DNA of 64,000 bases from contig NZ_CP127385.1 in assembly GCF_030378205.1 (NCBI RefSeq), positions 682,001-746,000 on the forward strand, in the 5' to 3' direction. Positions 1 to 64,000 of the stretch are shown here, piece by piece; position 1 is the first letter of the stretch; each line of letters begins with the position of its first letter. The translations under genes were made by a program, and so were the position numbers. The DNA comes from Bradyrhizobium sp. NP1 (lineage in GTDB: Bacteria; Pseudomonadota; Alphaproteobacteria; Rhizobiales; Xanthobacteraceae). Under the pieces are notes generated by a model. It did no database searches and was not told where the DNA came from. It saw only the letters and a list, made by a program, of their open reading frames with translations.

Positions 1-121
1 ACGCCGGTCACTGTTTTTAAAAGCTTCGCCCGCTATAACGACGCGCCTTGCAGCGATCGATTCAGTCGTATCACCGTTGTCAGGTGAGATGCCGGTGCGA
101 ACGCAGGAAGGGTAAAGAGAG

Positions 122-394
122 ATGCAGGTCGTTGACGTCGACGTTCGAGATCGCATCCTTGTCCTCGTCAAGGCGATCCTTGAGCAGAACGCCATCGTCG
201 CCGACGTTGCGCCGGACTCGCGGCTTGTCGATGTCGGGCTCACGTCGATGGACATGGTCAGCCTGATGCTCGGCGTCGAAGCCGAGTTCGACCTCACCAT
301 TCCGCAGGATCAGATCACGCCGGAGAATTTCCAGTCGATCGAGACGCTGGAGCGGCTGATCGCAAGCCAGGTGCAGCCGGTCGGCGCCGCGTGA
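122..394 (+). CDS. stand-alone acyl carrier protein
   Basis: 90-residue protein with the acyl carrier fold pattern: helix I (residues 5-20), a loop, then GLTSMDMVSLM, in which Ser42 is the predicted phosphopantetheine attachment site at the start of helix II. The residue before the serine is Thr instead of the Asp of the usual DSL motif, which suggests a specialised carrier rather than the fatty-acid synthase AcpP. The GLTSM pattern is also seen in carriers of non-ribosomal or amino-acyl systems. A purine-rich stretch precedes the ATG. No ligase or synthase lies downstream, so its partners are probably upstream, outside the window. Confidence 0.8.
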   Translation: MQVVDVDVRDRILVLVKAILEQNAIVADVAPDSRLVDVGLTSMDMVSLMLGVEAEFDLTIPQDQITPENFQSIETLERLIASQVQPVGAA

Positions 395-450
395 CCGAAG
401 GCGCTCTCTCCGGTTCCAAATCGCCCGCAAAAATGCGATAGCTCTCTCCA

Positions 451-528
451 CGAGTGGAGCGGATTTGACGTTCGCTACCCGTTTGCCACGATTCCATCAT
501 GCGAACGTCAAATCCAAAGCTCCACTCG
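451..528 (-). repeat. bulged palindromic repeat A (left half of doublet 1)
   Basis: 78-bp imperfect inverted repeat. Outer arms CGAGTGGAGC/GCTCCACTCG and inner arms GGATTTGACGTTCGC/GCGAACGTCAAATCC pair perfectly around a 25-nt loop. The right arm carries an unpaired AAA between inner and outer stem. Its reverse complement is very similar, loop included, to the copy at 36835-36912, so it spreads as a unit and is not a chance hairpin. It forms a head-to-head doublet with the copy at 541-616. Confidence 0.85.
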
Positions 529-540
529 CATCAATATTTC

Positions 541-616
541 CTAGTGTCCCGTTGGTTCTGACATTCGTAAGAGAACTCGCTGCAACATGATACGAATGTC
601 AGAACCGGGACACTAG
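541..616 (+). repeat. bulged palindromic repeat B (right half of doublet 1)
   Basis: 76-bp inverted repeat. Outer arms CTAGTGTCCCG/CGGGACACTAG and inner arms GTTCTGACATTCGTA/TACGAATGTCAGAAC surround a 21-nt loop, with an unpaired TTG in the left arm. It lies 12 bp after repeat A in the opposite orientation and ends 12 bp before the mtnP start, just upstream of its ribosome binding site (GGAG at 620-623). A degraded copy that shares the loop is at 8318-8371. Confidence 0.85.
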
Positions 617-628
617 CGTGGAGCGGGC

Positions 629-1504
<876 letters not shown>

Positions 1505-1530
1505 CGAGGAGGCCAGGAGCGAGCGCTGCC

Positions 1531-2640
1531 ATGAAGGTCGACGGCAAGCATTTCCGCACAATCTGGCTGGCGCCTGACGGGGTCACCGTCGAGGCGATCG
1601 ATCAGCGTCGGCTGCCGCATGAATTCGTCATCGTTTCGTTGAACACTGTGGAAGAGGCGGCGGAAGCGATCCGCTCGATGCTGGTGCGCGGCGCGCCGCT
1701 GATTGGGGCGGCCGCGGCCTATGGCATGGCGCTCGCGATGCGCGCCGATGCGTCCGACGCGGGAATCGAGCGCGCCTGCCGGATGCTGCTCGCGACGCGC
1801 CCGACCGCGGTCAACCTGCGCTGGGCGCTGGATGAGATGCGCCGCCTGTTGCAGCCATTGCCGCAGCCGGACCGCGTGGCCGCGGCCTATGCGCGGGCGC
1901 GCGAGATTGCCGATGAGGACGTCGCCATCAACAAGGCGATCGGTCGCAACGGGCTTGCCCTGATCGAGGCGGCCGCCGCGCGCAAGCGGCCGGGCGAGGC
2001 CGTCAACGTGCTGACCCACTGCAATGCCGGCTGGCTTGCCACCGTCGACTGGGGCACCGCCACGGCACCGATCTACACGGCACATGACCGTGGCATCGGC
2101 GTCCATGTTTTCGTGGACGAGACGCGGCCGCGCAACCAGGGCGCTTCGCTTACCGCCTGGGAACTCGGCCATCACGGCGTGCCGCATACGGTAATTGCGG
2201 ACAACACCGGCGGGCATCTGATGCAGCAGGGCATGGTCGATCTCGTCATCGTCGGCACCGACCGCGTCGCCGCCAACGGCGATGTCTGCAACAAGATCGG
2301 CACCTATCTGAAGGCGCTCGCGGCGTTCGACAACAAGGTGCCGTTCTATGTCGCATTGCCGTCGCCGACGATCGATTTTTCGCTGAGTGAAGGCGTTGGC
2401 CGCGTCCCGATCGAGCAGCGCGGGCCCGAGGAGGTCACGCACATGACCGGCCGCACCGCGGACGGGCGGATCGAGACGGTGCGGATCGTGCCGGAAGGCT
2501 CAGCCGTCGCGAACTACGCCTTCGACGTCACGCCGGCGCGGCTCGTCTCCGGGCTGATCACCGAGCGCGGCGTGCTGACGGCAGCGCGTAATGCGCTGGC
2601 TGCCGCCTTTGCGGAGCGCGGCGCGAAGGCAGCCGAATAA
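1531..2640 (+). CDS. mtnA: S-methyl-5-thioribose-1-phosphate isomerase
   Basis: 369-residue aldose-ketose isomerase of the eIF2B-like family. It converts methylthioribose-1-phosphate to methylthioribulose-1-phosphate. Visible signatures are [25 protein letters not shown] with the catalytic-region Cys, and [19 protein letters not shown] with the catalytic Asp. The ATG at 1531 is chosen because AGGAGGCCAGGAG lies upstream; the open frame reaches back into mtnP, but that part reads as an overlap artefact. It is co-transcribed with mtnP and ends 2 bp from the convergent isomerase gene. No later salvage genes are present here. Confidence 0.95.
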
Positions 2641-2642
2641 TA

Positions 2643-3473
2643 TCAGGCCGAGGCGTCGAGCAGGCCGCGCAGATAGCCGACGGAGAAGGCGGCCACACCG
2701 GCGCCGTCGGGCACATAGTCGAACGGCTCGACAGCGATCGTCCCGGCATAGCGGTTGCGCTTCAGCGCAGCGAGGATGGGAGCGAACTGCATCTCGCCCT
2801 GGCCCGGACCGCGCCGGTTCGGGTCGTTGACCTGGATATGTGCGACGAGGCCGGTCGGCAGCCAGCGGTCGATCAGCGCGGCGACGGATTCGCTTTCGGC
2901 GAGGCCGGCGGCGCTGCAATCGATCATGGTGCGCAGGTTCGGATGATCGATCGAGCGCACCAGTTCGGCGCCTTCCGCGACCGTGTTCACCAGCTCCGTC
3001 TCGCGCTTCGACAGCGGCTCGATGCAGTAGGTGACGCCGGTGCGCGCCGCGACGAGCGCGATCTGCGCCAGCGCGTCCCGCAGGCGGCCGAGTGCGGTGG
3101 CATGCGTCTCGCCGGCCGCGATCTGCCGCTGCTTCGGCGAGCCGTGCACGAGCACGTGGCCGCCCAGTTCCGCGCACAGGCCGGTGAGGCGGGTCATCAC
3201 CTCGATCGTGCGGGCGCGGACGCTTGCGTCGGGATCGGTCAGCGACAGCCCTTCGGGCTTGACCAGCAGCCAGTGCAGCCCGGTGACGGCAAGCCCGAAG
3301 CTTTCGATGGTGGTGCGGATTTTCGCAGCCTGCACGGACGTGATCCGCTCCGGCGTGTCGCTCAGGGTGAACGGCGCGACCTCCAGCCCGTCATAGCCGA
3401 GGCTGGCGGCGTAGTCGCATTGCCGCTCCAGCGGCATGTCGGCGATCACCTCGTTGCACAGCGCGATCCGCAT
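2643..3473 (-). CDS. sugar isomerase/epimerase family TIM-barrel protein
   Basis: 276-residue protein of the xylose-isomerase-like TIM-barrel family, which includes hydroxypyruvate isomerase and tagatose-3-epimerase. Candidate metal ligands occur in the usual order: CIEPLS (Glu), MIDCS (Asp), AHIQVND (His) and AVEPFDY (Glu). The ATG at 3473 begins MRIALCNEV, a typical first strand; a GTG 18 bp upstream is possible. It lies 14 bp after tctA on the same strand, so it is probably co-transcribed with the transporter and may act on the imported compound. The exact substrate cannot be read from the sequence. Confidence 0.8.
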   Translation of the reverse strand: MRIALCNEVIADMPLERQCDYAASLGYDGLEVAPFTLSDTPERITSVQAAKIRTTIESFGLAVTGLHWLLVKPEGLSLTDPDASVRARTIEVMTRLTGLCAELGGHVLVHGSPKQRQIAAGETHATALGRLRDALAQIALVAARTGVTYCIEPLSKRETELVNTVAEGAELVRSIDHPNLRTMIDCSAAGLAESESVAALIDRWLPTGLVAHIQVNDPNRRGPGQGEMQFAPILAALKRNRYAGTIAVEPFDYVPDGAGVAAFSVGYLRGLLDASA

Positions 3474-3487
3474 CGGGAAAACTCCGC

Positions 3488-5023
3488 TCACGCCGTCCGC
3501 GAGGTCAGGCGCTGGATCTGCCGGCTGACGGCGCCGGTGATATTGGTGACGAACGCCTTGAACGCCGGGATATAGAGCAGCAGGATCAGGATGGTCACGG
3601 TGGCGAACGCGATGCTGATCGGGCGGGTGAAGAACGGCACCAGGCTGCCGTCGGAGAGCACCAGCCCGCGGCGCAGGCTCTTGTCGAGCAGCCCGCCGAG
3701 CACGAGCCCCAGCACGAACGGCGCCATCTGGTAGCCGCGCCGGCGCAGGAAGAACGCGCCGATGCCGATCGCCATCATGCAGTAGATGTCGAACAGGCGC
3801 GAGGCGCTGGCGAACGCGCCGACCGTGCAGAGCAGGAAGATGATCGGCATCAGCACGGTGCGCCTGATCTTGAGCACCAGCAGCAGGGGCCGGATCAGGA
3901 ACAGGCCGAACACCAGGATGCTGACGGTCGCAAGCGAGGTCATCGCCACCACGTCATAGATGAACTGCGGATGCTCGATCATCAGCATCGGGCCCGGCTG
4001 GATGCCGTGGATGATCATCGCAGCCATCAGCACGGCCGATGGCGCCGAGCCGGGAATGCCGAGCGCCAGCGCCGGAATGATGTGGCCGGGCACCGAGGAC
4101 ATATCGCCGGTCTCCGCCGCCATCAGCCCGTCGATCGATCCCTTGCCGAACTGATCGCGCTCCTTGCTCACGGTCTTGGCGGCGGCATAGGACATCCAGG
4201 CGCCGGCGTCCTCGCCGACGCCCGGCATCAGGCCGGTCAGCACGCCGATCACGCCCGAGCGCAGCACGGTGCGCCAGTATTGAAAAACCTCGCGGAACCG
4301 TGGCAGCACGGAATCGCGCATCTCGACCATTTTGCGCTCGACGGGATCGGCGAGCGTGGTCAGGACCTCGGCGAAGCCGAAGGCCCCGACCAGCGCCGGG
4401 ATCAGCGCGATGCCGCCGGAGAGCTGATTCCAGCCGAAGGTGAAGCGGTCGAAGGCGTAAAGCCCTTCCTGGCCGATCTGCGCCACGAACAGGCCGAGCG
4501 TGCCCATCAGCCAGCCCTTCAGGGGATCGTTGCCGACGATGCTGCCGGACATCGCGACGCCCAGCAGCGCAAGCCAGAAGAATTCGTAGGCGCCGAACGA
4601 CAGCGAAACCTCCGCAAGCAGCGGCGTGAAGGCGGCAAGGCACAAGACGCCGAACAGCGTGCCGCTGAAGGCACCCGAGGTCGCAATCCCGATGGCGCGG
4701 CCGGCCTCGCCGCGCAGCGCCAGCGCGTGACCGTCGGCGCAGGATGCGGCGTTCGCCGCGGTGCCGGGGATATTGAGCAGGATCGCGGTGCGCGAACCGC
4801 CATAGAGCGTGCCGACATAGGAGCAGATCAGGATCAGGATGGCGTCGTTCGGCGCCATCTTGATGGTCATGGTCGTGAGCAGCGCGATGCAGAGCGTCGC
4901 CGACAGTCCCGGCAGGCAGCCGACGATGATGCCGAGCAGCGCCCCGCCGAGCCCATAGGCCAGCGAATAGGGATTCAGGATGCTGAGATAGGCTTGACCG
5001 AATTCGGAAAGACCCGACAGCAT
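3488..5023 (-). CDS. tctA: tripartite tricarboxylate transporter large permease TctA
   Basis: 511-residue polytopic membrane protein, the 12-TM-class permease of a TTT secondary transporter that works with a periplasmic binding protein. The two internally repeated TctA signatures are present: GIIVGCLPGLSAT near the N-terminus, and GLMPGVGEDAGAWMSYAAAK with the following FGKG and GIPGSAPSA segments. The start at 5023 (MLSGLSEFG) is the first methionine after an upstream stretch that does not look like coding sequence. Order on the strand is tctC, tctB, tctA, isomerase, with gaps of 57, 17 and 14 bp, which indicates one operon. Confidence 0.93.
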   Translation of the reverse strand: MLSGLSEFGQAYLSILNPYSLAYGLGGALLGIIVGCLPGLSATLCIALLTTMTIKMAPNDAILILICSYVGTLYGGSRTAILLNIPGTAANAASCADGHALALRGEAGRAIGIATSGAFSGTLFGVLCLAAFTPLLAEVSLSFGAYEFFWLALLGVAMSGSIVGNDPLKGWLMGTLGLFVAQIGQEGLYAFDRFTFGWNQLSGGIALIPALVGAFGFAEVLTTLADPVERKMVEMRDSVLPRFREVFQYWRTVLRSGVIGVLTGLMPGVGEDAGAWMSYAAAKTVSKERDQFGKGSIDGLMAAETGDMSSVPGHIIPALALGIPGSAPSAVLMAAMIIHGIQPGPMLMIEHPQFIYDVVAMTSLATVSILVFGLFLIRPLLLVLKIRRTVLMPIIFLLCTVGAFASASRLFDIYCMMAIGIGAFFLRRRGYQMAPFVLGLVLGGLLDKSLRRGLVLSDGSLVPFFTRPISIAFATVTILILLLYIPAFKAFVTNITGAVSRQIQRLTSRTA

Positions 5024-5040
5024 GGCGTATCCAAAAACCG

Positions 5041-5595
5041 TTAGGGCAGGCGAACCAGGAAGATGTCCTGGAACACGATGGTGACAGCGAAACCGGCACC
5101 GAGGCCGATCGCGATGGCGGTGGCGATCCGGCGCAACGTCAGGCGTTCGCCGGAGGCGCGGCGCTGCTGATATTGCAGCGAGAGAATGGCGGCGGCGACG
5201 AAGATGGCCGAGGCGAGCCAGAACGGCAGCCCATGCCCGACGAGACCGACGCCGAAGGCGAGGCAAAGCGCAAGCACCAGCACGATGCGCTTCTGCTCGG
5301 CGCGATTGGCAGGCGGACCGCTTGCGGCAAACAGATGGGCGCGCCAGCTTCGCGCCGCCAGCAGCGCGCCGAGGATCGTCATGGCGATGCCGAGCAGGCC
5401 CGGCAACAGGCCGGGGATGGTGTAGGGATTGATGTCCTGGTTCGCGAGCCGGTCCATCGTCACCGAGCCGATCAGGATCGCGATCCCGAGCGCCATCCAG
5501 CCGAGCGCGGAGAGGAAATCGTCACGCAGGGTGACGAGATCCTCCTCGCCCGGGTTTGAAGCGGGCCGAACCTGTTCAGGCGAAGACATCGGCAT
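5041..5595 (-). CDS. tctB: tripartite tricarboxylate transporter small permease TctB
   Basis: About 184-residue small membrane subunit with four predicted TM segments: residues roughly 30-50, 65-85, 110-130 and 150-175, with a split third segment possible. Low sequence conservation and this length are normal for TctB; the assignment rests on topology and its place between tctC and tctA. ATG codons at 5595 and 5589 are both possible, and a TTG further upstream is less likely. It forms the membrane complex with TctA. Confidence 0.85.
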   Translation of the reverse strand: MPMSSPEQVRPASNPGEEDLVTLRDDFLSALGWMALGIAILIGSVTMDRLANQDINPYTIPGLLPGLLGIAMTILGALLAARSWRAHLFAASGPPANRAEQKRIVLVLALCLAFGVGLVGHGLPFWLASAIFVAAAILSLQYQQRRASGERLTLRRIATAIAIGLGAGFAVTIVFQDIFLVRLP

Positions 5596-5652
5596 CACCA
5601 GCAGGGTGGAGGCGGCCGTCAAAGGTGGATGGTTCGCTAGCCGTGGTCATGA

Positions 5653-6657
5653 TCAGGGTTTTGCAATACCGACCGTGTCGGGCGAAACCTTGGCCTTGCC
5701 GCTGTCGAACAGCAGCCAGGCGTTGGCCTGCACGGCGGGGAACACGGCCTTTTGCGCCGCCTCGCCGGATGACGGCGCGAACAGCGCGCCGCGCGAGGTT
5801 GCGTACTTCTTCACCGCCTCGTTGTTGGCGATGTTCTCCTTCCAGACCTTCTCGACCGTGGCGATCACCTCGTCCGGCACGCCCTTCGGAATGAAGATGC
5901 CGAAATAATTGGTCGGCGCGGTGAAGCCGGGAATCGTGTCCGACAGCGGCGGAATCTTGCCATAGCCTTCCAGCTCCAGCGGCTTGTCGCTGACGGTGGC
6001 GAGCGGCCTCAAGCGCTTGCCGCGGATCATGTCGGCCTGCTCGACCGCAAGCTGGGTGGTGACCTCGGCTTCGCCGGAAACCGTGGCGACGACGGCCGGG
6101 TTGCCGCCGTCATAGGTGACATGGCGGTATTTCACGCCGGTGACCTTCGCGATCAGCTCCATCGCATTGTGGCCGGCCGAGGTGACGCCGGCGGTCGCGA
6201 CCGAAATCTTGCCGGGCTGCGCCTTCATGGCGTCGAGCAGCTCCTTGGCGTTTTGATAGGGCGCGCGCGCATTGACGCCGATCACCTGCACATTGGCGAT
6301 CGAGAGAAACAGGTGCCAATCCTTGATCGAGGTGTCGAGCGAGCCCAGCGTCTGGTAGGCGCCGAGATCCTGCGCGGCGCCCGCCGTCCAGGTGTAGCCG
6401 TCCTTGGCCGCTTCGAGCGCGCTGCGGGTTCCGATCGACCCCGATGCGCCGGGCTGGTTGACGATCACGATGGTCTGGCCGAGCGACTTCTCCATCTCGC
6501 CGGCCACCAGCCGGGTGATCTGGTCGGTCGAGCCGCCCGCCGCCCACGGCACGATCAGATTGATGGGACGGGCCGGCTTCCAGTCCGCCGCGCGCGCCGG
6601 CAAGGCCAGAAGGGCACAGCTTGCCGCCAACAGAACAGCCCCGAACCGAATGCTCAC
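5653..6657 (-). CDS. tctC: TTT transporter substrate-binding protein TctC/Bug family
   Basis: 334-residue periplasmic protein with a Sec signal peptide (residues 1-23, ending in ARA). The mature protein carries the Bug/TctC signature INLIVPWAAGGSTDQITR followed by VNQPGASGSIGTRSALEAA. These proteins bind carboxylates such as citrate, tartrate or aromatic acids and deliver them to TctAB. The GTG start at 6657 is supported by GGAGG eight bases upstream. It is the first gene of the operon. The gap to 6806 shows no further gene. Confidence 0.93.
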   Translation of the reverse strand: MSIRFGAVLLAASCALLALPARAADWKPARPINLIVPWAAGGSTDQITRLVAGEMEKSLGQTIVIVNQPGASGSIGTRSALEAAKDGYTWTAGAAQDLGAYQTLGSLDTSIKDWHLFLSIANVQVIGVNARAPYQNAKELLDAMKAQPGKISVATAGVTSAGHNAMELIAKVTGVKYRHVTYDGGNPAVVATVSGEAEVTTQLAVEQADMIRGKRLRPLATVSDKPLELEGYGKIPPLSDTIPGFTAPTNYFGIFIPKGVPDEVIATVEKVWKENIANNEAVKKYATSRGALFAPSSGEAAQKAVFPAVQANAWLLFDSGKAKVSPDTVGIAKP

Positions 6658-6805
6658 GCGTTTTCCTCCATCTGGTTAGTTGATTAGCGGGGATTGTATG
6701 CGCAACAGGGGGCCCCGCGCAAATGCGGCGCGTGCATCCGCAGGCGGTGACGTATGCGTGCTACTTTTGGCTTAGCCGTAGGGGTGAAGGGCGGGCGGCG
6801 CGCAG

Positions 6806-7438
6806 CTATCGGAGCGCGAGCCCGGTCGCGGCTTCGAGCTCCGCAAGGGCCTGTGCGGCGCTCGTCACCTTGATCGTGGTCATGCCCATCTCGCGCGCGG
6901 GCTTCAAATTGACGCCGAGATCGTCGAGGTAGACGCAGGCTCCCGGATCGACCTGTAACGCATCCGTCATCATCCGGTAGATGCGCGGATCGGGCTTGCG
7001 CAACCCGATCTTGGCGGATTCGATGACGTGGTCGAACAGCGCCATCACGTCAGCGACATAGAGCGAGCGACCGCTCGTGCTGCCGATCGCATTGGCCGGC
7101 AAATTGTTGGTGATGCAGCCGGTCTTGAAGCTCGCTTTCACCCGCTTCAGCGCCTCGACCATCTCCGGCCGCAGGTCGCCCTGCAAGAGCGGCAAGACGT
7201 CCCGGCCACGCACCTCCGCGCCGAGCGCGAGCGACTCCACGGCAAACAATTTGTCGAAGGCCTCGATATCGACCTCGGCGCGCTCGAACTTCGCCCAGGC
7301 ATTTTCGAGGTGGTTGGCGGCGTTGGTGCGACGGATGATGTCGGCGGGCAGCCCGCGTTCGGCCTCGAAGCGCGCGAACGCCTCGAACGGCGAGGTCGTC
7401 AGCACGCCGCCAAAATCCCAGATCACCGCCTCGATCAT
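6806..7438 (-). CDS. HAD family hydrolase (ACAD10-like subfamily)
   Basis: 210-residue haloacid-dehalogenase-fold protein. Motif I is WDFGGVLT with nucleophile Asp8; the second Asp of the classical DxD is Gly10. Motif II is in CITNNLP, motif III Lys in IGLRKPDPRIY, and motif IV in VYLDDLGVNL. The DFGGV form is common in HAD-like proteins related to the N-terminal domain of ACAD10 and soluble epoxide hydrolase. The first methionine consistent with the fold is at 7438. It is divergent from the protease gene. The substrate is unknown. Confidence 0.82.
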   Translation of the reverse strand: MIEAVIWDFGGVLTTSPFEAFARFEAERGLPADIIRRTNAANHLENAWAKFERAEVDIEAFDKLFAVESLALGAEVRGRDVLPLLQGDLRPEMVEALKRVKASFKTGCITNNLPANAIGSTSGRSLYVADVMALFDHVIESAKIGLRKPDPRIYRMMTDALQVDPGACVYLDDLGVNLKPAREMGMTTIKVTSAAQALAELEAATGLALR

Positions 7439-7553
7439 CTTGCCCTCTGCCAAACCTGTGCGACCGAAGAAATCGCTAGCACGCTGCGATGTCACGAGCC
7501 AGCCCGCCGCTTTGGCTTGGCGCGGCTGCCGCAACCCGCTATCTCTTGCCGCG

Positions 7554-8312
7554 ATGAAACGGTCGCTTGCCTGTCTTGCCGCATTCGCGGTGCTGTCTGC
7601 CGGTCCTGCCCACGCCATCGTCGGCGGCGCGCCGGCCGCGACCGACGGGATCGGCGGCTCGGTCGTCACCATCGTCGGCTCGCGCGGCAATTTCTGCTCG
7701 GGCGCCTTGATCGCGCCGACCCTGGTGCTGACTGTCGCGCATTGCGTGCAGCCCGGCGCCGACTACAAGATCGTGGAATATGACGCCAACCGGCAGCCGC
7801 AATTGCGCGACGTCAAAAGCGTCGCCATCCATCCCGGCTTCAGCATGCAGACCATGCTCGCCCATCGCGCCACCGCCGACGTCGCGCTGCTCGCGCTGAA
7901 GGTGCCGGCAAAGGAGAAGAGCGCCGAGCTCGGCGTGCCGCAGCTGCCCATTGCGTCGGGCGGAAAATTCACCATCGCCGGCATCGGGGTCACCGTGCGT
8001 GGCGACGGCAAGAGCGGCGGGATTGTCCGCTCCGCACCCCTCGTTGCGACTGGCAAGCCAGGAACATTGCAGATCCGTCTGGTTGATCCCGCAGGCCAGG
8101 GAACGCGCGAGGGGTTAGGCGCCTGCACCGGCGATTCCGGGGCGCCGGTGTTCGAGGAACAGCCGTCGGGCGCTGTCATCATCGGTGTCGTGAGCTGGTC
8201 GACCGGCCCGAACGGCGCAAGCGGCTGCGGCGGGATGACCGGCGTCACGCCGCTCACGCTCTACCGCGACTGGATTGTCAAGATCGCGCGGCAGTGGGGC
8301 CTTGCGCTGTAG
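7554..8312 (+). CDS. secreted trypsin-like serine protease (S1 family)
   Basis: 252-residue S1-fold protease with a Sec signal peptide of 21 residues ending in AHA. The complete catalytic triad is visible: His63 in LTVAHC, Asp109 in TADVALLAL and Ser195 in CTGDSGAPVF, with Asp194 before the serine. The predicted mature N-terminus is IVGG, the sequence that inserts into the Asp pocket in activated trypsins, so no propeptide appears to exist. Cysteines at 48/64 and near 191 fit the usual disulfides. The ATG at 7554 starts the signal peptide; the frame is open further upstream but without protein-like features. Confidence 0.88.
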   Translation: MKRSLACLAAFAVLSAGPAHAIVGGAPAATDGIGGSVVTIVGSRGNFCSGALIAPTLVLTVAHCVQPGADYKIVEYDANRQPQLRDVKSVAIHPGFSMQTMLAHRATADVALLALKVPAKEKSAELGVPQLPIASGGKFTIAGIGVTVRGDGKSGGIVRSAPLVATGKPGTLQIRLVDPAGQGTREGLGACTGDSGAPVFEEQPSGAVIIGVVSWSTGPNGASGCGGMTGVTPLTLYRDWIVKIARQWGLAL

Positions 8313-8317
8313 GTGGT

Positions 8318-8371
8318 CCAGTGTCCGGTGCTGACATCAGCATCATGTCGCAGCGAGATCTCTTACGAACG
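8318..8371 (-). repeat. degraded copy G of the bulged palindromic repeat
   Basis: 54 bp closely matching the reverse complement of repeat B (541-616): the outer end CCAGTGTCC, the inner arm and in particular the loop segment around CATCATGTCGCAGCGAG and TCTCTTACGAA. The second arm is lost after 8371. It begins 6 bp after the protease stop codon. Loop conservation between unlinked copies shows common descent. The rest of the gap to 8411 holds nothing recognisable. Confidence 0.7.
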
Positions 8372-8411
8372 AAAAACTCGGATGGCGACTTCCGTCCCGG
8401 ACGGACCTCAA

Positions 8412-9065
8412 TCAGCCGGTCGGTGCCTTGCCGCTGTAAAGCGCCAATTGAGCGTCGAAAGCCCGCTTGTAAGCGGGCCGCGCTTCGCCGCGGGCGACAT
8501 AGGCGGCCAGATTCGGATATTCGTCCAGAATGCCCGAAGATTTCAACCTGAGCAGCACCGACACCATCATCAGGTCGCCCGCGCTGAACCCACCATCGAG
8601 CCAGTCGGCACTGCCAAGGCGAGCGGAAAGTTGCTTCAACCGGTCGCGGACGCGATCCATGACCAAGGGCAGGCGCTCCTTGCTCCAGGGCTTGTCGCCC
8701 TCCAGAAGCCTGGCGGTTGCGAGTTCAAGGATCGCCGGCTCCACGGTGTTGAGCGCGGCAAACATCCATGTGACCGCGCGCGCCCGGGCATTGGCGTCGT
8801 CGGGCAGCAGGCCCGCATGACCCTCGGCGATATGAAATACGATCGCTCCTGTCTCGAACAGGGCGAGATCGCCTTCCTCGTAGGTCGGAATCTGGCCGAA
8901 AGGATGAAGCGCCAGGTGCGCGGGCTCCTTCATCGCGCGGAACGAAACGAGGCGAACCTCGTAGGGTTGGCCGACTTCTTCAAGCGCCCAGCGAACGCGC
9001 GTATCGCGCGCCAGCCCCTTGCCGCCATCGGGTGACCGTTCAAAGGCGGTAATGATGATGGTCAT
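8412..9065 (-). CDS. glutathione S-transferase family protein
   Basis: 217-residue protein with an N-terminal thioredoxin-like domain (about 1-80), including HPFGQIPTYEEGDLALFETGAIVFHIAE, which holds the cis-Pro of IPTY and the E-[ST] glutathione-binding pair (here ETGAI). An all-helical C-terminal domain (about 90-205) follows, with GGFSAGDLMM as its N-capping motif. It probably conjugates or reduces small electrophiles in the cytoplasm. It is a single-gene unit, divergent from the flavin monooxygenase across a 300-bp gap that contains palindromic repeats. Confidence 0.88.
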   Translation of the reverse strand: MTIIITAFERSPDGGKGLARDTRVRWALEEVGQPYEVRLVSFRAMKEPAHLALHPFGQIPTYEEGDLALFETGAIVFHIAEGHAGLLPDDANARARAVTWMFAALNTVEPAILELATARLLEGDKPWSKERLPLVMDRVRDRLKQLSARLGSADWLDGGFSAGDLMMVSVLLRLKSSGILDEYPNLAAYVARGEARPAYKRAFDAQLALYSGKAPTG

Positions 9066-9099
9066 CGTGAGGCTCCTCCCTGGCGCTGCGATCGTCTCC

Positions 9100-9128
9100 T
9101 GGGAACTTCAGATCGAAAGCGGCACTGG
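9100..9128 (-). repeat. remnant right arm of a bulged repeat (C type)
   Basis: The 29 bp matching GGGAACTTCAGATCGAAAGC and ending GGCACTGG resemble the right arm of repeat C (11798-11871), including the unpaired AA before the outer stem. The left arm is not recognisable and would run into the start of the GST gene. It ends exactly 13 bp before the repeat at 9142-9217, the same spacing as in the intact doublets. Confidence 0.5.
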
Positions 9129-9141
9129 AATCATGGGTTTG

Positions 9142-9217
9142 CCAGTGTCCTTTGCTTTCCGAGGTTCGTGCAAGAGATCGCAGCGATGTATCACGAACTT
9201 CGGCAAGCGGGCATTGG
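9142..9217 (+). repeat. bulged palindromic repeat I
   Basis: 76-bp inverted repeat in the GST/monooxygenase divergent gap. Outer arms CCAGTGTCC/GGGCATTGG and inner arms GCTTTCCGAGGTTCGTG/CACGAACTTCGGCAAGC (15 of 17 paired) flank a 21-nt loop, with unpaired TTT in the left arm. It is more degenerate than the copies at 541 or 11885. The remaining sequence of the gap (9066-9365), which must contain the promoters of both flanking genes, shows no gene. Confidence 0.7.
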
Positions 9218-9365
9218 TGAGGGTTGACCTTCGCGCCGCCTGCGGGTGAATTAATGGTCGCGCACGATCCGAACGAGTGCCAGCGTTTTCCCGAGCGGAT
9301 CATGTTTCAAACAGGAATCGAACGCGCGACGGTGATCGCGCTTTTCGGATCGCCAGAAGGCCGCC

Positions 9366-10865
9366 ATGAACGTCACCGTCCGCAACGCTTCCACCCCGAC
9401 GACATCGGAACATTTCGACGTCCTGATCGTCGGCGCCGGCATTTCGGGCATCGGCAGCGCCTATCATCTGACGAAACAGCTTCCCGATATACGCTTCGTC
9501 ATCCTGGAGACGCAGGAAAGCTTTGGCGGCACCTGGGTGACCCACCGCTATCCCGGCATCCGCTCCGACAGCGACCTGCATACCTTCGGCTACAGCTTCA
9601 AGCCCTGGACCGGTCCGCCGATCGCGACTGCGGCCGAGATCCTCGCCTATATGGGCGAGGTGATCGAGGAGAACGACCTCGCCAGGCACATCCGCTATCA
9701 CCACCGCATTGTATCCGCGCGCTGGTCGAGCGAGAGCAATCGGTGGACCATCGAGGCGACCCGGCTCGACACCGGGGAGACGGTGATCCTCACCGCCAAT
9801 TTCTTCTGGATGTGCCAGGGCTATTACCGCCACACGGAGGGCTATACGCCGGAATGGCCGGGCATGAAGGATTTTGCCGGCCGCATCGTCCATCCGCAGA
9901 CCTGGCCCGACGATCTCGTCCTGAAGGACAAGAAGGTCGTGGTGATCGGCTCCGGCGCGACGGCGGCGACGCTGATCCCGAACATCGCCGACGACTGCGC
10001 CGAGGTCGTGATGCTGCAGCGCTCGCCGACCTATTTCAGGACCGGCCGCAATGCGATCGAGCTCGCCGAGCAGTTGCGCCAGCTTCAGGTCAACGAGGAA
10101 TGGATCCACGAGATCGTGCGGCGCAAGATCCTGTTCGAGCAGGACACGTTCACGCGCCGCTGCTTCGCCGAGCCGGAGAAGGTCAAGCAGGAGCTGCTCG
10201 GCGCGATCCGCGCGGAGCTGGGCGCCGACTATGACATCGACACACATTTCACGCCGAGCTACCGCCCGTGGCGCCAGCGCATCGCCTTCGTGCCGGACGC
10301 CGACCTGTTTCGTGCCATCAAGAGCGGCAGGGCCTCCGTCGTCACCGACGAGATCGAGCGCTTCACGAGCGGCGGAATCCTGCTGAAGTCAGGCAAGCAG
10401 CTCGACGCCGACATCATCGTCACCGCCACCGGCTTCAATCTCAATGTGCTCGGCGACATCGATTTCGTGATCGACGGCAAGCCGCTCGATTTCGCCGACA
10501 CCGTGACCTATCGCGGCATGATGTTCACGGGGATTCCGAACATGGCCTGGGTGTTCGGCTATTTCCGCGCAAGCTGGACGCTGCGCACCGACCTGGTCGC
10601 CGAATTCGTCTGCCGCCTGCTCGCCCACATGAAGCAGACCGGCGCCGGCCGCGTCGAGGTCGCGCTGCGACCGGAAGACCACAACATGCCACTGCTGTCC
10701 TGGATCGATCCGGACAATTTCAATCCGAATTATCTTATGCGCGAGATGCACCGCCTGCCTAGGCGCGGCGACAAGGCCGAGTGGCAGCACACCCAGGACT
10801 ATTGGGCGGAGAAGGACGAATTCCCCGCGATCGACCTCAACGACAAGGCGTTCGTCTACGGGTGA
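9366..10865 (+). CDS. flavin-containing monooxygenase, Baeyer-Villiger type
   Basis: 499-residue class B flavoprotein monooxygenase. The FAD Rossmann motif is VGAGISGIG at residues 22-30. The Baeyer-Villiger fingerprint FAGRIVHPQTWP (FxGxxxHxxxW) follows, and then the NADPH Rossmann motif VVVIGSGATAA. It is predicted to insert oxygen next to ketones, or to oxidise N or S atoms, using NADPH and O2. The length fits the short group lacking an N-terminal extension. It is a single gene. No dehydrogenase or esterase partner is adjacent, so the substrate is open. Confidence 0.92.
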   Translation: MNVTVRNASTPTTSEHFDVLIVGAGISGIGSAYHLTKQLPDIRFVILETQESFGGTWVTHRYPGIRSDSDLHTFGYSFKPWTGPPIATAAEILAYMGEVIEENDLARHIRYHHRIVSARWSSESNRWTIEATRLDTGETVILTANFFWMCQGYYRHTEGYTPEWPGMKDFAGRIVHPQTWPDDLVLKDKKVVVIGSGATAATLIPNIADDCAEVVMLQRSPTYFRTGRNAIELAEQLRQLQVNEEWIHEIVRRKILFEQDTFTRRCFAEPEKVKQELLGAIRAELGADYDIDTHFTPSYRPWRQRIAFVPDADLFRAIKSGRASVVTDEIERFTSGGILLKSGKQLDADIIVTATGFNLNVLGDIDFVIDGKPLDFADTVTYRGMMFTGIPNMAWVFGYFRASWTLRTDLVAEFVCRLLAHMKQTGAGRVEVALRPEDHNMPLLSWIDPDNFNPNYLMREMHRLPRRGDKAEWQHTQDYWAEKDEFPAIDLNDKAFVYG

Positions 10866-10871
10866 GGCCGG

Positions 10872-11699
10872 TCACTGCCGCTTCTGCCGCCGCGGCGGCG
10901 CGGATGCTGCTTCGCCCGGCGCGCCGAGCTTGGCGGCCATCTGGTTGGCGGCCTGGCTGACGTCGAGCAGGGTGCGCCGGCTCTCCTCCATCAACACGCC
11001 CGAGCGCTTGTTGAAGCTGTCGGCGAGCTCGCGGATCGTCTTCACCTTCTCGAACAATTCCTCACCCCGGCCGTCGGCCATGCCCGGCAGCACGTCGTCG
11101 ATCCGGTTGAAGACGCGGTCGATGCCGGCAAAGGCGTCGTCGGCCTTGGCGAAGATGCTGTCGATCGCCTCGCCCTTGCTCTTCAGCGAAGCCGTGTAGC
11201 TCTCGAAGGAAAGCATGGCGTCGCGGATCAGGGTGCCGTTGTTGACCAGGATGCGGTCGACATTGTGCAGGGAGTCGCGGATCGATTCGACATCCTGCAG
11301 GTTGGCGTTCAGCACCGGCACGCCGTCCTTATCGAGCGGCACCGGCGGGGCCGCCGGCGCGCCGCCCACCAGCGAGATCGCGGCGACCCCGGTCAGCCCC
11401 TGGAACTCGATGCCGGCCACCGTGTCCTTGCGGAGCGGCGCGGCATTGTCCAGCATCACCTCGGCGACGACCCTCTTTGGGCTCTCCAGCTTGATCGACC
11501 GGATTTCGCCGGCCTGGATGCCGTCGAAATTGACGGCGCCACCCTTGCGCAGGCCCAGCGCCGAGCCACCCTCGAACACGATGCGCAAGGGGCTGTGCTG
11601 CTGGGTGCCGCGGATCTTCTGGATCGTCAGCCAGCCGACGAAAACCACGGCGATCGCCGCGAGCGTCGTGGTTCCGATCATCACATTGCTGGCGCGCAT
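10872..11699 (-). CDS. MCE/MlaD family lipid-transport protein (orphan)
   Basis: 275-residue inner-membrane-anchored protein. One TM helix spans residues 7-25. One MCE domain follows (about 38-115) with FEGGSALGLRKGGAVNFDGIQAGEI and a central FQGLTGVAAISLVGG hydrophobic pore-loop segment. A long helical, probably coiled-coil region covers about 140-255, and the tail is basic (PPRRQKRQ). MCE proteins form hexameric rings or tunnels that move lipids between membranes with MlaE/MlaF-type ABC parts. Those partners are not in this window. It is flanked downstream by the FMO gene (6 bp, convergent) and upstream by doublet 2. Confidence 0.85.
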   Translation of the reverse strand: MRASNVMIGTTTLAAIAVVFVGWLTIQKIRGTQQHSPLRIVFEGGSALGLRKGGAVNFDGIQAGEIRSIKLESPKRVVAEVMLDNAAPLRKDTVAGIEFQGLTGVAAISLVGGAPAAPPVPLDKDGVPVLNANLQDVESIRDSLHNVDRILVNNGTLIRDAMLSFESYTASLKSKGEAIDSIFAKADDAFAGIDRVFNRIDDVLPGMADGRGEELFEKVKTIRELADSFNKRSGVLMEESRRTLLDVSQAANQMAAKLGAPGEAASAPPRRQKRQ

Positions 11700-11797
11700 C
11701 CTGATCCTTAAGTCATCCCCGGCATCGCGACGACGCGGCAGTGAATCCGGCCGCGCGAGGCGCGCGATTGTACGGCGAAAGCGCTTTAAGCGAAAGG

Positions 11798-11871
11798 CTA
11801 GTGTCCCGAATCCGATGTTCGCACGGTCTTGCGGCGGGCACTTTGCGAACTTCGGATTCGAAGGACACTAG
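11798..11871 (-). repeat. bulged palindromic repeat C (left half of doublet 2)
   Basis: 74-bp inverted repeat. Outer arms CTAGTGTCC/GGACACTAG and inner arms CGAATCCGATGTTCGCA/TGCGAACTTCGGATTCG (one mismatch) enclose a 20-nt loop, with unpaired AA in the right arm. The inner stem sequence differs from repeats A, B and D but is still self-complementary, showing compensatory change. Confidence 0.85.
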
Positions 11872-11884
11872 CAACCATATGATT

Positions 11885-11963
11885 CTAGTGTGGCTTTGGT
11901 TCAGAAGTCCGCATGAAGAATGCGTGGGCCAAAATGATGCGGACTTCTGAACCGCCACACTAG
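11885..11963 (+). repeat. bulged palindromic repeat D (right half of doublet 2)
   Basis: 79-bp inverted repeat. Outer arms CTAGTGTGGC/GCCACACTAG and inner arms GGTTCAGAAGTCCGCAT/ATGCGGACTTCTGAACC are perfectly paired, with a 22-nt loop and unpaired TTT in the left arm. It is 13 bp from repeat C. Its terminal CTAG provides the TAG stop codon (minus strand, 11960-11962) of the acyl-CoA synthetase gene. Confidence 0.88.
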
Positions 11964-14194
11964 TGCCCGGCTGCATGGCGGGCGGCCGTATTGTTGAGCA
12001 CGATCAGCGCGTCGACGGCGACACCGGTTTTGGCATTGATCAGGAACGGGTTGACGTCGATGGAAGCGATGCGGTTGCCGGCATCCGCGATCAGGTTGGA
12101 AAGGCCGACCAGCGCCTTGACCGCGGACGCCTCATGCAGCGGCGGCTTGCCGCGATAGCCTCCGATCTTCACGCCGGCCTTGGTGCGGCCGATCAGCTTC
12201 CTGGCTTCTGCCGCATCGAGCGGCGCGCCGGCCAGCGCAACATCCTTCATCAGCTCGATATCGACGCCGCCGGTGCCGAACAGCACCACCGGCCCCATCT
12301 CGGCGTCGAAGGAGGCGCCGACCACGAGCTCGAGATCGGCCTTGACCTGCTGCGCGATCAGGATGCCGTCGAGCTTCGGCTTGCCCTTCAGCTTCTTTAC
12401 CCGCGCGGTGATCGTCTCGAACGCCTTCTTCACGTCAGCGGGGGTGGTGAGGTTCAGCATCACACCGCCGATGTCGGATTTGTGCAGGATCTCGGCGCTG
12501 ACCACCTTGGCGACGACGGGAAAGCCGATTTGCTTCGCGATCCTGACAGCTTCCGCCGCCGTCTGCGCGATCGCCTCCTTCGAGATCGGGATGCCGTAGG
12601 CTTTCAAGAGCTTCTTGGAGGCGATCTCGTCCAGTGCGGCGCCGTTCGCCGACCTCAGCGCCCTTTCCAGCACGGCGCGCGCGGAAGGTTTCGAGCTCGA
12701 GACGATGTCGGGCACTTCCTTGGGCAGCGCCGCATAGTCGATCAGCGACTTGATGGCGCCCACCGCACGGTCCATGCCCTGCAGCACGGCGATGTGAGGC
12801 AGCGACTTGCGCAGGCTCTTGGTGAATTCGGTAAAGCCGATCGACATCGCGCTGATGTAGATCACGGGCTTGGCCGCCTTGCCGGCCATCTCGTTGACGA
12901 TGCGCAGGTTGCGCTCGCGCAGCTCGTGCGGCGCCTTCGGCAATTCAGCGTCGATGATGACGATATCGGTATCGGGATCGTCGATCATGATCTGGATCGA
13001 CTTCATGTAGACGGAGGGATCGACGACGGCGGCGAAGCCCGCATCAAGCGGATTGCCGACGATCGAGCCGGGCCCGAGCATTTTGGCGAGCTGCTCGCTC
13101 GCATGGCGGCTCAGCGGCGCGAAGTTCAGCCCGGCGGAATAGAAGGCGTCGATCAGAAGCCCGCGCTTGCCGCCGGACAGTGTGACGGCAGCGAGCCGGT
13201 TGCCCTTGGGCAGCGTGGCATGCACGAAGCATTCGGTGGTCTCGATCAGCTCGTCGAGGCCGCGCACCCGGATCACGCCCTCGCGCGTCGAGATCGCATC
13301 GAAGGTTTCGATCGATCCCGCAAGCGCGCCGGTATGCGCCATGGCGGCGGCGCGGCCGCCTTCGGAGGCGCCGAGCTTGAGCGCGATGATCGGCTTGCCG
13401 GCGGCGCGAGCGGCCTTGCAGGCGTCGCGGAACGCCTTGGTGTCGCGCACGCCTTCGAGATAGAGCACGATCACGCGGATGCTCGGATCGGCGGCGAAAT
13501 AGGTCATCAGGTCGGTGGTCTCGAGCCCGGCCTCGTTGCCTGTCGTCACCATGTAGCCGACGCCGACGCCACGATCCTCCAGCGCCTGGCGGATCGCCAT
13601 CACGATCGCGCCGGACTGGCCGGCGATGGCGACCGCGCCCGCTTCCATGGTGACGATGCGATCGTCGATATTGGTGAAGAGATTTTCGCCGGCGCTTAAG
13701 TTGCCGAGGCAGTTCGGACCGGTGACCGCGAGTCCGGTTTCGTGTATCGCGGCTTGCAGCTCGGCCGCGAGCCTCAGGCTTTCCTCATCCTGCAATTCGG
13801 AGAAACCCGACGTCACGATGGTCGCCGAGCGCGCGCCCGCCGCGGCCGCGTCGCGGATCACCTGCGCCGCAAAGCGCGCCGGCACCAGCACCAGCACGTG
13901 GTCGGGCTGTTCCGGCAGGCTGGCAAAATCCTTGTAGCAGGGCACGCCCCACACCGTGTCGCGCCTGGCGTTGATCGGATAGAGCCCGCCGGCATATTTG
14001 TACTTGATCAGGTTGTTCCAGATCCGCTCGGCATAGTTGCCCGGCTTGTCGGTGGCGCCGACCAGCACGATGTTGCGCGGATGCAGCATCGCGTGAACGC
14101 CCTTGATGGTGCGGCTCGCGTCCGATGGCGGCGACCATTTGGCCGGTGAAGCAGACGCAGCGACGGCACAGGCTTCGCTGACTTGGGCTTCCAT
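11960..14194 (-). CDS. acetate--CoA ligase (ADP-forming) family protein
   Basis: 744-residue NDP-forming acyl-CoA synthetase with fused alpha and beta parts. The order is a CoA-binding Rossmann domain (about 38-165, IVLVGATDKPGNYAERIWNN), a succinyl-CoA-ligase-like flavodoxin region with the phosphohistidine-type segment AMAHTGALAGS, and a C-terminal ATP-grasp domain (about 515-740, with FPVVAKVVSAEILHKSDIGG). It interconverts acyl-CoA + ADP + Pi with acid + CoA + ATP; the acyl group is unknown. The stop codon lies inside repeat D. A T-rich stretch (14213-14250) upstream of the ATG probably holds its promoter. Confidence 0.9.
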   Translation of the reverse strand: MEAQVSEACAVAASASPAKWSPPSDASRTIKGVHAMLHPRNIVLVGATDKPGNYAERIWNNLIKYKYAGGLYPINARRDTVWGVPCYKDFASLPEQPDHVLVLVPARFAAQVIRDAAAAGARSATIVTSGFSELQDEESLRLAAELQAAIHETGLAVTGPNCLGNLSAGENLFTNIDDRIVTMEAGAVAIAGQSGAIVMAIRQALEDRGVGVGYMVTTGNEAGLETTDLMTYFAADPSIRVIVLYLEGVRDTKAFRDACKAARAAGKPIIALKLGASEGGRAAAMAHTGALAGSIETFDAISTREGVIRVRGLDELIETTECFVHATLPKGNRLAAVTLSGGKRGLLIDAFYSAGLNFAPLSRHASEQLAKMLGPGSIVGNPLDAGFAAVVDPSVYMKSIQIMIDDPDTDIVIIDAELPKAPHELRERNLRIVNEMAGKAAKPVIYISAMSIGFTEFTKSLRKSLPHIAVLQGMDRAVGAIKSLIDYAALPKEVPDIVSSSKPSARAVLERALRSANGAALDEIASKKLLKAYGIPISKEAIAQTAAEAVRIAKQIGFPVVAKVVSAEILHKSDIGGVMLNLTTPADVKKAFETITARVKKLKGKPKLDGILIAQQVKADLELVVGASFDAEMGPVVLFGTGGVDIELMKDVALAGAPLDAAEARKLIGRTKAGVKIGGYRGKPPLHEASAVKALVGLSNLIADAGNRIASIDVNPFLINAKTGVAVDALIVLNNTAARHAAGH

Positions 14195-14342
14195 GGACGC
14201 ATCCTCACTCTGGTTTGTTTCTTTGCTTGTTCTTTGTGTTTGTTCTTTCCGCGCCGCGGCATATCGCGACGATGCGCGTCCCGCGACTTTTCCATTATGA
14301 GCAGTTGGCTGCGCCTGGCAACCGACGGCTTTCGCGGAGCGT

Positions 14343-15095
14343 CTATGCCCGCAAACCCGGACGCGCCGGCGAAGCGATGCCGGCGAGCAGCACCGCGAGG
14401 ATGCCGGTCAGGAAAATGCCGTCGAACGTGCCGGCGCCGCCGATCGAGGCGACGGGCGCACCGAGGCCGCCGATCTTGTCGAGATTGAGGAGATCGGCGC
14501 CGACAAGTGTTCCCATCGAGCCGCCGATATAGGCGAGCGGCGCGGCATATTCGCGCGACAGGATGAAGGCGAGAATGGCGGTCACCACGACCGGCGCGAG
14601 CACGGGGACCGCGATGCCGACGCCCCGCACCGGCGTCGCCATGGCATGGATGATCGCGGCGACCACCACGATCGCGATCGCGGCCTTCAGCCAAAGCTCG
14701 TAGCGCAGCACCAGATAAGTCGACATCAGTGTCGGGATCACGGCGCCGCCGACATTGACGGCAAGCACGGTGCCGGGCCATGCCGTCACCAGCGGCACCA
14801 CGTAGCGCATGCCGAAGAAATCAACGACCTCGCCGGACATCACCTGCTTGTCCGGCAGGACGGTGATTGGAATGTTGAAGTAGCTGCCGATCAGCGAGCC
14901 GAACAGCAGCAGCAGTGCCGCGCCAGGCCCGACGCCCAGCTTCATGTAGGCGTAGCGCAAAATGCGGAGCTGGATCAGGATGATCAGCCCGATGAAGACG
15001 AAGACGAGGAGGGAGAACAGTCCCGGCGTCAGCGGGAGGTAGTGAACCTGCGAATCCATGATCGTGCGCACTGTTTGGGCCGGCTTCGTGGCCAT
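14343..15095 (-). CDS. DUF1614 family membrane protein
   Basis: About 250 residues with seven or eight predicted TM helices. It ends with the conserved stretch ASIGGAGTFDGIFLTGILAVLLAG typical, as I recall it, of the uncharacterised DUF1614 family; no reaction is known. The start is uncertain: ATG 15095 (MATKPAQ) has a weak AGG six bases upstream, and ATG 15059 (MDSQVHYLP) is a good alternative just before the first TM helix. It is on the same strand as the CoA synthetase (148-bp gap), but joint function is not evident. Confidence 0.72.
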   Translation of the reverse strand: MATKPAQTVRTIMDSQVHYLPLTPGLFSLLVFVFIGLIILIQLRILRYAYMKLGVGPGAALLLLFGSLIGSYFNIPITVLPDKQVMSGEVVDFFGMRYVVPLVTAWPGTVLAVNVGGAVIPTLMSTYLVLRYELWLKAAIAIVVVAAIIHAMATPVRGVGIAVPVLAPVVVTAILAFILSREYAAPLAYIGGSMGTLVGADLLNLDKIGGLGAPVASIGGAGTFDGIFLTGILAVLLAGIASPARPGLRA

Positions 15096-15189
15096 CGAGT
15101 GCCTGGAATGTAAGGGCAAAGCGCAGGGAATGAAAGTGCAGGGCCGCGATTTGCCGCGACGATCCTTTCGTCACGACGACGGTGCATCG

Positions 15190-16158
15190 TTATCTGGGAA
15201 AGACAGCGAGAACGATCGGCATCCTCGCCATGGTGCCGTACGGCCAGGTGAGCAACTTGGCCCCGTTGTCGTCGGCCTGCAGTTCCCATTGGCCGGATGC
15301 TCGTCGCTCAAAGCCATTGAGCGAGATTCCCTGACAAGCCACCGGCCCGCCGTCGAGGTTGAGCGCCGAGGTCAGGTCGAGCGGCGCGTCGCGCAAGAAC
15401 TCGGCGAGGCGGCTCAGCGAAAAGAACGCGTCGGTCGTGGTCCCCAGCACGATCCATCCCGACTTGTCCTGGCCGACAAAGCTGCGGTTGGCGAGCCAGC
15501 GGCTCTTCGGAACGGGATGCCGCTCCGGATTTTTGGAGACGAGAAGCGGATACGACACCATCGCGTTGTCGGCGCCGGAAAGCGCGGAGCGCCAGTCTTC
15601 GTCCGCCAGATCGCGGATGCCGACCGAGTTCGCCGATGCGACGAAAGCCCCCGCCTTGGCGTCATATTTCTCGGGTCCGAGCCGCGTCCCGTTGCTCACC
15701 AGCGGCGTATCGGGCGTGCCCTGGCGCGAGTAGTAGCTTCCGTTGATGACGAGGGCGGCGCCAAGCGATGTCATCCACTGATCGAGGGTCTTGTTCTTTG
15801 CCGGGGCATTACGCACCTCGAATCGGAAGCTGGCCGGGTCGATACGCGCCAGCAGGATGCGGTCGACCTCACCGCTCTCAGCGAGAACCGGAAGCTCGGC
15901 CGTCTCGAAGCCGGGAGCGATCTGCCGCCATTCGAAGCGTCCGGGTCTGACGGGCGGAGCGCCTTGCAGCGCCAGCCGCATCGACGGCGAGATGCGTGCG
16001 TCATCGTTCTTGACGCTGATCCAATATGTCCCGCCATGCTTGACCAGGACGCCAAATCCACGTGGACCGGCGTAGACCCACAGGCCGCCGGCCGCGGTCA
16101 TGATAGCAATGATTGCGACGATCAGCGCAGCCCTCAAGATTCCTGGAACCCGCAACAA
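15190..16158 (-). CDS. phosphodiester glycosidase (NAGPA/DUF2233) domain protein
   Basis: 322-residue protein with one N-terminal TM helix or uncleaved signal (residues 8-30) and an exported NAGPA domain. Family hallmarks are ALVINGSYYSRQGTPDT and the terminal ALNLDGGPVACQ. The eukaryotic homologue removes GlcNAc from a phosphodiester; bacterial members are thought to act on glycan phosphodiesters in the envelope. The gene uses TTG at 16158, supported by GGAG eight bases upstream. It starts 30 bp after the sortase gene on the same strand, so it is probably part of the sortase operon. Confidence 0.82.
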   Translation of the reverse strand: MLRVPGILRAALIVAIIAIMTAAGGLWVYAGPRGFGVLVKHGGTYWISVKNDDARISPSMRLALQGAPPVRPGRFEWRQIAPGFETAELPVLAESGEVDRILLARIDPASFRFEVRNAPAKNKTLDQWMTSLGAALVINGSYYSRQGTPDTPLVSNGTRLGPEKYDAKAGAFVASANSVGIRDLADEDWRSALSGADNAMVSYPLLVSKNPERHPVPKSRWLANRSFVGQDKSGWIVLGTTTDAFFSLSRLAEFLRDAPLDLTSALNLDGGPVACQGISLNGFERRASGQWELQADDNGAKLLTWPYGTMARMPIVLAVFPR

Positions 16159-16188
16159 TGTGAGATCTCCGGTATGGGTAATGTTGGT

Positions 16189-16767
16189 TCAAGTTCGAGC
16201 AGCCGTCGCTCCGATCAGGGTCGCGTGCAGCAGATAGCGCTCCGGGCCCGAGGTCAGCGCGTCGAACGGCCAGCAGGTGGACAGGATCAGCTCATGGCCG
16301 CCGCCGGCCGGATCGATGCCGGATTTGTCGAAACGCACGACCGATGCCGCATCCGCGCGGTAACGGAACGTCCTGCCGTCGCTGCGCGTGACGTCGATCT
16401 CGTCGCCGATCGCGACGTCCTTCAGGAAACGGAAATGCGTGTCACGATGCGCGGAATAGACGGCGATGCCGCGTTCGCCGGCATCCGCCGTTCCCTCGAC
16501 ATGGCCGGGGCCGAAGGCGAGCGCCTGGCCGCTCGAGCCCGCAAGCACGATCGCGCTGGCGCCGATCCGCTTGACCTCGATCCGCGCCACCGGCCAGGTG
16601 TCGGCCCACGACCACGGCTTGGTCGGATGGCCGGTCGCAATCGTCTCTTCGAAGGCGTGTTCGAGCAGCACCTGCGCGAGCAGCGCCTTGGCATGGATAT
16701 AGGCGCCCTGGCCGAACAGGATGAGGCCGATGAGGCTGAGGAGAAGAGGGAGAGCCAAACGGGGCAT
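16189..16767 (-). CDS. class GN (proteobacterial) sortase
   Basis: 192-residue membrane-anchored transpeptidase. It has an N-terminal TM helix (residues 3-24) and then a sortase barrel with His107 in YSAHRDTHF, Cys165 in LSTCWPFDA and Arg177 in GPERYLLHA, the complete catalytic triad. The TCxPFDA form is the signature of the Gram-negative class GN family. It should cleave the LPKTA signal of the protein encoded just upstream. ATG 16767 has GAG ten bases upstream; ATG 16791 would add eight residues. The 200 bp between it and its substrate gene is unusually rich in hairpins. Confidence 0.92.
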   Translation of the reverse strand: MPRLALPLLLSLIGLILFGQGAYIHAKALLAQVLLEHAFEETIATGHPTKPWSWADTWPVARIEVKRIGASAIVLAGSSGQALAFGPGHVEGTADAGERGIAVYSAHRDTHFRFLKDVAIGDEIDVTRSDGRTFRYRADAASVVRFDKSGIDPAGGGHELILSTCWPFDALTSGPERYLLHATLIGATAART

Positions 16768-16820
16768 TGTGGTTCTCGATGACTTCGTCATTCCCGGGCA
16801 TTGTGTCGGTATCGAACAAT

Positions 16821-16924
16821 GCTGCGCAATTGCGCAGCTGTGGTCTGGTCCTTCGGACCATCACGGAAGGACGGTGAAGGAACGATCGCGCGCGCGGCAC
16901 TTGGGGGGCGATGGCCGCGCGCGC
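16821..16924. other. three successive inverted repeats between sortase and substrate genes
   Basis: A perfect 18-bp palindrome GCTGCGCAATTGCGCAGC (16821-16838) is followed by the hairpin TGGTCC-TTC-GGACCA (16846-16860) and an 11-bp GC-only stem GCGCGCGCGGC/GCCGCGCGCGC (16888-16898 with 16914-16924). On the minus strand they are met after the substrate stop codon and before the sortase start. They could stabilise the upstream transcript or partly terminate it, giving more substrate than sortase. No U-tract is seen. Confidence 0.6.
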
Positions 16925-16967
16925 TTTGTGAGGGAGGAGATGGGGGCGTCTCCTCCCTTCATCCGCG

Positions 16968-19250
16968 TCAACCTGGGGAGAGTTGACGACGGTTGAACAC
17001 GAAGAGGATCAGGCCGAGCGCGAGCAGGATTGCGCCCGCGATCATCTTCAATTCTGCATCGGTTGCGGTTTTCGGCAGCGTGATCGTGATCGGCGCCGGT
17101 GTCGCGACCGGCCGCTTCAGCGCGACCGGCAGCAGGTGCGCATCGCCGTCCGGACGCTGGGCACGGCGCTCGGTCGGCGGCGCGGGCAGCGGCTGTCGTT
17201 CGCCGAACACCTTTGCGAAGTCCCAGCCGGCGGGCAGGTTGAGCGGCAGCTCGGCAAGCTTCAACGGCGCGCCGTCGGGGCGGCTTGGCGTCTTGTCGAT
17301 TGCGACGAGGCTCGTCAGCCTCGTCACGAGCTGATGCTCCAGCGCGAGCGCCAGGATCGCCTTGTCGGCTTCTTCGGGCGCCATCTGCCGCGTGGTGCGC
17401 GCGACTTCGGCGTCGCTGATCTTGCGCCGCGCCCACAGCTTTGACAGGCCCTTGCCTTCGGCGGCGTTGGCAAGCGGCAGCGTCACGCTCCACGGCCGGT
17501 CGCCGAGCTTGCCCTTGATCTCGACGGAGCCCGCGAGCTTGTCGAGCCTTGCGGCCAGCACCAGCGGCTCGCCGCGATAGATGTCGGGCATCACGCTCGG
17601 GGTGATGTCGGCAGTCGCCGCGGTGAACTTGGCGGACAGGCCGGTCACGGCGGGATTTTCCAGCTTTTCGAACAGGCCGCGCATGCGTTCCTCGACCTGC
17701 TCGACCGAGCCGATATGGGTGAAGGCGCCGCGGCCGAGCTCGGCGGCACGCGTCATCAGATAGGTGTTCGGCGCCGAGCCGATCCCGACCATGAACACGC
17801 GGGAGCGGCCACGCATCGCCGTGATGGTCTCGAACAATTGCTGCTCGTTGCCGATGGCGCCGTCGGTGAGGAACACGACCTGCCGCACGGTGCCGGCGTC
17901 GCTGTCGCGGTCCGTCAGCGCGGCGCGCATCGGCGGGATCATCTCGGTGCCGCCGGCGGCCTGCAGCGCGCTGACGAAGGCGGTCGCGCTGGCGAGGTGA
18001 CTGGCATCCGCCGAGACCGGTGTCGGAAACAGCACGTCCATGCTGTGGTCGAAGCGGATCACGTTGAAGCGGTCGGTCGGCTGCAGACGGCCGAGCGCGT
18101 AAAGGAGGCTCGCCTTGGCCTGTACGATCGAGGTGCCACCCATCGAGCCGGAATTGTCGATCACGAAGATCACCTCGCGGGCGAGCTGCTTGCGCTGGGC
18201 CTCGTCGACCGCAGGCGGCGTGACGAAGGCGAGCAGATAATCGGCGTCGCCGACATGCTCGCGGAACAGGCCGACGGAGGGCGCGGTCTCCGCCAGAGGC
18301 TTCCAGGCCAGCTCGAAGTCGCGATCGGCCGGCACCACGCCGTCGGCGAGCCGGATCAGGCGCGTCGCCTCGTCAGGGTTTTCGATTCTGACCTGATGAT
18401 GATGGCTCTTCACCTCGCCGAGCGGGAAGCCGGCGTTCAGATGAACGGTGATTGCGGTCGGATTGACCGGCTGGTTCTGCGCGGGGTCGAGCACTGGCGG
18501 GGCGATGCGATCGCGGTCGGGCACGGGATCGGACTTGATCGCGCCCCAGCCGCCGCCATCGGCGCGCAAATCGACGCTTTGCACGATCGGCGCCGGATTG
18601 TAGCGCGGGCCGACCACCATCGGCACGCGCAGCGAGAACTCGCCGCCGGACTGGTGCACCGGCTCCTGATATTCGATCTGCACCAGCACGGTCTCGCCGG
18701 GGCCGATATTGGCGACCGAATTGGTGAAGATGTTCGGCCGCTCCTGCTCGGTGAGCGCGGCCCGCTGCCCGTTCCGCTTGGCTTCCTCGTAAGCCACGCG
18801 TGCCTGCTGCCGCTCCCTGATGTCGCCGACGATGACACGCTCGCCGACCACCATCTTCAGCGTATCGACCGCGCCGCCTTCGGGCAGCGGATAGACATAG
18901 GTGGCCTCGACAAAGTCCTGTGTCGGGTTGCGGAACAGCTGCGTGACGCGGGCGCGCACCGTCGGCCCGGCCACGGTGAGGTCGACGTCGATGCCGAGCC
19001 GGATCGCCTCCGCATAACCGTCACCGGTCTTGAACAGCAGCGAGCCGGAGCGGGCATCAGCCGGCTTGACCAGCTTCAGCACCGCGGGATGCGCGGTTTC
19101 CGCCGACCAGACCGGCTCGAAGCTCAGGAACAGCGCCGCGAAGCTGACGATGCCGACGGCGACGCCCTGCACGACCAGAAACAGCAGCAGGGTCACGATC
19201 CGTGACAGGATCGTGGGGTTTTCGATCTCGAATTCATCTGGGGTGGTCAT
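16968..19250 (-). CDS. sortase target protein with VIT and VWA domains
   Basis: 760-residue surface or periplasmic protein. An N-terminal TM/signal helix (about 16-45) is followed by a VIT domain (about 55-185), then a von Willebrand A domain with a full MIDAS motif FVIDNSGSMGG and LTDGAIGN. A C-terminal cell-sorting signal has LPKTA (725-729), a hydrophobic helix and an RR tail. It matches the proteobacterial sortase-substrate family found next to class GN sortases. The presumed fate is cleavage at LPKT-A by the adjacent sortase and attachment to an unknown envelope acceptor. VIT/VWA proteins usually bind other proteins in a metal-dependent way. Confidence 0.92.
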   Translation of the reverse strand: MTTPDEFEIENPTILSRIVTLLLFLVVQGVAVGIVSFAALFLSFEPVWSAETAHPAVLKLVKPADARSGSLLFKTGDGYAEAIRLGIDVDLTVAGPTVRARVTQLFRNPTQDFVEATYVYPLPEGGAVDTLKMVVGERVIVGDIRERQQARVAYEEAKRNGQRAALTEQERPNIFTNSVANIGPGETVLVQIEYQEPVHQSGGEFSLRVPMVVGPRYNPAPIVQSVDLRADGGGWGAIKSDPVPDRDRIAPPVLDPAQNQPVNPTAITVHLNAGFPLGEVKSHHHQVRIENPDEATRLIRLADGVVPADRDFELAWKPLAETAPSVGLFREHVGDADYLLAFVTPPAVDEAQRKQLAREVIFVIDNSGSMGGTSIVQAKASLLYALGRLQPTDRFNVIRFDHSMDVLFPTPVSADASHLASATAFVSALQAAGGTEMIPPMRAALTDRDSDAGTVRQVVFLTDGAIGNEQQLFETITAMRGRSRVFMVGIGSAPNTYLMTRAAELGRGAFTHIGSVEQVEERMRGLFEKLENPAVTGLSAKFTAATADITPSVMPDIYRGEPLVLAARLDKLAGSVEIKGKLGDRPWSVTLPLANAAEGKGLSKLWARRKISDAEVARTTRQMAPEEADKAILALALEHQLVTRLTSLVAIDKTPSRPDGAPLKLAELPLNLPAGWDFAKVFGERQPLPAPPTERRAQRPDGDAHLLPVALKRPVATPAPITITLPKTATDAELKMIAGAILLALGLILFVFNRRQLSPG

Positions 19251-19374
19251 CGCATCTTGCTCCTGACGGCGCTGGAATGGCCGGAACTGTGCGGAAACGC
19301 CCCGAATGGCGCGAGCGGATTGATCAGCCTTGTTTGGCCGCGTGCCGCTGGGCCACGCCGCGGTGGATGCGGCT

Positions 19375-19400
19375 TTGTGCGGTTTTGTGCTGGATTGTGC
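19375..19400 (+). promoter_or_regulatory. three TTGTGC direct repeats in helical phase upstream of the XRE gene
   Basis: TTGTGC occurs at 19375-19380, 19385-19390 and 19395-19400, exactly 10 bp apart and so on one face of the helix. The array ends 37 bp before the ATG of the XRE regulator, in the divergent gap shared with the sortase-substrate gene. This is a plausible operator for the XRE protein (autoregulation, and possibly control of the sortase operon). The repeats are seen directly; the function is inferred. Confidence 0.45.
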
Positions 19401-19437
19401 GGTCTGTTAGACTGGTGCCCAATTTGCAGGGGTGACC

Positions 19438-20205
19438 ATGTCCGCGCCGGACAAGCAGCTTTCCGACGAGCAGAGCCGGCAGATCGCCGAGACCATCCGT
19501 GAGGAGCTCGCCCGCCGCCGCGTGTCGCGGCAGACGCTGGCCGAGCAGGCCAAGCTCAGCCTTTCGACCCTGGAAAAGGTGCTGGGTGGCCGCCGCCCCT
19601 TCACGCTTGCGACCATGGTGCGGCTCGAGCAGGCGCTCGGCATCTCCTTGCGCAAGGCGCTGGATGCCGCGCCGGCGGCCGCGGTCGCCGTCAATGGCGA
19701 TGTCGCGCCGGACAGTCTCGGCGCCTATTCGCGTCGTGCGGTGTCCTGGCTCGAAGGCGTCTACCTGACGCTGCGCCCGTCATTCGGCGACAGGGAGGCG
19801 ATCTATGCCTACCGCACCGAGATCGCCTGGGACCCGGCGGCGTCGTCGCTGGTTTTCCGCGAGGGAGAACGGCAGGACGCCGCCTACACGCAATGGGGCG
19901 AGGTCGCGGTGCCCAACCAGTCGGGCTTCATCTATCTCGTCACCAACCGGCATGGCCAGCACCGCCTGATCACGGTGTCGCGCCCGACCATCGCGGGCGA
20001 GATGTATGGCATCATCACCACGCTGCTCGCCGGGCGCGGCTCGCTGCTGACGCCGATCGCGGCCCCGATCGCGTTCCTGCCGATCAAGAACATCCCGCAG
20101 CCCAGCGTGGGGCGTGTCTCGTCCACCGATGCCAATTTCGCCGTATATCGCGAGCACCTGCGTCGCACCACCGACGAGCCCTTTGCGATGTTCCTGCAGG
20201 GGTAG
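19438..20205 (+). CDS. XRE family (helix-turn-helix) transcriptional regulator
   Basis: 255-residue DNA-binding protein. The N-terminal HTH (about 15-65) reads RVSRQTLAEQAKLSLSTLEKVLGG then PFTLATMVRLEQALG, a classical Cro/CI helix-turn-helix. The C-terminal part (about 90-255) is a conserved domain of unknown ligand with no recognised enzyme motif. ATG 19438 is preferred over GTG 19432 because AGGGG is five bases upstream. It is divergent from the sortase substrate gene and convergent with the binding-protein gene, with a cloverleaf repeat at the junction. Confidence 0.85.
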   Translation: MSAPDKQLSDEQSRQIAETIREELARRRVSRQTLAEQAKLSLSTLEKVLGGRRPFTLATMVRLEQALGISLRKALDAAPAAAVAVNGDVAPDSLGAYSRRAVSWLEGVYLTLRPSFGDREAIYAYRTEIAWDPAASSLVFREGERQDAAYTQWGEVAVPNQSGFIYLVTNRHGQHRLITVSRPTIAGEMYGIITTLLAGRGSLLTPIAAPIAFLPIKNIPQPSVGRVSSTDANFAVYREHLRRTTDEPFAMFLQG

Positions 20206-20212
20206 TTCAGTC

Positions 20213-20307
20213 CGTCATTCCGGGACGCGCGCCAGCGCGCACCCGAAATCTCGATCCCTCATCTCTAGATTCCGGGTCTGCGCCTTGCGGCGCATCCCGG
20301 AATGACG
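20213..20307. repeat. cloverleaf-shaped intergenic repeat, copy 1
   Basis: 95-bp element between two convergent genes. The outer stem CGTCATTCCGGGA/TCCCGGAATGACG (13 bp) encloses three hairpins: GCGCG/CGCGC, a long middle arm ACCCGAAATCT/AGATTCCGGGT (one mismatch), and GCGCC-TTGC-GGCGC. The copy at 30749-30830 has the same outer and middle arms, but arms 1 and 3 differ in sequence while remaining paired. A role in bidirectional termination or mRNA 3'-end protection is likely from its position. Confidence 0.85.
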
Positions 20308-20313
20308 CCGGGC

Positions 20314-21534
20314 CTAGCCGCCCGTCTCGGCGCTGATGATGTCGCCGAACAGCTCCCACTTGCCGCCTTTGAACTGCATCATCTTGAGCTGCTCGATCGG
20401 GGCGAAGTCGGTGGCGCTGGTGTTGACCTTGATGCCGGGGATCAGGGTGTCGGGCGCGAAGTCCTTCAGGCTGGCCGCCTGCTTCATCACGTTCTCGCGC
20501 GTCAGGTCATCGGCGCACTGCTTCAGCACCTGCACCATGGTCTGCGCCGCGGCATAGCCATAGACCAGGTTGCTGTCGGAGACGTTGGCGCCCGGCATGT
20601 ATTTCTCGGCGAAGGCCATGAACTTCTTCATGCCCTCGTCGTCCTTCCACTGCGGATCGGAGGCGTCCTTCAGGTAGCCGGCCGACAGCACGCCTTCGGA
20701 GGCGTCCAGCCCGGCGGGCTTCATCACCGAGCCAATGGAAATGGAAACGTCGGTCATCACATGCATCGGCTTCCATTCCAGCTCCGCCATCTTCTTGATG
20801 GCCTGGGCTGCGAATTTCGGCGTCGAGATGTTGACGAAGACGTCGGCGCCGGTGCCCTTCAGCTTGACGATATGGGAATCGATCGAGGGCTCGGTGGTCT
20901 CGTAGCTTTCCTCCGCGACGATCAGGCTGGAGGCTTTGGCACCGAAGATGTCCTTGAGGCCGGCAACGTAGTCCTTGCCGAAATCGTCATTGGCATAGAA
21001 CACCGCGACCTTGGCGTTCGGCTTCTCCTTGAGAATGTATTTTGCGAAGATCCGCGCCTCGACGCGGTAGCTGGGCTGGAAGCCCATGGTCCAGGGGAAC
21101 TCCTTCGGGTCGTTCCACTTGCTGGCGCCGGTGGCCAGGAACAGCTGCGGCACCTTCTTGGCGTTGTGATACTTCTGCACCGCGGTCTGGGTCGGCGTGC
21201 CCAGCGCATTGAACACCAGGAGCACCTCGTCGCTCTCGATCAACTTGCGCACCTGTTCCACCGTCTTCGGCGGCGAGTACCCGTCGTCATAGGAGATGAA
21301 GTTGATCTTGCGCCCGTTCACGCCGCCGGCGTCGTTGACCATCTTGAAATAGGCTTCCTCGGTCTTGCCGATCACGCCATAGGCGGACGCAGGCCCGCTA
21401 TAGGCTTCGACATTGCCGATCTTGATCTCGGTGTCGGACGCGCCGGTGTCGTATTTCTTTTGCGCGAGCGCGCCCTGGGTTGCCGCCAAGGTGAAGGCGG
21501 CAGCGGCGAGCAAGGTGAGTTTCTTGTTATTCAT
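20314..21534 (-). CDS. branched-chain amino-acid-type ABC transporter substrate-binding protein
   Basis: 406-residue periplasmic type-1 binding protein (LivK family). The Sec signal peptide covers residues 1-24 (MNNKKLTLL to ALA-Q), followed by DTEIKIGNVEAYSGPASAYG, the usual first strand of the family. The ATG at 21534 is the natural signal-peptide start; the open frame continues upstream without coding character. It is on the same strand as, and 37 bp downstream of, the acyl-CoA ligase gene. No LivFGHM membrane or ATPase parts are nearby, so it must use a distant transporter. The ligand is perhaps a carboxylate or aromatic acid, judged only from neighbours. Confidence 0.88.
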   Translation of the reverse strand: MNNKKLTLLAAAAFTLAATQGALAQKKYDTGASDTEIKIGNVEAYSGPASAYGVIGKTEEAYFKMVNDAGGVNGRKINFISYDDGYSPPKTVEQVRKLIESDEVLLVFNALGTPTQTAVQKYHNAKKVPQLFLATGASKWNDPKEFPWTMGFQPSYRVEARIFAKYILKEKPNAKVAVFYANDDFGKDYVAGLKDIFGAKASSLIVAEESYETTEPSIDSHIVKLKGTGADVFVNISTPKFAAQAIKKMAELEWKPMHVMTDVSISIGSVMKPAGLDASEGVLSAGYLKDASDPQWKDDEGMKKFMAFAEKYMPGANVSDSNLVYGYAAAQTMVQVLKQCADDLTRENVMKQAASLKDFAPDTLIPGIKVNTSATDFAPIEQLKMMQFKGGKWELFGDIISAETGG

Positions 21535-21571
21535 CAAAGGACCCTTTTTGTTGTGATGGATGGAGTGGCAG

Positions 21572-23128
21572 TCAGGAGGCTTTGGCCTGTTCATTGGCCT
21601 GGGCGAGATCGGCCGCGGAGGCAACCGAGAAGGTCTTGCGCAGGGTCGGCTTGTGGATCTTGCCGGTGGCGTTGCGCGGCAGCACGTCGATGAAGCGGAT
21701 CACCCGCGGGCATTTGAAGCGCGCGAGATTAGCCGCGCAGTGCGCCGCGATGTCGGCTTCGGTGATGGATTGCCCGGGTCTGATCGCGACGATCGCCATG
21801 CCGACCTCGCCCCATTGCGGATCCGGGATGCCGATCACGGCGGCCTCCGCGATCGCGGTGAGCTGGTGCAGCACGTTCTCCACCTCGGCCGGATAGACGT
21901 TCTCGCCGCCGGAGATGTACATGTCCTTCCAGCGGTCGACGATGTAATAGAAACCTTCCTCGTCGACGCGCGTGGCGTCGCCCGTGTGCAGCCAGCCGTC
22001 GGTGAAGGATGACTGGTTGGCGTCCGGCCGGTTCCAGTAGCCGGGCGTGATGTTCGGCCCCTTCACCCAGAGCTCGCCGAGTTCTCCCACACCGGCATCG
22101 CTGCCGTCGGGGCGGACGATGCGTATTTCGGTGTGCAGCACCGGCTTGCCGGCCGAGCCTGCCTTGCGCGCGGCGTCCTCGCGGTCGAGCACCATCACCG
22201 CAGGCGAGGTTTCGGTCATGCCATAGCCCTGCTGCAGCGCCACGCCGCGGGCTTCCCACACTTTGAGCAGCGGCACCGGCATCGGCGCGCCGCCGACGAT
22301 CAGGCGGCTGAAGTCGGCCCTCTCGAAATCCGGATGCTGCGCGATGAACTGGTAGATCGCGGGCACGCCGAAGAACGCGTTGAGGCCCCACGCCGGATCG
22401 CTGATCAGCCGCAACGCGACGCCGGGATCGAACACGCGCATGATCAGCACGGTGCCGCCGGCGTGCAGCACCGGGTTGGTGTAGCAATTGAGCCCGCCGG
22501 TGTGGAACAGCGGCAGCACGGTGAGCTGTACGGACGAGGGCGAGATATAGGCCGGGCCGCCGAGATTGACGCAGTTCCAGAACGTCATGCCGTGGGTGAT
22601 GATCGCACCCTTCGGCTGGCCGGTGGTGCCCGAGGTGTACATGATGGTCGAGATGTCATCGAGCGTGACGGGCTCGATCCGCTCCAGCGGCGTCGCCGCC
22701 GCGATGGCGGCCTCGTAGGAATAGCCTTCGCCGAACAGCAGCACGCTCTCGGTCTTGCAGAGCTTTGCTACTGCCAGCGCAGTGTCGGCCAGATCGGCGT
22801 CATGGATCATCACCTTCGGCGCGGCGTCGCCGACGATGAACTGCAGCTCGGGTACGGTGAGACGGGTGTTGAGCGGCACGAACACCGCGCCCAGCCTGCC
22901 ACAGGCGAACTGCACCTCCAGCGTGTCGGTCGTGTTCAGCGCCAGCACCGCGACGCGGTCGCCGCGCCCGACCTTGAGCCAGTCGCGCAAATGCGTGGCA
23001 AGCCGTGCGATCCGCGCATCGAACTCGGCGTAGCTGAAACGGCGTTCGCTCGCGAGATCGATCGCGGCGATCTTGTCCGGCGTGCGCCGGGCGTGATGCG
23101 CAATCCAGTCGTAATGGCGGACGGTCAC
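21572..23128 (-). CDS. AMP-binding acyl-CoA ligase
   Basis: 518-residue class I adenylate-forming enzyme that activates a carboxylate with ATP to an acyl-CoA. The P-loop-like motif is TIMYTSGTTGQPKGA. The A5-type motif GYGMTETSPA, the A7/A8 region LHTGDATRVDEEGFYYIVDR and the C-terminal catalytic Lys region NATGKIHKPTLR are all present. The GTG at 23128 (TVRHYDW) is selected because GGAGG lies five bases upstream; a longer frame exists but lacks a ribosome site. It is divergent from the acyl-CoA dehydrogenase gene and is probably the entry step of this catabolic region. Confidence 0.92.
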   Translation of the reverse strand: MTVRHYDWIAHHARRTPDKIAAIDLASERRFSYAEFDARIARLATHLRDWLKVGRGDRVAVLALNTTDTLEVQFACGRLGAVFVPLNTRLTVPELQFIVGDAAPKVMIHDADLADTALAVAKLCKTESVLLFGEGYSYEAAIAAATPLERIEPVTLDDISTIMYTSGTTGQPKGAIITHGMTFWNCVNLGGPAYISPSSVQLTVLPLFHTGGLNCYTNPVLHAGGTVLIMRVFDPGVALRLISDPAWGLNAFFGVPAIYQFIAQHPDFERADFSRLIVGGAPMPVPLLKVWEARGVALQQGYGMTETSPAVMVLDREDAARKAGSAGKPVLHTEIRIVRPDGSDAGVGELGELWVKGPNITPGYWNRPDANQSSFTDGWLHTGDATRVDEEGFYYIVDRWKDMYISGGENVYPAEVENVLHQLTAIAEAAVIGIPDPQWGEVGMAIVAIRPGQSITEADIAAHCAANLARFKCPRVIRFIDVLPRNATGKIHKPTLRKTFSVASAADLAQANEQAKAS

Positions 23129-23189
23129 GATTTCCTCCGTGATCGGCGGTCTGTCGCCGCCTGTCGCTTTGCGCAGCATGCCGAAGTCC

Positions 23190-23267
23190 CTGGTGTGGCG
23201 GATTCGACGTTCCTATCAGTGCTGCGGCGAATCCCTCATAGGAACGTCAAATCCCAAGCCACACTAG
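23190..23267 (-). repeat. bulged palindromic repeat E (single copy)
   Basis: 78 bp. Outer arms CTGGTGTGGC/GCCACACTAG and inner arms GGATTCGACGTTCCTAT/ATAGGAACGTCAAATCC pair almost perfectly, with a 21-nt loop and unpaired CAA in the right arm. It lies in the divergent gap between the acyl-CoA ligase and acyl-CoA dehydrogenase genes, so it is close to both promoters. No partner copy was found 13 bp to its right. Confidence 0.82.
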
Positions 23268-23436
23268 AGCCAGCACGAGTTTTGTGCATGTGCTAAGGTT
23301 GTCTTGCGTTGAGTGGCTGGCGGGCGGCTGGCTGGGAAAGCGTCACAGTGTATGCCCTGATTCCAGCGACTGGACGCAAGTGGGGCCTGCCGGTTCGCTT
23401 CATCCTGTGCGGCATAGCACAATGAGAGCCGAGCCC

Positions 23437-24573
23437 ATGAACAGCCCGTTTTATACCGCCGAGCACGAGGCCTATCGCGAGGTGGTGCGCCGTTTCGTGG
23501 AGCGGGAGATCGAGCCCTTTGCCCATCAATGGGACGAGGCCGGCGAATTCCCGCGCGCGCTCTACGAAAAGGCCGCCGGAATCGGCTTGCTGGGCCTCGG
23601 CTTTCCCGAGGAATATGGCGGCACGCCCGCCGACCAGTTCATGAAGATCGTAGCTTCCCAGGAACTGGCCCGCGCCGGTGCGGGAGGGGTCAATGCCAGC
23701 CTGATGAGCCACACCATCGGCTCGCCGCCGATCGCGCGCGCGGCCCGGCCTGAGATCAAGGCGCGGGTGCTGCCGCAGGTGCTCTCCGGCCGGAAGATCT
23801 CCGCGCTCGCGATCACCGAGCCCGGCGGCGGCTCTGATGTTGCGAACCTGCGCACCCGCGCCCGCCGCGACGGCGACCACTATGTCGTCTCGGGCGAGAA
23901 GACCTTCATCACCTCAGGCATGCGCGCCGACTATATCACGGTCGCGGTGCGGACCGGCGGCCAAGGCGCCGGCGGCGTCAGCCTGCTCCTGATCGAGGGG
24001 GACACCCCGGGCCTGTCACGCACCAAGCTGAAGAAGATGGGCTGGTGGGCCTCGGATACGGCAACGCTGCATTTCGACGACTGCCGCGTGCCGGCCGAAA
24101 ACCTGATCGGCGAGGAGGGGCACGGCTTCAGGCTGATCATGCAGAACTTCAACAGCGAGCGCATCGGCATGGCGGCGAGCTGCACCGCCTATGCCCGCGT
24201 CTGCCTCGAAGAAGCGATCGCCTATGCGAAGGAACGCAAGACCTTTGGCAAGCCGATCGCGCAGCACCAGGTGATCCGCCACAAGCTGGTCGACATGGCG
24301 CAGCGCGTGGCGGCGTCGCAGGCGATGCTGGAAATGCTGGCCTGGCGGCTGGAGCAGGGCGAAAGCCCGGTTGCGGAAATCTGCATGATGAAGAACCAGG
24401 CGACGCAGACGATGGCGTTCTGCGCCTCGGAAGCGGTGCAGATCTTTGGCGGCGCCGGCTTCATGCGCGGCGTCAAGGTCGAGCGCATCTACCGCGAGGT
24501 CAAGGTCAATGCGATCGGCGGCGGCACCGAGGAGATCATGAAGGATCTGGCCTCAAGGCAGATGGGCTTGTGA
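23437..24573 (+). CDS. acyl-CoA dehydrogenase
   Basis: 378-residue FAD enzyme that oxidises an acyl-CoA to the 2-enoyl-CoA and passes electrons to ETF. The N-terminal helical domain contains GLGFPEEYGGTPADQF, the middle beta domain has AITEPGGGSDVANLRT, and the C-terminal signature IFGGAGFMRGVKVERIYRE is followed by IGGGTEEIMKDL with the usual catalytic-base Glu. ATG 23437 gives the standard N-terminus (MNSPFYTAEH); ATG 23422 would add five residues. It is the first gene of a plus-strand run of six genes. Confidence 0.93.
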   Translation: MNSPFYTAEHEAYREVVRRFVEREIEPFAHQWDEAGEFPRALYEKAAGIGLLGLGFPEEYGGTPADQFMKIVASQELARAGAGGVNASLMSHTIGSPPIARAARPEIKARVLPQVLSGRKISALAITEPGGGSDVANLRTRARRDGDHYVVSGEKTFITSGMRADYITVAVRTGGQGAGGVSLLLIEGDTPGLSRTKLKKMGWWASDTATLHFDDCRVPAENLIGEEGHGFRLIMQNFNSERIGMAASCTAYARVCLEEAIAYAKERKTFGKPIAQHQVIRHKLVDMAQRVAASQAMLEMLAWRLEQGESPVAEICMMKNQATQTMAFCASEAVQIFGGAGFMRGVKVERIYREVKVNAIGGGTEEIMKDLASRQMGL

Positions 24574-24649
24574 CCTCGGCTTCGCACCGGGCTATGGTGC
24601 AGACAGATGGCCGCCTGCCCTGTGTGGGCGCAGCAACAGGAGCGCAACC

Positions 24650-25306
24650 ATGATCACGCTTTACCATTGCCATGCGGCGCGCTCGTTTCGTCCGCTCTGG
24701 ATGCTGGAGGAGATGGGGCTCGCCTACGAGCTCAAAATGCTGCCGTTTCCGCCGCGGGTGTTCGCCAAGGATTATCTCGCCATCAACCCGCTCGGCACCA
24801 TCCCCTACATGATCGACGGCGAGACCCGCATGACGGAGTCGTCGGGCATCTGCCATTATCTCGGCACCCGGCATGGTCCGACGCCGCTGATCGTCGGCCT
24901 CGATGAGCCCGCCTATGGCACCTTCCTGAACTGGATGTATTTTTCGGATGCGACACTGACCTTTCCGCAGACGCTGGTGCTGCGCTACGCCCAGCTCGAG
25001 CCCGAGGAACGCCGCAATCCGCAGGTCGCTGCCGACTACGCCAAATGGTTCCAGGGCCGGCTGCGCGCGGTGGAAACGGCCATCGCCAATGCCGAGACGC
25101 TGTGCGCCGGCCGCTTCACCGCTGCCGACATCGTGATCGGCTACGCATTGCGTCTCGCGGAAAATATCGGCCTTTCCAGTGATTTCGGCCCAAATGTCGC
25201 GGCCTATTGGGGCCGCCTGCAGGCGCGCGACGGTTTTGTGCGGGCGGTTGCGGCCGAACGCCGCGCAGGCGCCGAGCAGAACGTGAAACCGTGGCGGGAG
25301 CGCTGA
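24650..25306 (+). CDS. glutathione S-transferase family protein
   Basis: 218 residues. A thioredoxin-like domain with ITLYHCHAARSFRPLWMLEEMG (a SxRxxW-type active-site helix) and NPLGTIPYMIDGETRMTESSGICHYL (cis-Pro and the E-S pair that binds glutathione) is followed by a helical domain with AGRFTAADIVIGYAL. It lies 76 bp after the acyl-CoA dehydrogenase gene and may use glutathione on an intermediate of the same pathway; this is an inference from position only. Confidence 0.88.
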   Translation: MITLYHCHAARSFRPLWMLEEMGLAYELKMLPFPPRVFAKDYLAINPLGTIPYMIDGETRMTESSGICHYLGTRHGPTPLIVGLDEPAYGTFLNWMYFSDATLTFPQTLVLRYAQLEPEERRNPQVAADYAKWFQGRLRAVETAIANAETLCAGRFTAADIVIGYALRLAENIGLSSDFGPNVAAYWGRLQARDGFVRAVAAERRAGAEQNVKPWRER

Positions 25307-25406
25307 CCTTCTCGTTGCGAGGCGATGAGAGGTATAGACCGATCGGGATTTGCGCTATGCTTCCCTTCGCGCAGCGGCCGCAGAGCCGCGCCGAGGAGGG
25401 ACGACC

Positions 25407-26222
25407 ATGAGCAACAGAACGAATGGTTCCGGTCATCTGATGCTGATCACCCCGGAGCGCGTCTTCTATGTCGGGCTGCTTGGTCGGCCGCGGCAACGCT
25501 GCTCCGGTGCGTTTCATGTCTATGTCGCGATCGAGGGGGCCTTCCATCACGTCGCCGAGGACGGCCGCGAGACTTCAGGTGAACTCGTCGTCGTGCAGCC
25601 GAATGTGCGTCACACCATCACCAGCGACTATCGCTCGGTGATCTGCTTCATGATCGAGCCGGAAAGCGTGCCGGATGGCGCGTTCGAGGCGCTCGCGCGG
25701 CGTCTCGCCGAGCAGGGCGAGCTTTTCGCGCGCCGCATTCGCGCGGCCTATGCGCGCTTCCTGGAGCAGCCCCGCGAGGGCATCACCAGCGCCGAGCTCG
25801 ACGGGATGTGCCTTGGCGAGCCGCTGCCGCAGCGCGCGCTCGACCCGCGCGTGGCGCGCGCGATCGCGCAGATCATGCGGTTCTCCGGCGAGCCGGCGAC
25901 CGCAGAGGCCTGCGCGACGGAGGCGGGGCTCTCCGCCTCGCGCTTCCTGCATCTGTTCAAGCAGGAGACCGGAATCTCGTTCCGCGCTTTCCGGGCCTGG
26001 AAGCGGGCGCGTCATCTCCTGCATTTCGCCAACCAGGACCTCAACCTCGCGCATCTCGCGCAGGACATCGGCTATCCCGATTCCACGCATTTCAGCCATT
26101 CGATCCGCCGCTTCTACGGCCTGAAGCCGCGCGCGATCTTTTCCGGGTCGCGCGACCTCGCGATCTATCGCGGTCGACAGCCGGCCCAACCCGATAGCGC
26201 ATGGACGCAAGAAGCGTCGTGA
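25407..26222 (+). CDS. AraC family transcriptional regulator
   Basis: 271 residues. A cupin-like N-terminal sensing region (about 10-100) includes GELVVVQPNVRHTI. A C-terminal AraC DNA-binding domain (about 165-255) has two helix-turn-helices: PATAEACATEAGLSASRFLH and NLAHLAQDIGYPDSTHFSHS followed by RRFYGLKP, the family signature. ATG 25407 is chosen for the strong GAGGAGGG upstream. It sits inside the plus-strand catabolic run, 46 bp before the BKACE gene, so it is the probable local regulator. Confidence 0.9.
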   Translation: MSNRTNGSGHLMLITPERVFYVGLLGRPRQRCSGAFHVYVAIEGAFHHVAEDGRETSGELVVVQPNVRHTITSDYRSVICFMIEPESVPDGAFEALARRLAEQGELFARRIRAAYARFLEQPREGITSAELDGMCLGEPLPQRALDPRVARAIAQIMRFSGEPATAEACATEAGLSASRFLHLFKQETGISFRAFRAWKRARHLLHFANQDLNLAHLAQDIGYPDSTHFSHSIRRFYGLKPRAIFSGSRDLAIYRGRQPAQPDSAWTQEAS

Positions 26223-26268
26223 CGGCCTCCCGCATGATCCCGCGGAGCCTCTTCCGCGAGAATGATCC

Positions 26269-27135
26269 ATGGGCGACAAGGCCGTCATCACCTGCGCACT
26301 GAACGGCGTCCTGACCGATCCGAAGCAGCATCATGTGCCGGTGACGCCGGAACAGATGGCGCGCGAGGCGAAGGCCGCCTTTGACGCCGGCGCCAGCATC
26401 ATGCACATCCATCTGCGCCAGCAGGCGCCGAACAAGGGTCATCTGCCGTCCTGGGAGGTTTCGGTCTCCCGCGACATCCAGCAGGCGATCCGCGAAGCCT
26501 GCCCCGGCGTGATCATCAATCACACCTCGGGCGTGTCGGGTCCGGATTATGCCGGCGCGCTCGCCTGCATCCGCGAGACGAAACCCGAGATCGCGGCCTG
26601 CAACGCCGGCTCGCTGAATTATCTCAAGGTCAAGGCCGACAACACCTGGGCGTGGCCGCCGATGCTGTTCGACAACCCGGTCGGCAAGGTGAAGGACTAT
26701 CTCGATGTCATGAATGCCGTCGACACCATTCCCGAATTCGAATGCTTCGACGTCGGCATCGTGCGCTGCGTCAACATGTACCGGCAGACCGGCATGTATG
26801 GCGGGCCGCTCGAATACAATTTCGTGATGGGCGTTGCCTCCGGCATGCCGGCCGATCCCGAGCTGCTGCCGATCCTTCTGAAGCTGAAGGAGAAGGACGC
26901 GCATTGGCAGGTCACCGCGATTGGCCGCGGCGAGATCTGGCCGCTGCACCAGCGCTGCGCCGAGCTCGGCGGCCATTTGCGCACCGGGCTCGAGGATGCG
27001 TTCTATCTTGCCGACGGCACCAAGGTGACGTCGAACGGCCAGCTCATCGAGGCGATCGCGGCCTGCGCACGCCGCGCCGGGCGCGAGATCGCGTCGCCTT
27101 CCGAAGCGCGGAAGATTTTTGGGACCAGGCGTTAG
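26269..27135 (+). CDS. BKACE (DUF849) beta-keto acid cleavage enzyme
   Basis: 288-residue TIM-barrel enzyme of the family that transfers the acetyl-CoA acyl part onto a beta-keto acid to give acetoacetate and a new CoA ester. Zinc ligands His46 and His48 (MHIHLR) and the RTGLED motif carrying the Arg, Glu ligand and Asp are conserved. The TGAE segment after the first strand in characterised members is NGVL here, and HLRED is HLRQQ, so substrate specificity may differ. It is 9 bp before the carboxylase beta-subunit gene, in the same operon. Confidence 0.87.
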   Translation: MGDKAVITCALNGVLTDPKQHHVPVTPEQMAREAKAAFDAGASIMHIHLRQQAPNKGHLPSWEVSVSRDIQQAIREACPGVIINHTSGVSGPDYAGALACIRETKPEIAACNAGSLNYLKVKADNTWAWPPMLFDNPVGKVKDYLDVMNAVDTIPEFECFDVGIVRCVNMYRQTGMYGGPLEYNFVMGVASGMPADPELLPILLKLKEKDAHWQVTAIGRGEIWPLHQRCAELGGHLRTGLEDAFYLADGTKVTSNGQLIEAIAACARRAGREIASPSEARKIFGTRR

Positions 27136-27144
27136 GGCCGCCAC

Positions 27145-28761
27145 ATGGCCGTCATTGAAAACACGATCTCGCCCGGCGGCGACGCTTTCAAGGCCAACCG
27201 CGACGGCATGCTGGCCCTGATCGCGCGCATGCGCGCGCTGGAACAGCGCACGCGCGAGGCGTCCGCTGCCGCCAAGGACCGCTTTCACAAGCGCGGCCAG
27301 CTTCTGCCGCGCGAGCGCGTGGCGCTGGTGCTCGATCCCGGCAGCCCCTTCATCGAGCTCGCGACGCTCGCCGGCTACCGGTTCGACGTTGCCGATCTCG
27401 ACAAGAGCGTGCCGGGCGGTGGCGTGATCGCCGGCATCGGCTTCGTCTCCGGCATCCGCTGCATGGTGAGCGCCAACGATGCCGGCATCGATGCCGGCGC
27501 GCTGCAGCCGTTTGGCCTCGACAAGACGCTCCGCGTGCAGGAGCTCGCGCTGGAGAACAAGCTGCCTTACTTGCAGCTTGTCGAAAGCGCCGGCGCCAAC
27601 CTGTTGCGCTACCGCGTCGAGGATTTCGTGCGCGGCGGCAACATCTTCCGCAATCTGGCGCGGCTGTCGGCGGCGGGCTTGCCCGTCGTCACCGTGACGC
27701 ACGGATCGTCCACCGCGGGCGGTGCCTACCAGACCGGCCTGTCGGACTACATCGTGATGGTGCGCGGCCGCACCCGCGCCTTCCTCGCCGGTCCGCCGCT
27801 GCTCAAGGCCGCCACGGGGGAGATCGCCACCGAAGAAGAGCTTGGCGGCGCCGAGATGCATACGAGCATATCGGGCCTTGGTGACTATCTGGCGGAGGAC
27901 GACCGCGACGCGCTCCGGATCGCGCGCGAGATCATGGCCGCGATGCAATGGGACCGGCCGCGCGTCAGCGCGGCGCAGTCCAAGCCGCCGCGCTATGATG
28001 CGGAGGAGCTGCTCGGCATCATGCCGATGGACCATAAGCGGCCCGTCGACATGCGGCAGGCGATCGCCCGCTTTGTCGACGATTCCGATTTCACCGAATT
28101 CTCTCCGAGCTACGGCCCCGCTACCGTCTGCGGCCATGCCCGCATCGAGGGGCAGGCGATCGGGATCATCACCAATAATGGTCCGCTCGATGTGCCCGGC
28201 GCCAACAAGGCCACGCACTTCATCCAGGTCTGCTGCCAGACCCGCACGCCGCTGCTCTACATGAACAACACCACCGGCTACATGGTCGGCCGCGCCTATG
28301 AGGAAGCCGGCATGATCAAGCACGGCTCGAAGATGATCCAGGCGGTGACCTCGGCCACGGTGCCGCAGATCACGCTCTATTGCGGCGCCTCGTTCGGCGC
28401 CGGCAATTACGGCATGTGCGGCCGCGGCTTCCATCCGCGCTTCTGCTTCTCCTGGCCCAACGCGAAGACTGCCGTGATGGGCGGCGAGCAGGCGGCCGAG
28501 ACCATGGCGATCGTGACCGAAGCGGCCGCCGCACGCCGCGGCAAGCCGATCGAGAAGGACAAGCTCGAGGCCATGAAGGCGCAGATAACGGGCGTGTTCG
28601 ATGGCCAGATGGATGTGTTCGCAACCAGCGCGCGTCTGCTCGACGACGGCGTTATCGACCCGCGTGACACCCGCAAGATCCTGGCCGAGGTGCTCGCGAT
28701 CTGCCGCGAGGCGGAGGCGCGCCAGCCGCAGTCCATGCAGTTCTCGGTGGCGCGGCCATGA
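27145..28761 (+). CDS. acyl-CoA carboxylase carboxyltransferase (beta) subunit
   Basis: 538-residue crotonase-fold carboxyltransferase with N- and C-terminal halves, of the methylcrotonyl/geranyl-CoA carboxylase type. Characteristic stretches are HKRGQLLPRERVALVLDPGS, GSSTAGGAYQTG, LYMNNTTGYMVG and GASFGAGNYGMCGRGF. It moves CO2 from biotin to an unsaturated or short acyl-CoA. The length equals what I recall for geranyl-CoA carboxylase AtuC, but length alone does not decide between methylcrotonyl and geranyl substrates. Its stop overlaps the alpha-subunit start by 4 bp (ATGA). Confidence 0.92.
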   Translation: MAVIENTISPGGDAFKANRDGMLALIARMRALEQRTREASAAAKDRFHKRGQLLPRERVALVLDPGSPFIELATLAGYRFDVADLDKSVPGGGVIAGIGFVSGIRCMVSANDAGIDAGALQPFGLDKTLRVQELALENKLPYLQLVESAGANLLRYRVEDFVRGGNIFRNLARLSAAGLPVVTVTHGSSTAGGAYQTGLSDYIVMVRGRTRAFLAGPPLLKAATGEIATEEELGGAEMHTSISGLGDYLAEDDRDALRIAREIMAAMQWDRPRVSAAQSKPPRYDAEELLGIMPMDHKRPVDMRQAIARFVDDSDFTEFSPSYGPATVCGHARIEGQAIGIITNNGPLDVPGANKATHFIQVCCQTRTPLLYMNNTTGYMVGRAYEEAGMIKHGSKMIQAVTSATVPQITLYCGASFGAGNYGMCGRGFHPRFCFSWPNAKTAVMGGEQAAETMAIVTEAAAARRGKPIEKDKLEAMKAQITGVFDGQMDVFATSARLLDDGVIDPRDTRKILAEVLAICREAEARQPQSMQFSVARP

Positions 28762-30743
28762 GCGGCGAGGCGGTCCGGCGCACGCCGTTCTTCAAGGTGC
28801 TGGTCGCCAATCGCGGCGAGATCGCGCGGCGCATCACGCGCAGCGCGCGGCGGCTTGGGCTTGGCGTGGTCGCGGTCTATTCCGATGCCGATCGCGATAG
28901 TTTGCATGTGCGCGAAGCGGATGTCGCGGTGCGCATCGGCGGAGCGCGGCCGACCGAATCCTATCTCAATATCGAAGCGATCATCGCCGCGGCAAAGGCG
29001 AGCGGCGCCGGCGCGGTGCATCCCGGCTACGGCTTCCTCGCCGAGAATGCGGACTTCGCTCAGGCCTGCCGTGATGCGGGCCTCGTGTTTATCGGCCCGT
29101 CGCCGGAGGCGATCCGCGCGATGGGGCACAAGGCCGGCGCCAAGGAGATCATGAAGAAGGCCGGCGTGCCCTGCGTGCCCGGTTATCAGGGCGCCGACCA
29201 GGGCGATGCGACCATGCTCGCGGAAGCCAGGAAGATCGGCTTCCCCGTGATGATCAAGGCGGTCGCGGGCGGCGGCGGCCGCGGCATGCGGCTGGTCGCG
29301 AGCGAGGCCGATTTTGCCGACGCGCTGCGCAGCGCGCGTTCGGAGGCGAAGGCCGCGTTCGGTGACGGCACCGTCATTCTCGAGCGGGCGATCCAAAATC
29401 CCCGCCATGTCGAGATCCAGGTGCTGGGCGATCGCTACGGCCACGCGGTCCATCTCGGCGAGCGTGACTGCTCGGTGCAACGGCGGCACCAGAAGCTGAT
29501 CGAGGAGGCGCCGTCTCCGGCGGTGTCGGCCGAATTGCGTGCGAAAATGGGTGCGGTCGCGGTCAACGCCGCGAAATCGATCGGCTATGAGGGCGCCGGC
29601 ACGCTGGAATTCCTGCTCGACGAGAGTGGCGCGTTCTATTTCATGGAGATGAACACCCGCCTGCAGGTCGAGCATCCCGTCACCGAGGCGATCACCGGAC
29701 TCGATCTCGTCGAATGGCAGTTCCGGATCGCGCGCGGCGAGCAGCTCGTCTTGCGCCAGGAAGACATCGGGTTTTCCGGACACGCGATTGAGGTGCGGCT
29801 CTGTGCGGAGGATGCCGACCACGACTTCATGCCGCAATCGGGCACGATGGCGCGCTGGCAGATGCCATCAGGCGTGCGCATCGAGCATGCACTGGAATCG
29901 GGCATGGATATCCCGCCGTTCTACGATTCCATGATCGCGAAGGTCATCAGCCACGGCGCGACGCGTGAGGAAGCGAGAGGAAAACTGATCTGCGCGCTGG
30001 AGCAGATGGTCGCTTTTGGCGTGACCACCAACCAGTCATTTCTCATCGCGGCCTTGCGGCACCCGGCTTTCGCGCAGGGCAAGGCAACGACAGCGTTCAT
30101 CGACGGCCATCGCGAGGCACTGACGACGCAGAAGACCTCTGCGGCCGACGTCGCGCTGGCGGCGCTGCTGCTCCATGTCAGCCATCCCGATGCGACGCCG
30201 TGGCGCGGGGGACGGTCGCTGGCTGCGACGTTTCCGATGCCGATGCGCTTTGCGATCGGCGATCACACCCACGAGGCCGAGGTCTGCCGCGAGCGTGACG
30301 GCTTCTATGCCGTCGAGACCAATGGAAACCGGGTTTCATTGGAGATCGACGCGCTCGATCGCGAAGCGATCCGTTTTCGCGCCGATGGCCTGATGGAAGC
30401 CGTGAGATTCTGGCGCGATGGCGACCGCCTCCACGTCCTGCATCGCGGCGTCGTGTTGGCGGTCCGCGATCTCACGCTGGCCGCGCCGGAGAGCACCACT
30501 GCCAGCGGCGGTGACGGCAAGGTACGCGCCGCGCTGAACGGCCGGGTCGTCGCGGTGCTGGTGAAGCCGGGCGACCGCGTCGAAGTCGGCGCGCCAGTGA
30601 TGACGCTGGAAGCGATGAAGATGGAGCATGTGCATCGGGCGGGGATCGCCGGCACGGTCATCGCGATCGACGTCGCCGAGGGCGAGCAGGTGACCGCGGG
30701 CAAGATCGTGGTCGAGATCGCGGCGGAAACGCAGCCGATCTAA
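28758..30743 (+). CDS. acyl-CoA carboxylase biotin carboxylase/carrier (alpha) subunit
   Basis: 661 residues. A biotin carboxylase part (about 12-460) starts VLVANRGEIARRI, with the ATP-grasp glycine loop AVAGGGGRGMRLV and FMEMNTRLQVEHPVTE. A linker domain follows, then a C-terminal biotinyl domain with EAMKMEH, where Lys621 is the biotin site. It carboxylates its own biotin with ATP and bicarbonate and hands it to the beta subunit. It is translationally coupled to the beta gene and is last in the plus-strand run, closed by the cloverleaf repeat at 30749-30830. Confidence 0.94.
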   Translation: MSGEAVRRTPFFKVLVANRGEIARRITRSARRLGLGVVAVYSDADRDSLHVREADVAVRIGGARPTESYLNIEAIIAAAKASGAGAVHPGYGFLAENADFAQACRDAGLVFIGPSPEAIRAMGHKAGAKEIMKKAGVPCVPGYQGADQGDATMLAEARKIGFPVMIKAVAGGGGRGMRLVASEADFADALRSARSEAKAAFGDGTVILERAIQNPRHVEIQVLGDRYGHAVHLGERDCSVQRRHQKLIEEAPSPAVSAELRAKMGAVAVNAAKSIGYEGAGTLEFLLDESGAFYFMEMNTRLQVEHPVTEAITGLDLVEWQFRIARGEQLVLRQEDIGFSGHAIEVRLCAEDADHDFMPQSGTMARWQMPSGVRIEHALESGMDIPPFYDSMIAKVISHGATREEARGKLICALEQMVAFGVTTNQSFLIAALRHPAFAQGKATTAFIDGHREALTTQKTSAADVALAALLLHVSHPDATPWRGGRSLAATFPMPMRFAIGDHTHEAEVCRERDGFYAVETNGNRVSLEIDALDREAIRFRADGLMEAVRFWRDGDRLHVLHRGVVLAVRDLTLAAPESTTASGGDGKVRAALNGRVVAVLVKPGDRVEVGAPVMTLEAMKMEHVHRAGIAGTVIAIDVAEGEQVTAGKIVVEIAAETQPI

Positions 30744-30748
30744 CCCCT

Positions 30749-30830
30749 GTCATTCCGGGATGGTGCGCTAGCACCAGACCCGGAATCTCGAGATTCCGGG
30801 TTCGCCGCTGCCGCGGCCCCCCGGAATGAC
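30749..30830. repeat. cloverleaf-shaped intergenic repeat, copy 2
   Basis: 82-bp element between convergent operons. The outer stem GTCATTCCGGG/CCCGGAATGAC holds arm 1 TGGTGC-GCTA-GCACCA, a perfect middle arm ACCCGGAATCT/AGATTCCGGGT with almost no loop, and arm 3 GCCGC-TGCC-GCGGC. Compared with the copy at 20213, arms 1 and 3 have changed on both sides so that pairing is kept. It starts 6 bp after the carboxylase stop and ends 5 bp before the transporter-gene stop. Confidence 0.85.
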
Positions 30831-30834
30831 GGAA

Positions 30835-31823
30835 TCAGCCCTCGCGACCCGTGCCGTCGTTGAGCCAGCACGCGACCTGGTGGCCGCTGCCTGCCTCGCG
30901 CAGCAGCGGCCGCTCCGTCTTGCAGCGGTCGAGCGCGTAGCGGCAGCGAGTGTGGAAAGCGCAGCCCGAAGGCGGATTGACCGGGCTCGGCACGTCGCCG
31001 TCGACCATCGGCGTCAGGCGCTTCACCTTTGGGTTGGCCACCGGCACCGAGGCCAGCAGCGCCTGCGTATAGGGATGACGCGGGTTGCGAAACAGCTCGT
31101 CCTTGGTGGCGATCTCGACGATGCGGCCGAGATACATCACCGCGACACGGTGGCTGATATGGGCGACGACCGCGAGATCATGCGCAATGAAGAGGTAGGA
31201 GAAGCCGTGTTTGCGTTGCAGATCGATCAAGAGGTTGATCACCTGCGCCTGGATCGAGACGTCGAGCGCGGAGACCGGTTCGTCGCAGACGATCAGTTCG
31301 GGCCCGAGCGCGAGCGCGCGCGCGATGCAGATGCGCTGGCGCTGGCCGCCGGAAAACTGGTGCGGATAGTTCTTCATCTGGTCGGGCCGCAAGCCCACCT
31401 GCTGGAACAGCTCGGCGACCCGCGCCTGCTTCGCCGGGCCGGAAGCGAGCCCATGGACCTCGAGCGGTTCGCCGACGATGTCGCCCGCCGTCATGCGCGG
31501 GTTGAGCGAGGCGAACGGGTCCTGGAACACGATCTGCATCGAGCGGCGATGCCCCCGCATCTCGCGCTTGCCGAGATGGGTGATGTCCAGCCCCTTGAGA
31601 CGGATGCTGCCCGAGGTCGGCTCGACCAGCCGCAGCACGCTGCGCGCCACCGTCGACTTGCCGCAGCCGGATTCGCCGACCAGCCCGAGCGTTTCGCCCG
31701 GTGCAAGCGCAAAGCTCACGCCGTCGACCGCGTGCACGGTGCCGACGCGGCGGCGCAGCACGCCGCCGCGCACCGGGTAATGCTTGACGAGGTCGGTGAT
31801 CTCCAGGAGCGGGCGCGCCTCGG

Positions 31824-31827
<4 letters not shown>
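30835..31827 (-). CDS. oligopeptide/dipeptide ABC transporter ATPase (DppF/OppF type)
   Basis: 330 residues. Walker [10 protein letters not shown], signature [15 protein letters not shown], Walker [13 protein letters not shown], and the C-terminal oligopeptide-binding-type extension with the CxFHxRC cysteine cluster ([16 protein letters not shown]) seen in Opp/Dpp ATPases, which can carry a 4Fe-4S cluster. The start at 31827 overlaps the upstream ATPase gene by ATGA, showing coupling. It powers import with DppD, DppB, DppC and the binding protein upstream. Confidence 0.93.
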
Positions 31828-32836
<1,009 letters not shown>

Positions 32837-32837
<1 letters not shown>

Positions 32838-33730
32838 CAGCCGCGCTGCCTCGGATCGAGGATGTCGCGCAGCGCGTCGCCGAACAAATTGGTACCGAAA
32901 ACCGCGAGGCTGATCGCAATGCCCGGAAAGATCACGAGCCACGGCGCGGTGCGGACGTATTCGGCGGCCGATTCCGACAGCATGCGTCCCCAGGACGGGT
33001 AGGGCTCGGGAATGCCGAGCCCGAGGAACGACAGCGATGCCTCGGTGAGGATGGTCGAGCCGAGCTGGGCGGTCGCAAGCACGATCAAGGGCGCCAGCGT
33101 GTTGGGCAGCACATGGCGCAGCACGATCCGCGTCTCGCTCATGCCGATCGATTTCGCGGCTTCCACGAACGGTAGCTCGCGCAGCGCCAGCGTATTGGCG
33201 CGGATCACGCGCGAAACCGTCGGGATCAGGGGGATCGCGATCGCGATGATCACGTTCGGCAGCGACGGGCCGAGCGCTGCGGTCATCACCAGCGCCAGCA
33301 CCAGCAGCGGCAGCGACTGCAGGATGTCGGTGATGCGCTGGAACACGAGATCGACCCAGCCGGAGAGATAGCCGGAGACGAGGCCGATGATGACGCCGAT
33401 CGAGGAGCCGAGCGCGGTCGAGCCGATGCCGACCGCGAGCGAAATCCGCGCGCCGTGCACGATGCGGGCCCAGACGTCGCGGCCGAAGGAATCGGTGCCC
33501 ATCCAGTGCCGCGCGTCGGGACGGGCGAGCGCGTGCGCGGAATCGACGGTGAAGGGGTCATAGCGGCTAATCAGGTCGGCAAACAGCGCGGTCAACACGA
33601 AGATCACCATGATCGCGAGCCCCGCGGTGCCCAGCAGATGGCGGCGGGCGAGGAAACCGATCCGGCTCAGGCCGCCCTTTGCGTGGGCTCCGGCGCGCCT
33701 TAATTCGCTTTCATAGTCGATCGCAGCCAC
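32837..33730 (-). CDS. oligopeptide/dipeptide ABC transporter permease (DppC type)
   Basis: 297-residue inner-membrane protein with an N-terminal OppC-type TM helix followed by a six-helix permease domain. It contains [21 protein letters not shown] and the EAA loop [21 protein letters not shown]. The GTG start at 33730 is supported by AGGAG, whose first bases belong to the stop codon TAG of the preceding permease gene, so translation is probably coupled. Confidence 0.93.
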
Positions 33731-33739
33731 GCAACGCTC

Positions 33740-34687
33740 CTATTCGGTGTAGCGGATGCGCGGATCGAACACCGCGTAGAGCATGTCGACGGTGAAATTC
33801 GCCAACACCACGACGACCGCGATGAACATCACGAGGTTCTGCACGATCGGATAGTCGCGCCAGCGGATCGCCTCCACCAGGAAGCGGGCGACGCCGGGAA
33901 CGTTGAACACGGTTTCGGTGACGATCAGCCCGCCGATCAGGAACGCGGCCTCGATGCCGACCACGGTGATGACAGGCAGGATCGCGTTCTTCAGCGCGTG
34001 ATGGAAGTTGACGGATGCCTCGGAGGCGCCCTTGGCGCGCGCGGTGCGGATATAGTCCTGGCGCAGGATCTCCAGCATCGAGGAGCGCGTGATGCGCATG
34101 GTCAGCGCCGAGCTGCGGAACGCCACCGCCAGCGACGGCAGCGCATAGGTCGTAAACATCTCGCCGAACGTCTGCGGGTTCGGGTTGAAGATCGGCATGT
34201 TGCCGAACATCGCAACCGACGCCATCAGGATCAGCAGGCCGAGCCAGAACGACGGCAGCGACAGCCCGGATAGGCTGACGACGCGCAGGGCGTAATCGAG
34301 CTTCGAGCCCTGCTTGACCGCGCTGATGACCCCCAAGGGAATGCCGATCGAGGCCGAGAACAGTAGCGCCAGCCCGGCGAGGCGCGCGGTGATGGGAATC
34401 CGCGGCAGGATCTCCTGCAGCGCGGGTTTTTCGGAGACGTAGGAATAGCCGAGGTCGCCGTGCAGGAGCCCCCAGATCCAGCTCAGATATTGCACGACCA
34501 GCGGCTTGTCGATGCCGAGCTCGCGCTCGAGATTGGCCTTGTCGGCGGGGTCGACGAAGCCCGCCGCGTCGAACAGGATGTCGACGATGTTGCCGGGTAC
34601 GACGCGCAGCAGGAAGAAGATGACGATCGAGATCCCGATCAGGGTCACGAGCATCAGAGCGAGGCGCCGCACGATATAGGCAAACAC
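33740..34687 (-). CDS. oligopeptide/dipeptide ABC transporter permease (DppB type)
   Basis: 315 residues with six TM helices. The N-terminal MFAYIVRRLALMLVTLIGISIVIFFLLRV is the classic DppB start, and the EAA loop RTARAKGASEASVNFHHALKNA faces the ATPases. The GTG start at 34687 has GGAGAAGG upstream. It is preceded by about 300 bp containing stem-loop repeats that separate it from the binding-protein gene. Confidence 0.93.
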   Translation of the reverse strand: MFAYIVRRLALMLVTLIGISIVIFFLLRVVPGNIVDILFDAAGFVDPADKANLERELGIDKPLVVQYLSWIWGLLHGDLGYSYVSEKPALQEILPRIPITARLAGLALLFSASIGIPLGVISAVKQGSKLDYALRVVSLSGLSLPSFWLGLLILMASVAMFGNMPIFNPNPQTFGEMFTTYALPSLAVAFRSSALTMRITRSSMLEILRQDYIRTARAKGASEASVNFHHALKNAILPVITVVGIEAAFLIGGLIVTETVFNVPGVARFLVEAIRWRDYPIVQNLVMFIAVVVVLANFTVDMLYAVFDPRIRYTE

Positions 34688-34760
34688 CGCCTTCTCCCCG
34701 TTGAGCGATTAACATGCTCTAGCAATCTGGATGCAGCTGCCAGAACTACGGAAGTGTGCT

Positions 34761-34858
34761 CCCTCTCCCCGCAACCGGGGTTTACCCCGGTTGCGTATCC
34801 TTAATCTGCGCAAGTCGGGCAGGCCCGACTTGCGTGGGAGAGGGTTGGGGGGAGGGGT
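34761..34858. repeat. stem-loop repeat module 1 in dpp operon spacer
   Basis: CCCTCTCCCC at the left and a complementary GGGAGAGGG near 34837-34844 flank two perfect hairpins: CAACCGGGGTTTACCCCGGTTG (34772-34793, quoted as CAACCGGGG/CCCCGGTTG) and CAAGTCGGGC/GCCCGACTTG (34811-34832). It lies between the permease start and the binding-protein stop. Such structures often protect upstream mRNA, favouring high levels of the binding protein relative to the membrane parts. Confidence 0.7.
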
Positions 34859-34882
34859 TACGGTCTCTCGTCGACCTCGAAG

Positions 34883-34935
34883 CCCCTCACCCGATTTGCT
34901 TTGCAAATCGACCTCTCCCCGTCGGGGAGAGGTGA
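34883..34935. repeat. stem-loop repeat module 2 in dpp operon spacer
   Basis: CCCCTCACC at one end and GGTGA at the other enclose CGATTTGC/GCAAATCG (34892-34910 region) and ACCTCTCCCCG/CGGGGAGAGGT (34911-34933). It is a second compact structured repeat, 49 bp before the binding-protein stop codon on the minus strand. Together with module 1 it fills most of the 297-bp spacer 34688-34984, in which no gene was seen. Confidence 0.65.
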
Positions 34936-34984
34936 ACTCGGTCCGCGGACAGACGGGAGCAAAGCCATCTCCCTTGGCAACGGC

Positions 34985-36580
34985 CTACTTGTCCAGCCAC
35001 ACATCCTCGTAACGATAGCCGTTGTAGGAGCTGTTCACCATCACCGTGATGCCCTTGACATAGGGATGCCAGCAGGAGCCGGTGCGGGCGTGGAAGATGA
35101 TCGGCCGCGCCACGTCCTCCTGCAGCTTCTTGTCGATCTCCCATACCAGCTTCTTGCGCTTGTTGAGGTCGGTTTCCTGCGACTGCTCGTCGAACAGCTT
35201 TTCGATCTCCTTGTTGCAGTAGTTGGTGTAGTTGCGCTCGGAACCGCAGGAATAGTTCTCGTAGAAGGACTGGTCGGGATCGTCGACGGCGTTCCCGGTC
35301 AGGTTCAGCCCGAGCGCGTAATCCTTGCGCGCGACCTTCGGGAACCATTGCGCGGTGTCGACGACTTCGAGCTCGGCGTCGATGTAAATGGTCTTGAGCT
35401 GGTCGATCAGGATCACCGCGGGGTCGCGGTAGACGGGGATGTTGCGGGTCGAGACCTTGATCGCGAGGTGCTTGTCCGGGCCGTAGCCCGCCTTCTGCAT
35501 CAGCTTCTTGGCTTGCTCGCGGTTGGCGTTGATGTCGGGACCGTAGCCGGGAATGGATTCCAGCATCTCCTTCGGCATCGCCCACAACCCGGCCGGCGCC
35601 GGCAGCATGGTGCCGCCGATGTCGCCCTGGCCCTCGAACATGATCGAGATGAAGGCCTTGCGGTCGAGCGCGAGCGCCAGCGCCCGACGGATGTCGAGAT
35701 TGTCGAACGGCGGCGAGGACGAGTTGATGATGACGTTGGTCGAGACGTTGTTGGGCTCGACCACGCACACGGCATTGGGCGCCTGCGACTTGACGTCCTT
35801 CAGGAGCGGGATCGACACTTCGGTCGGGAACGTCATGTCGAACTTGCCGGCGACGAAGGCCAGGATCGCGGTCGAGCGGTTCGGAATGATGGTGAACTCG
35901 ATGCCGTCGAGATGCGGCAGCCCCTTCTTGAAGTAGTCGGGGTTGCGGACGAGCTTGATCGACTCGTTGGCCTTGAACTCGACGAACTTGAACGGCCCGG
36001 TGCCGATCGGATGGGTGCGCATCTCGGCCGGCGAGACATGGCAGGGATAGACCGGCGTATAGCCGGAGGCGAGCAGCGCCAGCAGCGACGGCTGCGGCCG
36101 CTTCAGGTGGAAGGATGCCTCGTAGTCGCCATTGACCGTGACCTCGTTGACCTGCTCGTACCAGGCCTTGCGCGGGTTCTGGCGGAATTTCTGCGGCGAC
36201 TTGCCCATCAGCATGTCGAAGGTGCATTTGACGTCGGCCGCGGTGAACGGCTTGCCGTCATGCCACTTGACGCCCTGGCGCAGCTTGAAGGTCAGGGTCT
36301 TGTTGTCGCCGCTCCAGGCCCAGCTCTCGGCGAGGTCAGGGACGATCGTATCGATGCTGTTCTGCGCCACGTTCTGGTTGTAGATCACCAAATTGTTGAA
36401 CACCGGCATGAAGGGCACGTTGACCGAATAGGTCGCGCCCTCGTGGATCGAGGCGCTGCCGGGACTGTCGCGGTGATAGATTCTCAAAATTCCGCCCTGC
36501 TTGGGCTCGCCCGCATGCGCGGCGATCGGGATCGCCAGCAATGCCAATGCCGCCGCGGCGAAGGCCCGCAGGTTCCGCAT
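34985..36580 (-). CDS. oligopeptide/dipeptide ABC transporter substrate-binding protein (DppA family)
   Basis: 531-residue periplasmic family-5 binding protein. The Sec signal peptide is residues 1-23 (MRNLRAF to AHAG). The mature part carries KQGGILRIYHRDSPGS and the family-5 signature region LAESWAWSGDNKTLTFKLRQGVKWHDGKPFTAADV. ATG 36580 is certain from the strong GGGAGGAGAG directly upstream, although the frame stays open through the repeats at 36746-36912. It is the first gene of the transporter operon. The ligand is a peptide or another small solute. Confidence 0.93.
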   Translation of the reverse strand: MRNLRAFAAAALALLAIPIAAHAGEPKQGGILRIYHRDSPGSASIHEGATYSVNVPFMPVFNNLVIYNQNVAQNSIDTIVPDLAESWAWSGDNKTLTFKLRQGVKWHDGKPFTAADVKCTFDMLMGKSPQKFRQNPRKAWYEQVNEVTVNGDYEASFHLKRPQPSLLALLASGYTPVYPCHVSPAEMRTHPIGTGPFKFVEFKANESIKLVRNPDYFKKGLPHLDGIEFTIIPNRSTAILAFVAGKFDMTFPTEVSIPLLKDVKSQAPNAVCVVEPNNVSTNVIINSSSPPFDNLDIRRALALALDRKAFISIMFEGQGDIGGTMLPAPAGLWAMPKEMLESIPGYGPDINANREQAKKLMQKAGYGPDKHLAIKVSTRNIPVYRDPAVILIDQLKTIYIDAELEVVDTAQWFPKVARKDYALGLNLTGNAVDDPDQSFYENYSCGSERNYTNYCNKEIEKLFDEQSQETDLNKRKKLVWEIDKKLQEDVARPIIFHARTGSCWHPYVKGITVMVNSSYNGYRYEDVWLDK

Positions 36581-36745
36581 CCTCTCCTCCCGGTTTTCGG
36601 CGCCTTTTTGCGCCATTGGTGCAAACGATAGCCAGCGCCGGCTACCGCGGCAACCGGCAAGGCCTGCGTCCGCATTGGCAATTCGGCTGACTTGCCCTTG
36701 TGCGACGGAAAGGCGCAGGCCTGGTCGCGAGACGTTCGGCGTCAA

Positions 36746-36821
36746 CCAGTGGTCCGATTCTAACATTCGCTCCTCACTTTGGGAGGCACGTTTGCGAATG
36801 TTAGAATCAAAGGACCACCGG
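36746..36821 (-). repeat. bulged palindromic repeat F1 (left half of doublet 3)
   Basis: 76 bp. Outer arms CCAGTGGTCC/GGACCACCGG and inner arms GATTCTAACATTCGC/GCGAATGTTAGAATC are perfectly paired around a 23-nt loop, with unpaired AAA in the right arm. It differs in both stems from its partner F2 but has the same architecture. It lies upstream of the binding-protein gene (36581-36914 holds no other feature beyond the promoter of that gene). Confidence 0.85.
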
Positions 36822-36834
36822 CAAATTTTCGATG

Positions 36835-36912
36835 CTGGTGGAGCTTTGGATTTGACGTTCACATAAGGGAACTGCGGCAAATGGGTTGCGAACGTCAAAT
36901 CCGCTCCACCAG
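36835..36912 (+). repeat. bulged palindromic repeat F2 (right half of doublet 3)
   Basis: 78 bp. Outer arms CTGGTGGAGC/GCTCCACCAG and inner arms GGATTTGACGTTC/GAACGTCAAATCC, with unpaired TTT in the left arm. It is close to the reverse complement of repeat A (451-528), including part of the loop. The spacer to F1 is 13 bp and AT-rich. It ends 2 bp before the stop codon of the acyl-CoA ligase gene. Confidence 0.85.
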
Positions 36913-36914
36913 TG

Positions 36915-38465
36915 TCACACGATCCGCGAGGTCTTGTTGCCCCAGTAGCGGTCGCGCAACAGGCGCTTGTAGAGCTTGCCGGTCGGCAGCCGCGGCAGCT
37001 CTTTCTCGAAATCGACCGAGCGCGGCACCTTCTGCCGCGCCAGCGATTGGCCGCAGAAGACGATCAGCTCCTCGGCCAGCGCTGTGTCCGGCGCAATGCC
37101 CGGCATCGGCTGCACCACCGCCTTCACCTCCTCGCCAAGATCGGCATTGGGGACGCCGAACACCGCGGCGTCCGCGACCTTCGGATGGGTGATCAGCAGG
37201 TTCTCGCATTCCTGCGGATAGATGTTCACCCCGCCGGAGATGATCATGAAGGTCGCGCGGTCGGTGAGGTAGAGATAGCCGTCATCGTCGACATAGCCGA
37301 CGTCGCCGACCGTGCTCATGCTGCCGTCGGGCGAGCGGGCCTCCTTGGTCTTGGCCGGGTCGTTGAAATATTCAAAGGCCGAGGCGGTCTTGAACCAGAC
37401 CGTGCCCGGCGTGCCGTTCGGGCAGCGCTTCAGGTTCTCATCGAGGATGTGGAGGTCACCGAGCAGCACCTTGCCCACCGTGCCGCGATGGGCGAGCCAC
37501 TCCTCGCTGTTGCAGGCGGTGAAGCCCAGGCCCTCGGTCGCGCCATAATATTCGTGAATGATCGGCCCCCACCATTTGATGATGTCGTCCTTGACCAGCG
37601 CCGGGCAGGGCGCGGCGGCATGGATCGCGATCTCGAGCGAGGAGAGGTCGTAACGGTTACGAACCTCCTCCGGCAGCTTCAGCATGCGCGAGAACATGGT
37701 CGGGACGAGCTGGGTGTGGGTGATGCCCCATTTCCCGATCAGCGAGAGATAGTGCTCGGGGTCGAACCTCTCCATGATGATCACGGTGCCGCCCATCCGG
37801 ATCGTCAGGTTGACGGCTGCCTGCGGCGCCGAATGATAGAGCGGCGCCGGCGACAGATAGATCATGCCCTCGCGGTAGTGCCAGAGCCTGAGCAGAAAAT
37901 CGAACAGCGGCAGGTTTTGCGAAGATGGTTGCTCCGGCAGCGGCCGCAGGATCCCTTTCGGCCGTCCCGTCGTGCCCGACGAATAAAGCATCGCGGTGCC
38001 GACGGATTCGTCCGCGATCGGGGTTTTCGGCAGCCCCGCAGTCGCCGCTTCAAGGCCCACGATTCGATCGCTCTCGGTCCCGCCATCGGCGACGATGCAG
38101 AGCTCGACGTGAGGGCATTCCTTCAGCGCCTCGCGCGCGACGTCGAGTTTTGCCACCGACGTGATCAGGATGCGCGACTGGCTGTTGTTGACGATATAGG
38201 CGAGCTCGCCAGGCGTCAGGTAGGAGTTGACGCAGGTGAAATAGAGGCCTGAGCGTTCGCCGGCGCCGCAGCACTCGAGGTAGCGGCTGTTGTTCTCCAT
38301 GAAGATCGCGTAGTGGTCGAGCCGCCTCAAGCCGCGCTGGCGAAACAGATGCGCCAGGCAGTTGCTGCGCTGATCGAGCTCGCGGTAGGTCACCGTCTCG
38401 CCGGTGCCGGCCATGATGAAGGCGGGCTGCAGCGGGCGCAGATAGGCGTGCTTGCCGGTGTACAT
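36915..38465 (-). CDS. AMP-binding acyl-CoA ligase
   Basis: 516-residue adenylate-forming ligase. The nucleotide loop is AMLYSSGTTGRPKGI, the A5 region EYYGATEGLG, the A7/A8 region VGDVGYVDDDGYLYLTDR and the C-terminal catalytic Lys region LPRLPTGKLYKR. It activates a carboxylic acid with ATP and CoA. ATG 38465 (MYTGKHAYLRP) fits the family start; upstream residues of the open frame look non-coding. It stands alone between the transporter operon and a 341-bp gap; a link with the imported solute is possible but not shown. Confidence 0.9.
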   Translation of the reverse strand: MYTGKHAYLRPLQPAFIMAGTGETVTYRELDQRSNCLAHLFRQRGLRRLDHYAIFMENNSRYLECCGAGERSGLYFTCVNSYLTPGELAYIVNNSQSRILITSVAKLDVAREALKECPHVELCIVADGGTESDRIVGLEAATAGLPKTPIADESVGTAMLYSSGTTGRPKGILRPLPEQPSSQNLPLFDFLLRLWHYREGMIYLSPAPLYHSAPQAAVNLTIRMGGTVIIMERFDPEHYLSLIGKWGITHTQLVPTMFSRMLKLPEEVRNRYDLSSLEIAIHAAAPCPALVKDDIIKWWGPIIHEYYGATEGLGFTACNSEEWLAHRGTVGKVLLGDLHILDENLKRCPNGTPGTVWFKTASAFEYFNDPAKTKEARSPDGSMSTVGDVGYVDDDGYLYLTDRATFMIISGGVNIYPQECENLLITHPKVADAAVFGVPNADLGEEVKAVVQPMPGIAPDTALAEELIVFCGQSLARQKVPRSVDFEKELPRLPTGKLYKRLLRDRYWGNKTSRIV

Positions 38466-38806
38466 CGTACCGCGTTCTCCCTCGTTGGCCACGGAGGGAT
38501 GTCGCGCATGCCAGGTTGCTTGCGTGCGCCCGTTCTCCCCCGTGGCAATCTTCTTGCTTTGCAGGCGAGGTTAGCGGAGGAAGTTTCGGGCGTCATGCAC
38601 GAAGATCAAGGGCATAGGCGAAGCTGAAGCGCTGCGGCGGGACCACCTCGGCGAAATCCGCGACGCGCGGCGCTGATGCACGGCGGGCCGCGCCGGATCG
38701 ATCCCGGCTTCGAGCTCGAGCTGCGCGACAGCGGCTGATGCTTGACTTCATAAAATGAAGTTAGTACTACTCTATATATAGTAGATTGAAACTTCACGGG
38801 GGCTTC
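38466..38806. other. 341-bp intergenic region with possible gene remnant and an AT-rich control segment
   Basis: No complete gene was found. Between about 38600 and 38740 short frames on both strands read like protein C-termini (plus: IDPGFELELRDSG then stop; minus: QRFSFAYALDLRA then stop) but lack starts and continuity, so a decayed gene is possible but unproven. From 38742 the sequence turns AT-rich and holds the control elements of the downstream membrane-protein gene. Confidence 0.4.
38742..38784 (+). promoter_or_regulatory. putative promoter/operator with two palindromes
   Basis: TTGACT (38742-38747) resembles a -35 box, with TACTAC 17 bases later as a weak -10. Two inverted repeats overlap or flank it: CTTCATAAAATGAAG (38746-38760) and CTAC-N10-GTAG around TATATATA (38767-38784). 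The first start codon is 22 bp downstream. The AT-rich composition contrasts with the surrounding sequence. The HxlR regulator two genes downstream is a candidate binder. Confidence 0.45.
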
Positions 38807-39238
38807 ATGACCATGGTCCAGTCGCAACGCGCGCCGTCCAACCGCGGTTTCTGGCTCGGCGTTGCCGCCTATCTGGTCCCGACATTCCCAATCGCCTATG
38901 TGTGGCACCTCGTTGCGTTCGCGCCGCTCTATGAATCGCTCGACATCTATCGCCCCGAGCCGATTATCGCCTTTGGCTTCGCGTCCATGCTGATCCAGGG
39001 CCTGATCTTTTCATGGGCCTATCCGCGGCTGTTCGCCGGCCGCGGCAGCGAGATCTGGCGTCCCGGGCTGGCCTACGGGGCGGGGCTCGCGGTCCTGTCA
39101 TGGTCGTTCACGACGCTGGCAGTTGCCGCCAAGAACGTCATGGGCTCGGTGCCGACTTTCATGGAGCTGGAGACCGGCTTCACGTTGCTGCAGTTTGCGG
39201 TGGTCGGGCCGCTGATCGCCCTTGCGCACAAGACCTGA
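38807..39238 (+). CDS. small four-helix membrane protein of unknown function
   Basis: About 143 residues with four predicted TM helices at roughly 15-35, 55-75, 88-110 and 120-140. No family was recognised with certainty and no catalytic motif is seen. ATG 38807 (MTMVQSQR) has GGGGG upstream; ATG 38813 is possible. It heads a three-gene plus-strand group with a YCII-like protein (36-bp gap) and an HxlR regulator (53-bp gap). Confidence 0.65.
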   Translation: MTMVQSQRAPSNRGFWLGVAAYLVPTFPIAYVWHLVAFAPLYESLDIYRPEPIIAFGFASMLIQGLIFSWAYPRLFAGRGSEIWRPGLAYGAGLAVLSWSFTTLAVAAKNVMGSVPTFMELETGFTLLQFAVVGPLIALAHKT

Positions 39239-39274
39239 TCCGCGACACGGCTTTGCAAGCGAGACGGAGTGGCT

Positions 39275-39589
39275 ATGGCAAACTATGTGATCGCCTACCG
39301 CGGCGGCAGAAAATTCGAGACTCCGCAGGAAGGGGCCTCGTACATGGCGAGATGGAAGGCCTGGATGGACAGTCTGGGTGACGCCATCGTCGATCCCGGC
39401 GTGCCGCTCGGAACAGGCAGGCTGATCACGTCGGCCGGGGTATCCGAGCCGGGACCGGACAGGTTCACCGGATTCTCGATCGTGGCGGCCGACGGCATCG
39501 AAGCAGCCGTGCAAATGGCCAGCCGGTGTCCGCACCTTGATCACGGGAGCATCGAGGTCGCCGAGGCAATGGCGATGAAGATGCGCTGA
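39275..39589 (+). CDS. YCII-related (DGPF-type) domain protein
   Basis: 104-residue ferredoxin-like-fold protein. Start MANYVIAYRGG, then a helical segment WKAWMDSLGDAIVDPGVPL and the strand GFSIVAADGIEAAVQMASRCPHL match the YCII-related family, whose members are small and mostly uncharacterised. ATG 39275 follows GGAG by five bases. It is often found next to HxlR-type or sigma-factor genes, as here. A chloride- or phenol-converting activity known for some YCII proteins cannot be assumed. Confidence 0.75.
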   Translation: MANYVIAYRGGRKFETPQEGASYMARWKAWMDSLGDAIVDPGVPLGTGRLITSAGVSEPGPDRFTGFSIVAADGIEAAVQMASRCPHLDHGSIEVAEAMAMKMR

Positions 39590-39642
39590 ATTCGCTGCGG
39601 ACGCGGTTGACTATGGCGCGCGCGTCCGCCACTTCGGTCTGA

Positions 39643-40314
39643 ATGAGCGGAACACGGTATACGCAGTTCTGTGCGCTTGCGAGGGCGGCGGAAATCATCG
39701 GGGAGCGCTGGACGCTTCTGATCATACGCGAGCTTTTGCTTGGTCCGACGCGGTTCGGTGATCTGGCCGCGCGGCTTGACGGCGTCAGCCCCGCGCTGCT
39801 GACGGGGAGACTGAACGCACTCGTGGAAAGCGGCGTGATCCGGCGCGCAACGCTGCCGGCCCCGTTCAACGCCCAGGTTTACGAACTCACCGAGACTGGG
39901 CGCGCGCTCCAGCCCGCGATCCGCGAGCTGATCCGCTGGGGCGGCCGGTTTCTCTTTCCGATGCGCCAGGACGATACTTTCCAGCCGGATTGGGTATTGC
40001 TCGCGCTCGACGCGATCGCGCGGCGTGAACCGACGCCCGCCTGCCGCATCGGGTTGCGCGTACCGCATCCAGGCGGGGTCGCGGTCTTCATCATCGAGGG
40101 CGGCGCCGAAGGCACGCGGATTGCGAAGGGCGAGATCGAAGGCCCGACAATCGAGACGCCGTTCGACGTTCTTTTGCAAATCCTTGCCCGAAAACTGCCG
40201 CTCGATGATGCGATCGAGAGCGGTCGGGTCCGTATCGAAGGGAGCTTGCGCACGCTCGGAAAGTTGCCGCATCTGTTCGATCTGGCAACCGCGCGCGATG
40301 CGCGGTCCGGATAA
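39643..40314 (+). CDS. HxlR family winged-helix transcriptional regulator
   Basis: 223 residues. The N-terminal winged helix-turn-helix (about 5-95) has the HxlR pattern CALARAAEIIGERWTLLIIREL, then GPTRFGDLAARLDGVSPALLTGRLNALVESG and YELTETGRAL. The C-terminal region (about 130-220) resembles an SCP2-like sterol-carrier fold and may sense a lipid-like ligand. It could regulate the two upstream small genes. Confidence 0.85.
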   Translation: MSGTRYTQFCALARAAEIIGERWTLLIIRELLLGPTRFGDLAARLDGVSPALLTGRLNALVESGVIRRATLPAPFNAQVYELTETGRALQPAIRELIRWGGRFLFPMRQDDTFQPDWVLLALDAIARREPTPACRIGLRVPHPGGVAVFIIEGGAEGTRIAKGEIEGPTIETPFDVLLQILARKLPLDDAIESGRVRIEGSLRTLGKLPHLFDLATARDARSG

Positions 40315-40546
40315 GCCAGCAGTGCTGCCGAGCAGTCGTCGCGTCGGCCTGCCACGCGTCGACCGGCGCGGTTGCGCGGTGGCCGCGCGCGATGTCAAGG
40401 GCCGGCGCCGGGTGCCGGGCCCAACAATTTTGCTTGATCAGGCCCGGCTCTTGCAGAGACTTGTAGCCAACCTCAACTCATCCTGCCCAGATGGCCGGTA
40501 GCGTCGGCGCGCGCAACCGCGGCAGATACGCGAAGGGGACAGTGAC

Positions 40547-41743
40547 GTGAGCGCGAGCAATCCATCGGCACGCCGGGGTCGGGGCGTCTTGTTTGATTTC
40601 CGTCCGCTTGGCCGTTTCGCGCTGGCCGCGATACTGGCGACGGGCCTTGCCGCGTGTGGTGAGAAGCCGCAGCAGCAGGCCGCGGCGCCGGTGCCGCCGG
40701 TGACGGTGGCGCAGCCGCTCAAGCGCACCGTTACCGACTGGGACGAATTCACAGGGCGCTTCGAAGCGATCGAGGAGGTCCAGGTCCGCGCCCGGGTCGG
40801 CGGCTTCGTCACCAATGTCGAGTTCAAGGACGGCGACATGGTCCATACCGGCGACCTGCTCTATTTGATAGACTCCCGCCCGTTCGAGGCCGTCGCGGCG
40901 CAGGCCGACGGCCAGCTCGCGGACGCCCGCGCCAAGGCGGAACTCGCCAAGCGCGAGCTCGACCGTGGCCTGAACCTGGTCCAGACCAGCGCCGTCTCCG
41001 AACAGGTCGTCGACCAGCGCCGTCAGGCGCTGCAGGCGGCGAAAGCCGCGGAGATACAGGCCGAAGGCGCACTGAAGGCCGCCAACCTCAACATCGAGTT
41101 CACCCATGTGGTGGCGCCGATCTCCGGGCGGGTCAGCCGCCATCTCGTTAGCATCGGCAATCTGGTATCCGGCAGCGACAATGGCACGTCCACGCTGCTC
41201 ACCACCATCGTCTCGCTCGATCCGATCTACATCTATTTCGACGTCGACGAGGCGACCTATCTGAAGAACAACAAGCTCTGGTTCGAGGGCAAGCGTCCGA
41301 GCTCGCGCGATACGCCCAATCCGGTGCAGGTGGCGCTGACAGGCGAGACAAAACCCTCGCATGAGGGCAAGATGGATTTCCTCGACAACCGCCTCGACGT
41401 CTCGACCGGAACGCTGCGCAGCCGCGCGGTCGTTCCCAACCACGACCTGTCGATCCTGCCGGGCCAGTTCGGCCGCGTCCGCCTGATCGGCAGCTCGCCT
41501 TACGAGGCGCTCCTGATCCCCGATACCGCTGTCGCCACCGACCAGTCGCGCAAGATTGTGTTCGTGGTCAAGGACGACGACACCGTGGAGGCAAGGCCGG
41601 TTGTGCTCGGCCCGCTCGACGACGGCCTGCGCATCATTCGCGAAGGGTTGAAGCCGGAAGACCGCGTCATCGTCGACGGCATTCAGCGCGCGCGGGTCGG
41701 CGCCAAGGTCGCTCCGCATCCCGCCGCCGGCAGCAAGCCATGA
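40547..41743 (+). CDS. RND efflux periplasmic adaptor (membrane fusion) lipoprotein
   Basis: 398 residues. An N-terminal membrane segment ends in the lipobox GLAAC with Cys37 as the lipid-anchor site. A lipoyl/barrel-sandwich domain (VRARVGGFVTNVEFKDGDMVHTGDLLYLID), a coiled-coil hairpin (about 110-190) and the second lipoyl half THVVAPISGRVSR follow. It links the inner-membrane pump to an outer-membrane channel. The GTG start at 40547 has AAGGGG upstream. It overlaps the pump gene by 4 bp (ATGA). No outer-membrane factor gene is adjacent. Confidence 0.92.
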   Translation: MSASNPSARRGRGVLFDFRPLGRFALAAILATGLAACGEKPQQQAAAPVPPVTVAQPLKRTVTDWDEFTGRFEAIEEVQVRARVGGFVTNVEFKDGDMVHTGDLLYLIDSRPFEAVAAQADGQLADARAKAELAKRELDRGLNLVQTSAVSEQVVDQRRQALQAAKAAEIQAEGALKAANLNIEFTHVVAPISGRVSRHLVSIGNLVSGSDNGTSTLLTTIVSLDPIYIYFDVDEATYLKNNKLWFEGKRPSSRDTPNPVQVALTGETKPSHEGKMDFLDNRLDVSTGTLRSRAVVPNHDLSILPGQFGRVRLIGSSPYEALLIPDTAVATDQSRKIVFVVKDDDTVEARPVVLGPLDDGLRIIREGLKPEDRVIVDGIQRARVGAKVAPHPAAGSKP

Positions 41744-44700
41744 ATCTCGGCCGCCTTTCCGTCAACCAGCCGATCCTGGCGATGGTGCTGTCCATCGTGC
41801 TTCTGATCGTGGGCGCGATCGCCTACACCACGCTGCCGGTCGCCGAATATCCGGAAGTGGTGCCGCCGACGGTGGTGGTGACCGCGCAATATCCCGGCGC
41901 CTCGGCACAGACCATCTCCGACACGGTCGCCGCCCCCATCGAGCAGCAGATCAACGGCGTCGAGGACATGCTGTACATGTACAGCCAGGCCACCTCGAAC
42001 GGCCAGCTCACCATCACGATCACCTTCAAGCTCGGCACCGATCTCGACAAGGCGCAGGTGCTGGTGCAGAACCGCGTCGCGATCGCGCAGCCGCAGCTGC
42101 CTGACGAGGTGCAGCGCAACGGCGTCGTCACGCGCAAGAACTCGCCCGACATCCTGATGGTCGTGTTCATGCTGTCGCCCGACGGCAGCCTGGACCAGCT
42201 CTATATCTCCAACTACGCGCTGCTCCAGGTCCGTGACCAGTTGCTGCGGCTCGACGGCATCGGGGACATCCAGATGTTCGGCGCGCGCGACTATTCGATG
42301 CGGGTGTGGCTCGATCCCGACAAGATCACGACGCTCGGCATGACGGCCGGCGACGTGGTGGCCGCGATCCGGGCCCAGAACCTGCAGATCACCGGCGGCC
42401 AGATCGCGAGTCCGCCGATCTCCGATCGCGCCTTCCAGCCGAACCTGACATTCACCGGGCGGCTGAAGGACATCGCCCAGTTCGAGGACATCGTGGTCAA
42501 GGCCGGCGGGGAGGGCCGCACCGTGCGACTGCGCGACGTGGCGCGGGTCGAGCTCGGCGCGCTCGACTATTCCACCAACAGCTTCATGCTGCGCAAGACC
42601 GCGGTCGCGCTGCTGGTGACCCAGCGCCCCGGCTCGAATGCGCTCGCCACCGCCAAGGGCATCTCGGACACCATGGCCAAGCTGAAGGCCAGCTTCCCGA
42701 AAGGGCTTGACTACAATATCGGCTATAATCCGACCGAGTTCATCGCCCAGTCCATCAAGGAGCTGATCAAGACCATCTACGAGGCGATGATCCTCGTCGT
42801 CATCGTGGTGCTGGTGTTCCTGCAGGGATGGCGGCCGGCGATCATCCCGATCGTCGCGATCCCGGTGTCGCTGGTCGGCACCTTCGCGGCGATGGCCGCG
42901 CTCGGCTACGCCATCAACAATCTGACGCTGTTCGGCCTCGTGCTCGCGGTCGGCATCGTGGTCGACGACGCCATCGTCGTGGTCGAGAATGTCGAACGCC
43001 ATCTCGGGCACGGCATGAGCCGGCGCGACGCCGCGCTCAAGACGATGGAGGAGGTCGGCGGCGCGCTGGTCTCGATCGCGCTGGTGTTGTGCGCGGTGTT
43101 CGTGCCGACCGCGTTCCTCGGCGGCATCTCGGGCCAGTTCTTCCAGCAATTCGCCGTCACCATTGCGGTCGCGACCGCGATCTCGTGCTTCTGCTCGCTG
43201 ACGCTGTCGCCGGCGCTGGCCTCGCAGATCCTCGTGCCGCACGAGGAGAAGCGGCCGCCTGCAGCCTGGAACGTGATCGGCCGGGCCTGGGAGGCCTTTA
43301 CCGGCGTCTTCAACCGCGGCTTCGACTGGGCATCCCATTCGTACGGCAGCATTGCGGGCTTCGTGATCCGCCACCGCGTGGTGATGCTGCTGGTCTATGT
43401 AGTGCTGATCGGCAGCGCCGGCTGGCTGCTCGCCAGCACCTCACAGGGTTATATCCCGGCGCAGGATCGCGGCTACGTGATCATCTCGGCGCAATTGCCG
43501 GGCGCGGCCTCGCTGGCGCGCACCACCGAGATCGTCCGGCGGATCGAGGGCATCGCGCTCGACACGCCCGGCGTCATCCGCGTCGCCGCCTTTGCCGGTT
43601 TTTCCGGCGCGACGCGGACGCAGGCGAGCAACGCGGCGGCGCTGTTTCCGGTGTTCGACGAGCCTGAGGTGCGCCTGAAGAAAGGTCTGACGGCCGCCGC
43701 CATCACCGCCGAGTTGCGCAAGCGGCTGTCCGCGATCCAGGGCGCCTTCATTATCGTGATCCCGCCGCCGCCGATCCCCGGCATCGGCACCGGGGGCGGC
43801 TTCACCATGCGGATCCAGGACCGGCAGGGCCGCGGGCCCGAGCTGCTGGCGGCCGCGACCGACGAGCTTGTCGCCGGGGCGCGCAAGTCGCCCGGGCTCA
43901 CCTCGGTGTTCTCGCCGTTCTCGGCCAACACGCCGCAGGTGTTCGTCGACATCGACCGCATCAAGGCGCAGAAGCTCGGCGTGCCGATCCAGAACGTCAA
44001 CGAGGCGATCGAGACCTATTTCGGCTCGACCTACGTCAACGACTTCAACCTGTTTGGCCGCACCTATCACGTCACGGCGCAGGCCGATCTGCACTTCCGG
44101 AAGGAGAGGGCCGATCTCGCGCGGCTGCGCACCCGCAATGCCAATGGCGACATGGTGATGCTCGGCAGCGTGGTGGATTTCCGCGACATCTCCGGGCCCG
44201 ATCGCGTCGCACGCTACAATCTCTATCCGGCTGCCGAACTGCAGGGCGAGACGGTGCCCGGCACCAGCTCGGCGACCGGCATCGCGATCATGAAGAAGCT
44301 CGCCGACGAGACGCTGCCGACCGGCTTCGCCTATGAATGGACCGACCTGTCCTACCAGCAGGTCACCGGCGGCAACGCCGGCCTCTACGTCTTCCCGATC
44401 TGCGTGCTGTTCGTCTACCTGGTGCTGGCCGCGCAATATGGCAGCTGGAGCCTGCCCTTTGCGGTGATCCTGATCGTGCCGATGTGTCTCTTCGCCGCGA
44501 CCATCGGGGTGCGCATCATGGGGCAGGATGTCAACATCCTCACCCAGATCGGTTTCGTGGTGCTGGTCGGGCTCGCCGCCAAGAACGCGATCCTGATCGT
44601 CGAGTTCGCCCGCGACATCGAGCTTGAGGGTAGGCCGCGGCTTGAGGCCGTGATCGAGGCCTGCCGCCTGCGGCTGCGGCCGATCCTGATGACGTCCTTT

Positions 44701-44907
44701 GCCTTCATCCTCGGCGTGCTGCCGCTGGTGGTCTCCACCGGCTCGGGCTCGGAGATGCGGCAGGCGGTCGGGGTCGCCGTGTTCTTCGGCATGCTCGGCG
44801 TCACGCTGTTCGGCCTGATCTTCACGCCGATCTTCTACATCGTGGTCCGCAATCTCGCCGACCGCTCCACGGCGGCACAGAAGCCGAAGCAGGAAGCCGC
44901 CGCCTGA
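41740..44907 (+). CDS. RND multidrug efflux permease (HAE1/AcrB type)
   Basis: 1055-residue proton-driven pump with 12 TM helices and two large periplasmic domains. The TM4 motif GIVVDDAIVVVENVERH carries the paired Asp residues of the proton relay, and the N-terminal MNLGRLSVNQPILAMVLSIVLLIVGAIAY is a typical TM1. It exports hydrophobic compounds together with the adaptor. A hairpin overlapping its stop codon probably ends transcription. No local TetR or LysR regulator is present. Confidence 0.95.
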   Translation: MNLGRLSVNQPILAMVLSIVLLIVGAIAYTTLPVAEYPEVVPPTVVVTAQYPGASAQTISDTVAAPIEQQINGVEDMLYMYSQATSNGQLTITITFKLGTDLDKAQVLVQNRVAIAQPQLPDEVQRNGVVTRKNSPDILMVVFMLSPDGSLDQLYISNYALLQVRDQLLRLDGIGDIQMFGARDYSMRVWLDPDKITTLGMTAGDVVAAIRAQNLQITGGQIASPPISDRAFQPNLTFTGRLKDIAQFEDIVVKAGGEGRTVRLRDVARVELGALDYSTNSFMLRKTAVALLVTQRPGSNALATAKGISDTMAKLKASFPKGLDYNIGYNPTEFIAQSIKELIKTIYEAMILVVIVVLVFLQGWRPAIIPIVAIPVSLVGTFAAMAALGYAINNLTLFGLVLAVGIVVDDAIVVVENVERHLGHGMSRRDAALKTMEEVGGALVSIALVLCAVFVPTAFLGGISGQFFQQFAVTIAVATAISCFCSLTLSPALASQILVPHEEKRPPAAWNVIGRAWEAFTGVFNRGFDWASHSYGSIAGFVIRHRVVMLLVYVVLIGSAGWLLASTSQGYIPAQDRGYVIISAQLPGAASLARTTEIVRRIEGIALDTPGVIRVAAFAGFSGATRTQASNAAALFPVFDEPEVRLKKGLTAAAITAELRKRLSAIQGAFIIVIPPPPIPGIGTGGGFTMRIQDRQGRGPELLAAATDELVAGARKSPGLTSVFSPFSANTPQVFVDIDRIKAQKLGVPIQNVNEAIETYFGSTYVNDFNLFGRTYHVTAQADLHFRKERADLARLRTRNANGDMVMLGSVVDFRDISGPDRVARYNLYPAAELQGETVPGTSSATGIAIMKKLADETLPTGFAYEWTDLSYQQVTGGNAGLYVFPICVLFVYLVLAAQYGSWSLPFAVILIVPMCLFAATIGVRIMGQDVNILTQIGFVVLVGLAAKNAILIVEFARDIELEGRPRLEAVIEACRLRLRPILMTSFAFILGVLPLVVSTGSGSEMRQAVGVAVFFGMLGVTLFGLIFTPIFYIVVRNLADRSTAAQKPKQEAAA

Positions 44908-44923
44908 GGCGTGCCGGCTTCCT
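44891..44923 (+). terminator. hairpin overlapping the RND pump stop codon
   Basis: AGGAAGCCG/CGGCTTCCT forms the outer stem and CGCCT/AGGCG an inner stem. The TGA stop (44905-44907) is at its centre. No strong T-run follows, so it may be a weak terminator or an mRNA 3' end stabiliser between the efflux pair and the next gene. Confidence 0.45.
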
Positions 44924-44933
44924 GCCTAAGCCC

Positions 44934-44946
44934 CCAATACTATTGG
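44934..44946. promoter_or_regulatory. 13-bp palindrome upstream of binding-protein gene
   Basis: CCAATA-C-TATTGG is a perfect inverted repeat in an AT-rich stretch that continues to 44990, 76 bp before the binding-protein start codon. It is a plausible operator in the promoter region; no regulator is known. Confidence 0.3.
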
Positions 44947-45021
44947 CCTATCTGAAATAGATGGGCAGCGGGCGGGTTATAAAATATAGCTTTGCGCATC
45001 ACGAAACTGCTGGAGGCATCA

Positions 45022-46212
45022 ATGAAAAAGGGTTGGCTGGCGCTGGTCGCCGCGGGCGGTCTCTTCTCGGCGCTGCCTGCGTCGGCGCAGGGCGTCAAGA
45101 TCGGCATTCTGAACGATCAGTCGGGCGTCTATGCCGACTACGGCGGCAAATATTCGCTCGAGGCCGCCAGGATGGCGGTCGAGGATTTCGGCGGCGAGGT
45201 GCTCGGCCACAAGATCGAGATCGTCACCGCCGACCATCAGAACAAGCCCGATCTGGCGACCTCGATCGCGCGCCGCTGGTATGACGTCGAGGGCGTCGAC
45301 ATGATCACCGAGCTGACGACGTCGTCCGTTGCGCTCGCGGTCCAGGATCTTTCCAAGGAAAAGAAGAAGATCGACATCGTGGTGGGCGCCGCGACCTCGC
45401 GACTGACCGGCGATGCCTGCACGCCCTATGGCTTCCACTGGGCCTATGACACTCATGCGCTGGCGGTCGGCACCGGCGGCGCGCTGACCAGAGCCGGCGG
45501 CGACACCTGGTTCTTCCTCACCGCGGATTACGCCTTCGGCTATGCGCTGGAAAAGGACACCACCGAAATCGTCACCGCCAATGGCGGCAAGGTGGTCGGC
45601 TCGGTCCGCATTCCCCTGAACTCGTCGGACTTCTCCTCGTTCCTGCTGCAGGCGCAGAGCTCGAAGGCCAAGATCGTCGGCCTCGCCAACGCGGGCCTCG
45701 ACACCACGAACTCCATCAAGCAGGCCGCCGAATTCGGCATCGTGTCCGGCGGCCAGAAGCTCGCCGGCCTTCTCATGACGCTCGCGGAGGTGCACGGCCT
45801 CGGCCTGCAGGCGGCGCAGGGTCTCGTGCTCACCGAAGGCTTCTACTGGGACCTCAACGACAAGGCGCGCGCCTTCGGCGAGCGCTTCCTGAAGCGCACC
45901 GGGCGGATGCCGAGCATGATCCATGCCGGCACCTATTCGTCGACGCTGAGCTACCTGAAGGCTGTGAAGGCCGCCGGCACCAAGGATTCGGATGCGGTCG
46001 CCAAGAAGCTGAAGGAGCTTCCGGTGGACGACGCCTTTGCACAAGGCAAGGTGCAGGAGAACGGTCGCATGGTCCACGACATGTATCTGTTCGAGGTCAA
46101 GAAGCCTTCGGAGTCCAAGAAGGAGTGGGACTACTACAAGCTGCTCGCGACCGTGCCGGGCGACAAGGCGTTCCCCTCGGCCAAGGACAGCGGCTGCCCG
46201 CTGACGAAGTGA
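45022..46212 (+). CDS. ABC transporter substrate-binding protein (LivK-like)
   Basis: 396-residue periplasmic type-1 binding protein. The signal peptide is residues 1-22 (MKKGWLALVAAGGLFSALPASAQ). The mature start VKIGILNDQSGVYADYGGK is typical of branched-chain amino acid/amide-type receptors. TGGAGG lies upstream of ATG 45022. It is an orphan: no permease or ATPase gene is adjacent, and it ends at the hairpin 46219-46246 before the convergent MAPEG gene. Confidence 0.9.
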   Translation: MKKGWLALVAAGGLFSALPASAQGVKIGILNDQSGVYADYGGKYSLEAARMAVEDFGGEVLGHKIEIVTADHQNKPDLATSIARRWYDVEGVDMITELTTSSVALAVQDLSKEKKKIDIVVGAATSRLTGDACTPYGFHWAYDTHALAVGTGGALTRAGGDTWFFLTADYAFGYALEKDTTEIVTANGGKVVGSVRIPLNSSDFSSFLLQAQSSKAKIVGLANAGLDTTNSIKQAAEFGIVSGGQKLAGLLMTLAEVHGLGLQAAQGLVLTEGFYWDLNDKARAFGERFLKRTGRMPSMIHAGTYSSTLSYLKAVKAAGTKDSDAVAKKLKELPVDDAFAQGKVQENGRMVHDMYLFEVKKPSESKKEWDYYKLLATVPGDKAFPSAKDSGCPLTK

Positions 46213-46218
46213 GCGCAG

Positions 46219-46246
46219 CGTCGCCCCGGTTAAAGCCGGGGCGACG
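46219..46246. terminator. bidirectional terminator-like hairpin
   Basis: CGTCGCCCCGG-TTAAAG-CCGGGGCGACG, an 11-bp perfect stem with a 6-nt loop, lies between the convergent binding-protein and MAPEG genes (stop codons at 46212 and 46252). Only short T-runs flank it, but position and symmetry suit a shared transcription end. Confidence 0.65.
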
Positions 46247-46251
46247 GCATC

Positions 46252-46644
46252 CTACCCCTGCACGATCCGCCACACGACGGCGCCGAGCGCGCCGATCCAC
46301 AGCGCGATCGATGACAGCGCCTGGATCGCGAAGCCCGGGCTGCGGCGCGCGGCTGCCTGCATATAGCCGATCATGTAGATGACGCGGCCGATGATCCAGA
46401 CGAGGCCGAGGCCTCCCGCAACGGCGTCGCCGACATAGATCGCGAACAGCCACAGCGCCGGCAGGAAGATCGGCAGCCATTCCAGCGCGTTGATCTGCAC
46501 GCGGTACACGCGCTCGAAGTCCGGATTGCCCACGATCGCCGGCGCCTTGATGCCGTATCGCCGCCGCGCGCGGGCCACCATGATGCCGGTTGCCAAACAA
46601 TAGAGACCCGTCAGCAGGGTGACGAGCGCGGTGAAGTGATACAT
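46252..46644 (-). CDS. MAPEG family membrane protein
   Basis: 130 residues with four TM helices. Family features are the conserved helix-2 region NPDFERVYRVQINALEWLPIFLPALWLFA (Asn/Glu pair that binds glutathione in eukaryotic members) and RVIYMIGYMQAAARRSPGF. Bacterial MAPEG proteins are mostly uncharacterised glutathione-related membrane proteins. It is a single gene. Confidence 0.88.
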   Translation of the reverse strand: MYHFTALVTLLTGLYCLATGIMVARARRRYGIKAPAIVGNPDFERVYRVQINALEWLPIFLPALWLFAIYVGDAVAGGLGLVWIIGRVIYMIGYMQAAARRSPGFAIQALSSIALWIGALGAVVWRIVQG

Positions 46645-46678
46645 TGCGAATTTTCCCCTCGTTGCAGACTGTCGTCGG

Positions 46679-47764
46679 TCAATAGCCGGTCATCTCCAGA
46701 TAGCCCACGCCGGTGTGGCTGCCCGAAAAATGAATCGGTCCTTCCCAATAGGAATATGCGGTGCCCATCCAGCTCTTTGGATTGAGCGCCACGCAGTCGA
46801 CCGATAGCGCGAGGGCGGGAATCTCGACACGCCAGGCAACCGGCAGCGTGCGGTCGGCGACCCTCGCCGGCGCGCCCGGCGTCATCGTGATGTCCGATGG
46901 CGCAAGCAGCCGCGTAGAGCCGTCGGGCCGGATCCAGTTGCCGGAAGCGTAATGATGGCCATCGCGCTGGCGCATCCGGTACAGCATCAGCTTCTCGCCC
47001 GAGGTAAGGTGCAGCGCGAACCAGTCCCAACCGGTCTGGTCGGAGGCGAGCGGCTGGCTGCTCCATTCGCGGTCCATCCAGGCCTTCCCAGTCACCTCGA
47101 CCGGACGGTCATCGAAGGTGAGACGGCCCGCCACGTCGAAGAAGGGCTGGCTGTAGTAGTAGGACGCCTGCTCGCGTTCGGATTTCCGGCTGTAGCCGGC
47201 GTCGCCCTGCAGCACCAGCTTCTGGTCCGCGATGAGGCGCAGCACGTAGGAGAAATCGCGGCTCGTGGCCTCCAGAGCCAGCGGCGCGAGCGTCAGGTCG
47301 TCGGTTGCCTCCGAGCCGCGCAGGGCCCACGCATCGATCCACGCCGCAAAGGGCTTTGCGGTCACGCCGGCCTGGCCGATGCCGCCGCGGGCGAACGTCT
47401 CGCCGAAACGGTGCGTGGTCGCCGAGGTGGCGGCGATGTGCCCCATCCAGACCTGCTGATTGGCCCAGCCTTCGGTCGCGCCGCCCGGCTGCATCGCCTG
47501 GCGAAACAGCGTCCACTGCACGCCGAAGGACGCGCCGCTGGCGTCGGTGAGATTGGCGGTGATGTACCACCACTCGATGCGGAAATCGGGATGCGGTCCG
47601 TGATCGGCCGGAAAGGAAAAGCTCCTGCCGGGAACGACCGGCGCAAATCCGCTTGCGCTCTGGTCGAGCCCGGCAAAGCCCTGGGCGCCGGCCCTGCGTG
47701 TCAGCGCGAGCAGCGCGAGGCCGCCGGCAAAGCCGCGGCGGGATATCGTCGCTTCAGCGCTCAT
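46679..47764 (-). CDS. lipocalin-fold AttH/CrtC-like protein with Tat signal
   Basis: 361 residues. The N-terminal twin-arginine signal SRRGFAGGLALLALTRRAGAQ marks export in folded form. The body is the duplicated lipocalin-like domain of the AttH/carotenoid 1,2-hydratase superfamily, with FPADHGPHPDFRIEWWYITANL and WMDREWSSQPL. It overlaps the permease gene by 11 bp. In AttEFGH-type operons the ATPase, permease and this protein act together at the envelope. A role in lipid handling is an inference. Confidence 0.85.
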   Translation of the reverse strand: MSAEATISRRGFAGGLALLALTRRAGAQGFAGLDQSASGFAPVVPGRSFSFPADHGPHPDFRIEWWYITANLTDASGASFGVQWTLFRQAMQPGGATEGWANQQVWMGHIAATSATTHRFGETFARGGIGQAGVTAKPFAAWIDAWALRGSEATDDLTLAPLALEATSRDFSYVLRLIADQKLVLQGDAGYSRKSEREQASYYYSQPFFDVAGRLTFDDRPVEVTGKAWMDREWSSQPLASDQTGWDWFALHLTSGEKLMLYRMRQRDGHHYASGNWIRPDGSTRLLAPSDITMTPGAPARVADRTLPVAWRVEIPALALSVDCVALNPKSWMGTAYSYWEGPIHFSGSHTGVGYLEMTGY

Positions 47765-50212
47765 TGGCGAACACCTTCGCAAGATCGGCGGGTTGCATCC
47801 GCGCCAGCCTGATCATCGGCAGCAGCGCGGCGACGAGCGCGGCGAGCATCGCGACCCCAAGCAGCCTAGCAAGCTGCAGCGGGAAGACATCGAACGGCAG
47901 CCGCCAGCCGAACGCCTTCACGTTGACGATCGCGATCAGGCACCAGGCGACGGCGAGCCCGAGCGGCAGCGCGAACAGCGATGTGATCAGCGCGGCCGAC
48001 AGGGTCTTTGCCAGCTCGATCGCCGCGAGGTGACGCCGCGTGATGCCGATTGCCCAGAGCGGCGCAAGCTGCGGCAGGCGCGAGCTGGCGAGCGTCAACA
48101 GGCTGGTCAACAGCGCAATGCCGGCAACCGCGAGCGTGAAGGTGTTGAGTGCGGCCGTCACCGCAAAGGTGCGGTTGAAGATCCGCATCGATTCCGCCTT
48201 TACGGTGAGCTGGTCGGTGACGCTGCGGTCGTCGAGCGCGAACTTCTGCTGCAGGTCGGCGATCAGCGCGGGAATCGCGGCCGGCCAGACCCGCAAGCCG
48301 AGCCGGGTTTGCGGCGTGGCGGGGAAATGGCGGATCAGGGCACCGACATTGACGGTCACCTGTCCCTTGGGATTGCCGTAATCGGCATAGATGCCGATCA
48401 CCTGCAGCGGCCAGTCGCCGGCCGGCGTCGGCAGCGCGATGCGGTCGCCGAGCGCGAGCCTCATGCGCCGCGCCAGTTGCTCGCTGACAAAGGCGGCGTC
48501 ACCCGGACGCAGGCGAACCCACGCGTTGGGCGCCGTCTCCAGCAGCGGCCAGTTGTCGCGATAGGTCGCGTGATCGGGCAGTCCGAGCAGCTCGACCGGC
48601 GCGCCGTCTGCTTGCGTCTCGGCGCGCGCGCCGGGCAGGATCGCGCGCACCTCGGGTCGGTCGGCGAGCCAGGCCTTGATCGCGCCCGCCTGGGCGTTGT
48701 CGGCCGCGCTGACATAGACGTCGGCGGCAAGCCGGCCATCGAGCCAGACCGCAAAGGTGCGGCTGAAGGTCTCCACCATGGTGCCGACGCCGACATTGAC
48801 CGCGAGCGCGAGCAGTAGCGCCATCAGCGCCAGCGACAGGCCGGAGAGCTGCTGGCGGCTATCGGCCCAGAACCATGACGTGAGCGGGCGCCGCGCGTGG
48901 CGCTGGCCGAAGCCGAGCAGCAGCTCGAGGATCGCGGGCAGGATCAGCGCGGCGCCGAGCAGGAACGCCGCCAGCAGCGCAAAGCCGGCGAGCAGCGAAT
49001 CGCCAAAGGCGAGCAGCCCGCCCGCCACCGCGAACACGATCAGCGCACTTGCGCTCTGCAGCACCAGCCAGCGGCGCTGCGCCTGGTGCCAGGCCTGCGG
49101 CTGCGCGGTCGCGAGCACCGGCATGCGGATCGCCTTCGCAAGCGAGGTCGCGGCGGCGGCAAGCGCGCCCAGGACGCTGATCGCGATCCCGGCAAGCCAC
49201 CAGGCGGGCTTCAGCGTCAATTCGCCGGGCACCTCTGCGCCATAGAGCCCGCGCAGGGAGGCGGCGACGTCGGGCAACAGCGCCGCTGCGATCAGGTAGC
49301 CGCAGATGAGGCCGACAAGGCCGGCGGCGAGCGCGACGGAAACGAGTTCGAGCACCAGCACGGCGTTGAGGAGGCGTGCCGACACGCCGCAGGCGCGCAA
49401 CGTGCGCAGGATCGGCAGCCGCTGCTCATAGGCGAGCCCGATCGCGGAATTGACGATGAACAGCCCGACGAAGAACGACAACAGGCCGAAGGCGGTGAGG
49501 TTGAGGTGGAAGCTGTCGGTCAGCCGCTCGAGATCGGTCGCGGCATCCGGCTCGACCAGGCGCAGCCGGTCGCCCGCAATGCGTTCCAGCGCGGCGTGTG
49601 GCGCTTTCGCCCTGCCGATCAGCAGCCGCGAGATCTGGTCGGGGCGGTTCAGGAGTTTTTGCGCAATTCCGATGTCGACCACCAGCACGCCGGGCACGAG
49701 CTGTGGCTGGACATGCAGAGGCGGCAGCCGCGCGCCGCTCGCGATCGCTGGCGTCGCGCCCTCGTTGAGCTGCAGATCCGCCAGCGTTTCCGGCGCGAGC
49801 AGCGTCTGTCCCGGCGGGATGATGAAGGCCTGCAGCCCCTCACGCCCGACGGTCGGCGCATCGCCGACCTCGCCTGGCAGCGTCACCGGCTCGATCCCGA
49901 GCAGGCGGAAGGCACGGCCGTTGATCTGCACACGTCCTTCCACGACCGGGGAGACCGGCCAGCCGGCGCGGCGCAGGTCGACGAACAGCTGTTGCGGGAC
50001 GGTGGCGCCGCTCGTCGGCGCCAGCATCGCCGTGCGCGCGCCGCCGAACGTCGCCGCGGCGCGCTCATAGGAAAGGCGGGCCTGCTGGTTCAACGCCTGC
50101 ACGCCGCTCCACAGCGCGGTCGCCGCGATCAGCCCGATCACGAGCGTGGCGAGCTGCATCGGATGCCGGCGCCAGTGGCTGAGCAGCACCGCGAGAATCC
50201 AGATGGCGCGCA

Positions 50213-50213
<1 letters not shown>
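47754..50213 (-). CDS. FtsX-like ABC transporter permease
   Basis: 819 residues, with two FtsX-like modules of a MacB-like TM domain and a large periplasmic domain between helices. About ten TM helices are predicted, clustering near 15-40, 245-345, 365-450, 460-490 and 680-815. ATG 50213 overlaps the ATPase stop as TGATG; GTG 50216 is also possible. With the LolD-like ATPase it should form a mechanotransmission-type or lipoprotein-releasing complex; the lipocalin-fold protein downstream is its probable partner. Confidence 0.88.
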
Positions 50214-50866
<653 letters not shown>

Positions 50867-51087
50867 GGCACCTTATTACTTGCCGGCCAGCGGCCTGCGA
50901 AGCCCTTCGGGGTCGTACGCTGCCTTCAAAACATCGTCAGGGGCCGGTTTTTCGGCACCGGGAGGTTGCGCCGTACTGGTCTGGTCCAAAATGCCCAGTT
51001 GCGCTGGCTGTAATCCCATGGCTAGCATCGCACCAAGCCGGTCTGGCGGGACCGGAAGACGGCACAAGACGAAACGGGGGAAACACG

Positions 51088-52362
51088 ATGACCGCGCAAG
51101 CGACGCCGAAGGGCGCCTGGAGAATCACGTTTCTCCTGTTCCTGTTCATGCTGGTGAACTTCGCCGACAAGATCGTGGTCGGGCTTGCCGGCGTGCCGAT
51201 CATGACCGAGCTCAAGCTGGAGCCGGAGCAGTTCGGCCTGCTCGGCTCCTCGTTCTTCTTCCTGTTCTCGATCGCAGCGATCGTGGTCGGCTTCATCGTC
51301 AACCGCGTCGAGACCCGCTGGGTGCTGCTGGTGCTCGCGCTGATCTGGGCGCTGGCGCAGTTTCCGATGGTGGGCACGGTCGGCTTCACCACGCTCCTGA
51401 TCTGCCGCATCATCCTCGGCGCCGGCGAGGGACCGGCCTTCTCGGTAGCGGCGCATTCGATCTACAAATGGTTTCCCGACGAGAAGCGGACGCTGCCCAC
51501 CGCGATCCTGTCGCAGGGCTCGGCCTTCGGGGTGATCATCGCGGTGCCGGCGCTGAACTGGGTGATCGTCAATCATAGCTGGCACTATGCCTTCGGCGCG
51601 CTCGGCGTGGTCGGCCTGCTCTGGGTCGTGGCCTGGTTCGTGCTCGGCAAGGAAGGGCCGCTGACGATGAGCCATGCGGCCGCCGCCAACGAGGTGCGGA
51701 TTCCCTATTTCCAGCTTCTGACCTCGCGTACCTTCGTCGGCTGCTGCGCGGCGACCTTCGGCGCCTATTGGGCGCTGTCGCTGGGCCTGACCTGGTTCAC
51801 GCCGTTCATCGTCAAGGGGCTTGGCTTCTCGCAGCAACAGGCCGGCTGGGTCTCGATCATGCCCTGGGTGTTCGGCGCCACGGTCGTGATCTTCACCGGC
51901 TGGTTCTCGCAGCTGCTGATGGCGCGCGGCGTGTCGACCCGCGGCGCGCGCGGCGTGCTGGGCGCGGCCCCGCTCATCCTCGGCGGCCTGATCATCGCCA
52001 TGCTTCCGCATGTCGAGGGCTCGGGTCTGCAGATCGCGCTCCTCGTGCTCGGCAGCGGGCTGTGCGGATCGATCTACGTGGTCTGCCCGCCGATGCTCGG
52101 AGAGTTCACGCCGGTGTCGCAGCGCGGCGCCGTGCTCGCAATCTATGGCGCGATCTATACGCTCGCCGGCATGATCGCCCCGTCGGTGATGGGCAGCGTC
52201 ATCCAGCGCGCGACCACGACACTCGACGGTTACATGATGGGCTTCACCATCAATGCCGTGATCCTGGTCGTCTCAGGCCTGCTCGGCCTGCTCCTGCTCT
52301 GGCCCAACACCGAGCGCGCGCGCCTGACCGGGCAGGAGGAGACGCGGCCGAAATTCGCCTGA
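51088..52362 (+). CDS. MFS transporter (anion:cation symporter type)
   Basis: 424 residues with 12 predicted TM helices. The N-terminal NFADKIVVGLAGVPIMTELKLEPEQFGLL and the first-half motif RIILGAGEGPAFSVAAHSIYKWFPDEKR fit the anion/organic-acid symporter group that includes hexuronate and phthalate carriers. It has no linked catabolic gene other than the convergent beta-propeller protein. ATG 51088 follows CGGGGG. The 220-bp gap 50867-51087 probably holds both divergent promoters. Confidence 0.9.
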   Translation: MTAQATPKGAWRITFLLFLFMLVNFADKIVVGLAGVPIMTELKLEPEQFGLLGSSFFFLFSIAAIVVGFIVNRVETRWVLLVLALIWALAQFPMVGTVGFTTLLICRIILGAGEGPAFSVAAHSIYKWFPDEKRTLPTAILSQGSAFGVIIAVPALNWVIVNHSWHYAFGALGVVGLLWVVAWFVLGKEGPLTMSHAAAANEVRIPYFQLLTSRTFVGCCAATFGAYWALSLGLTWFTPFIVKGLGFSQQQAGWVSIMPWVFGATVVIFTGWFSQLLMARGVSTRGARGVLGAAPLILGGLIIAMLPHVEGSGLQIALLVLGSGLCGSIYVVCPPMLGEFTPVSQRGAVLAIYGAIYTLAGMIAPSVMGSVIQRATTTLDGYMMGFTINAVILVVSGLLGLLLLWPNTERARLTGQEETRPKFA

Positions 52363-52385
52363 TCGCGGCCTGCATCCGCAACGGA

Positions 52386-52403
52386 CGCGCCGGTACCGGC
52401 GCG
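52386..52403. terminator. 18-bp palindrome between convergent genes
   Basis: CGCGCCGGTACCGGCGCG is a perfect palindrome lying 23 bp after the MFS stop and 18 bp before the convergent gene's stop. It probably acts as a shared transcription end; no T-run is present. Confidence 0.45.
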
Positions 52404-52421
52404 CCTGTCCCGCTCGTGACG

Positions 52422-53393
52422 TCAGCGAGCGAACACGCCGATCCGCGTCCCCGTGAAGCTTCCGACCCAGATGGCCTCGCCGACTTCAAGCGCGCCGGTG
52501 GCGCCGCCGAAGCCTGATTCTGCCGCCGCATGCTCGTCTGTCTCGATTAGCGGCGTGATGTCGAGACTATCTGGATCGAGCCGCGCCACCTTGAAGGCGA
52601 GCGGGCAGCGCTCGCCGCGAGCGACGCAACCGAACAGCGCCTCGGGGCGGGCGCGCTGACCGGCCAGCAGCAGGTGCCCGTCGGCCGTCCAGCGCAGATT
52701 GTCCGGCAGGAAGTCGGTCTCCGCACTTGCGACTGGCGCGCCGTCGGCGCCGAGCCGCCAGACCCGCCGTGCGGCCCACTCGCATACGATCACCGATGCG
52801 CCATCGGCCGACGCGGCGATGCCGTTGGCGCCGGAGAGTTGCAGCGCGCCGAAGCGGCTCCAGCCTGTTGACGTCGACCAGCGCCAGACCTGCCCCGTCT
52901 TTTCCGCTTGCGCGAATTTTTCCACGAAGGCGGAGTCGGTGGGGTCGAACATGCTGGTCATGACGAAGCCTGCATCGGGCAGATAGGCCACCGCGTTGGC
53001 CGAGGTCCGCGGCGGCTGCACGATCCGGTCGCCGCTTGCGATCACCGGACCATCGTCACGCATTTCGATCACCAGGCGGGCAATCGCTTCGCCGCCGCCA
53101 TGGTCCACCACAAGCAGCTCAAACCGCCCGGGAGCAAGCCGTCGCGCGGCGATGCCATGTGGGTCGAAGACGTCGCGGCTTACGCGTCCGGCTTCGGCGG
53201 CAGCCTCCCAGCGCAGCTCGCTCGCCTCGTCCTGCCTTTCGCCATCCACGACGAAGAGCCGGCCCGGACGTTGGCCTGAGCGCATGCCGCTGACGATGAT
53301 CCATGAGGTCCGGGGCAGGGCGACCAGATCCTCGGGATTATGGACGTGGTGGATGAAGCTGGCTGGCCGGTCCGGCGGTGTGCTCGCGGTCAT
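52422..53393 (-). CDS. SMP-30/paraoxonase-like beta-propeller protein
   Basis: 323 residues. Repeated blade-like patterns include FDPHGIAARRL, RTSANAVAYLPDAGFVMTSM, LSGANGIAASADGASVIVCEWAARRVWRL and DFLPDNLRWTADGHLLLAGQ. The N-G, P-D-N and H-G motifs are placed like the calcium-binding residues of six-bladed lactonases and arylesterases. No signal peptide is seen, so it is probably cytoplasmic. The start at 53393 is preceded by AAGGA. It is divergent from the LysR gene, which may control it. The substrate is unknown. Confidence 0.7.
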   Translation of the reverse strand: MTASTPPDRPASFIHHVHNPEDLVALPRTSWIIVSGMRSGQRPGRLFVVDGERQDEASELRWEAAAEAGRVSRDVFDPHGIAARRLAPGRFELLVVDHGGGEAIARLVIEMRDDGPVIASGDRIVQPPRTSANAVAYLPDAGFVMTSMFDPTDSAFVEKFAQAEKTGQVWRWSTSTGWSRFGALQLSGANGIAASADGASVIVCEWAARRVWRLGADGAPVASAETDFLPDNLRWTADGHLLLAGQRARPEALFGCVARGERCPLAFKVARLDPDSLDITPLIETDEHAAAESGFGGATGALEVGEAIWVGSFTGTRIGVFAR

Positions 53394-53505
53394 GACTGGA
53401 TTTCCTTCGGGTTTCCGGGGTGACCGAAGGATAGATTGTCCGTAATCCAGCATCATGATGCCAAAAGGCGTGACATTGACGACTAAATTTCGCTAATCTG
53501 GCGCG

Positions 53506-54405
53506 ATGGAGGGTCTTCGCTCACTGGAAATATTCATCGCCGTGGCCGAGACCCTGAGCTTTGCCGAGGCGGCGCGACGCCTTGGGCTATCGCCGTCCGC
53601 GACCGGCAAGGCGATCGGCGCGCTGGAGGCGCGGCTTCGCGTGCGCCTGTTCAACCGCACCACAAGGCGGGTCAGCCTGACGGCGGAGGGTGAACTGCTG
53701 CTGGCGCGGGCCCGCCGCTGGCAGGACGACTGGCGCGAGACGCAGGCGCTGCTGTCGCAATCGGCGGCGGAGCCGCAAGGCTGGCTGCGCGTCAGTCTCC
53801 CGGCGGCCGGCTATCGGTTGCTTGCCCCGCATCTGGCGGACTTCGCGCACGCGTTCCCGCATATCCGGCTCGATCTCGATCTCGACGACCGGATCAAGGA
53901 TGTGGTGGCGGAAGGTTTTGATGTCGCCATCCGCAGCGGCGTGCTGCCCGATTCGTCGCTGATGTCGCGCAAGCTCGGCACGTTCCGTTTCGGGCTGTGC
54001 GCCTCGCCCGACTATCTGGCGTGGTATGGTGAACCCGGTGACGCCGCCGCCCTCGCCACGCACCAGCTCATTCGCTTTCGTCATCCCGGCACGCAGGTGC
54101 TGCAGGCCTGGCGGCTGGCCGATGGCGCCGCCGCCGATCTCGATCGTGCGCCGTCGCGCATGGTCTGCACCAATATCGAGGCGGTGCGCGCAGCCGCGAT
54201 TGCCGGCCTCGGTATCGCCTGGATGGCGGACTTCCTGATCGGCGACGCGCTTGAGTCGGGCGAACTCGTCACCGTGCTGCCGGCTTGCGCGAGCGAAGGC
54301 GCTTTCTGGCTGCTCTGGCCGCAGGGCCAGCACGCCGCGCCGCGGCTGCGCGCCTTCCTTGACTTCGTGACGCGCCGGCTGCTCGCGGCGCCGCCAGCGC
54401 GCTGA
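53506..54405 (+). CDS. LysR family transcriptional regulator
   Basis: 299 residues. The winged helix at 1-60 (LEIFIAVAETLSFAEAARRLGLSPSATGKAIGALEARLRVRLFNRTTRRV) is standard, and a periplasmic-binding-protein-like effector domain covers about 90-295. It is transcribed away from the beta-propeller gene, with 112 bp between the starts, a typical LysR control arrangement. It is convergent with the cytochrome gene (3-bp gap). Confidence 0.93.
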   Translation: MEGLRSLEIFIAVAETLSFAEAARRLGLSPSATGKAIGALEARLRVRLFNRTTRRVSLTAEGELLLARARRWQDDWRETQALLSQSAAEPQGWLRVSLPAAGYRLLAPHLADFAHAFPHIRLDLDLDDRIKDVVAEGFDVAIRSGVLPDSSLMSRKLGTFRFGLCASPDYLAWYGEPGDAAALATHQLIRFRHPGTQVLQAWRLADGAAADLDRAPSRMVCTNIEAVRAAAIAGLGIAWMADFLIGDALESGELVTVLPACASEGAFWLLWPQGQHAAPRLRAFLDFVTRRLLAAPPAR

Positions 54406-54408
54406 CAT

Positions 54409-54801
54409 CTACTGATTCAGGATCGGAAAATCCTTGACCGGCTTGCGGCCGGGCAGCGAGCGCAGGAAGGCGTGGATGTCGGCGGCGTCCTTGTCGGAGA
54501 GCACGTCGGCGGAGAACGACGGCATGTCGTTCGGCGCCTCGCGCAGGAAGGCGATGAAGGATTCCACCGGCAGATCGATCTGCGCGAGCGAAGGCGTCGG
54601 ATAGTTGAACGTGCCGCCCTGTCCGGCGCGGCCGTGGCATTCGAAGCAGCCGTCGGCGAGGTAGACCCGCTTGCCGTTGGCGGGATCGCCGGCCGGAGTG
54701 TCATCGGCGCGTGCTGCGGTGAGCCCGAAGGCCGCGAGCACCATCGCCGCGAGCAGGGCGACCCCCAGCGGCTGCGTCCGGGATGCCGTGCGGCTTTTCA
54801 T
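54409..54801 (-). CDS. c-type cytochrome
   Basis: 130-residue exported monohaem cytochrome c. The signal peptide is residues 1-32 (ending ARA), the haem motif CFECH is at 52-56, and the likely distal Met93 is in NDMPSF. The start at 54801 is supported by AAGGGG six bases upstream; ATG 54816 overlaps the ThDP-enzyme stop as TGATG. It is directly downstream of the Tat-exported ThDP enzyme, so it is the likely periplasmic electron acceptor of that enzyme. Confidence 0.88.
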   Translation of the reverse strand: MKSRTASRTQPLGVALLAAMVLAAFGLTAARADDTPAGDPANGKRVYLADGCFECHGRAGQGGTFNYPTPSLAQIDLPVESFIAFLREAPNDMPSFSADVLSDKDAADIHAFLRSLPGRKPVKDFPILNQ

Positions 54802-54815
54802 CGTCATCCCCTTCA

Positions 54816-56771
54816 TCAGCGCTGATCCATCACCACGTCGAGCACCGCCGGCTGCCCGCTCTTGACCATCGCGATGGCGCGCTTCAACGCCGGCGCGAGA
54901 TCGTTCGGGTTGCTGATCGGGCCTTCGCCATAGACGCCAAAGCCCTTGGCGATGGTCGCGTAGTCGACGAACGGGTCCTTGATGGTGGTACCGATGTCGG
55001 CACTGGTGATGCCGCGGCCGTGGCGCGCCGCCATCGCCTGCAGATACATGTATTCCTGGTGATAGGCGCGGTTGTTGTGCACGATGTAGAGCATCGGGAT
55101 CTTGTGGTGCGCAGCCGTCCACAGCGTCGCCGGCACGAACATGAAATCACCGTCGCCGCCGATCGCGACCGTCAGCCGGCCGTGCCGTTTGTTGGCGAGC
55201 GCGGCGCCCAGCGACGCCGGCAGCGTGTAGCCGACGCCGCCGCCGCCGGAGCCGCCGTTCCACTGGTAGGGCTTGTCGAAATTCCACAGCCGGTGCGGCC
55301 ACGCGAGGCGGATCGAGGTGCCGACCAGCGACCAGTCCTCATCCTTGATCTGGTTGTAGAGCTCGGCGCACAGCCGCGCCGAGGTGATCGGGCTCGAATC
55401 CCAGCCGATCGTCGCATCCGACCGCGCCTGCTCGATCGTCGCGTTCTTGGCGGCGGCGAGCTTCTTGCCGCGCGCCTCGAAGGCGCTCTTGCGGCCCTCG
55501 TCGAGGAGGCGCTTCACCTGCTCGGTCAGCGCCGGCAGGCTTGCCTCGGCGTCGCCGGCGATGTCGAGGTCGACTTCCTGGTAGCGGCCGAGGTCCTGGT
55601 AGTTCGCCTTCATGTAGAGGCCGCGGGTGCCGAGGGTGACGATCTTGGCGGTGTTCTTGTAGCGCGGCTCGGAGGTGCGCATGATGCGGTCGTGGAATTC
55701 GGCCAGCGTGCCCCACAATTCGTTGAGCTCCAGCGCCAGGATCACATCGGCCGACGCGATGATCGAGCGGCGGAACGACTGGTTCAGCGGGTGGCGCGAG
55801 GGGAAATTCATCCGCCCGAAATTGTCGATGACGGCGCATTGCAGGGTCTCGGCCAGCTCGACCAGCCGCGGCATGCCGGCCGGCGTGCGCGCCATGCGGT
55901 CGCAGAGGATGACGGGATTTTCCGCCTCCACCAGCATCTTGGCGAGTTGCGCCAGCGCGGCACTGTCACCCTGCGGCGGCGTCGCGCGGGTCAGCTTCGG
56001 GATGCGCAGCGCGTCGCGGTTCTCGATCGGGTTTTCCTGCAGCTCGGCGTCGAGCGACAGCATCACCGGCGCCATCGGCGGGGTGACGGAAATCTTGTAG
56101 GCGCGCACCGCCGATTCCGCGAAATGCTGCAGCGAGGTCGGCTGGTCGTCCCACTTGACGAAATCGCGGGTCAGCGCCGCCGGGTCGATCGCCGAATGCG
56201 GCCACTCGGCGCCGGGGGCGCGCTTGTTGGCCTCGATGATGTTGCCGCCCATCACGATGACAGGCACGCGATCGCACCAGGCGTTGTACATCGCCATGCT
56301 GGCATGCTGCAGCCCGACCACGCCGTGGCAGATCATGGCGAGCGGCTTGCCTTCGATCTTGGCGTAGCCCTGGCCCATATGCACCGCGATCTCCTCGTGC
56401 GGGCAGGTGAGGATTTCGGGCTTGGTGTTGCCGCCGTAATTGACGATCGCCTCGTGCAGGCCGCGGAAGCTGGAAGCGCAATTCATCGCGAGGTAGTCGA
56501 TGTCGAGCGTCTTGAGCACGTCGACCATGAAGTCGCCGCCGCTCGTGGTCTGATAGACCGGATCGGCCGGCGGCGGCATCGCATCGGCGGCCGCGAGTTT
56601 TGGCCCGGGCACTTCGGCCTTGGGACGCGGTTCGGGAGAAGGCGCCAAGGTCGTGTTGGCGGATGCCGGCGTTGCCAGCGCGGCTGCGCCCGCGATGCCG
56701 GCGCCTTTGAGAAAATTGCGACGGCCAATTTCAGGCGCGCCACCGCGCGCGGAGCTGCTGCGTTTGGACAT
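54816..56771 (-). CDS. Tat-exported thiamine-diphosphate-dependent enzyme (acetolactate synthase-like)
   Basis: 651 residues. The twin-arginine signal GRRNFLKGAGIAG has RR at 17-18. A ThDP Pyr domain has PHEEIAVHMGQGYAK, including the cofactor-activating Glu near 126; a central domain (about 260-400) and a PP domain with GGDGDFMF through HNN (the GDG-N24-NN cofactor motif) follow. The family catalyses decarboxylation or C-C bond formation or cleavage on 2-oxo acids. Export by Tat fits a folded, cofactor-loaded enzyme. The reaction is unknown; the adjacent cytochrome suggests an oxidative one. Confidence 0.85.
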   Translation of the reverse strand: MSKRSSSARGGAPEIGRRNFLKGAGIAGAAALATPASANTTLAPSPEPRPKAEVPGPKLAAADAMPPPADPVYQTTSGGDFMVDVLKTLDIDYLAMNCASSFRGLHEAIVNYGGNTKPEILTCPHEEIAVHMGQGYAKIEGKPLAMICHGVVGLQHASMAMYNAWCDRVPVIVMGGNIIEANKRAPGAEWPHSAIDPAALTRDFVKWDDQPTSLQHFAESAVRAYKISVTPPMAPVMLSLDAELQENPIENRDALRIPKLTRATPPQGDSAALAQLAKMLVEAENPVILCDRMARTPAGMPRLVELAETLQCAVIDNFGRMNFPSRHPLNQSFRRSIIASADVILALELNELWGTLAEFHDRIMRTSEPRYKNTAKIVTLGTRGLYMKANYQDLGRYQEVDLDIAGDAEASLPALTEQVKRLLDEGRKSAFEARGKKLAAAKNATIEQARSDATIGWDSSPITSARLCAELYNQIKDEDWSLVGTSIRLAWPHRLWNFDKPYQWNGGSGGGGVGYTLPASLGAALANKRHGRLTVAIGGDGDFMFVPATLWTAAHHKIPMLYIVHNNRAYHQEYMYLQAMAARHGRGITSADIGTTIKDPFVDYATIAKGFGVYGEGPISNPNDLAPALKRAIAMVKSGQPAVLDVVMDQR

Positions 56772-57077
56772 GGCTTCCTCCCCGGGGGAATTGCAAAAGG
56801 AATTGCAACCAGATGTCGACGAGCTCTTGATTTTGGCGAAAGTCTCGCGTCGCCTCCCGCGGGCGTCAAGACGCGGATGTGTGAAGGCGTGCGCTGCGTT
56901 CGCCATGTGCGGCAAAACCGGCAGCGTTTTCAGCGCGGTCGGATCAAGCCCCTCCTTCCGCGCAAGGCTGATGCTCGCCGCGCGCAACCGGAGGGCGTGC
57001 GGCGGCGCTTTGCCAGAGCGCTTTCGAGCGCAGCGGGCACCGGTTCACGTGAAGAAAGCGCGTCAAAACAAGAATCC

Positions 57078-57113
57078 AGAGCATCGGCTCTGATTTCATC
57101 AGAGCGATGCTCT
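57078..57113. repeat. terminal hairpin of the intergenic repeat interrupted by IS481
   Basis: AGAGCATCGGCTCTGAT and ATCAGAGCGATGCTCT pair with a single bulged G around TTC. Before the IS insertion it would have stood directly after the stop codon of the MFS gene now at 58167, reading on the minus strand into a T-rich run, so it is a probable terminator now separated from its gene by 1.05 kb. Confidence 0.65.
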
Positions 57114-57116
57114 AGG
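57111..57116. repeat. target-site duplication, left copy
   Basis: TCTAGG at 57111-57116 is repeated at 58166-58171 on the other side of the insertion sequence. It fits the NCTAGN target and 6-bp duplication known for IS481. Confidence 0.85.
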
Positions 57117-58165
57117 TGTGAGCTTTCAGGAGGTTGTCCATCCGGTCCTGAGCGAGGAAGCTGAAGTTGTCGAAGCTTTAGCCGATCCTGCGGAGGGCCG
57201 AATGGACGTCCATAAGAATGCGCCTCTGACGCCGAAAGGTCGAGAGGCCATGGTGCGCAGTGTGGTGGAGGGAGGCCTTACGAAGGCCGCAGCCGCGTTC
57301 CAGTTCAACATTACAGCGAAGACGGTTGCCAAGTGGGTCAATCGTTTCCGCGCGGAGGGCGTGGCTGGGTTGCGTGATCGCTCCTCAAGGCCCCTTTCAT
57401 TGCCGAGCCAAACCGTGCCGGCCACATGCGCTGCGGTCGAGGCGTTGCGCCGGCAGCGCCACACCGGCAAGCAGATCGCGGCCGAGCTCGGCATCTCTCC
57501 GGCGACCGTCAGTCGCATCTTGCAGCGGTTGGGATTGAACCGATTGCGCGACCTGGAACCGACGGAGCCGGTGCGACGCTATGAACGCGAACATCCGGGC
57601 GAGTTGATCCACATCGACATCAAAAAGCTCGGCAAGTTCAACCGGGTGGGCCATCGCATCACCGGCGACCGAACCGGCCAGAGCGCCTTGCGGGCCCGCG
57701 GCGAAGGGCCCGGCTGGGAGTACGTCCATGTCTGCATCGACGATGCTTCCCGGATCGCCTTCAGCAAGGTCATGAAGAACGAGCGGCAGGGCTGCGCCGT
57801 GGCTTTCCTGAAGGCCGCGATCACCTACTACGCGAGCCTGGGCGTCAAGGTCGAGCGGGTGATGACCGACAACGGTTCCTGCTACAAATCTTTTGCTTTC
57901 CGCAAAGCCTGCAAGCGTCTCGGCCTCAAGCACATCCGCACCAGGCCCTACACGCCGAAAACCAACGGCAAGGCCGAGCGCTTCATTCAGACCAGCCTGC
58001 GTGAGTGGGCCTATGCCCGCGCCTACAACACCTCAAAAGAACGGGCTGCCGAACTGCCAAGATGGCTTCACCGATACAACTGGCACCGGCCTCATGGCAG
58101 TATCGGCTCGATGCCACCGATTAGCAGACTCGTCCTAACCAGGAACAACCTGTTGAGGCTCCACA
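57117..58165 (+). mobile_element. IS481-family insertion sequence, complete
   Basis: 1049 bp. The left end TGTGAGCTTTCAGGAGG and the reverse complement of the right end TGTGGAGCCTCAACAGG form imperfect terminal inverted repeats of about 24 bp, followed inside by GTTGTCC/GTTGTTCC. It is flanked by a 6-bp TCTAGG duplication. It carries one intact transposase gene and no passenger. The preserved ends, duplication and frame suggest a fairly recent insertion. Confidence 0.93.
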
Positions 58166-58170
58166 TCTAG
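57202..58170 (+). CDS. IS481 family transposase
   Basis: 322 residues. The N-terminal helix-turn-helix regions (GLTKAAAAFQFNITAKTVAKWVNRF and KQIAAELGISPATVSRIL) are followed by an integrase-core domain with the DDE residues in LIHIDIKKLG (Asp), VMTDNGSCYKS (Asp) and TNGKAERFIQTSL (Glu). ATG 57202 is preferred over upstream in-frame codons because the protein-like sequence starts there. Its TAG stop (58168-58170) lies outside the element, in the duplicated target site. Confidence 0.93.
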   Translation: MDVHKNAPLTPKGREAMVRSVVEGGLTKAAAAFQFNITAKTVAKWVNRFRAEGVAGLRDRSSRPLSLPSQTVPATCAAVEALRRQRHTGKQIAAELGISPATVSRILQRLGLNRLRDLEPTEPVRRYEREHPGELIHIDIKKLGKFNRVGHRITGDRTGQSALRARGEGPGWEYVHVCIDDASRIAFSKVMKNERQGCAVAFLKAAITYYASLGVKVERVMTDNGSCYKSFAFRKACKRLGLKHIRTRPYTPKTNGKAERFIQTSLREWAYARAYNTSKERAAELPRWLHRYNWHRPHGSIGSMPPISRLVLTRNNLLRLHI

Positions 58171-58171
58171 G
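58166..58171. repeat. target-site duplication, right copy
   Basis: TCTAGG matches 57111-57116. The CTAG inside gives TAG on both strands: it ends the transposase gene on plus and the MFS gene on minus. Confidence 0.85.
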
Positions 58172-59378
58172 GCTGCGGCGCTTTGGCCTTGCGCGGCTCG
58201 GTGAACGGCGTCAGCACCACGGTGACGATCATGAAGGCGGCGGACAGGCCGAACACCCAGTGCGGCATGTTCTGGTCCATGATCCATCCGAACAACAGCG
58301 GGCTTGCCATCGCGGCGAAGTTGAAGCCGGTGGAGACGATGCCGAAGGCGCGGCCGGCGGCATCCGCGGGCGCTGCGTTGCGCACCAGCATGTCGCGCGA
58401 GGGCGCGATCATGCCGCTGAGGAAGCCGCCCAGCGTCATCGTCGCCACCAGGGTGATCGCGGGCAGCGTCACATAGGCGACCACGGCCACGATGATGCCG
58501 TTGGCGGCGAAGCAGACCGCGGCAACCTGGCCGTGGCGCTGCGTGTGGTCGGCCAGATAGCCGCCGACCAGCACGCCGACGGCGCTGGCGCCGAGATAGG
58601 CCGTCAGCGCCATGTTGGCGATCGAGAATGTCGCGCCATAGCCGCCCATCAGCGCCACCACGCCGAAATTGCTGATGCCTGCGGTCGAAAGCCCGAGCAG
58701 CGTGAAGAAGGCGGTCAGCACCATCAGCGCCGGCGTGATGACGCCGCCTTGGCTCTTGTATTCGCCGCTATCCTCGCGCTGGGCGCGGGCGTCCGGCACG
58801 GCCAGAACGATCAAGAGCAGCGCGATCAGCGGACCCAGCGCCCCGCATGCGATCAGCGCGGCCTGGCCGCCGCCGACGGTGACCAGCGCGGCGACGAGGG
58901 CGGGCGCCACGGCAAAGCCGAGATAGCCGGCAAAGGTGTGGATGCCGAAGGCGCGGCCCATCCGCGCCTCGTCGGTATGCGCCGACAGAATGGCGTAGTC
59001 GGCCGGATGATAGACGCCGTTGGCGATGCCAAGCAGCACGCCGCAGATGATCAAATTGGCATAGCTGAGGTGGATGCCGAGCAGGATCAGGCCCATGCCG
59101 CCGATGCAGAGGCCAAGCAGCAGGATCTTGCGGGCGCCGGCATGGTCGACGAGATAGCCGAGCGGCGCCTGGATCACGGCGGACACCACGCCGAACACGG
59201 TCAGCGCCACGCCCAGCTCGACATAGCCGACGCCGAGCCGCTCCTTCAGGAACGGAAACAGCATCGGCAGCACCAGCATGTGGAAATGGCTGAGCCAGTG
59301 CGCGACCGAAATTCCGGTCAGCGTGCGCAGCGCGCTGTCGGTTTTCGCTTGTTGTGGCGCGGCGAGGATGTCGACCAT
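58167..59378 (-). CDS. MFS transporter
   Basis: 403 residues with 12 predicted TM helices. The loop after TM2 has GYLVDHAGARKILLLG (MFS motif A), and a second related motif is GGYLADHTQRHG. The half-molecule symmetry is clear. The function is not predictable from motifs; the group includes fosmidomycin-resistance-type and nitrate/organic-ion carriers. Its stop codon is in the IS481 target duplication. It is divergent from the ATP-grasp gene across 178 bp. Confidence 0.88.
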   Translation of the reverse strand: MVDILAAPQQAKTDSALRTLTGISVAHWLSHFHMLVLPMLFPFLKERLGVGYVELGVALTVFGVVSAVIQAPLGYLVDHAGARKILLLGLCIGGMGLILLGIHLSYANLIICGVLLGIANGVYHPADYAILSAHTDEARMGRAFGIHTFAGYLGFAVAPALVAALVTVGGGQAALIACGALGPLIALLLIVLAVPDARAQREDSGEYKSQGGVITPALMVLTAFFTLLGLSTAGISNFGVVALMGGYGATFSIANMALTAYLGASAVGVLVGGYLADHTQRHGQVAAVCFAANGIIVAVVAYVTLPAITLVATMTLGGFLSGMIAPSRDMLVRNAAPADAAGRAFGIVSTGFNFAAMASPLLFGWIMDQNMPHWVFGLSAAFMIVTVVLTPFTEPRKAKAPQP

Positions 59379-59556
59379 TGGCTATTCCGGCTCAACCCAG
59401 GGGTGTTCGAGGCTGTTGAAAGGAGGCTAGGATGGTTGCCAAAATATCGGGCAGGGCGGTTACTTGTCCATGAATGCCGCTGCATGGCAGCCCCGGTGAA
59501 ACTACTGGACCGACTTGCCTTTTCGTCCGATTGTCATTTCCGGCCAAAGGATTTCG

Positions 59557-60798
59557 ATGCGGCTGCGGGTGCTCCTGTCGGAAGGTTCCAGCACCTCGGC
59601 GCGGGAGGCGGTCACGGTGCTCGGCCTTGCCGGCCATCACGTCGAAATCTGCGATCCCAGCCCCTGGTGCCTGGCGCGGTTCTCGTCCTTTGTGCGGAAA
59701 TTCCATCACTGCCCGGGGCTGCGGGACGATCCGGCCGGTTATCTCGGCTTTATCCTGAAATTGCTGGCGAGCGGCCGTTTCGACGTGCTGCTGCCGACCC
59801 ATGAGCAGGGTTTTTTGTTCGCGCGGGTCCGCGACCGGATTCCCGCCGATGTTCACGTCGCATTGCCGGATTTCGCCAGTTATCGCACCGCGCTGAGCAA
59901 GGCGGGATTTTGCCGCCTGCTCGACGAACTCGCTTTGCCGCAGCCCCAGACCAGCATCGTCGCGTCGGAAGCCGCCTTGCGCGCGGCGGCGCGCCTTCCT
60001 TGCGTTTTGAAAACGGCCATCGGCACCGCAAGCCGCGGCATCTGGTTCGTGCAAGACCAGTCCGAGCTCGATCGCGCCGTGCGGGAATTGAACGCAAGCG
60101 GCTCTCTCGCCGATGGCGTGCTGGTGCAGGACTTCATCGCCGGCACGACGGAGAAGGCGCAGGGCGTGTTCTGTCGCGGCAGGCTGGTCGGCTTTCACGC
60201 CTTTCGCCGGCTAGCCCCGGGTGCAGGCGGCGGCGAAGCGATCAAGGAAAGCGTCGCGCGGCCGCACGCTCGCGCGATGCTTGCGAGAATCGGCGCGCAC
60301 CTCGCCTGGCACGGCGGGCTCTCGGTCGACTACCTCATGCCGGAAGCCGGGGCCAGGCCGCTCCTGATCGATTGCAACCCGCGCGTGGTCGAGCCGATGA
60401 GCGCGTATCTCGCCGGCACCGATCTGATCACGCCGCTGCTGGGGATCTCGCTCGGGGAAACGCCGGATGCGCTGCCTGAAAGCCGCGCGGGTGTGAAGAC
60501 CCGCCTTGCGATGCAGGCGCTGCTCGGCTGTGCCGCGCATGGCGGCTCGCGGCGGGAGTTGCTGCGCGCCTGCGGCCGGCTGATGGCCGAAAGTGGTCCC
60601 TACGAGAACACCTTCGAGGAGCTGACGCCGGTGCGGCTGGACTGGCTCGGCGCGGTGCCGCTGTCGGCGACCGCGCTCCTGCTGCTTGCCAGCCCGTCGG
60701 CCGCACAGCGCCTCGCACGCTCCGGTTTCGGCGCCCATCTGCTCGATCGCGAAAGCATCGCTCGGATCGAGCGCGACGATTTCGCGGCGGCACTATAG
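59557..60798 (+). CDS. orphan ATP-grasp domain enzyme
   Basis: 413 residues. A pre-ATP-grasp Rossmann-like part (1-105, start MRLRVLLSEGSS) precedes an ATP-grasp domain (about 110-310) with PCVLKTAIGTASRGIWFV (ATP-binding Lys), VLVQDFIAGTTEKAQG and the metal-site segment LLIDCNPRVVEP. A helical C-terminus follows (about 320-413). It resembles carbamoyl-phosphate synthase/amino-acid ligase-type enzymes that join a carboxylate to an amine through an acyl phosphate. ATG 59557 follows AAAGGA. The substrate is unknown. Confidence 0.82.
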   Translation: MRLRVLLSEGSSTSAREAVTVLGLAGHHVEICDPSPWCLARFSSFVRKFHHCPGLRDDPAGYLGFILKLLASGRFDVLLPTHEQGFLFARVRDRIPADVHVALPDFASYRTALSKAGFCRLLDELALPQPQTSIVASEAALRAAARLPCVLKTAIGTASRGIWFVQDQSELDRAVRELNASGSLADGVLVQDFIAGTTEKAQGVFCRGRLVGFHAFRRLAPGAGGGEAIKESVARPHARAMLARIGAHLAWHGGLSVDYLMPEAGARPLLIDCNPRVVEPMSAYLAGTDLITPLLGISLGETPDALPESRAGVKTRLAMQALLGCAAHGGSRRELLRACGRLMAESGPYENTFEELTPVRLDWLGAVPLSATALLLLASPSAAQRLARSGFGAHLLDRESIARIERDDFAAAL

Positions 60799-60951
60799 CG
60801 GCTCGTCGTCGGTGCCGTAGCGGTCGCGCTTGGGGGTGGCGATGTCGCCGTCTTCGTAATCGTCGTCGCTATCGGCCGGCGGAGGCGGCGGCTTCTTCGC
60901 CTTGTCCTTCACCTTGGCCGGCGGTTTGTCTTTCTTGCCCGGGTTGCCCAT
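60793..60951 (-). CDS. very small Lys/Pro-rich, acidic-tailed protein
   Basis: 52 residues. The N-terminal half is rich in Lys and Pro (MGNPGKKDKPPAKVKDKAKK, then five Pro) and the C-terminal half is acidic (ADSDDDYEDGD, then RDRYGTDDEPL). It looks disordered. AGGGAAG lies seven bases before the ATG, which supports translation. It is convergent with, and overlaps by 6 bp, the ATP-grasp gene; the shared CTATAG palindrome carries both stop codons. No family is recognised; a hypothetical protein with good codon use. Confidence 0.62.
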   Translation of the reverse strand: MGNPGKKDKPPAKVKDKAKKPPPPPADSDDDYEDGDIATPKRDRYGTDDEPL

Positions 60952-61097
60952 TGATCTTCCCTGACCACAGATTTGCGGGAACTCTATCGCAATGACGGCA
61001 GCATGAGCACCGGTTTCTGAAAAACGATTGCGCTAACTCAACCCCGCGACGTCCGCACGCGCAAAAGCCACGTTACGCCATGGCGCGGTCAGCGCCT

Positions 61098-62138
61098 TCA
61101 TCCTTGCAGTACCGGGCCGCCGGCCTTCTTCCAGGCGTCGATGCCGCCGGCAATATGCGCGGCGTTGGCAAGCCCCGCGTCCTTGGCCGCGGCCACCGCC
61201 ATCGCCGAGCGTTCGCCGAAGGCGCAGAAGAACACGATGCGGCGTCCGGTTGCGTTGGCCATCTCGCGCAGCATGCCGCCGGGCTTCAGGCCTTCCTCGA
61301 TCGTCGGGTAGGGCGCGTGCAACGCGCCTTCCAGCGTGCCGTATTTTGAGCGCTCGCTGCTCTCGCGCAGATCGACCAGCAGGATATCGGGCCGGCCCAG
61401 GCTCTCGATCGCCTGGCGTGCGTTCAGCGACAGGCCCTGCTTGTCCAGCTCCTCCTGGTGCAGGCCGACATGCATGTTGGCGGGCACCGCGACGTCCATC
61501 ATCTTCGGGTTGGACAGCTTCAGGTTCGCCATCAGCTCGATATATTCGTCGACCGAGTGCACCTGCAGCCGCGGATTGTAGCGCTTCTCTTCCCCGATGG
61601 TGGAAACGGTGTCGCCCTTGTAGTCGTGCGCCGGGAACACCAGCGTCTCCTCGGGCAGCTTCAGCAGGCGGTTGAAGATCGATTCATACTGCGCACGCGA
61701 GCTGCCGTTCTGGAAATCGGTGCGCCCGGTGCCGCGGATCAAGAGCGTGTCGCCGGTGAAGACGCGATCGCCCATCAGGTAGCTGTAGGAATCGTCGGTA
61801 TGTCCCGGCGTGTACATGACGTCGAGCGCCATGCCCTCGATCGTCACGCGGTCGCCGTCGGAAACCCGCATCGACACCACGTCGGCCTTGCTCTGGTCGC
61901 CCATGATGGTGATGCAATGGGTGCGGTCGCGCAGCTCGCCGAGCCCGGTGATGTGGTCGGCATGCAGATGCGTGTCGATCGCCTTCACCAGCTTGAGGTC
62001 GAGCTCGCGCAGCAGCTGGCAATAGCGGTCGGCCTTTTCCAGCACCGGATCGATGATCAGCGCCTCGCCGCCGGCGCGGCTGGCGAGCAGATAGCTATAG
62101 GTTCCGGACACGCTGTCGAACAGCTGGCGAAAGATCAT
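61098..62138 (-). CDS. persulfide dioxygenase (ETHE1-like) fused to rhodanese
   Basis: 346 residues. The N-terminal metallo-beta-lactamase fold (about 1-240) has the metal motif THLHADHITG (His57, His59, Asp61, His62), HTDDSYSY and FTGDTLLIRGTGRTDFQNG, the ETHE1 signature. The C-terminal rhodanese domain (about 245-346) has active-site Cys305 in FFCAFGERSA. It oxidises glutathione persulfide to sulfite; the rhodanese supplies or moves sulfane sulfur. It is third in a sulfur-oxidation strand after soxB and a DsrE-type gene. Confidence 0.93.
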   Translation of the reverse strand: MIFRQLFDSVSGTYSYLLASRAGGEALIIDPVLEKADRYCQLLRELDLKLVKAIDTHLHADHITGLGELRDRTHCITIMGDQSKADVVSMRVSDGDRVTIEGMALDVMYTPGHTDDSYSYLMGDRVFTGDTLLIRGTGRTDFQNGSSRAQYESIFNRLLKLPEETLVFPAHDYKGDTVSTIGEEKRYNPRLQVHSVDEYIELMANLKLSNPKMMDVAVPANMHVGLHQEELDKQGLSLNARQAIESLGRPDILLVDLRESSERSKYGTLEGALHAPYPTIEEGLKPGGMLREMANATGRRIVFFCAFGERSAMAVAAAKDAGLANAAHIAGGIDAWKKAGGPVLQG

Positions 62139-62177
62139 GGCAGGCCTCGCCGGGTTTTGAGTAGCGACTTTATCATC

Positions 62178-62633
62178 TCAGGGCCGGACATAGCTCCAGC
62201 TCTGCTCCTGCAATTCCATCAGGTGGACGACGCCCGAAGGCACCACGGTGGCTTCGGGCAGGATGGCGACCGCGTGCCCTTCGCGCTTTTCCATCGCGGT
62301 CTTGGTGACGTTGCAGGCGGAGAACTGGATCTTGCCGGGGAACACCATGTCCTTCAGCCGCCTCACGCGGTCCTGCACCGGCGAGGCGTCGGCCCGCAGC
62401 ATGGTGAGCCCGGGGCCATAGGTGACGATGTCGATGTCGACGTCCTCGTTCTTGCCGCGGTAATATTCGATCACGTTGGTGGCGTTGTTCAGCACCTGGT
62501 TCATCACGTCGGGATCGTTCTGGTCGACGTGGAAGGCGACGTGATGGGCCTTGCCTTCGGCCGCAGGCGCACGCGTCGCAAAAGCATGCGACAGCAGGAT
62601 TGCGGCAGCGAGACTGACGATAGCGCGGTGCAT
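62178..62633 (-). CDS. exported DsrE family protein
   Basis: 151 residues. The signal peptide is 1-25 (ending APAAE). The DsrE-like fold follows, with HHVAFHVDQNDPDVMNQVLNNATN at its start and Cys107 in FSACNVTK, the position of the reactive cysteine that carries sulfur in DsrE/TusD relatives. GGAAGGA precedes ATG 62633. It lies between soxB (111-bp gap) and the persulfide dioxygenase (39-bp gap), so a periplasmic sulfur carrier role is plausible. Confidence 0.85.
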   Translation of the reverse strand: MHRAIVSLAAAILLSHAFATRAPAAEGKAHHVAFHVDQNDPDVMNQVLNNATNVIEYYRGKNEDVDIDIVTYGPGLTMLRADASPVQDRVRRLKDMVFPGKIQFSACNVTKTAMEKREGHAVAILPEATVVPSGVVHLMELQEQSWSYVRP

Positions 62634-62744
62634 TGCAACATTCCTTCCGGGTTTGCCGATTATACAAGTTTTCGGTCGATGCAAGTATCGGCTGGCGGTC
62701 GATACTGATCGTTACGCCAGCTGGCCTTGGCCCTCTCCTTGACC

Positions 62745-64000
62745 CTATCCCTGGCCGGCAATTCCCGGATTGCCGTCGACGCCCTTCAGCGTCACGCCGG
62801 GCGCGGCGCGGTTCGGCGGCCGGCCGGCGCGGAGGTGCTTGGCCACCACATCCCAGACCGGCGTGCCGTTCTGCTCGTTGACCGAGGCCCAGCCGGTGAC
62901 CTTGTAGCGCTTGTTTGCCTCGAGTGGGCGGCCGTTTGCCAGTTTCAGCTCCGAAATCCGGCGGCCGATCGCTTCATTGGGCGCGCAGGCGTAAGTGAGC
63001 CCGCCGACCCGGACCATGTCGCCGCCCTGCTGATAATAGGGATCGGGATTGAACAGATTGTCGCAGACGTCTTCCATCACGTCCTTGATCTGGGCGCCGG
63101 TCATCGCTTGCGAATAGGTTTCGCCATAGGTGATCGCAGTTTCGGCCAGCACGTCCTCCATGGTCAGCGCCTGGCCGGCGAGCATCGTGGTGCCCCAGCG
63201 GAAGCCCGGCGACAGCGCGATCTCGCCGTCGAGCTCGGCGAGCAGCGCGTCGCAGATCATCTGGTCCACGGGACCGGAGAAATTGCCGCGGCGGTAGAGC
63301 AGGTGATCGGCGGTGGCAAGCTTGTCGCTCCACGATACGGTAAGCGAGCTGCGCAGCTTGTCGATCAGCGCGGTCATCCCCTGATCCGGCTTCAGCAGCT
63401 CGGAGAACACCGGCAATAGCCGGTAGCGCAGGTCGACGACCTTGCCCTTGGCGAGCTCGAGGTCGAGGACGCCGAGGAATTTTCCATTCGAGCCGGCATT
63501 GGTGACCAGCGTGTTGCCGCCGGCGTTCTTCACCGTGACCGGCTGCGGCACGGCGTCGTGGGTGTGGCCGCCGAGGATGATGTCGATGCCCGTGACGCGG
63601 CTGGCGAGCTTGAGGTCGACGTCCATGCCGTTGTGCGACAACAGCAGCACCGCGTCGGCCTTGTCGTTGCCGCGCAGGCTGTCGACGAGCTTCTGCAGCT
63701 CCTCCTCGCGGATGCCGAATTTCCAGTCCGGCGTGAAGCGCTTCGGATGGGCGATCGGCACATAGGGAAAGGCCTGCCCGATCACGGCGACGCGGTAGCC
63801 GCCGACCTCCTTGATCGTGGCCGGCTTGAACACGCGGCCCGAGGCGGGATCGAACGCCTTGGCGTCGTTGAACGCCGCCTCTTCGGTCAGGAACACGTTC
63901 TGCGCCAGGAACTCGCCCTTGAAGCGCGCGAGGTTGTCGCGCAGCGTGGCCTCGCCATAGGTGAATTCCCAGTGGCCGGTCATCGCATCGACGCCGAGCA
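62745..64000 (-). CDS. soxB: thiosulfohydrolase SoxB (5' end cut by window edge)
   Basis: 418 codons of the C-terminal part; the start lies beyond base 64000. The calcineurin-like metallophosphatase part has DAMTGHWEFTYGE, SHNGMDVDLKLA and IDIILGGHTHD (metal ligands), followed by the 5'-nucleotidase C-terminal domain with SPGFRWGTT. In the Sox pathway SoxB hydrolyses the sulfone group from carrier protein SoxYZ in the periplasm, releasing sulfate. The GHWEFTYG motif separates SoxB from ordinary 5'-nucleotidases. Downstream DsrE and persulfide dioxygenase genes support this. Confidence 0.93.
   Translation of the reverse strand, partial: LGVDAMTGHWEFTYGEATLRDNLARFKGEFLAQNVFLTEEAAFNDAKAFDPASGRVFKPATIKEVGGYRVAVIGQAFPYVPIAHPKRFTPDWKFGIREEELQKLVDSLRGNDKADAVLLLSHNGMDVDLKLASRVTGIDIILGGHTHDAVPQPVTVKNAGGNTLVTNAGSNGKFLGVLDLELAKGKVVDLRYRLLPVFSELLKPDQGMTALIDKLRSSLTVSWSDKLATADHLLYRRGNFSGPVDQMICDALLAELDGEIALSPGFRWGTTMLAGQALTMEDVLAETAITYGETYSQAMTGAQIKDVMEDVCDNLFNPDPYYQQGGDMVRVGGLTYACAPNEAIGRRISELKLANGRPLEANKRYKVTGWASVNEQNGTPVWDVVAKHLRAGRPPNRAAPGVTLKGVDGNPGIAGQG

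Follow-up and report, generated by a model that had tools for sequence, protein, structure and literature searches.

What element is formed by paired hairpins that recur at an almost constant length in a bacterial genome, and what moves it? The question is raised by three such doublets in a 64-kb stretch of Bradyrhizobium sp. NP1, the whole of which was analysed and is called the window here (positions 682001-746000 of a 7,712,921-bp single-contig genome).

The doublet and its geometry

A sequence-only reading of this DNA had placed doublets of 166, 166 and 167 bp in the window, with spacers of 12, 13 and 13 nt that all start with CA. Sequence, fold and match to a covariance model (CM) bear out the positions, the lengths and the spacers. 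The units of a pair are indeed opposed with their bulges toward the spacer: the unpaired 2-3 nt lie between stem positions 10 and 11 of the spacer-facing arm. The features are listed below with the evidence for each.

451-528, plus strand: unit A, class 2, outer stem GGAGC, bulge AAA in the right arm, left end of doublet A+B (166 bp); sequence, fold, CM match
451-476, plus strand: left outer arm of A+B, unbulged, matching an IS630-type terminal inverted repeat; arm profile
529-540, no strand: spacer of A+B, 12 nt, CATCAATATTTC, AT-rich; sequence
541-616, minus strand: unit B, class 1, outer stem GTCCC, right end of A+B; sequence, fold, CM match
591-616, minus strand: right outer arm of A+B, unbulged; arm profile
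11798-11871, plus strand: unit C, class 1, CTAGTGTCCCGAATCCGATGTTCGC, in doublet C+D (166 bp); sequence, CM match
11872-11884, no strand: spacer of C+D, 13 nt, CAACCATATGATT; sequence
11885-11963, minus strand: unit D, class 2, outer stem GTGGC; sequence, fold, CM match
23190-23267, plus strand: unit E, a single class-2 unit (GTGGC) with no partner on its spacer side, probably a remnant; fold
36746-36821, plus strand: unit F1, class 1, GGTCC, in doublet F1+F2 (167 bp); sequence, fold, CM match
36822-36834, no strand: spacer of F1+F2, 13 nt, CAAATTTTCGATG; sequence
36835-36912, minus strand: unit F2, class 2, GGAGC; sequence, fold, CM match

The six paired units and unit E (folded as 23180-23275) give folding z-scores of -4.9 to -10.3, with 200 shuffles each. 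An arm pattern taken from the window units has seven matches in the window at up to 3 mismatches, against a shuffle mean of 0.28. Doublet F1+F2 carries CCAG at both outer ends, read on the plus strand. Doublet A+B lies directly upstream of a gene start at 629; by eye the gene resembles mtnP. A+B joins a class-2 unit of the GGAGC subfamily to a class-1 unit of the GTCCC subfamily, and this mixture is a sign of recombination between subfamilies.

The canonical unit consists of CTAGTGNNNC, an inner stem of 15 nt, a loop of about 25-28 nt, the complement of the inner stem, a bulge (mostly AAA) and GNNNCACTAG. In the doublet, unit 1, with an outer stem ending in CC, is followed by the spacer and then by a reversed unit 2, with an outer stem ending in G[CT], so that both bulges face the spacer. 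The oriented 13-nt spacer has the consensus CAAATTATTGATT and an A+T content of 0.73, compared with 0.38 in the flanks. For 312 well-scoring units from this and other genomes, the bulge is 3 nt long in 248, 4 nt in 48, 2 nt in 15 and 1 nt in one. With its terminal tetranucleotides the doublet measures 161-171 bp and holds no gene, the size expected of a short (<300 bp) MITE.

Geometry was examined in 0.98 Mb of this genome, made up of the window, 93 loci around model hits or Y1 genes and 7 random stretches of 20 kb. A scanner found 213 units there. The sequence-only reading had called for a covariance model and a table of orientation and spacer length, and held that the doublet would be a chance of the window if copies elsewhere lay at random. 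When this was done in that sample, 87 of the 99 neighbouring unit pairs less than 40 nt apart proved to be facing, with a spacer of 11-15 nt (one of 11, 18 of 12, 52 of 13, 14 of 14 and two of 15 nt); orientation and spacing in the 0.98-Mb sample are thus not random. The other 12 close pairs comprise three facing at 5-6 nt, two on the same strand at 13 nt and seven that overlap by 3-4 nt, with CTAG common to both members. That the two members differ in stem sequence also stands, in a sharper form: they are two classes of one unit (CC or G[CT] at the end of the outer stem), and 82 of the 87 facing pairs combine class 1 with class 2, four have one unclassified member and one was classed 2 + 2.

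The family is large. Covariance model R1 matched 150/150 scored candidates, taken from 3087 first-look candidates in this genome, and the arm pattern with up to 2 mismatches has 324 matches genome-wide (12 for the reversed control). Family counts here and in other genomes are floors, as a part of the candidates was scored. At least 29 isolated arms occur in the sampled part of this genome; those inspected are degenerate doublets, chance matches or mini-derivatives that keep just the two outer arms. Such fused mini-derivatives are found at L053 7486-7558 and L060 4001-4072 and at 753576-753638 of genome G000. Solitary units look like remnants. Doublets also occur in tandem arrays with a period of 164-165 bp and a common CTAG, as at genome positions 6749-7082 (L018) and 43034-43529 (L019).

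Dispersal as one block and the CTAG target

The doublet is dispersed as one block and inserts at CTAG. In G010, another species of the genus, seven full copies are 98-100% identical over 165/165 nt and have unrelated flanks; the only other model match in that genome is one diverged unit at 5641691. Further copies of the G010 doublet, 92-99% identical, are present in related species. For three of the G010 copies, empty sites exist in relatives: a single CTAG when empty, CTAG at both sides when occupied, with a net gain of 161 bp. The earlier proposal of a composite unit that spreads as a whole is upheld by the near-identical copies, by these exact empty sites and by a geometry kept across species and genera.

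At site L158, 24 relatives without the element have one tetranucleotide at the junction (CTAG in 20, TTAG in 4), and the 25th, G133, is occupied, with another hairpin element nested within. At site L155, the 29 loci show CTAG adjoining the right flank in 19 (the full GCACTAG in 11) and CTAA in 7, with 3 uncallable. Of the 19 regions fetched for site L160, L263 gives a clean empty locus with a single CTAG; the left flank stops short of the junction in the remaining 18, and their right flank is preceded by TCAG (9), CTAG (6), TTAG (2) or CTAA (1). The CTAG...CTAG arrangement at the occupied L155 and L158 sites is compatible with duplication of TA within CTAG and with a 4-bp duplication alike. 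Nested and tandem copies have the tetranucleotide in common (CTCG in L080). Among 30 older doublets with a non-CTAG outer end, the outer tetranucleotides differ in 27 and are the same in 3, so the duplication is unreadable there; the difference is assumed to be drift. Beyond CTAG itself, 51 doublets show a weak target preference for a preceding G and a following C.

CTAG is a rare word in this genome. In 204 kb it was counted 62 times against 673 expected from base composition, about eleven times fewer; 7 of the sites lie in units, 18 in ORFs, 26 between them and 11 at stop codons. Doublet positions relative to genes were scored for 125 doublets of this genome and six others, with ORFs from a simple caller written for this analysis. 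An edge of the doublet falls at the stop codon of a long ORF in 45/125 (15/500 shifted controls), TAG makes up 41 of the 50 stop codons abutted (448 of 1301 ORF stops in the sampled loci of this genome), and doublets inside an ORF number 3/125 as against 387/500 shifted controls. Flanking genes are convergent in 32/95 pairs. Since CTAG is scarce and frequently overlaps TAG stops, the doublets come to lie between genes or at their ends, and insertions within genes are presumably purged. A target of four bases can in this way be nearly harmless to the host: it is rare and often coincides with a TAG stop, and that stop is restored upon insertion.

The stems are kept paired. Among 33 diverse units, 96.4% of cells are paired, with 195 two-sided changes, and covariation is 0.613, where shuffled controls give 0.200 and slid controls no more than 0.125. 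The 185 units from this genome found by a scanner that gives G.T no credit contain 4362 Watson-Crick pairs, 94 G.T, 104 A.C and 65 others. An RNA stem should favour G.U, whereas here G.T and A.C mismatches are about equal, so that pairing is maintained in the DNA and not in RNA. This may come about through the needs of mobility or through a copying process across the palindrome; once inserted, copies appear to decay neutrally.

These data bear on a reading of the doublet as a conserved element with a role in RNA or for the host (terminator, sRNA or mRNA stabiliser) that is under selection and transposon-like in looks only. The frequent position at stop codons, the convergent neighbours and the strong stems would suit such a role. 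It is nevertheless very improbable, since the near-equal G.T and A.C counts do not favour strand-specific RNA pairing, dispersed copies are 98-100% identical, the window and six loci have no Rfam match at gathering thresholds, and the sites tend to be empty in relatives. L155 and L158 are empty in most of the relatives read, and no unit stands at the site of A+B in 29/29 relatives' loci, where spacing was usable in 11, identity in the next gene reaches about 90% at best and the intergenic alignment is unclean. A secondary effect of doublets on transcription may exist.

The outer arms and the likely mover

The outer, unbulged arms led to a known kind of insertion sequence. An annotated IS630 element of 1177 bp on plasmid pCB82_1 of Bradyrhizobium sp. 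CB82 (QA640_RS46835), whose transposase has a DDE_3 domain (E=3.3e-22), ends in CTAGTGTCCTGAT and ATCAGGACACTAG. It was compared together with 16 loci picked from 55 rows listed to spread over genera, which gives 17 IS elements that sit on plasmids of other species. An inverted-repeat search gave AGTG- or CTAGT-type ends in 11/13 loci, pCB82_1 included. Scored with an unbulged-arm profile that omits CTAG, 17/17 loci have their best match at an IS end, at 12.9-25.9; the background over 126,332 window positions has a 99.99th percentile of 6.8 and a maximum of 16.1, and several of the 17 best scores fall below that maximum. The bulged-arm profile scores -9.6 or lower at 23/23 IS ends scored, i.e., the inner arms are unmatched. 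As controls, 100 kb of pCB82_1 contains two positions at 12.5 or above, one of which is the IS end, and an IS630 of another subgroup reaches 5.9 at best. One end of the IS630 on plasmid p2 of Roseomonas mucosa, CTAGTGTCCCGAATCCGAAGTTCGC, is identical to unit 1 of the G010 copies at 25/25 nt and to the outer arm of unit C at 24/25.

The second IS end is weaker, with scores of 2.2-9.1 in seven loci, and was not found by the arm profile in L390, L398 and L399. L388, L389 (B. barranii) and L397 each have a class-1-like IS end opposite a class-2-like one, the same combination as in the doublet. An IS with two such unlike ends would account for the union of both classes in doublets; in L395 both ends are class-2-like. 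IS ends fold at -6 to -16 kcal/mol, compared with -25 to -27 for two units, and are not long hairpins, so that the hairpin design does not come from the IS in the form seen. Judged by profile and identity, the outer arms of the doublet are IS630-type inverted repeats, the terminal repeats that a MITE should have.

The closest elements are IS630/Tc1-mariner insertion sequences of the DDE_3 subgroup with CTAGTGTCC-type ends, represented by QA640_RS46835 on pCB82_1, HAP41_RS47355 on pBb1S5a and WDZ11_RS22235 on R. mucosa p2. They resemble the doublet in the outer 25 nt, in CTAG at the ends and, in some, in a difference between left and right end. Unlike the doublet, they have a gene, are about 1.16-1.21 kb long and end without such bulged hairpins. 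The target is also in keeping with the family: IS630 prefers TA in CTAG according to the title of Tenzen and Ohtsubo (1991), as given in the reference list of PMC2170065, and ISY100, a member of the IS630 family, duplicates TA according to a passage of the same paper.

Very probably, then, the doublet is a non-autonomous MITE of the IS630 family (Tc1/mariner type) in which each end has become a bulged hairpin by doubling. The outer arms would be the two terminal inverted repeats, left and right, of an IS630-type insertion sequence, joined without the gene. Each outer arm would then have gained an inverted copy of itself with an insertion of 2-4 nt, the bulge, to make a hairpin of about 74-80 bp, with about 13 nt of AT-rich spacer between the two hairpins. 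Acting in trans, an IS630 transposase would cut at the unbulged outer ends and insert the doublet at CTAG, leaving CTAG on both sides (with TA or all four bases duplicated), for a net gain of 161 bp from a 165-bp copy. The bulge lies between the tip of the repeat and its inner part and should disturb recognition of the inner copies; with these disabled as ends, the hairpins would stay joined in a single 166-bp unit. We infer both the role of an IS630 transposase in moving the doublet and the disabling effect of the bulge on the inner copies, which would leave the whole doublet as the only mobile unit.

It is conceivable, if rather doubtful, that the bulged-hairpin doubling is an evolved device, in which the bulge spoils the inner copy while the paired arms, re-matched at the DNA level, keep the ends distinct and fresh. 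Re-matching could come about through, for instance, repair across the hairpin. If true, this would make the doublet a self-proofreading mini-transposon, and would explain how stems differ freely between subfamilies and yet always pair.

No IS was found among the long repeats of the sampled loci of G330, G406 and G010. An autonomous element with complete units at both ends was considered and rejected, as units 60-1800 bp apart in the loci sampled enclose no transposase. Other genes are occasionally enclosed by doublets. At 5312695/5313525 of G000 a small gene, lipoprotein-like by eye, is enclosed by two doublets, of which one is nested in an older one. At 5340051/5341911 of G330 (L321 9052-10987) a gene that by eye is carboxylesterase-like has a doublet on either side, with near-identical class-1 outer units facing each other; this locus is a possible composite unit.

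The sequence-only reading had likened the doublet to REPINs and pointed to a transposase of the TnpA-REP/RAYT or IS200/IS605 type with the same ends. A REPIN-like doublet would be two REP-type hairpins moved single-stranded by a Y1 HUH transposase of either type. As in REPINs, two inverted units move as one, the element is small with a tetranucleotide at its foot, and the genome does have two PF01797 (Y1) members (29.8 and 27.9 bits). Both Y1 genes, though, are flanked by a different repeat, of GTAGGGTGGGC type, and there are no doublet units in the 8.2-kb loci around them (L033 and L084). A Y1_Tnp match (E<=0.01) is absent from 13 of 23 family-bearing genomes, taken as those positive with model R2, or with R1 for G010 and G025; the 13 are G010, with its fresh copies, and G133, G264, G406, G357, G351, G489, G475, G389, G348, G435, G311 and G482, and the other 10 have one. 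A Y1 match is present in 5/10 genomes in which the family was not matched; the presence of the gene is thus not tied to that of the family. Orientation shows no replication bias (26:18 on the lower side of the GC-skew switch at 4 Mb and 23:15 on the upper side), and the outer arms match a DDE element. A Y1 mover is thus highly unlikely, and that part of the earlier proposal is set aside.

A stretch of about 420-540 bp, 80-87% identical, is common to L033, L074, L084, L086 and L105, two of which hold the Y1 (RAYT-like) genes of this genome. In G249 (L341 and others) there are fourteen equal-scoring copies of a Y1 transposase of 188 aa, apparently an active IS200-like element.

The TG...CA adjoining CTAG would also fit IS481. 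A MITE of another DDE family that uses CTAG, either IS481 or IS5 as tentatively given for the CTAG-inserting MITEPsy1 in the part of PMC3189936 that describes it, is still more improbable, since the arm profile is best at an IS end in all the IS630 loci compared, with one identity over 25 nt, and the ends of MITEPsy1 (GGAAGGTCTGAAAAAGCC) are unlike it.

Distribution and related repeat families

The family is present in at least 202 of 391 genomes and at least 33 of 47 genera of the same bacterial family (model R2, built from 33 diverse units, E<=1e-7, 12 candidates scored per genome). None of 24 genomes from other families of the same order was positive with model R1 at 1e-8. In 12 other genomes (G236 of the same genus, all others from different genera) 52 of 74 close pairs, overlapping loci excluded, are facing with a spacer of 11-15 nt; the remaining close pairs are mostly overlaps of 3-5 nt, as expected of nested and tandem copies. 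The exact junction pattern was found in 9 stretches of Rhodoplanes piscinae, a Pseudolabrys and other Xanthobacteraceae assemblies. By blastn the doublet has matches on plasmids of Bradyrhizobium sp. CB82 and, at 70% identity over 99% of its length, of Aminobacter sp. SR38. The family matches none of the phage records.

Several bacterial MITEs of the IS630 type, e.g., Correia/NEMIS, RUP and ERIC, are short, non-coding and intergenic, have inverted repeats and a TA target, and are presumed to be mobilised in trans. Unlike these, the doublet has each end doubled into its own bulged hairpin, and a spacer of about 13 nt. RIME1 and RIME2 of the Rhizobiaceae are also intergenic, with two large palindromes per element of 108-109 bp; the doublet, at 161-171 bp, is set apart from them by its length. 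The names RIME1 and RIME2 occur in a passage of PMC2573895.

In the sections of PMC3116915 on their structure, REPINs are doublets of inverted hairpin-forming units that move as one, with singlets that resemble remnants, and in all this they are similar to the doublets described here. The same sections tie them to RAYT Y1 transposases and derive one hairpin from two REP ends, whereas each unit of the present doublet is a long hairpin and a Y1 enzyme is unneeded. MITEPsy1 of Pseudomonas syringae, as described in part of PMC3189936, is 100 nt long, inserts at CTAG or YTAA with a 4-nt duplication, and its assignment to IS5 bears a question mark. It shares with the doublet the lack of coding capacity and the CTAG target, and differs in its length, its ends and its IS5-type assignment. 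Br-REP1 and Br-REP2 (in excerpts of PMC5082802) and the GTAG and CGTC REPs (in excerpts of PMC3733652) are palindromic, intergenic repeats of Bradyrhizobium, as the doublets are; their sequences, to the extent given there, differ from those of the doublets (CCGGAATCTCGAGATTCCGG and so on).

The sequence-only reading knew of no description of the family, and none was found in the open-licence literature searched; MITEs of IS630/Tc1-mariner elements as a kind are known. What is new to the open-licence literature searched is the design, with IS ends doubled into bulged hairpins and stem pairing kept in the DNA. A likely mover can now be named for an abundant repeat of soil- and plant-associated bacteria that would otherwise be filed under REP or REPIN.

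Other palindromic families occur beside the doublets. In the window, 30749-30830 and 20213-20307 are repeats of CCGGAATCTC type, like Br-REP1/2 of Bradyrhizobium japonicum, and represent separate families. A second two-hairpin family, about 100-110 bp long and possibly RIME-like, has the form AGCGTTTTCGAGCGAAGTGG..GAAAACGC, spacer, CTAGAGC..GCTCTAG and lies at YTAG sites. It was seen in L271 and L279 (relatives of G010) and in L081, L090 and L114 of this genome, and in two relatives it occupies the very point of the G010 doublet at site L160. A third two-hairpin element, AAGCGCGATGAGATTAGG..CGCGCTT, TAG, GAGCATGATC..GATCATGCTYTAG, is located at the inner end of a unit in L281 (G133) and in L049 at 3866-3996.
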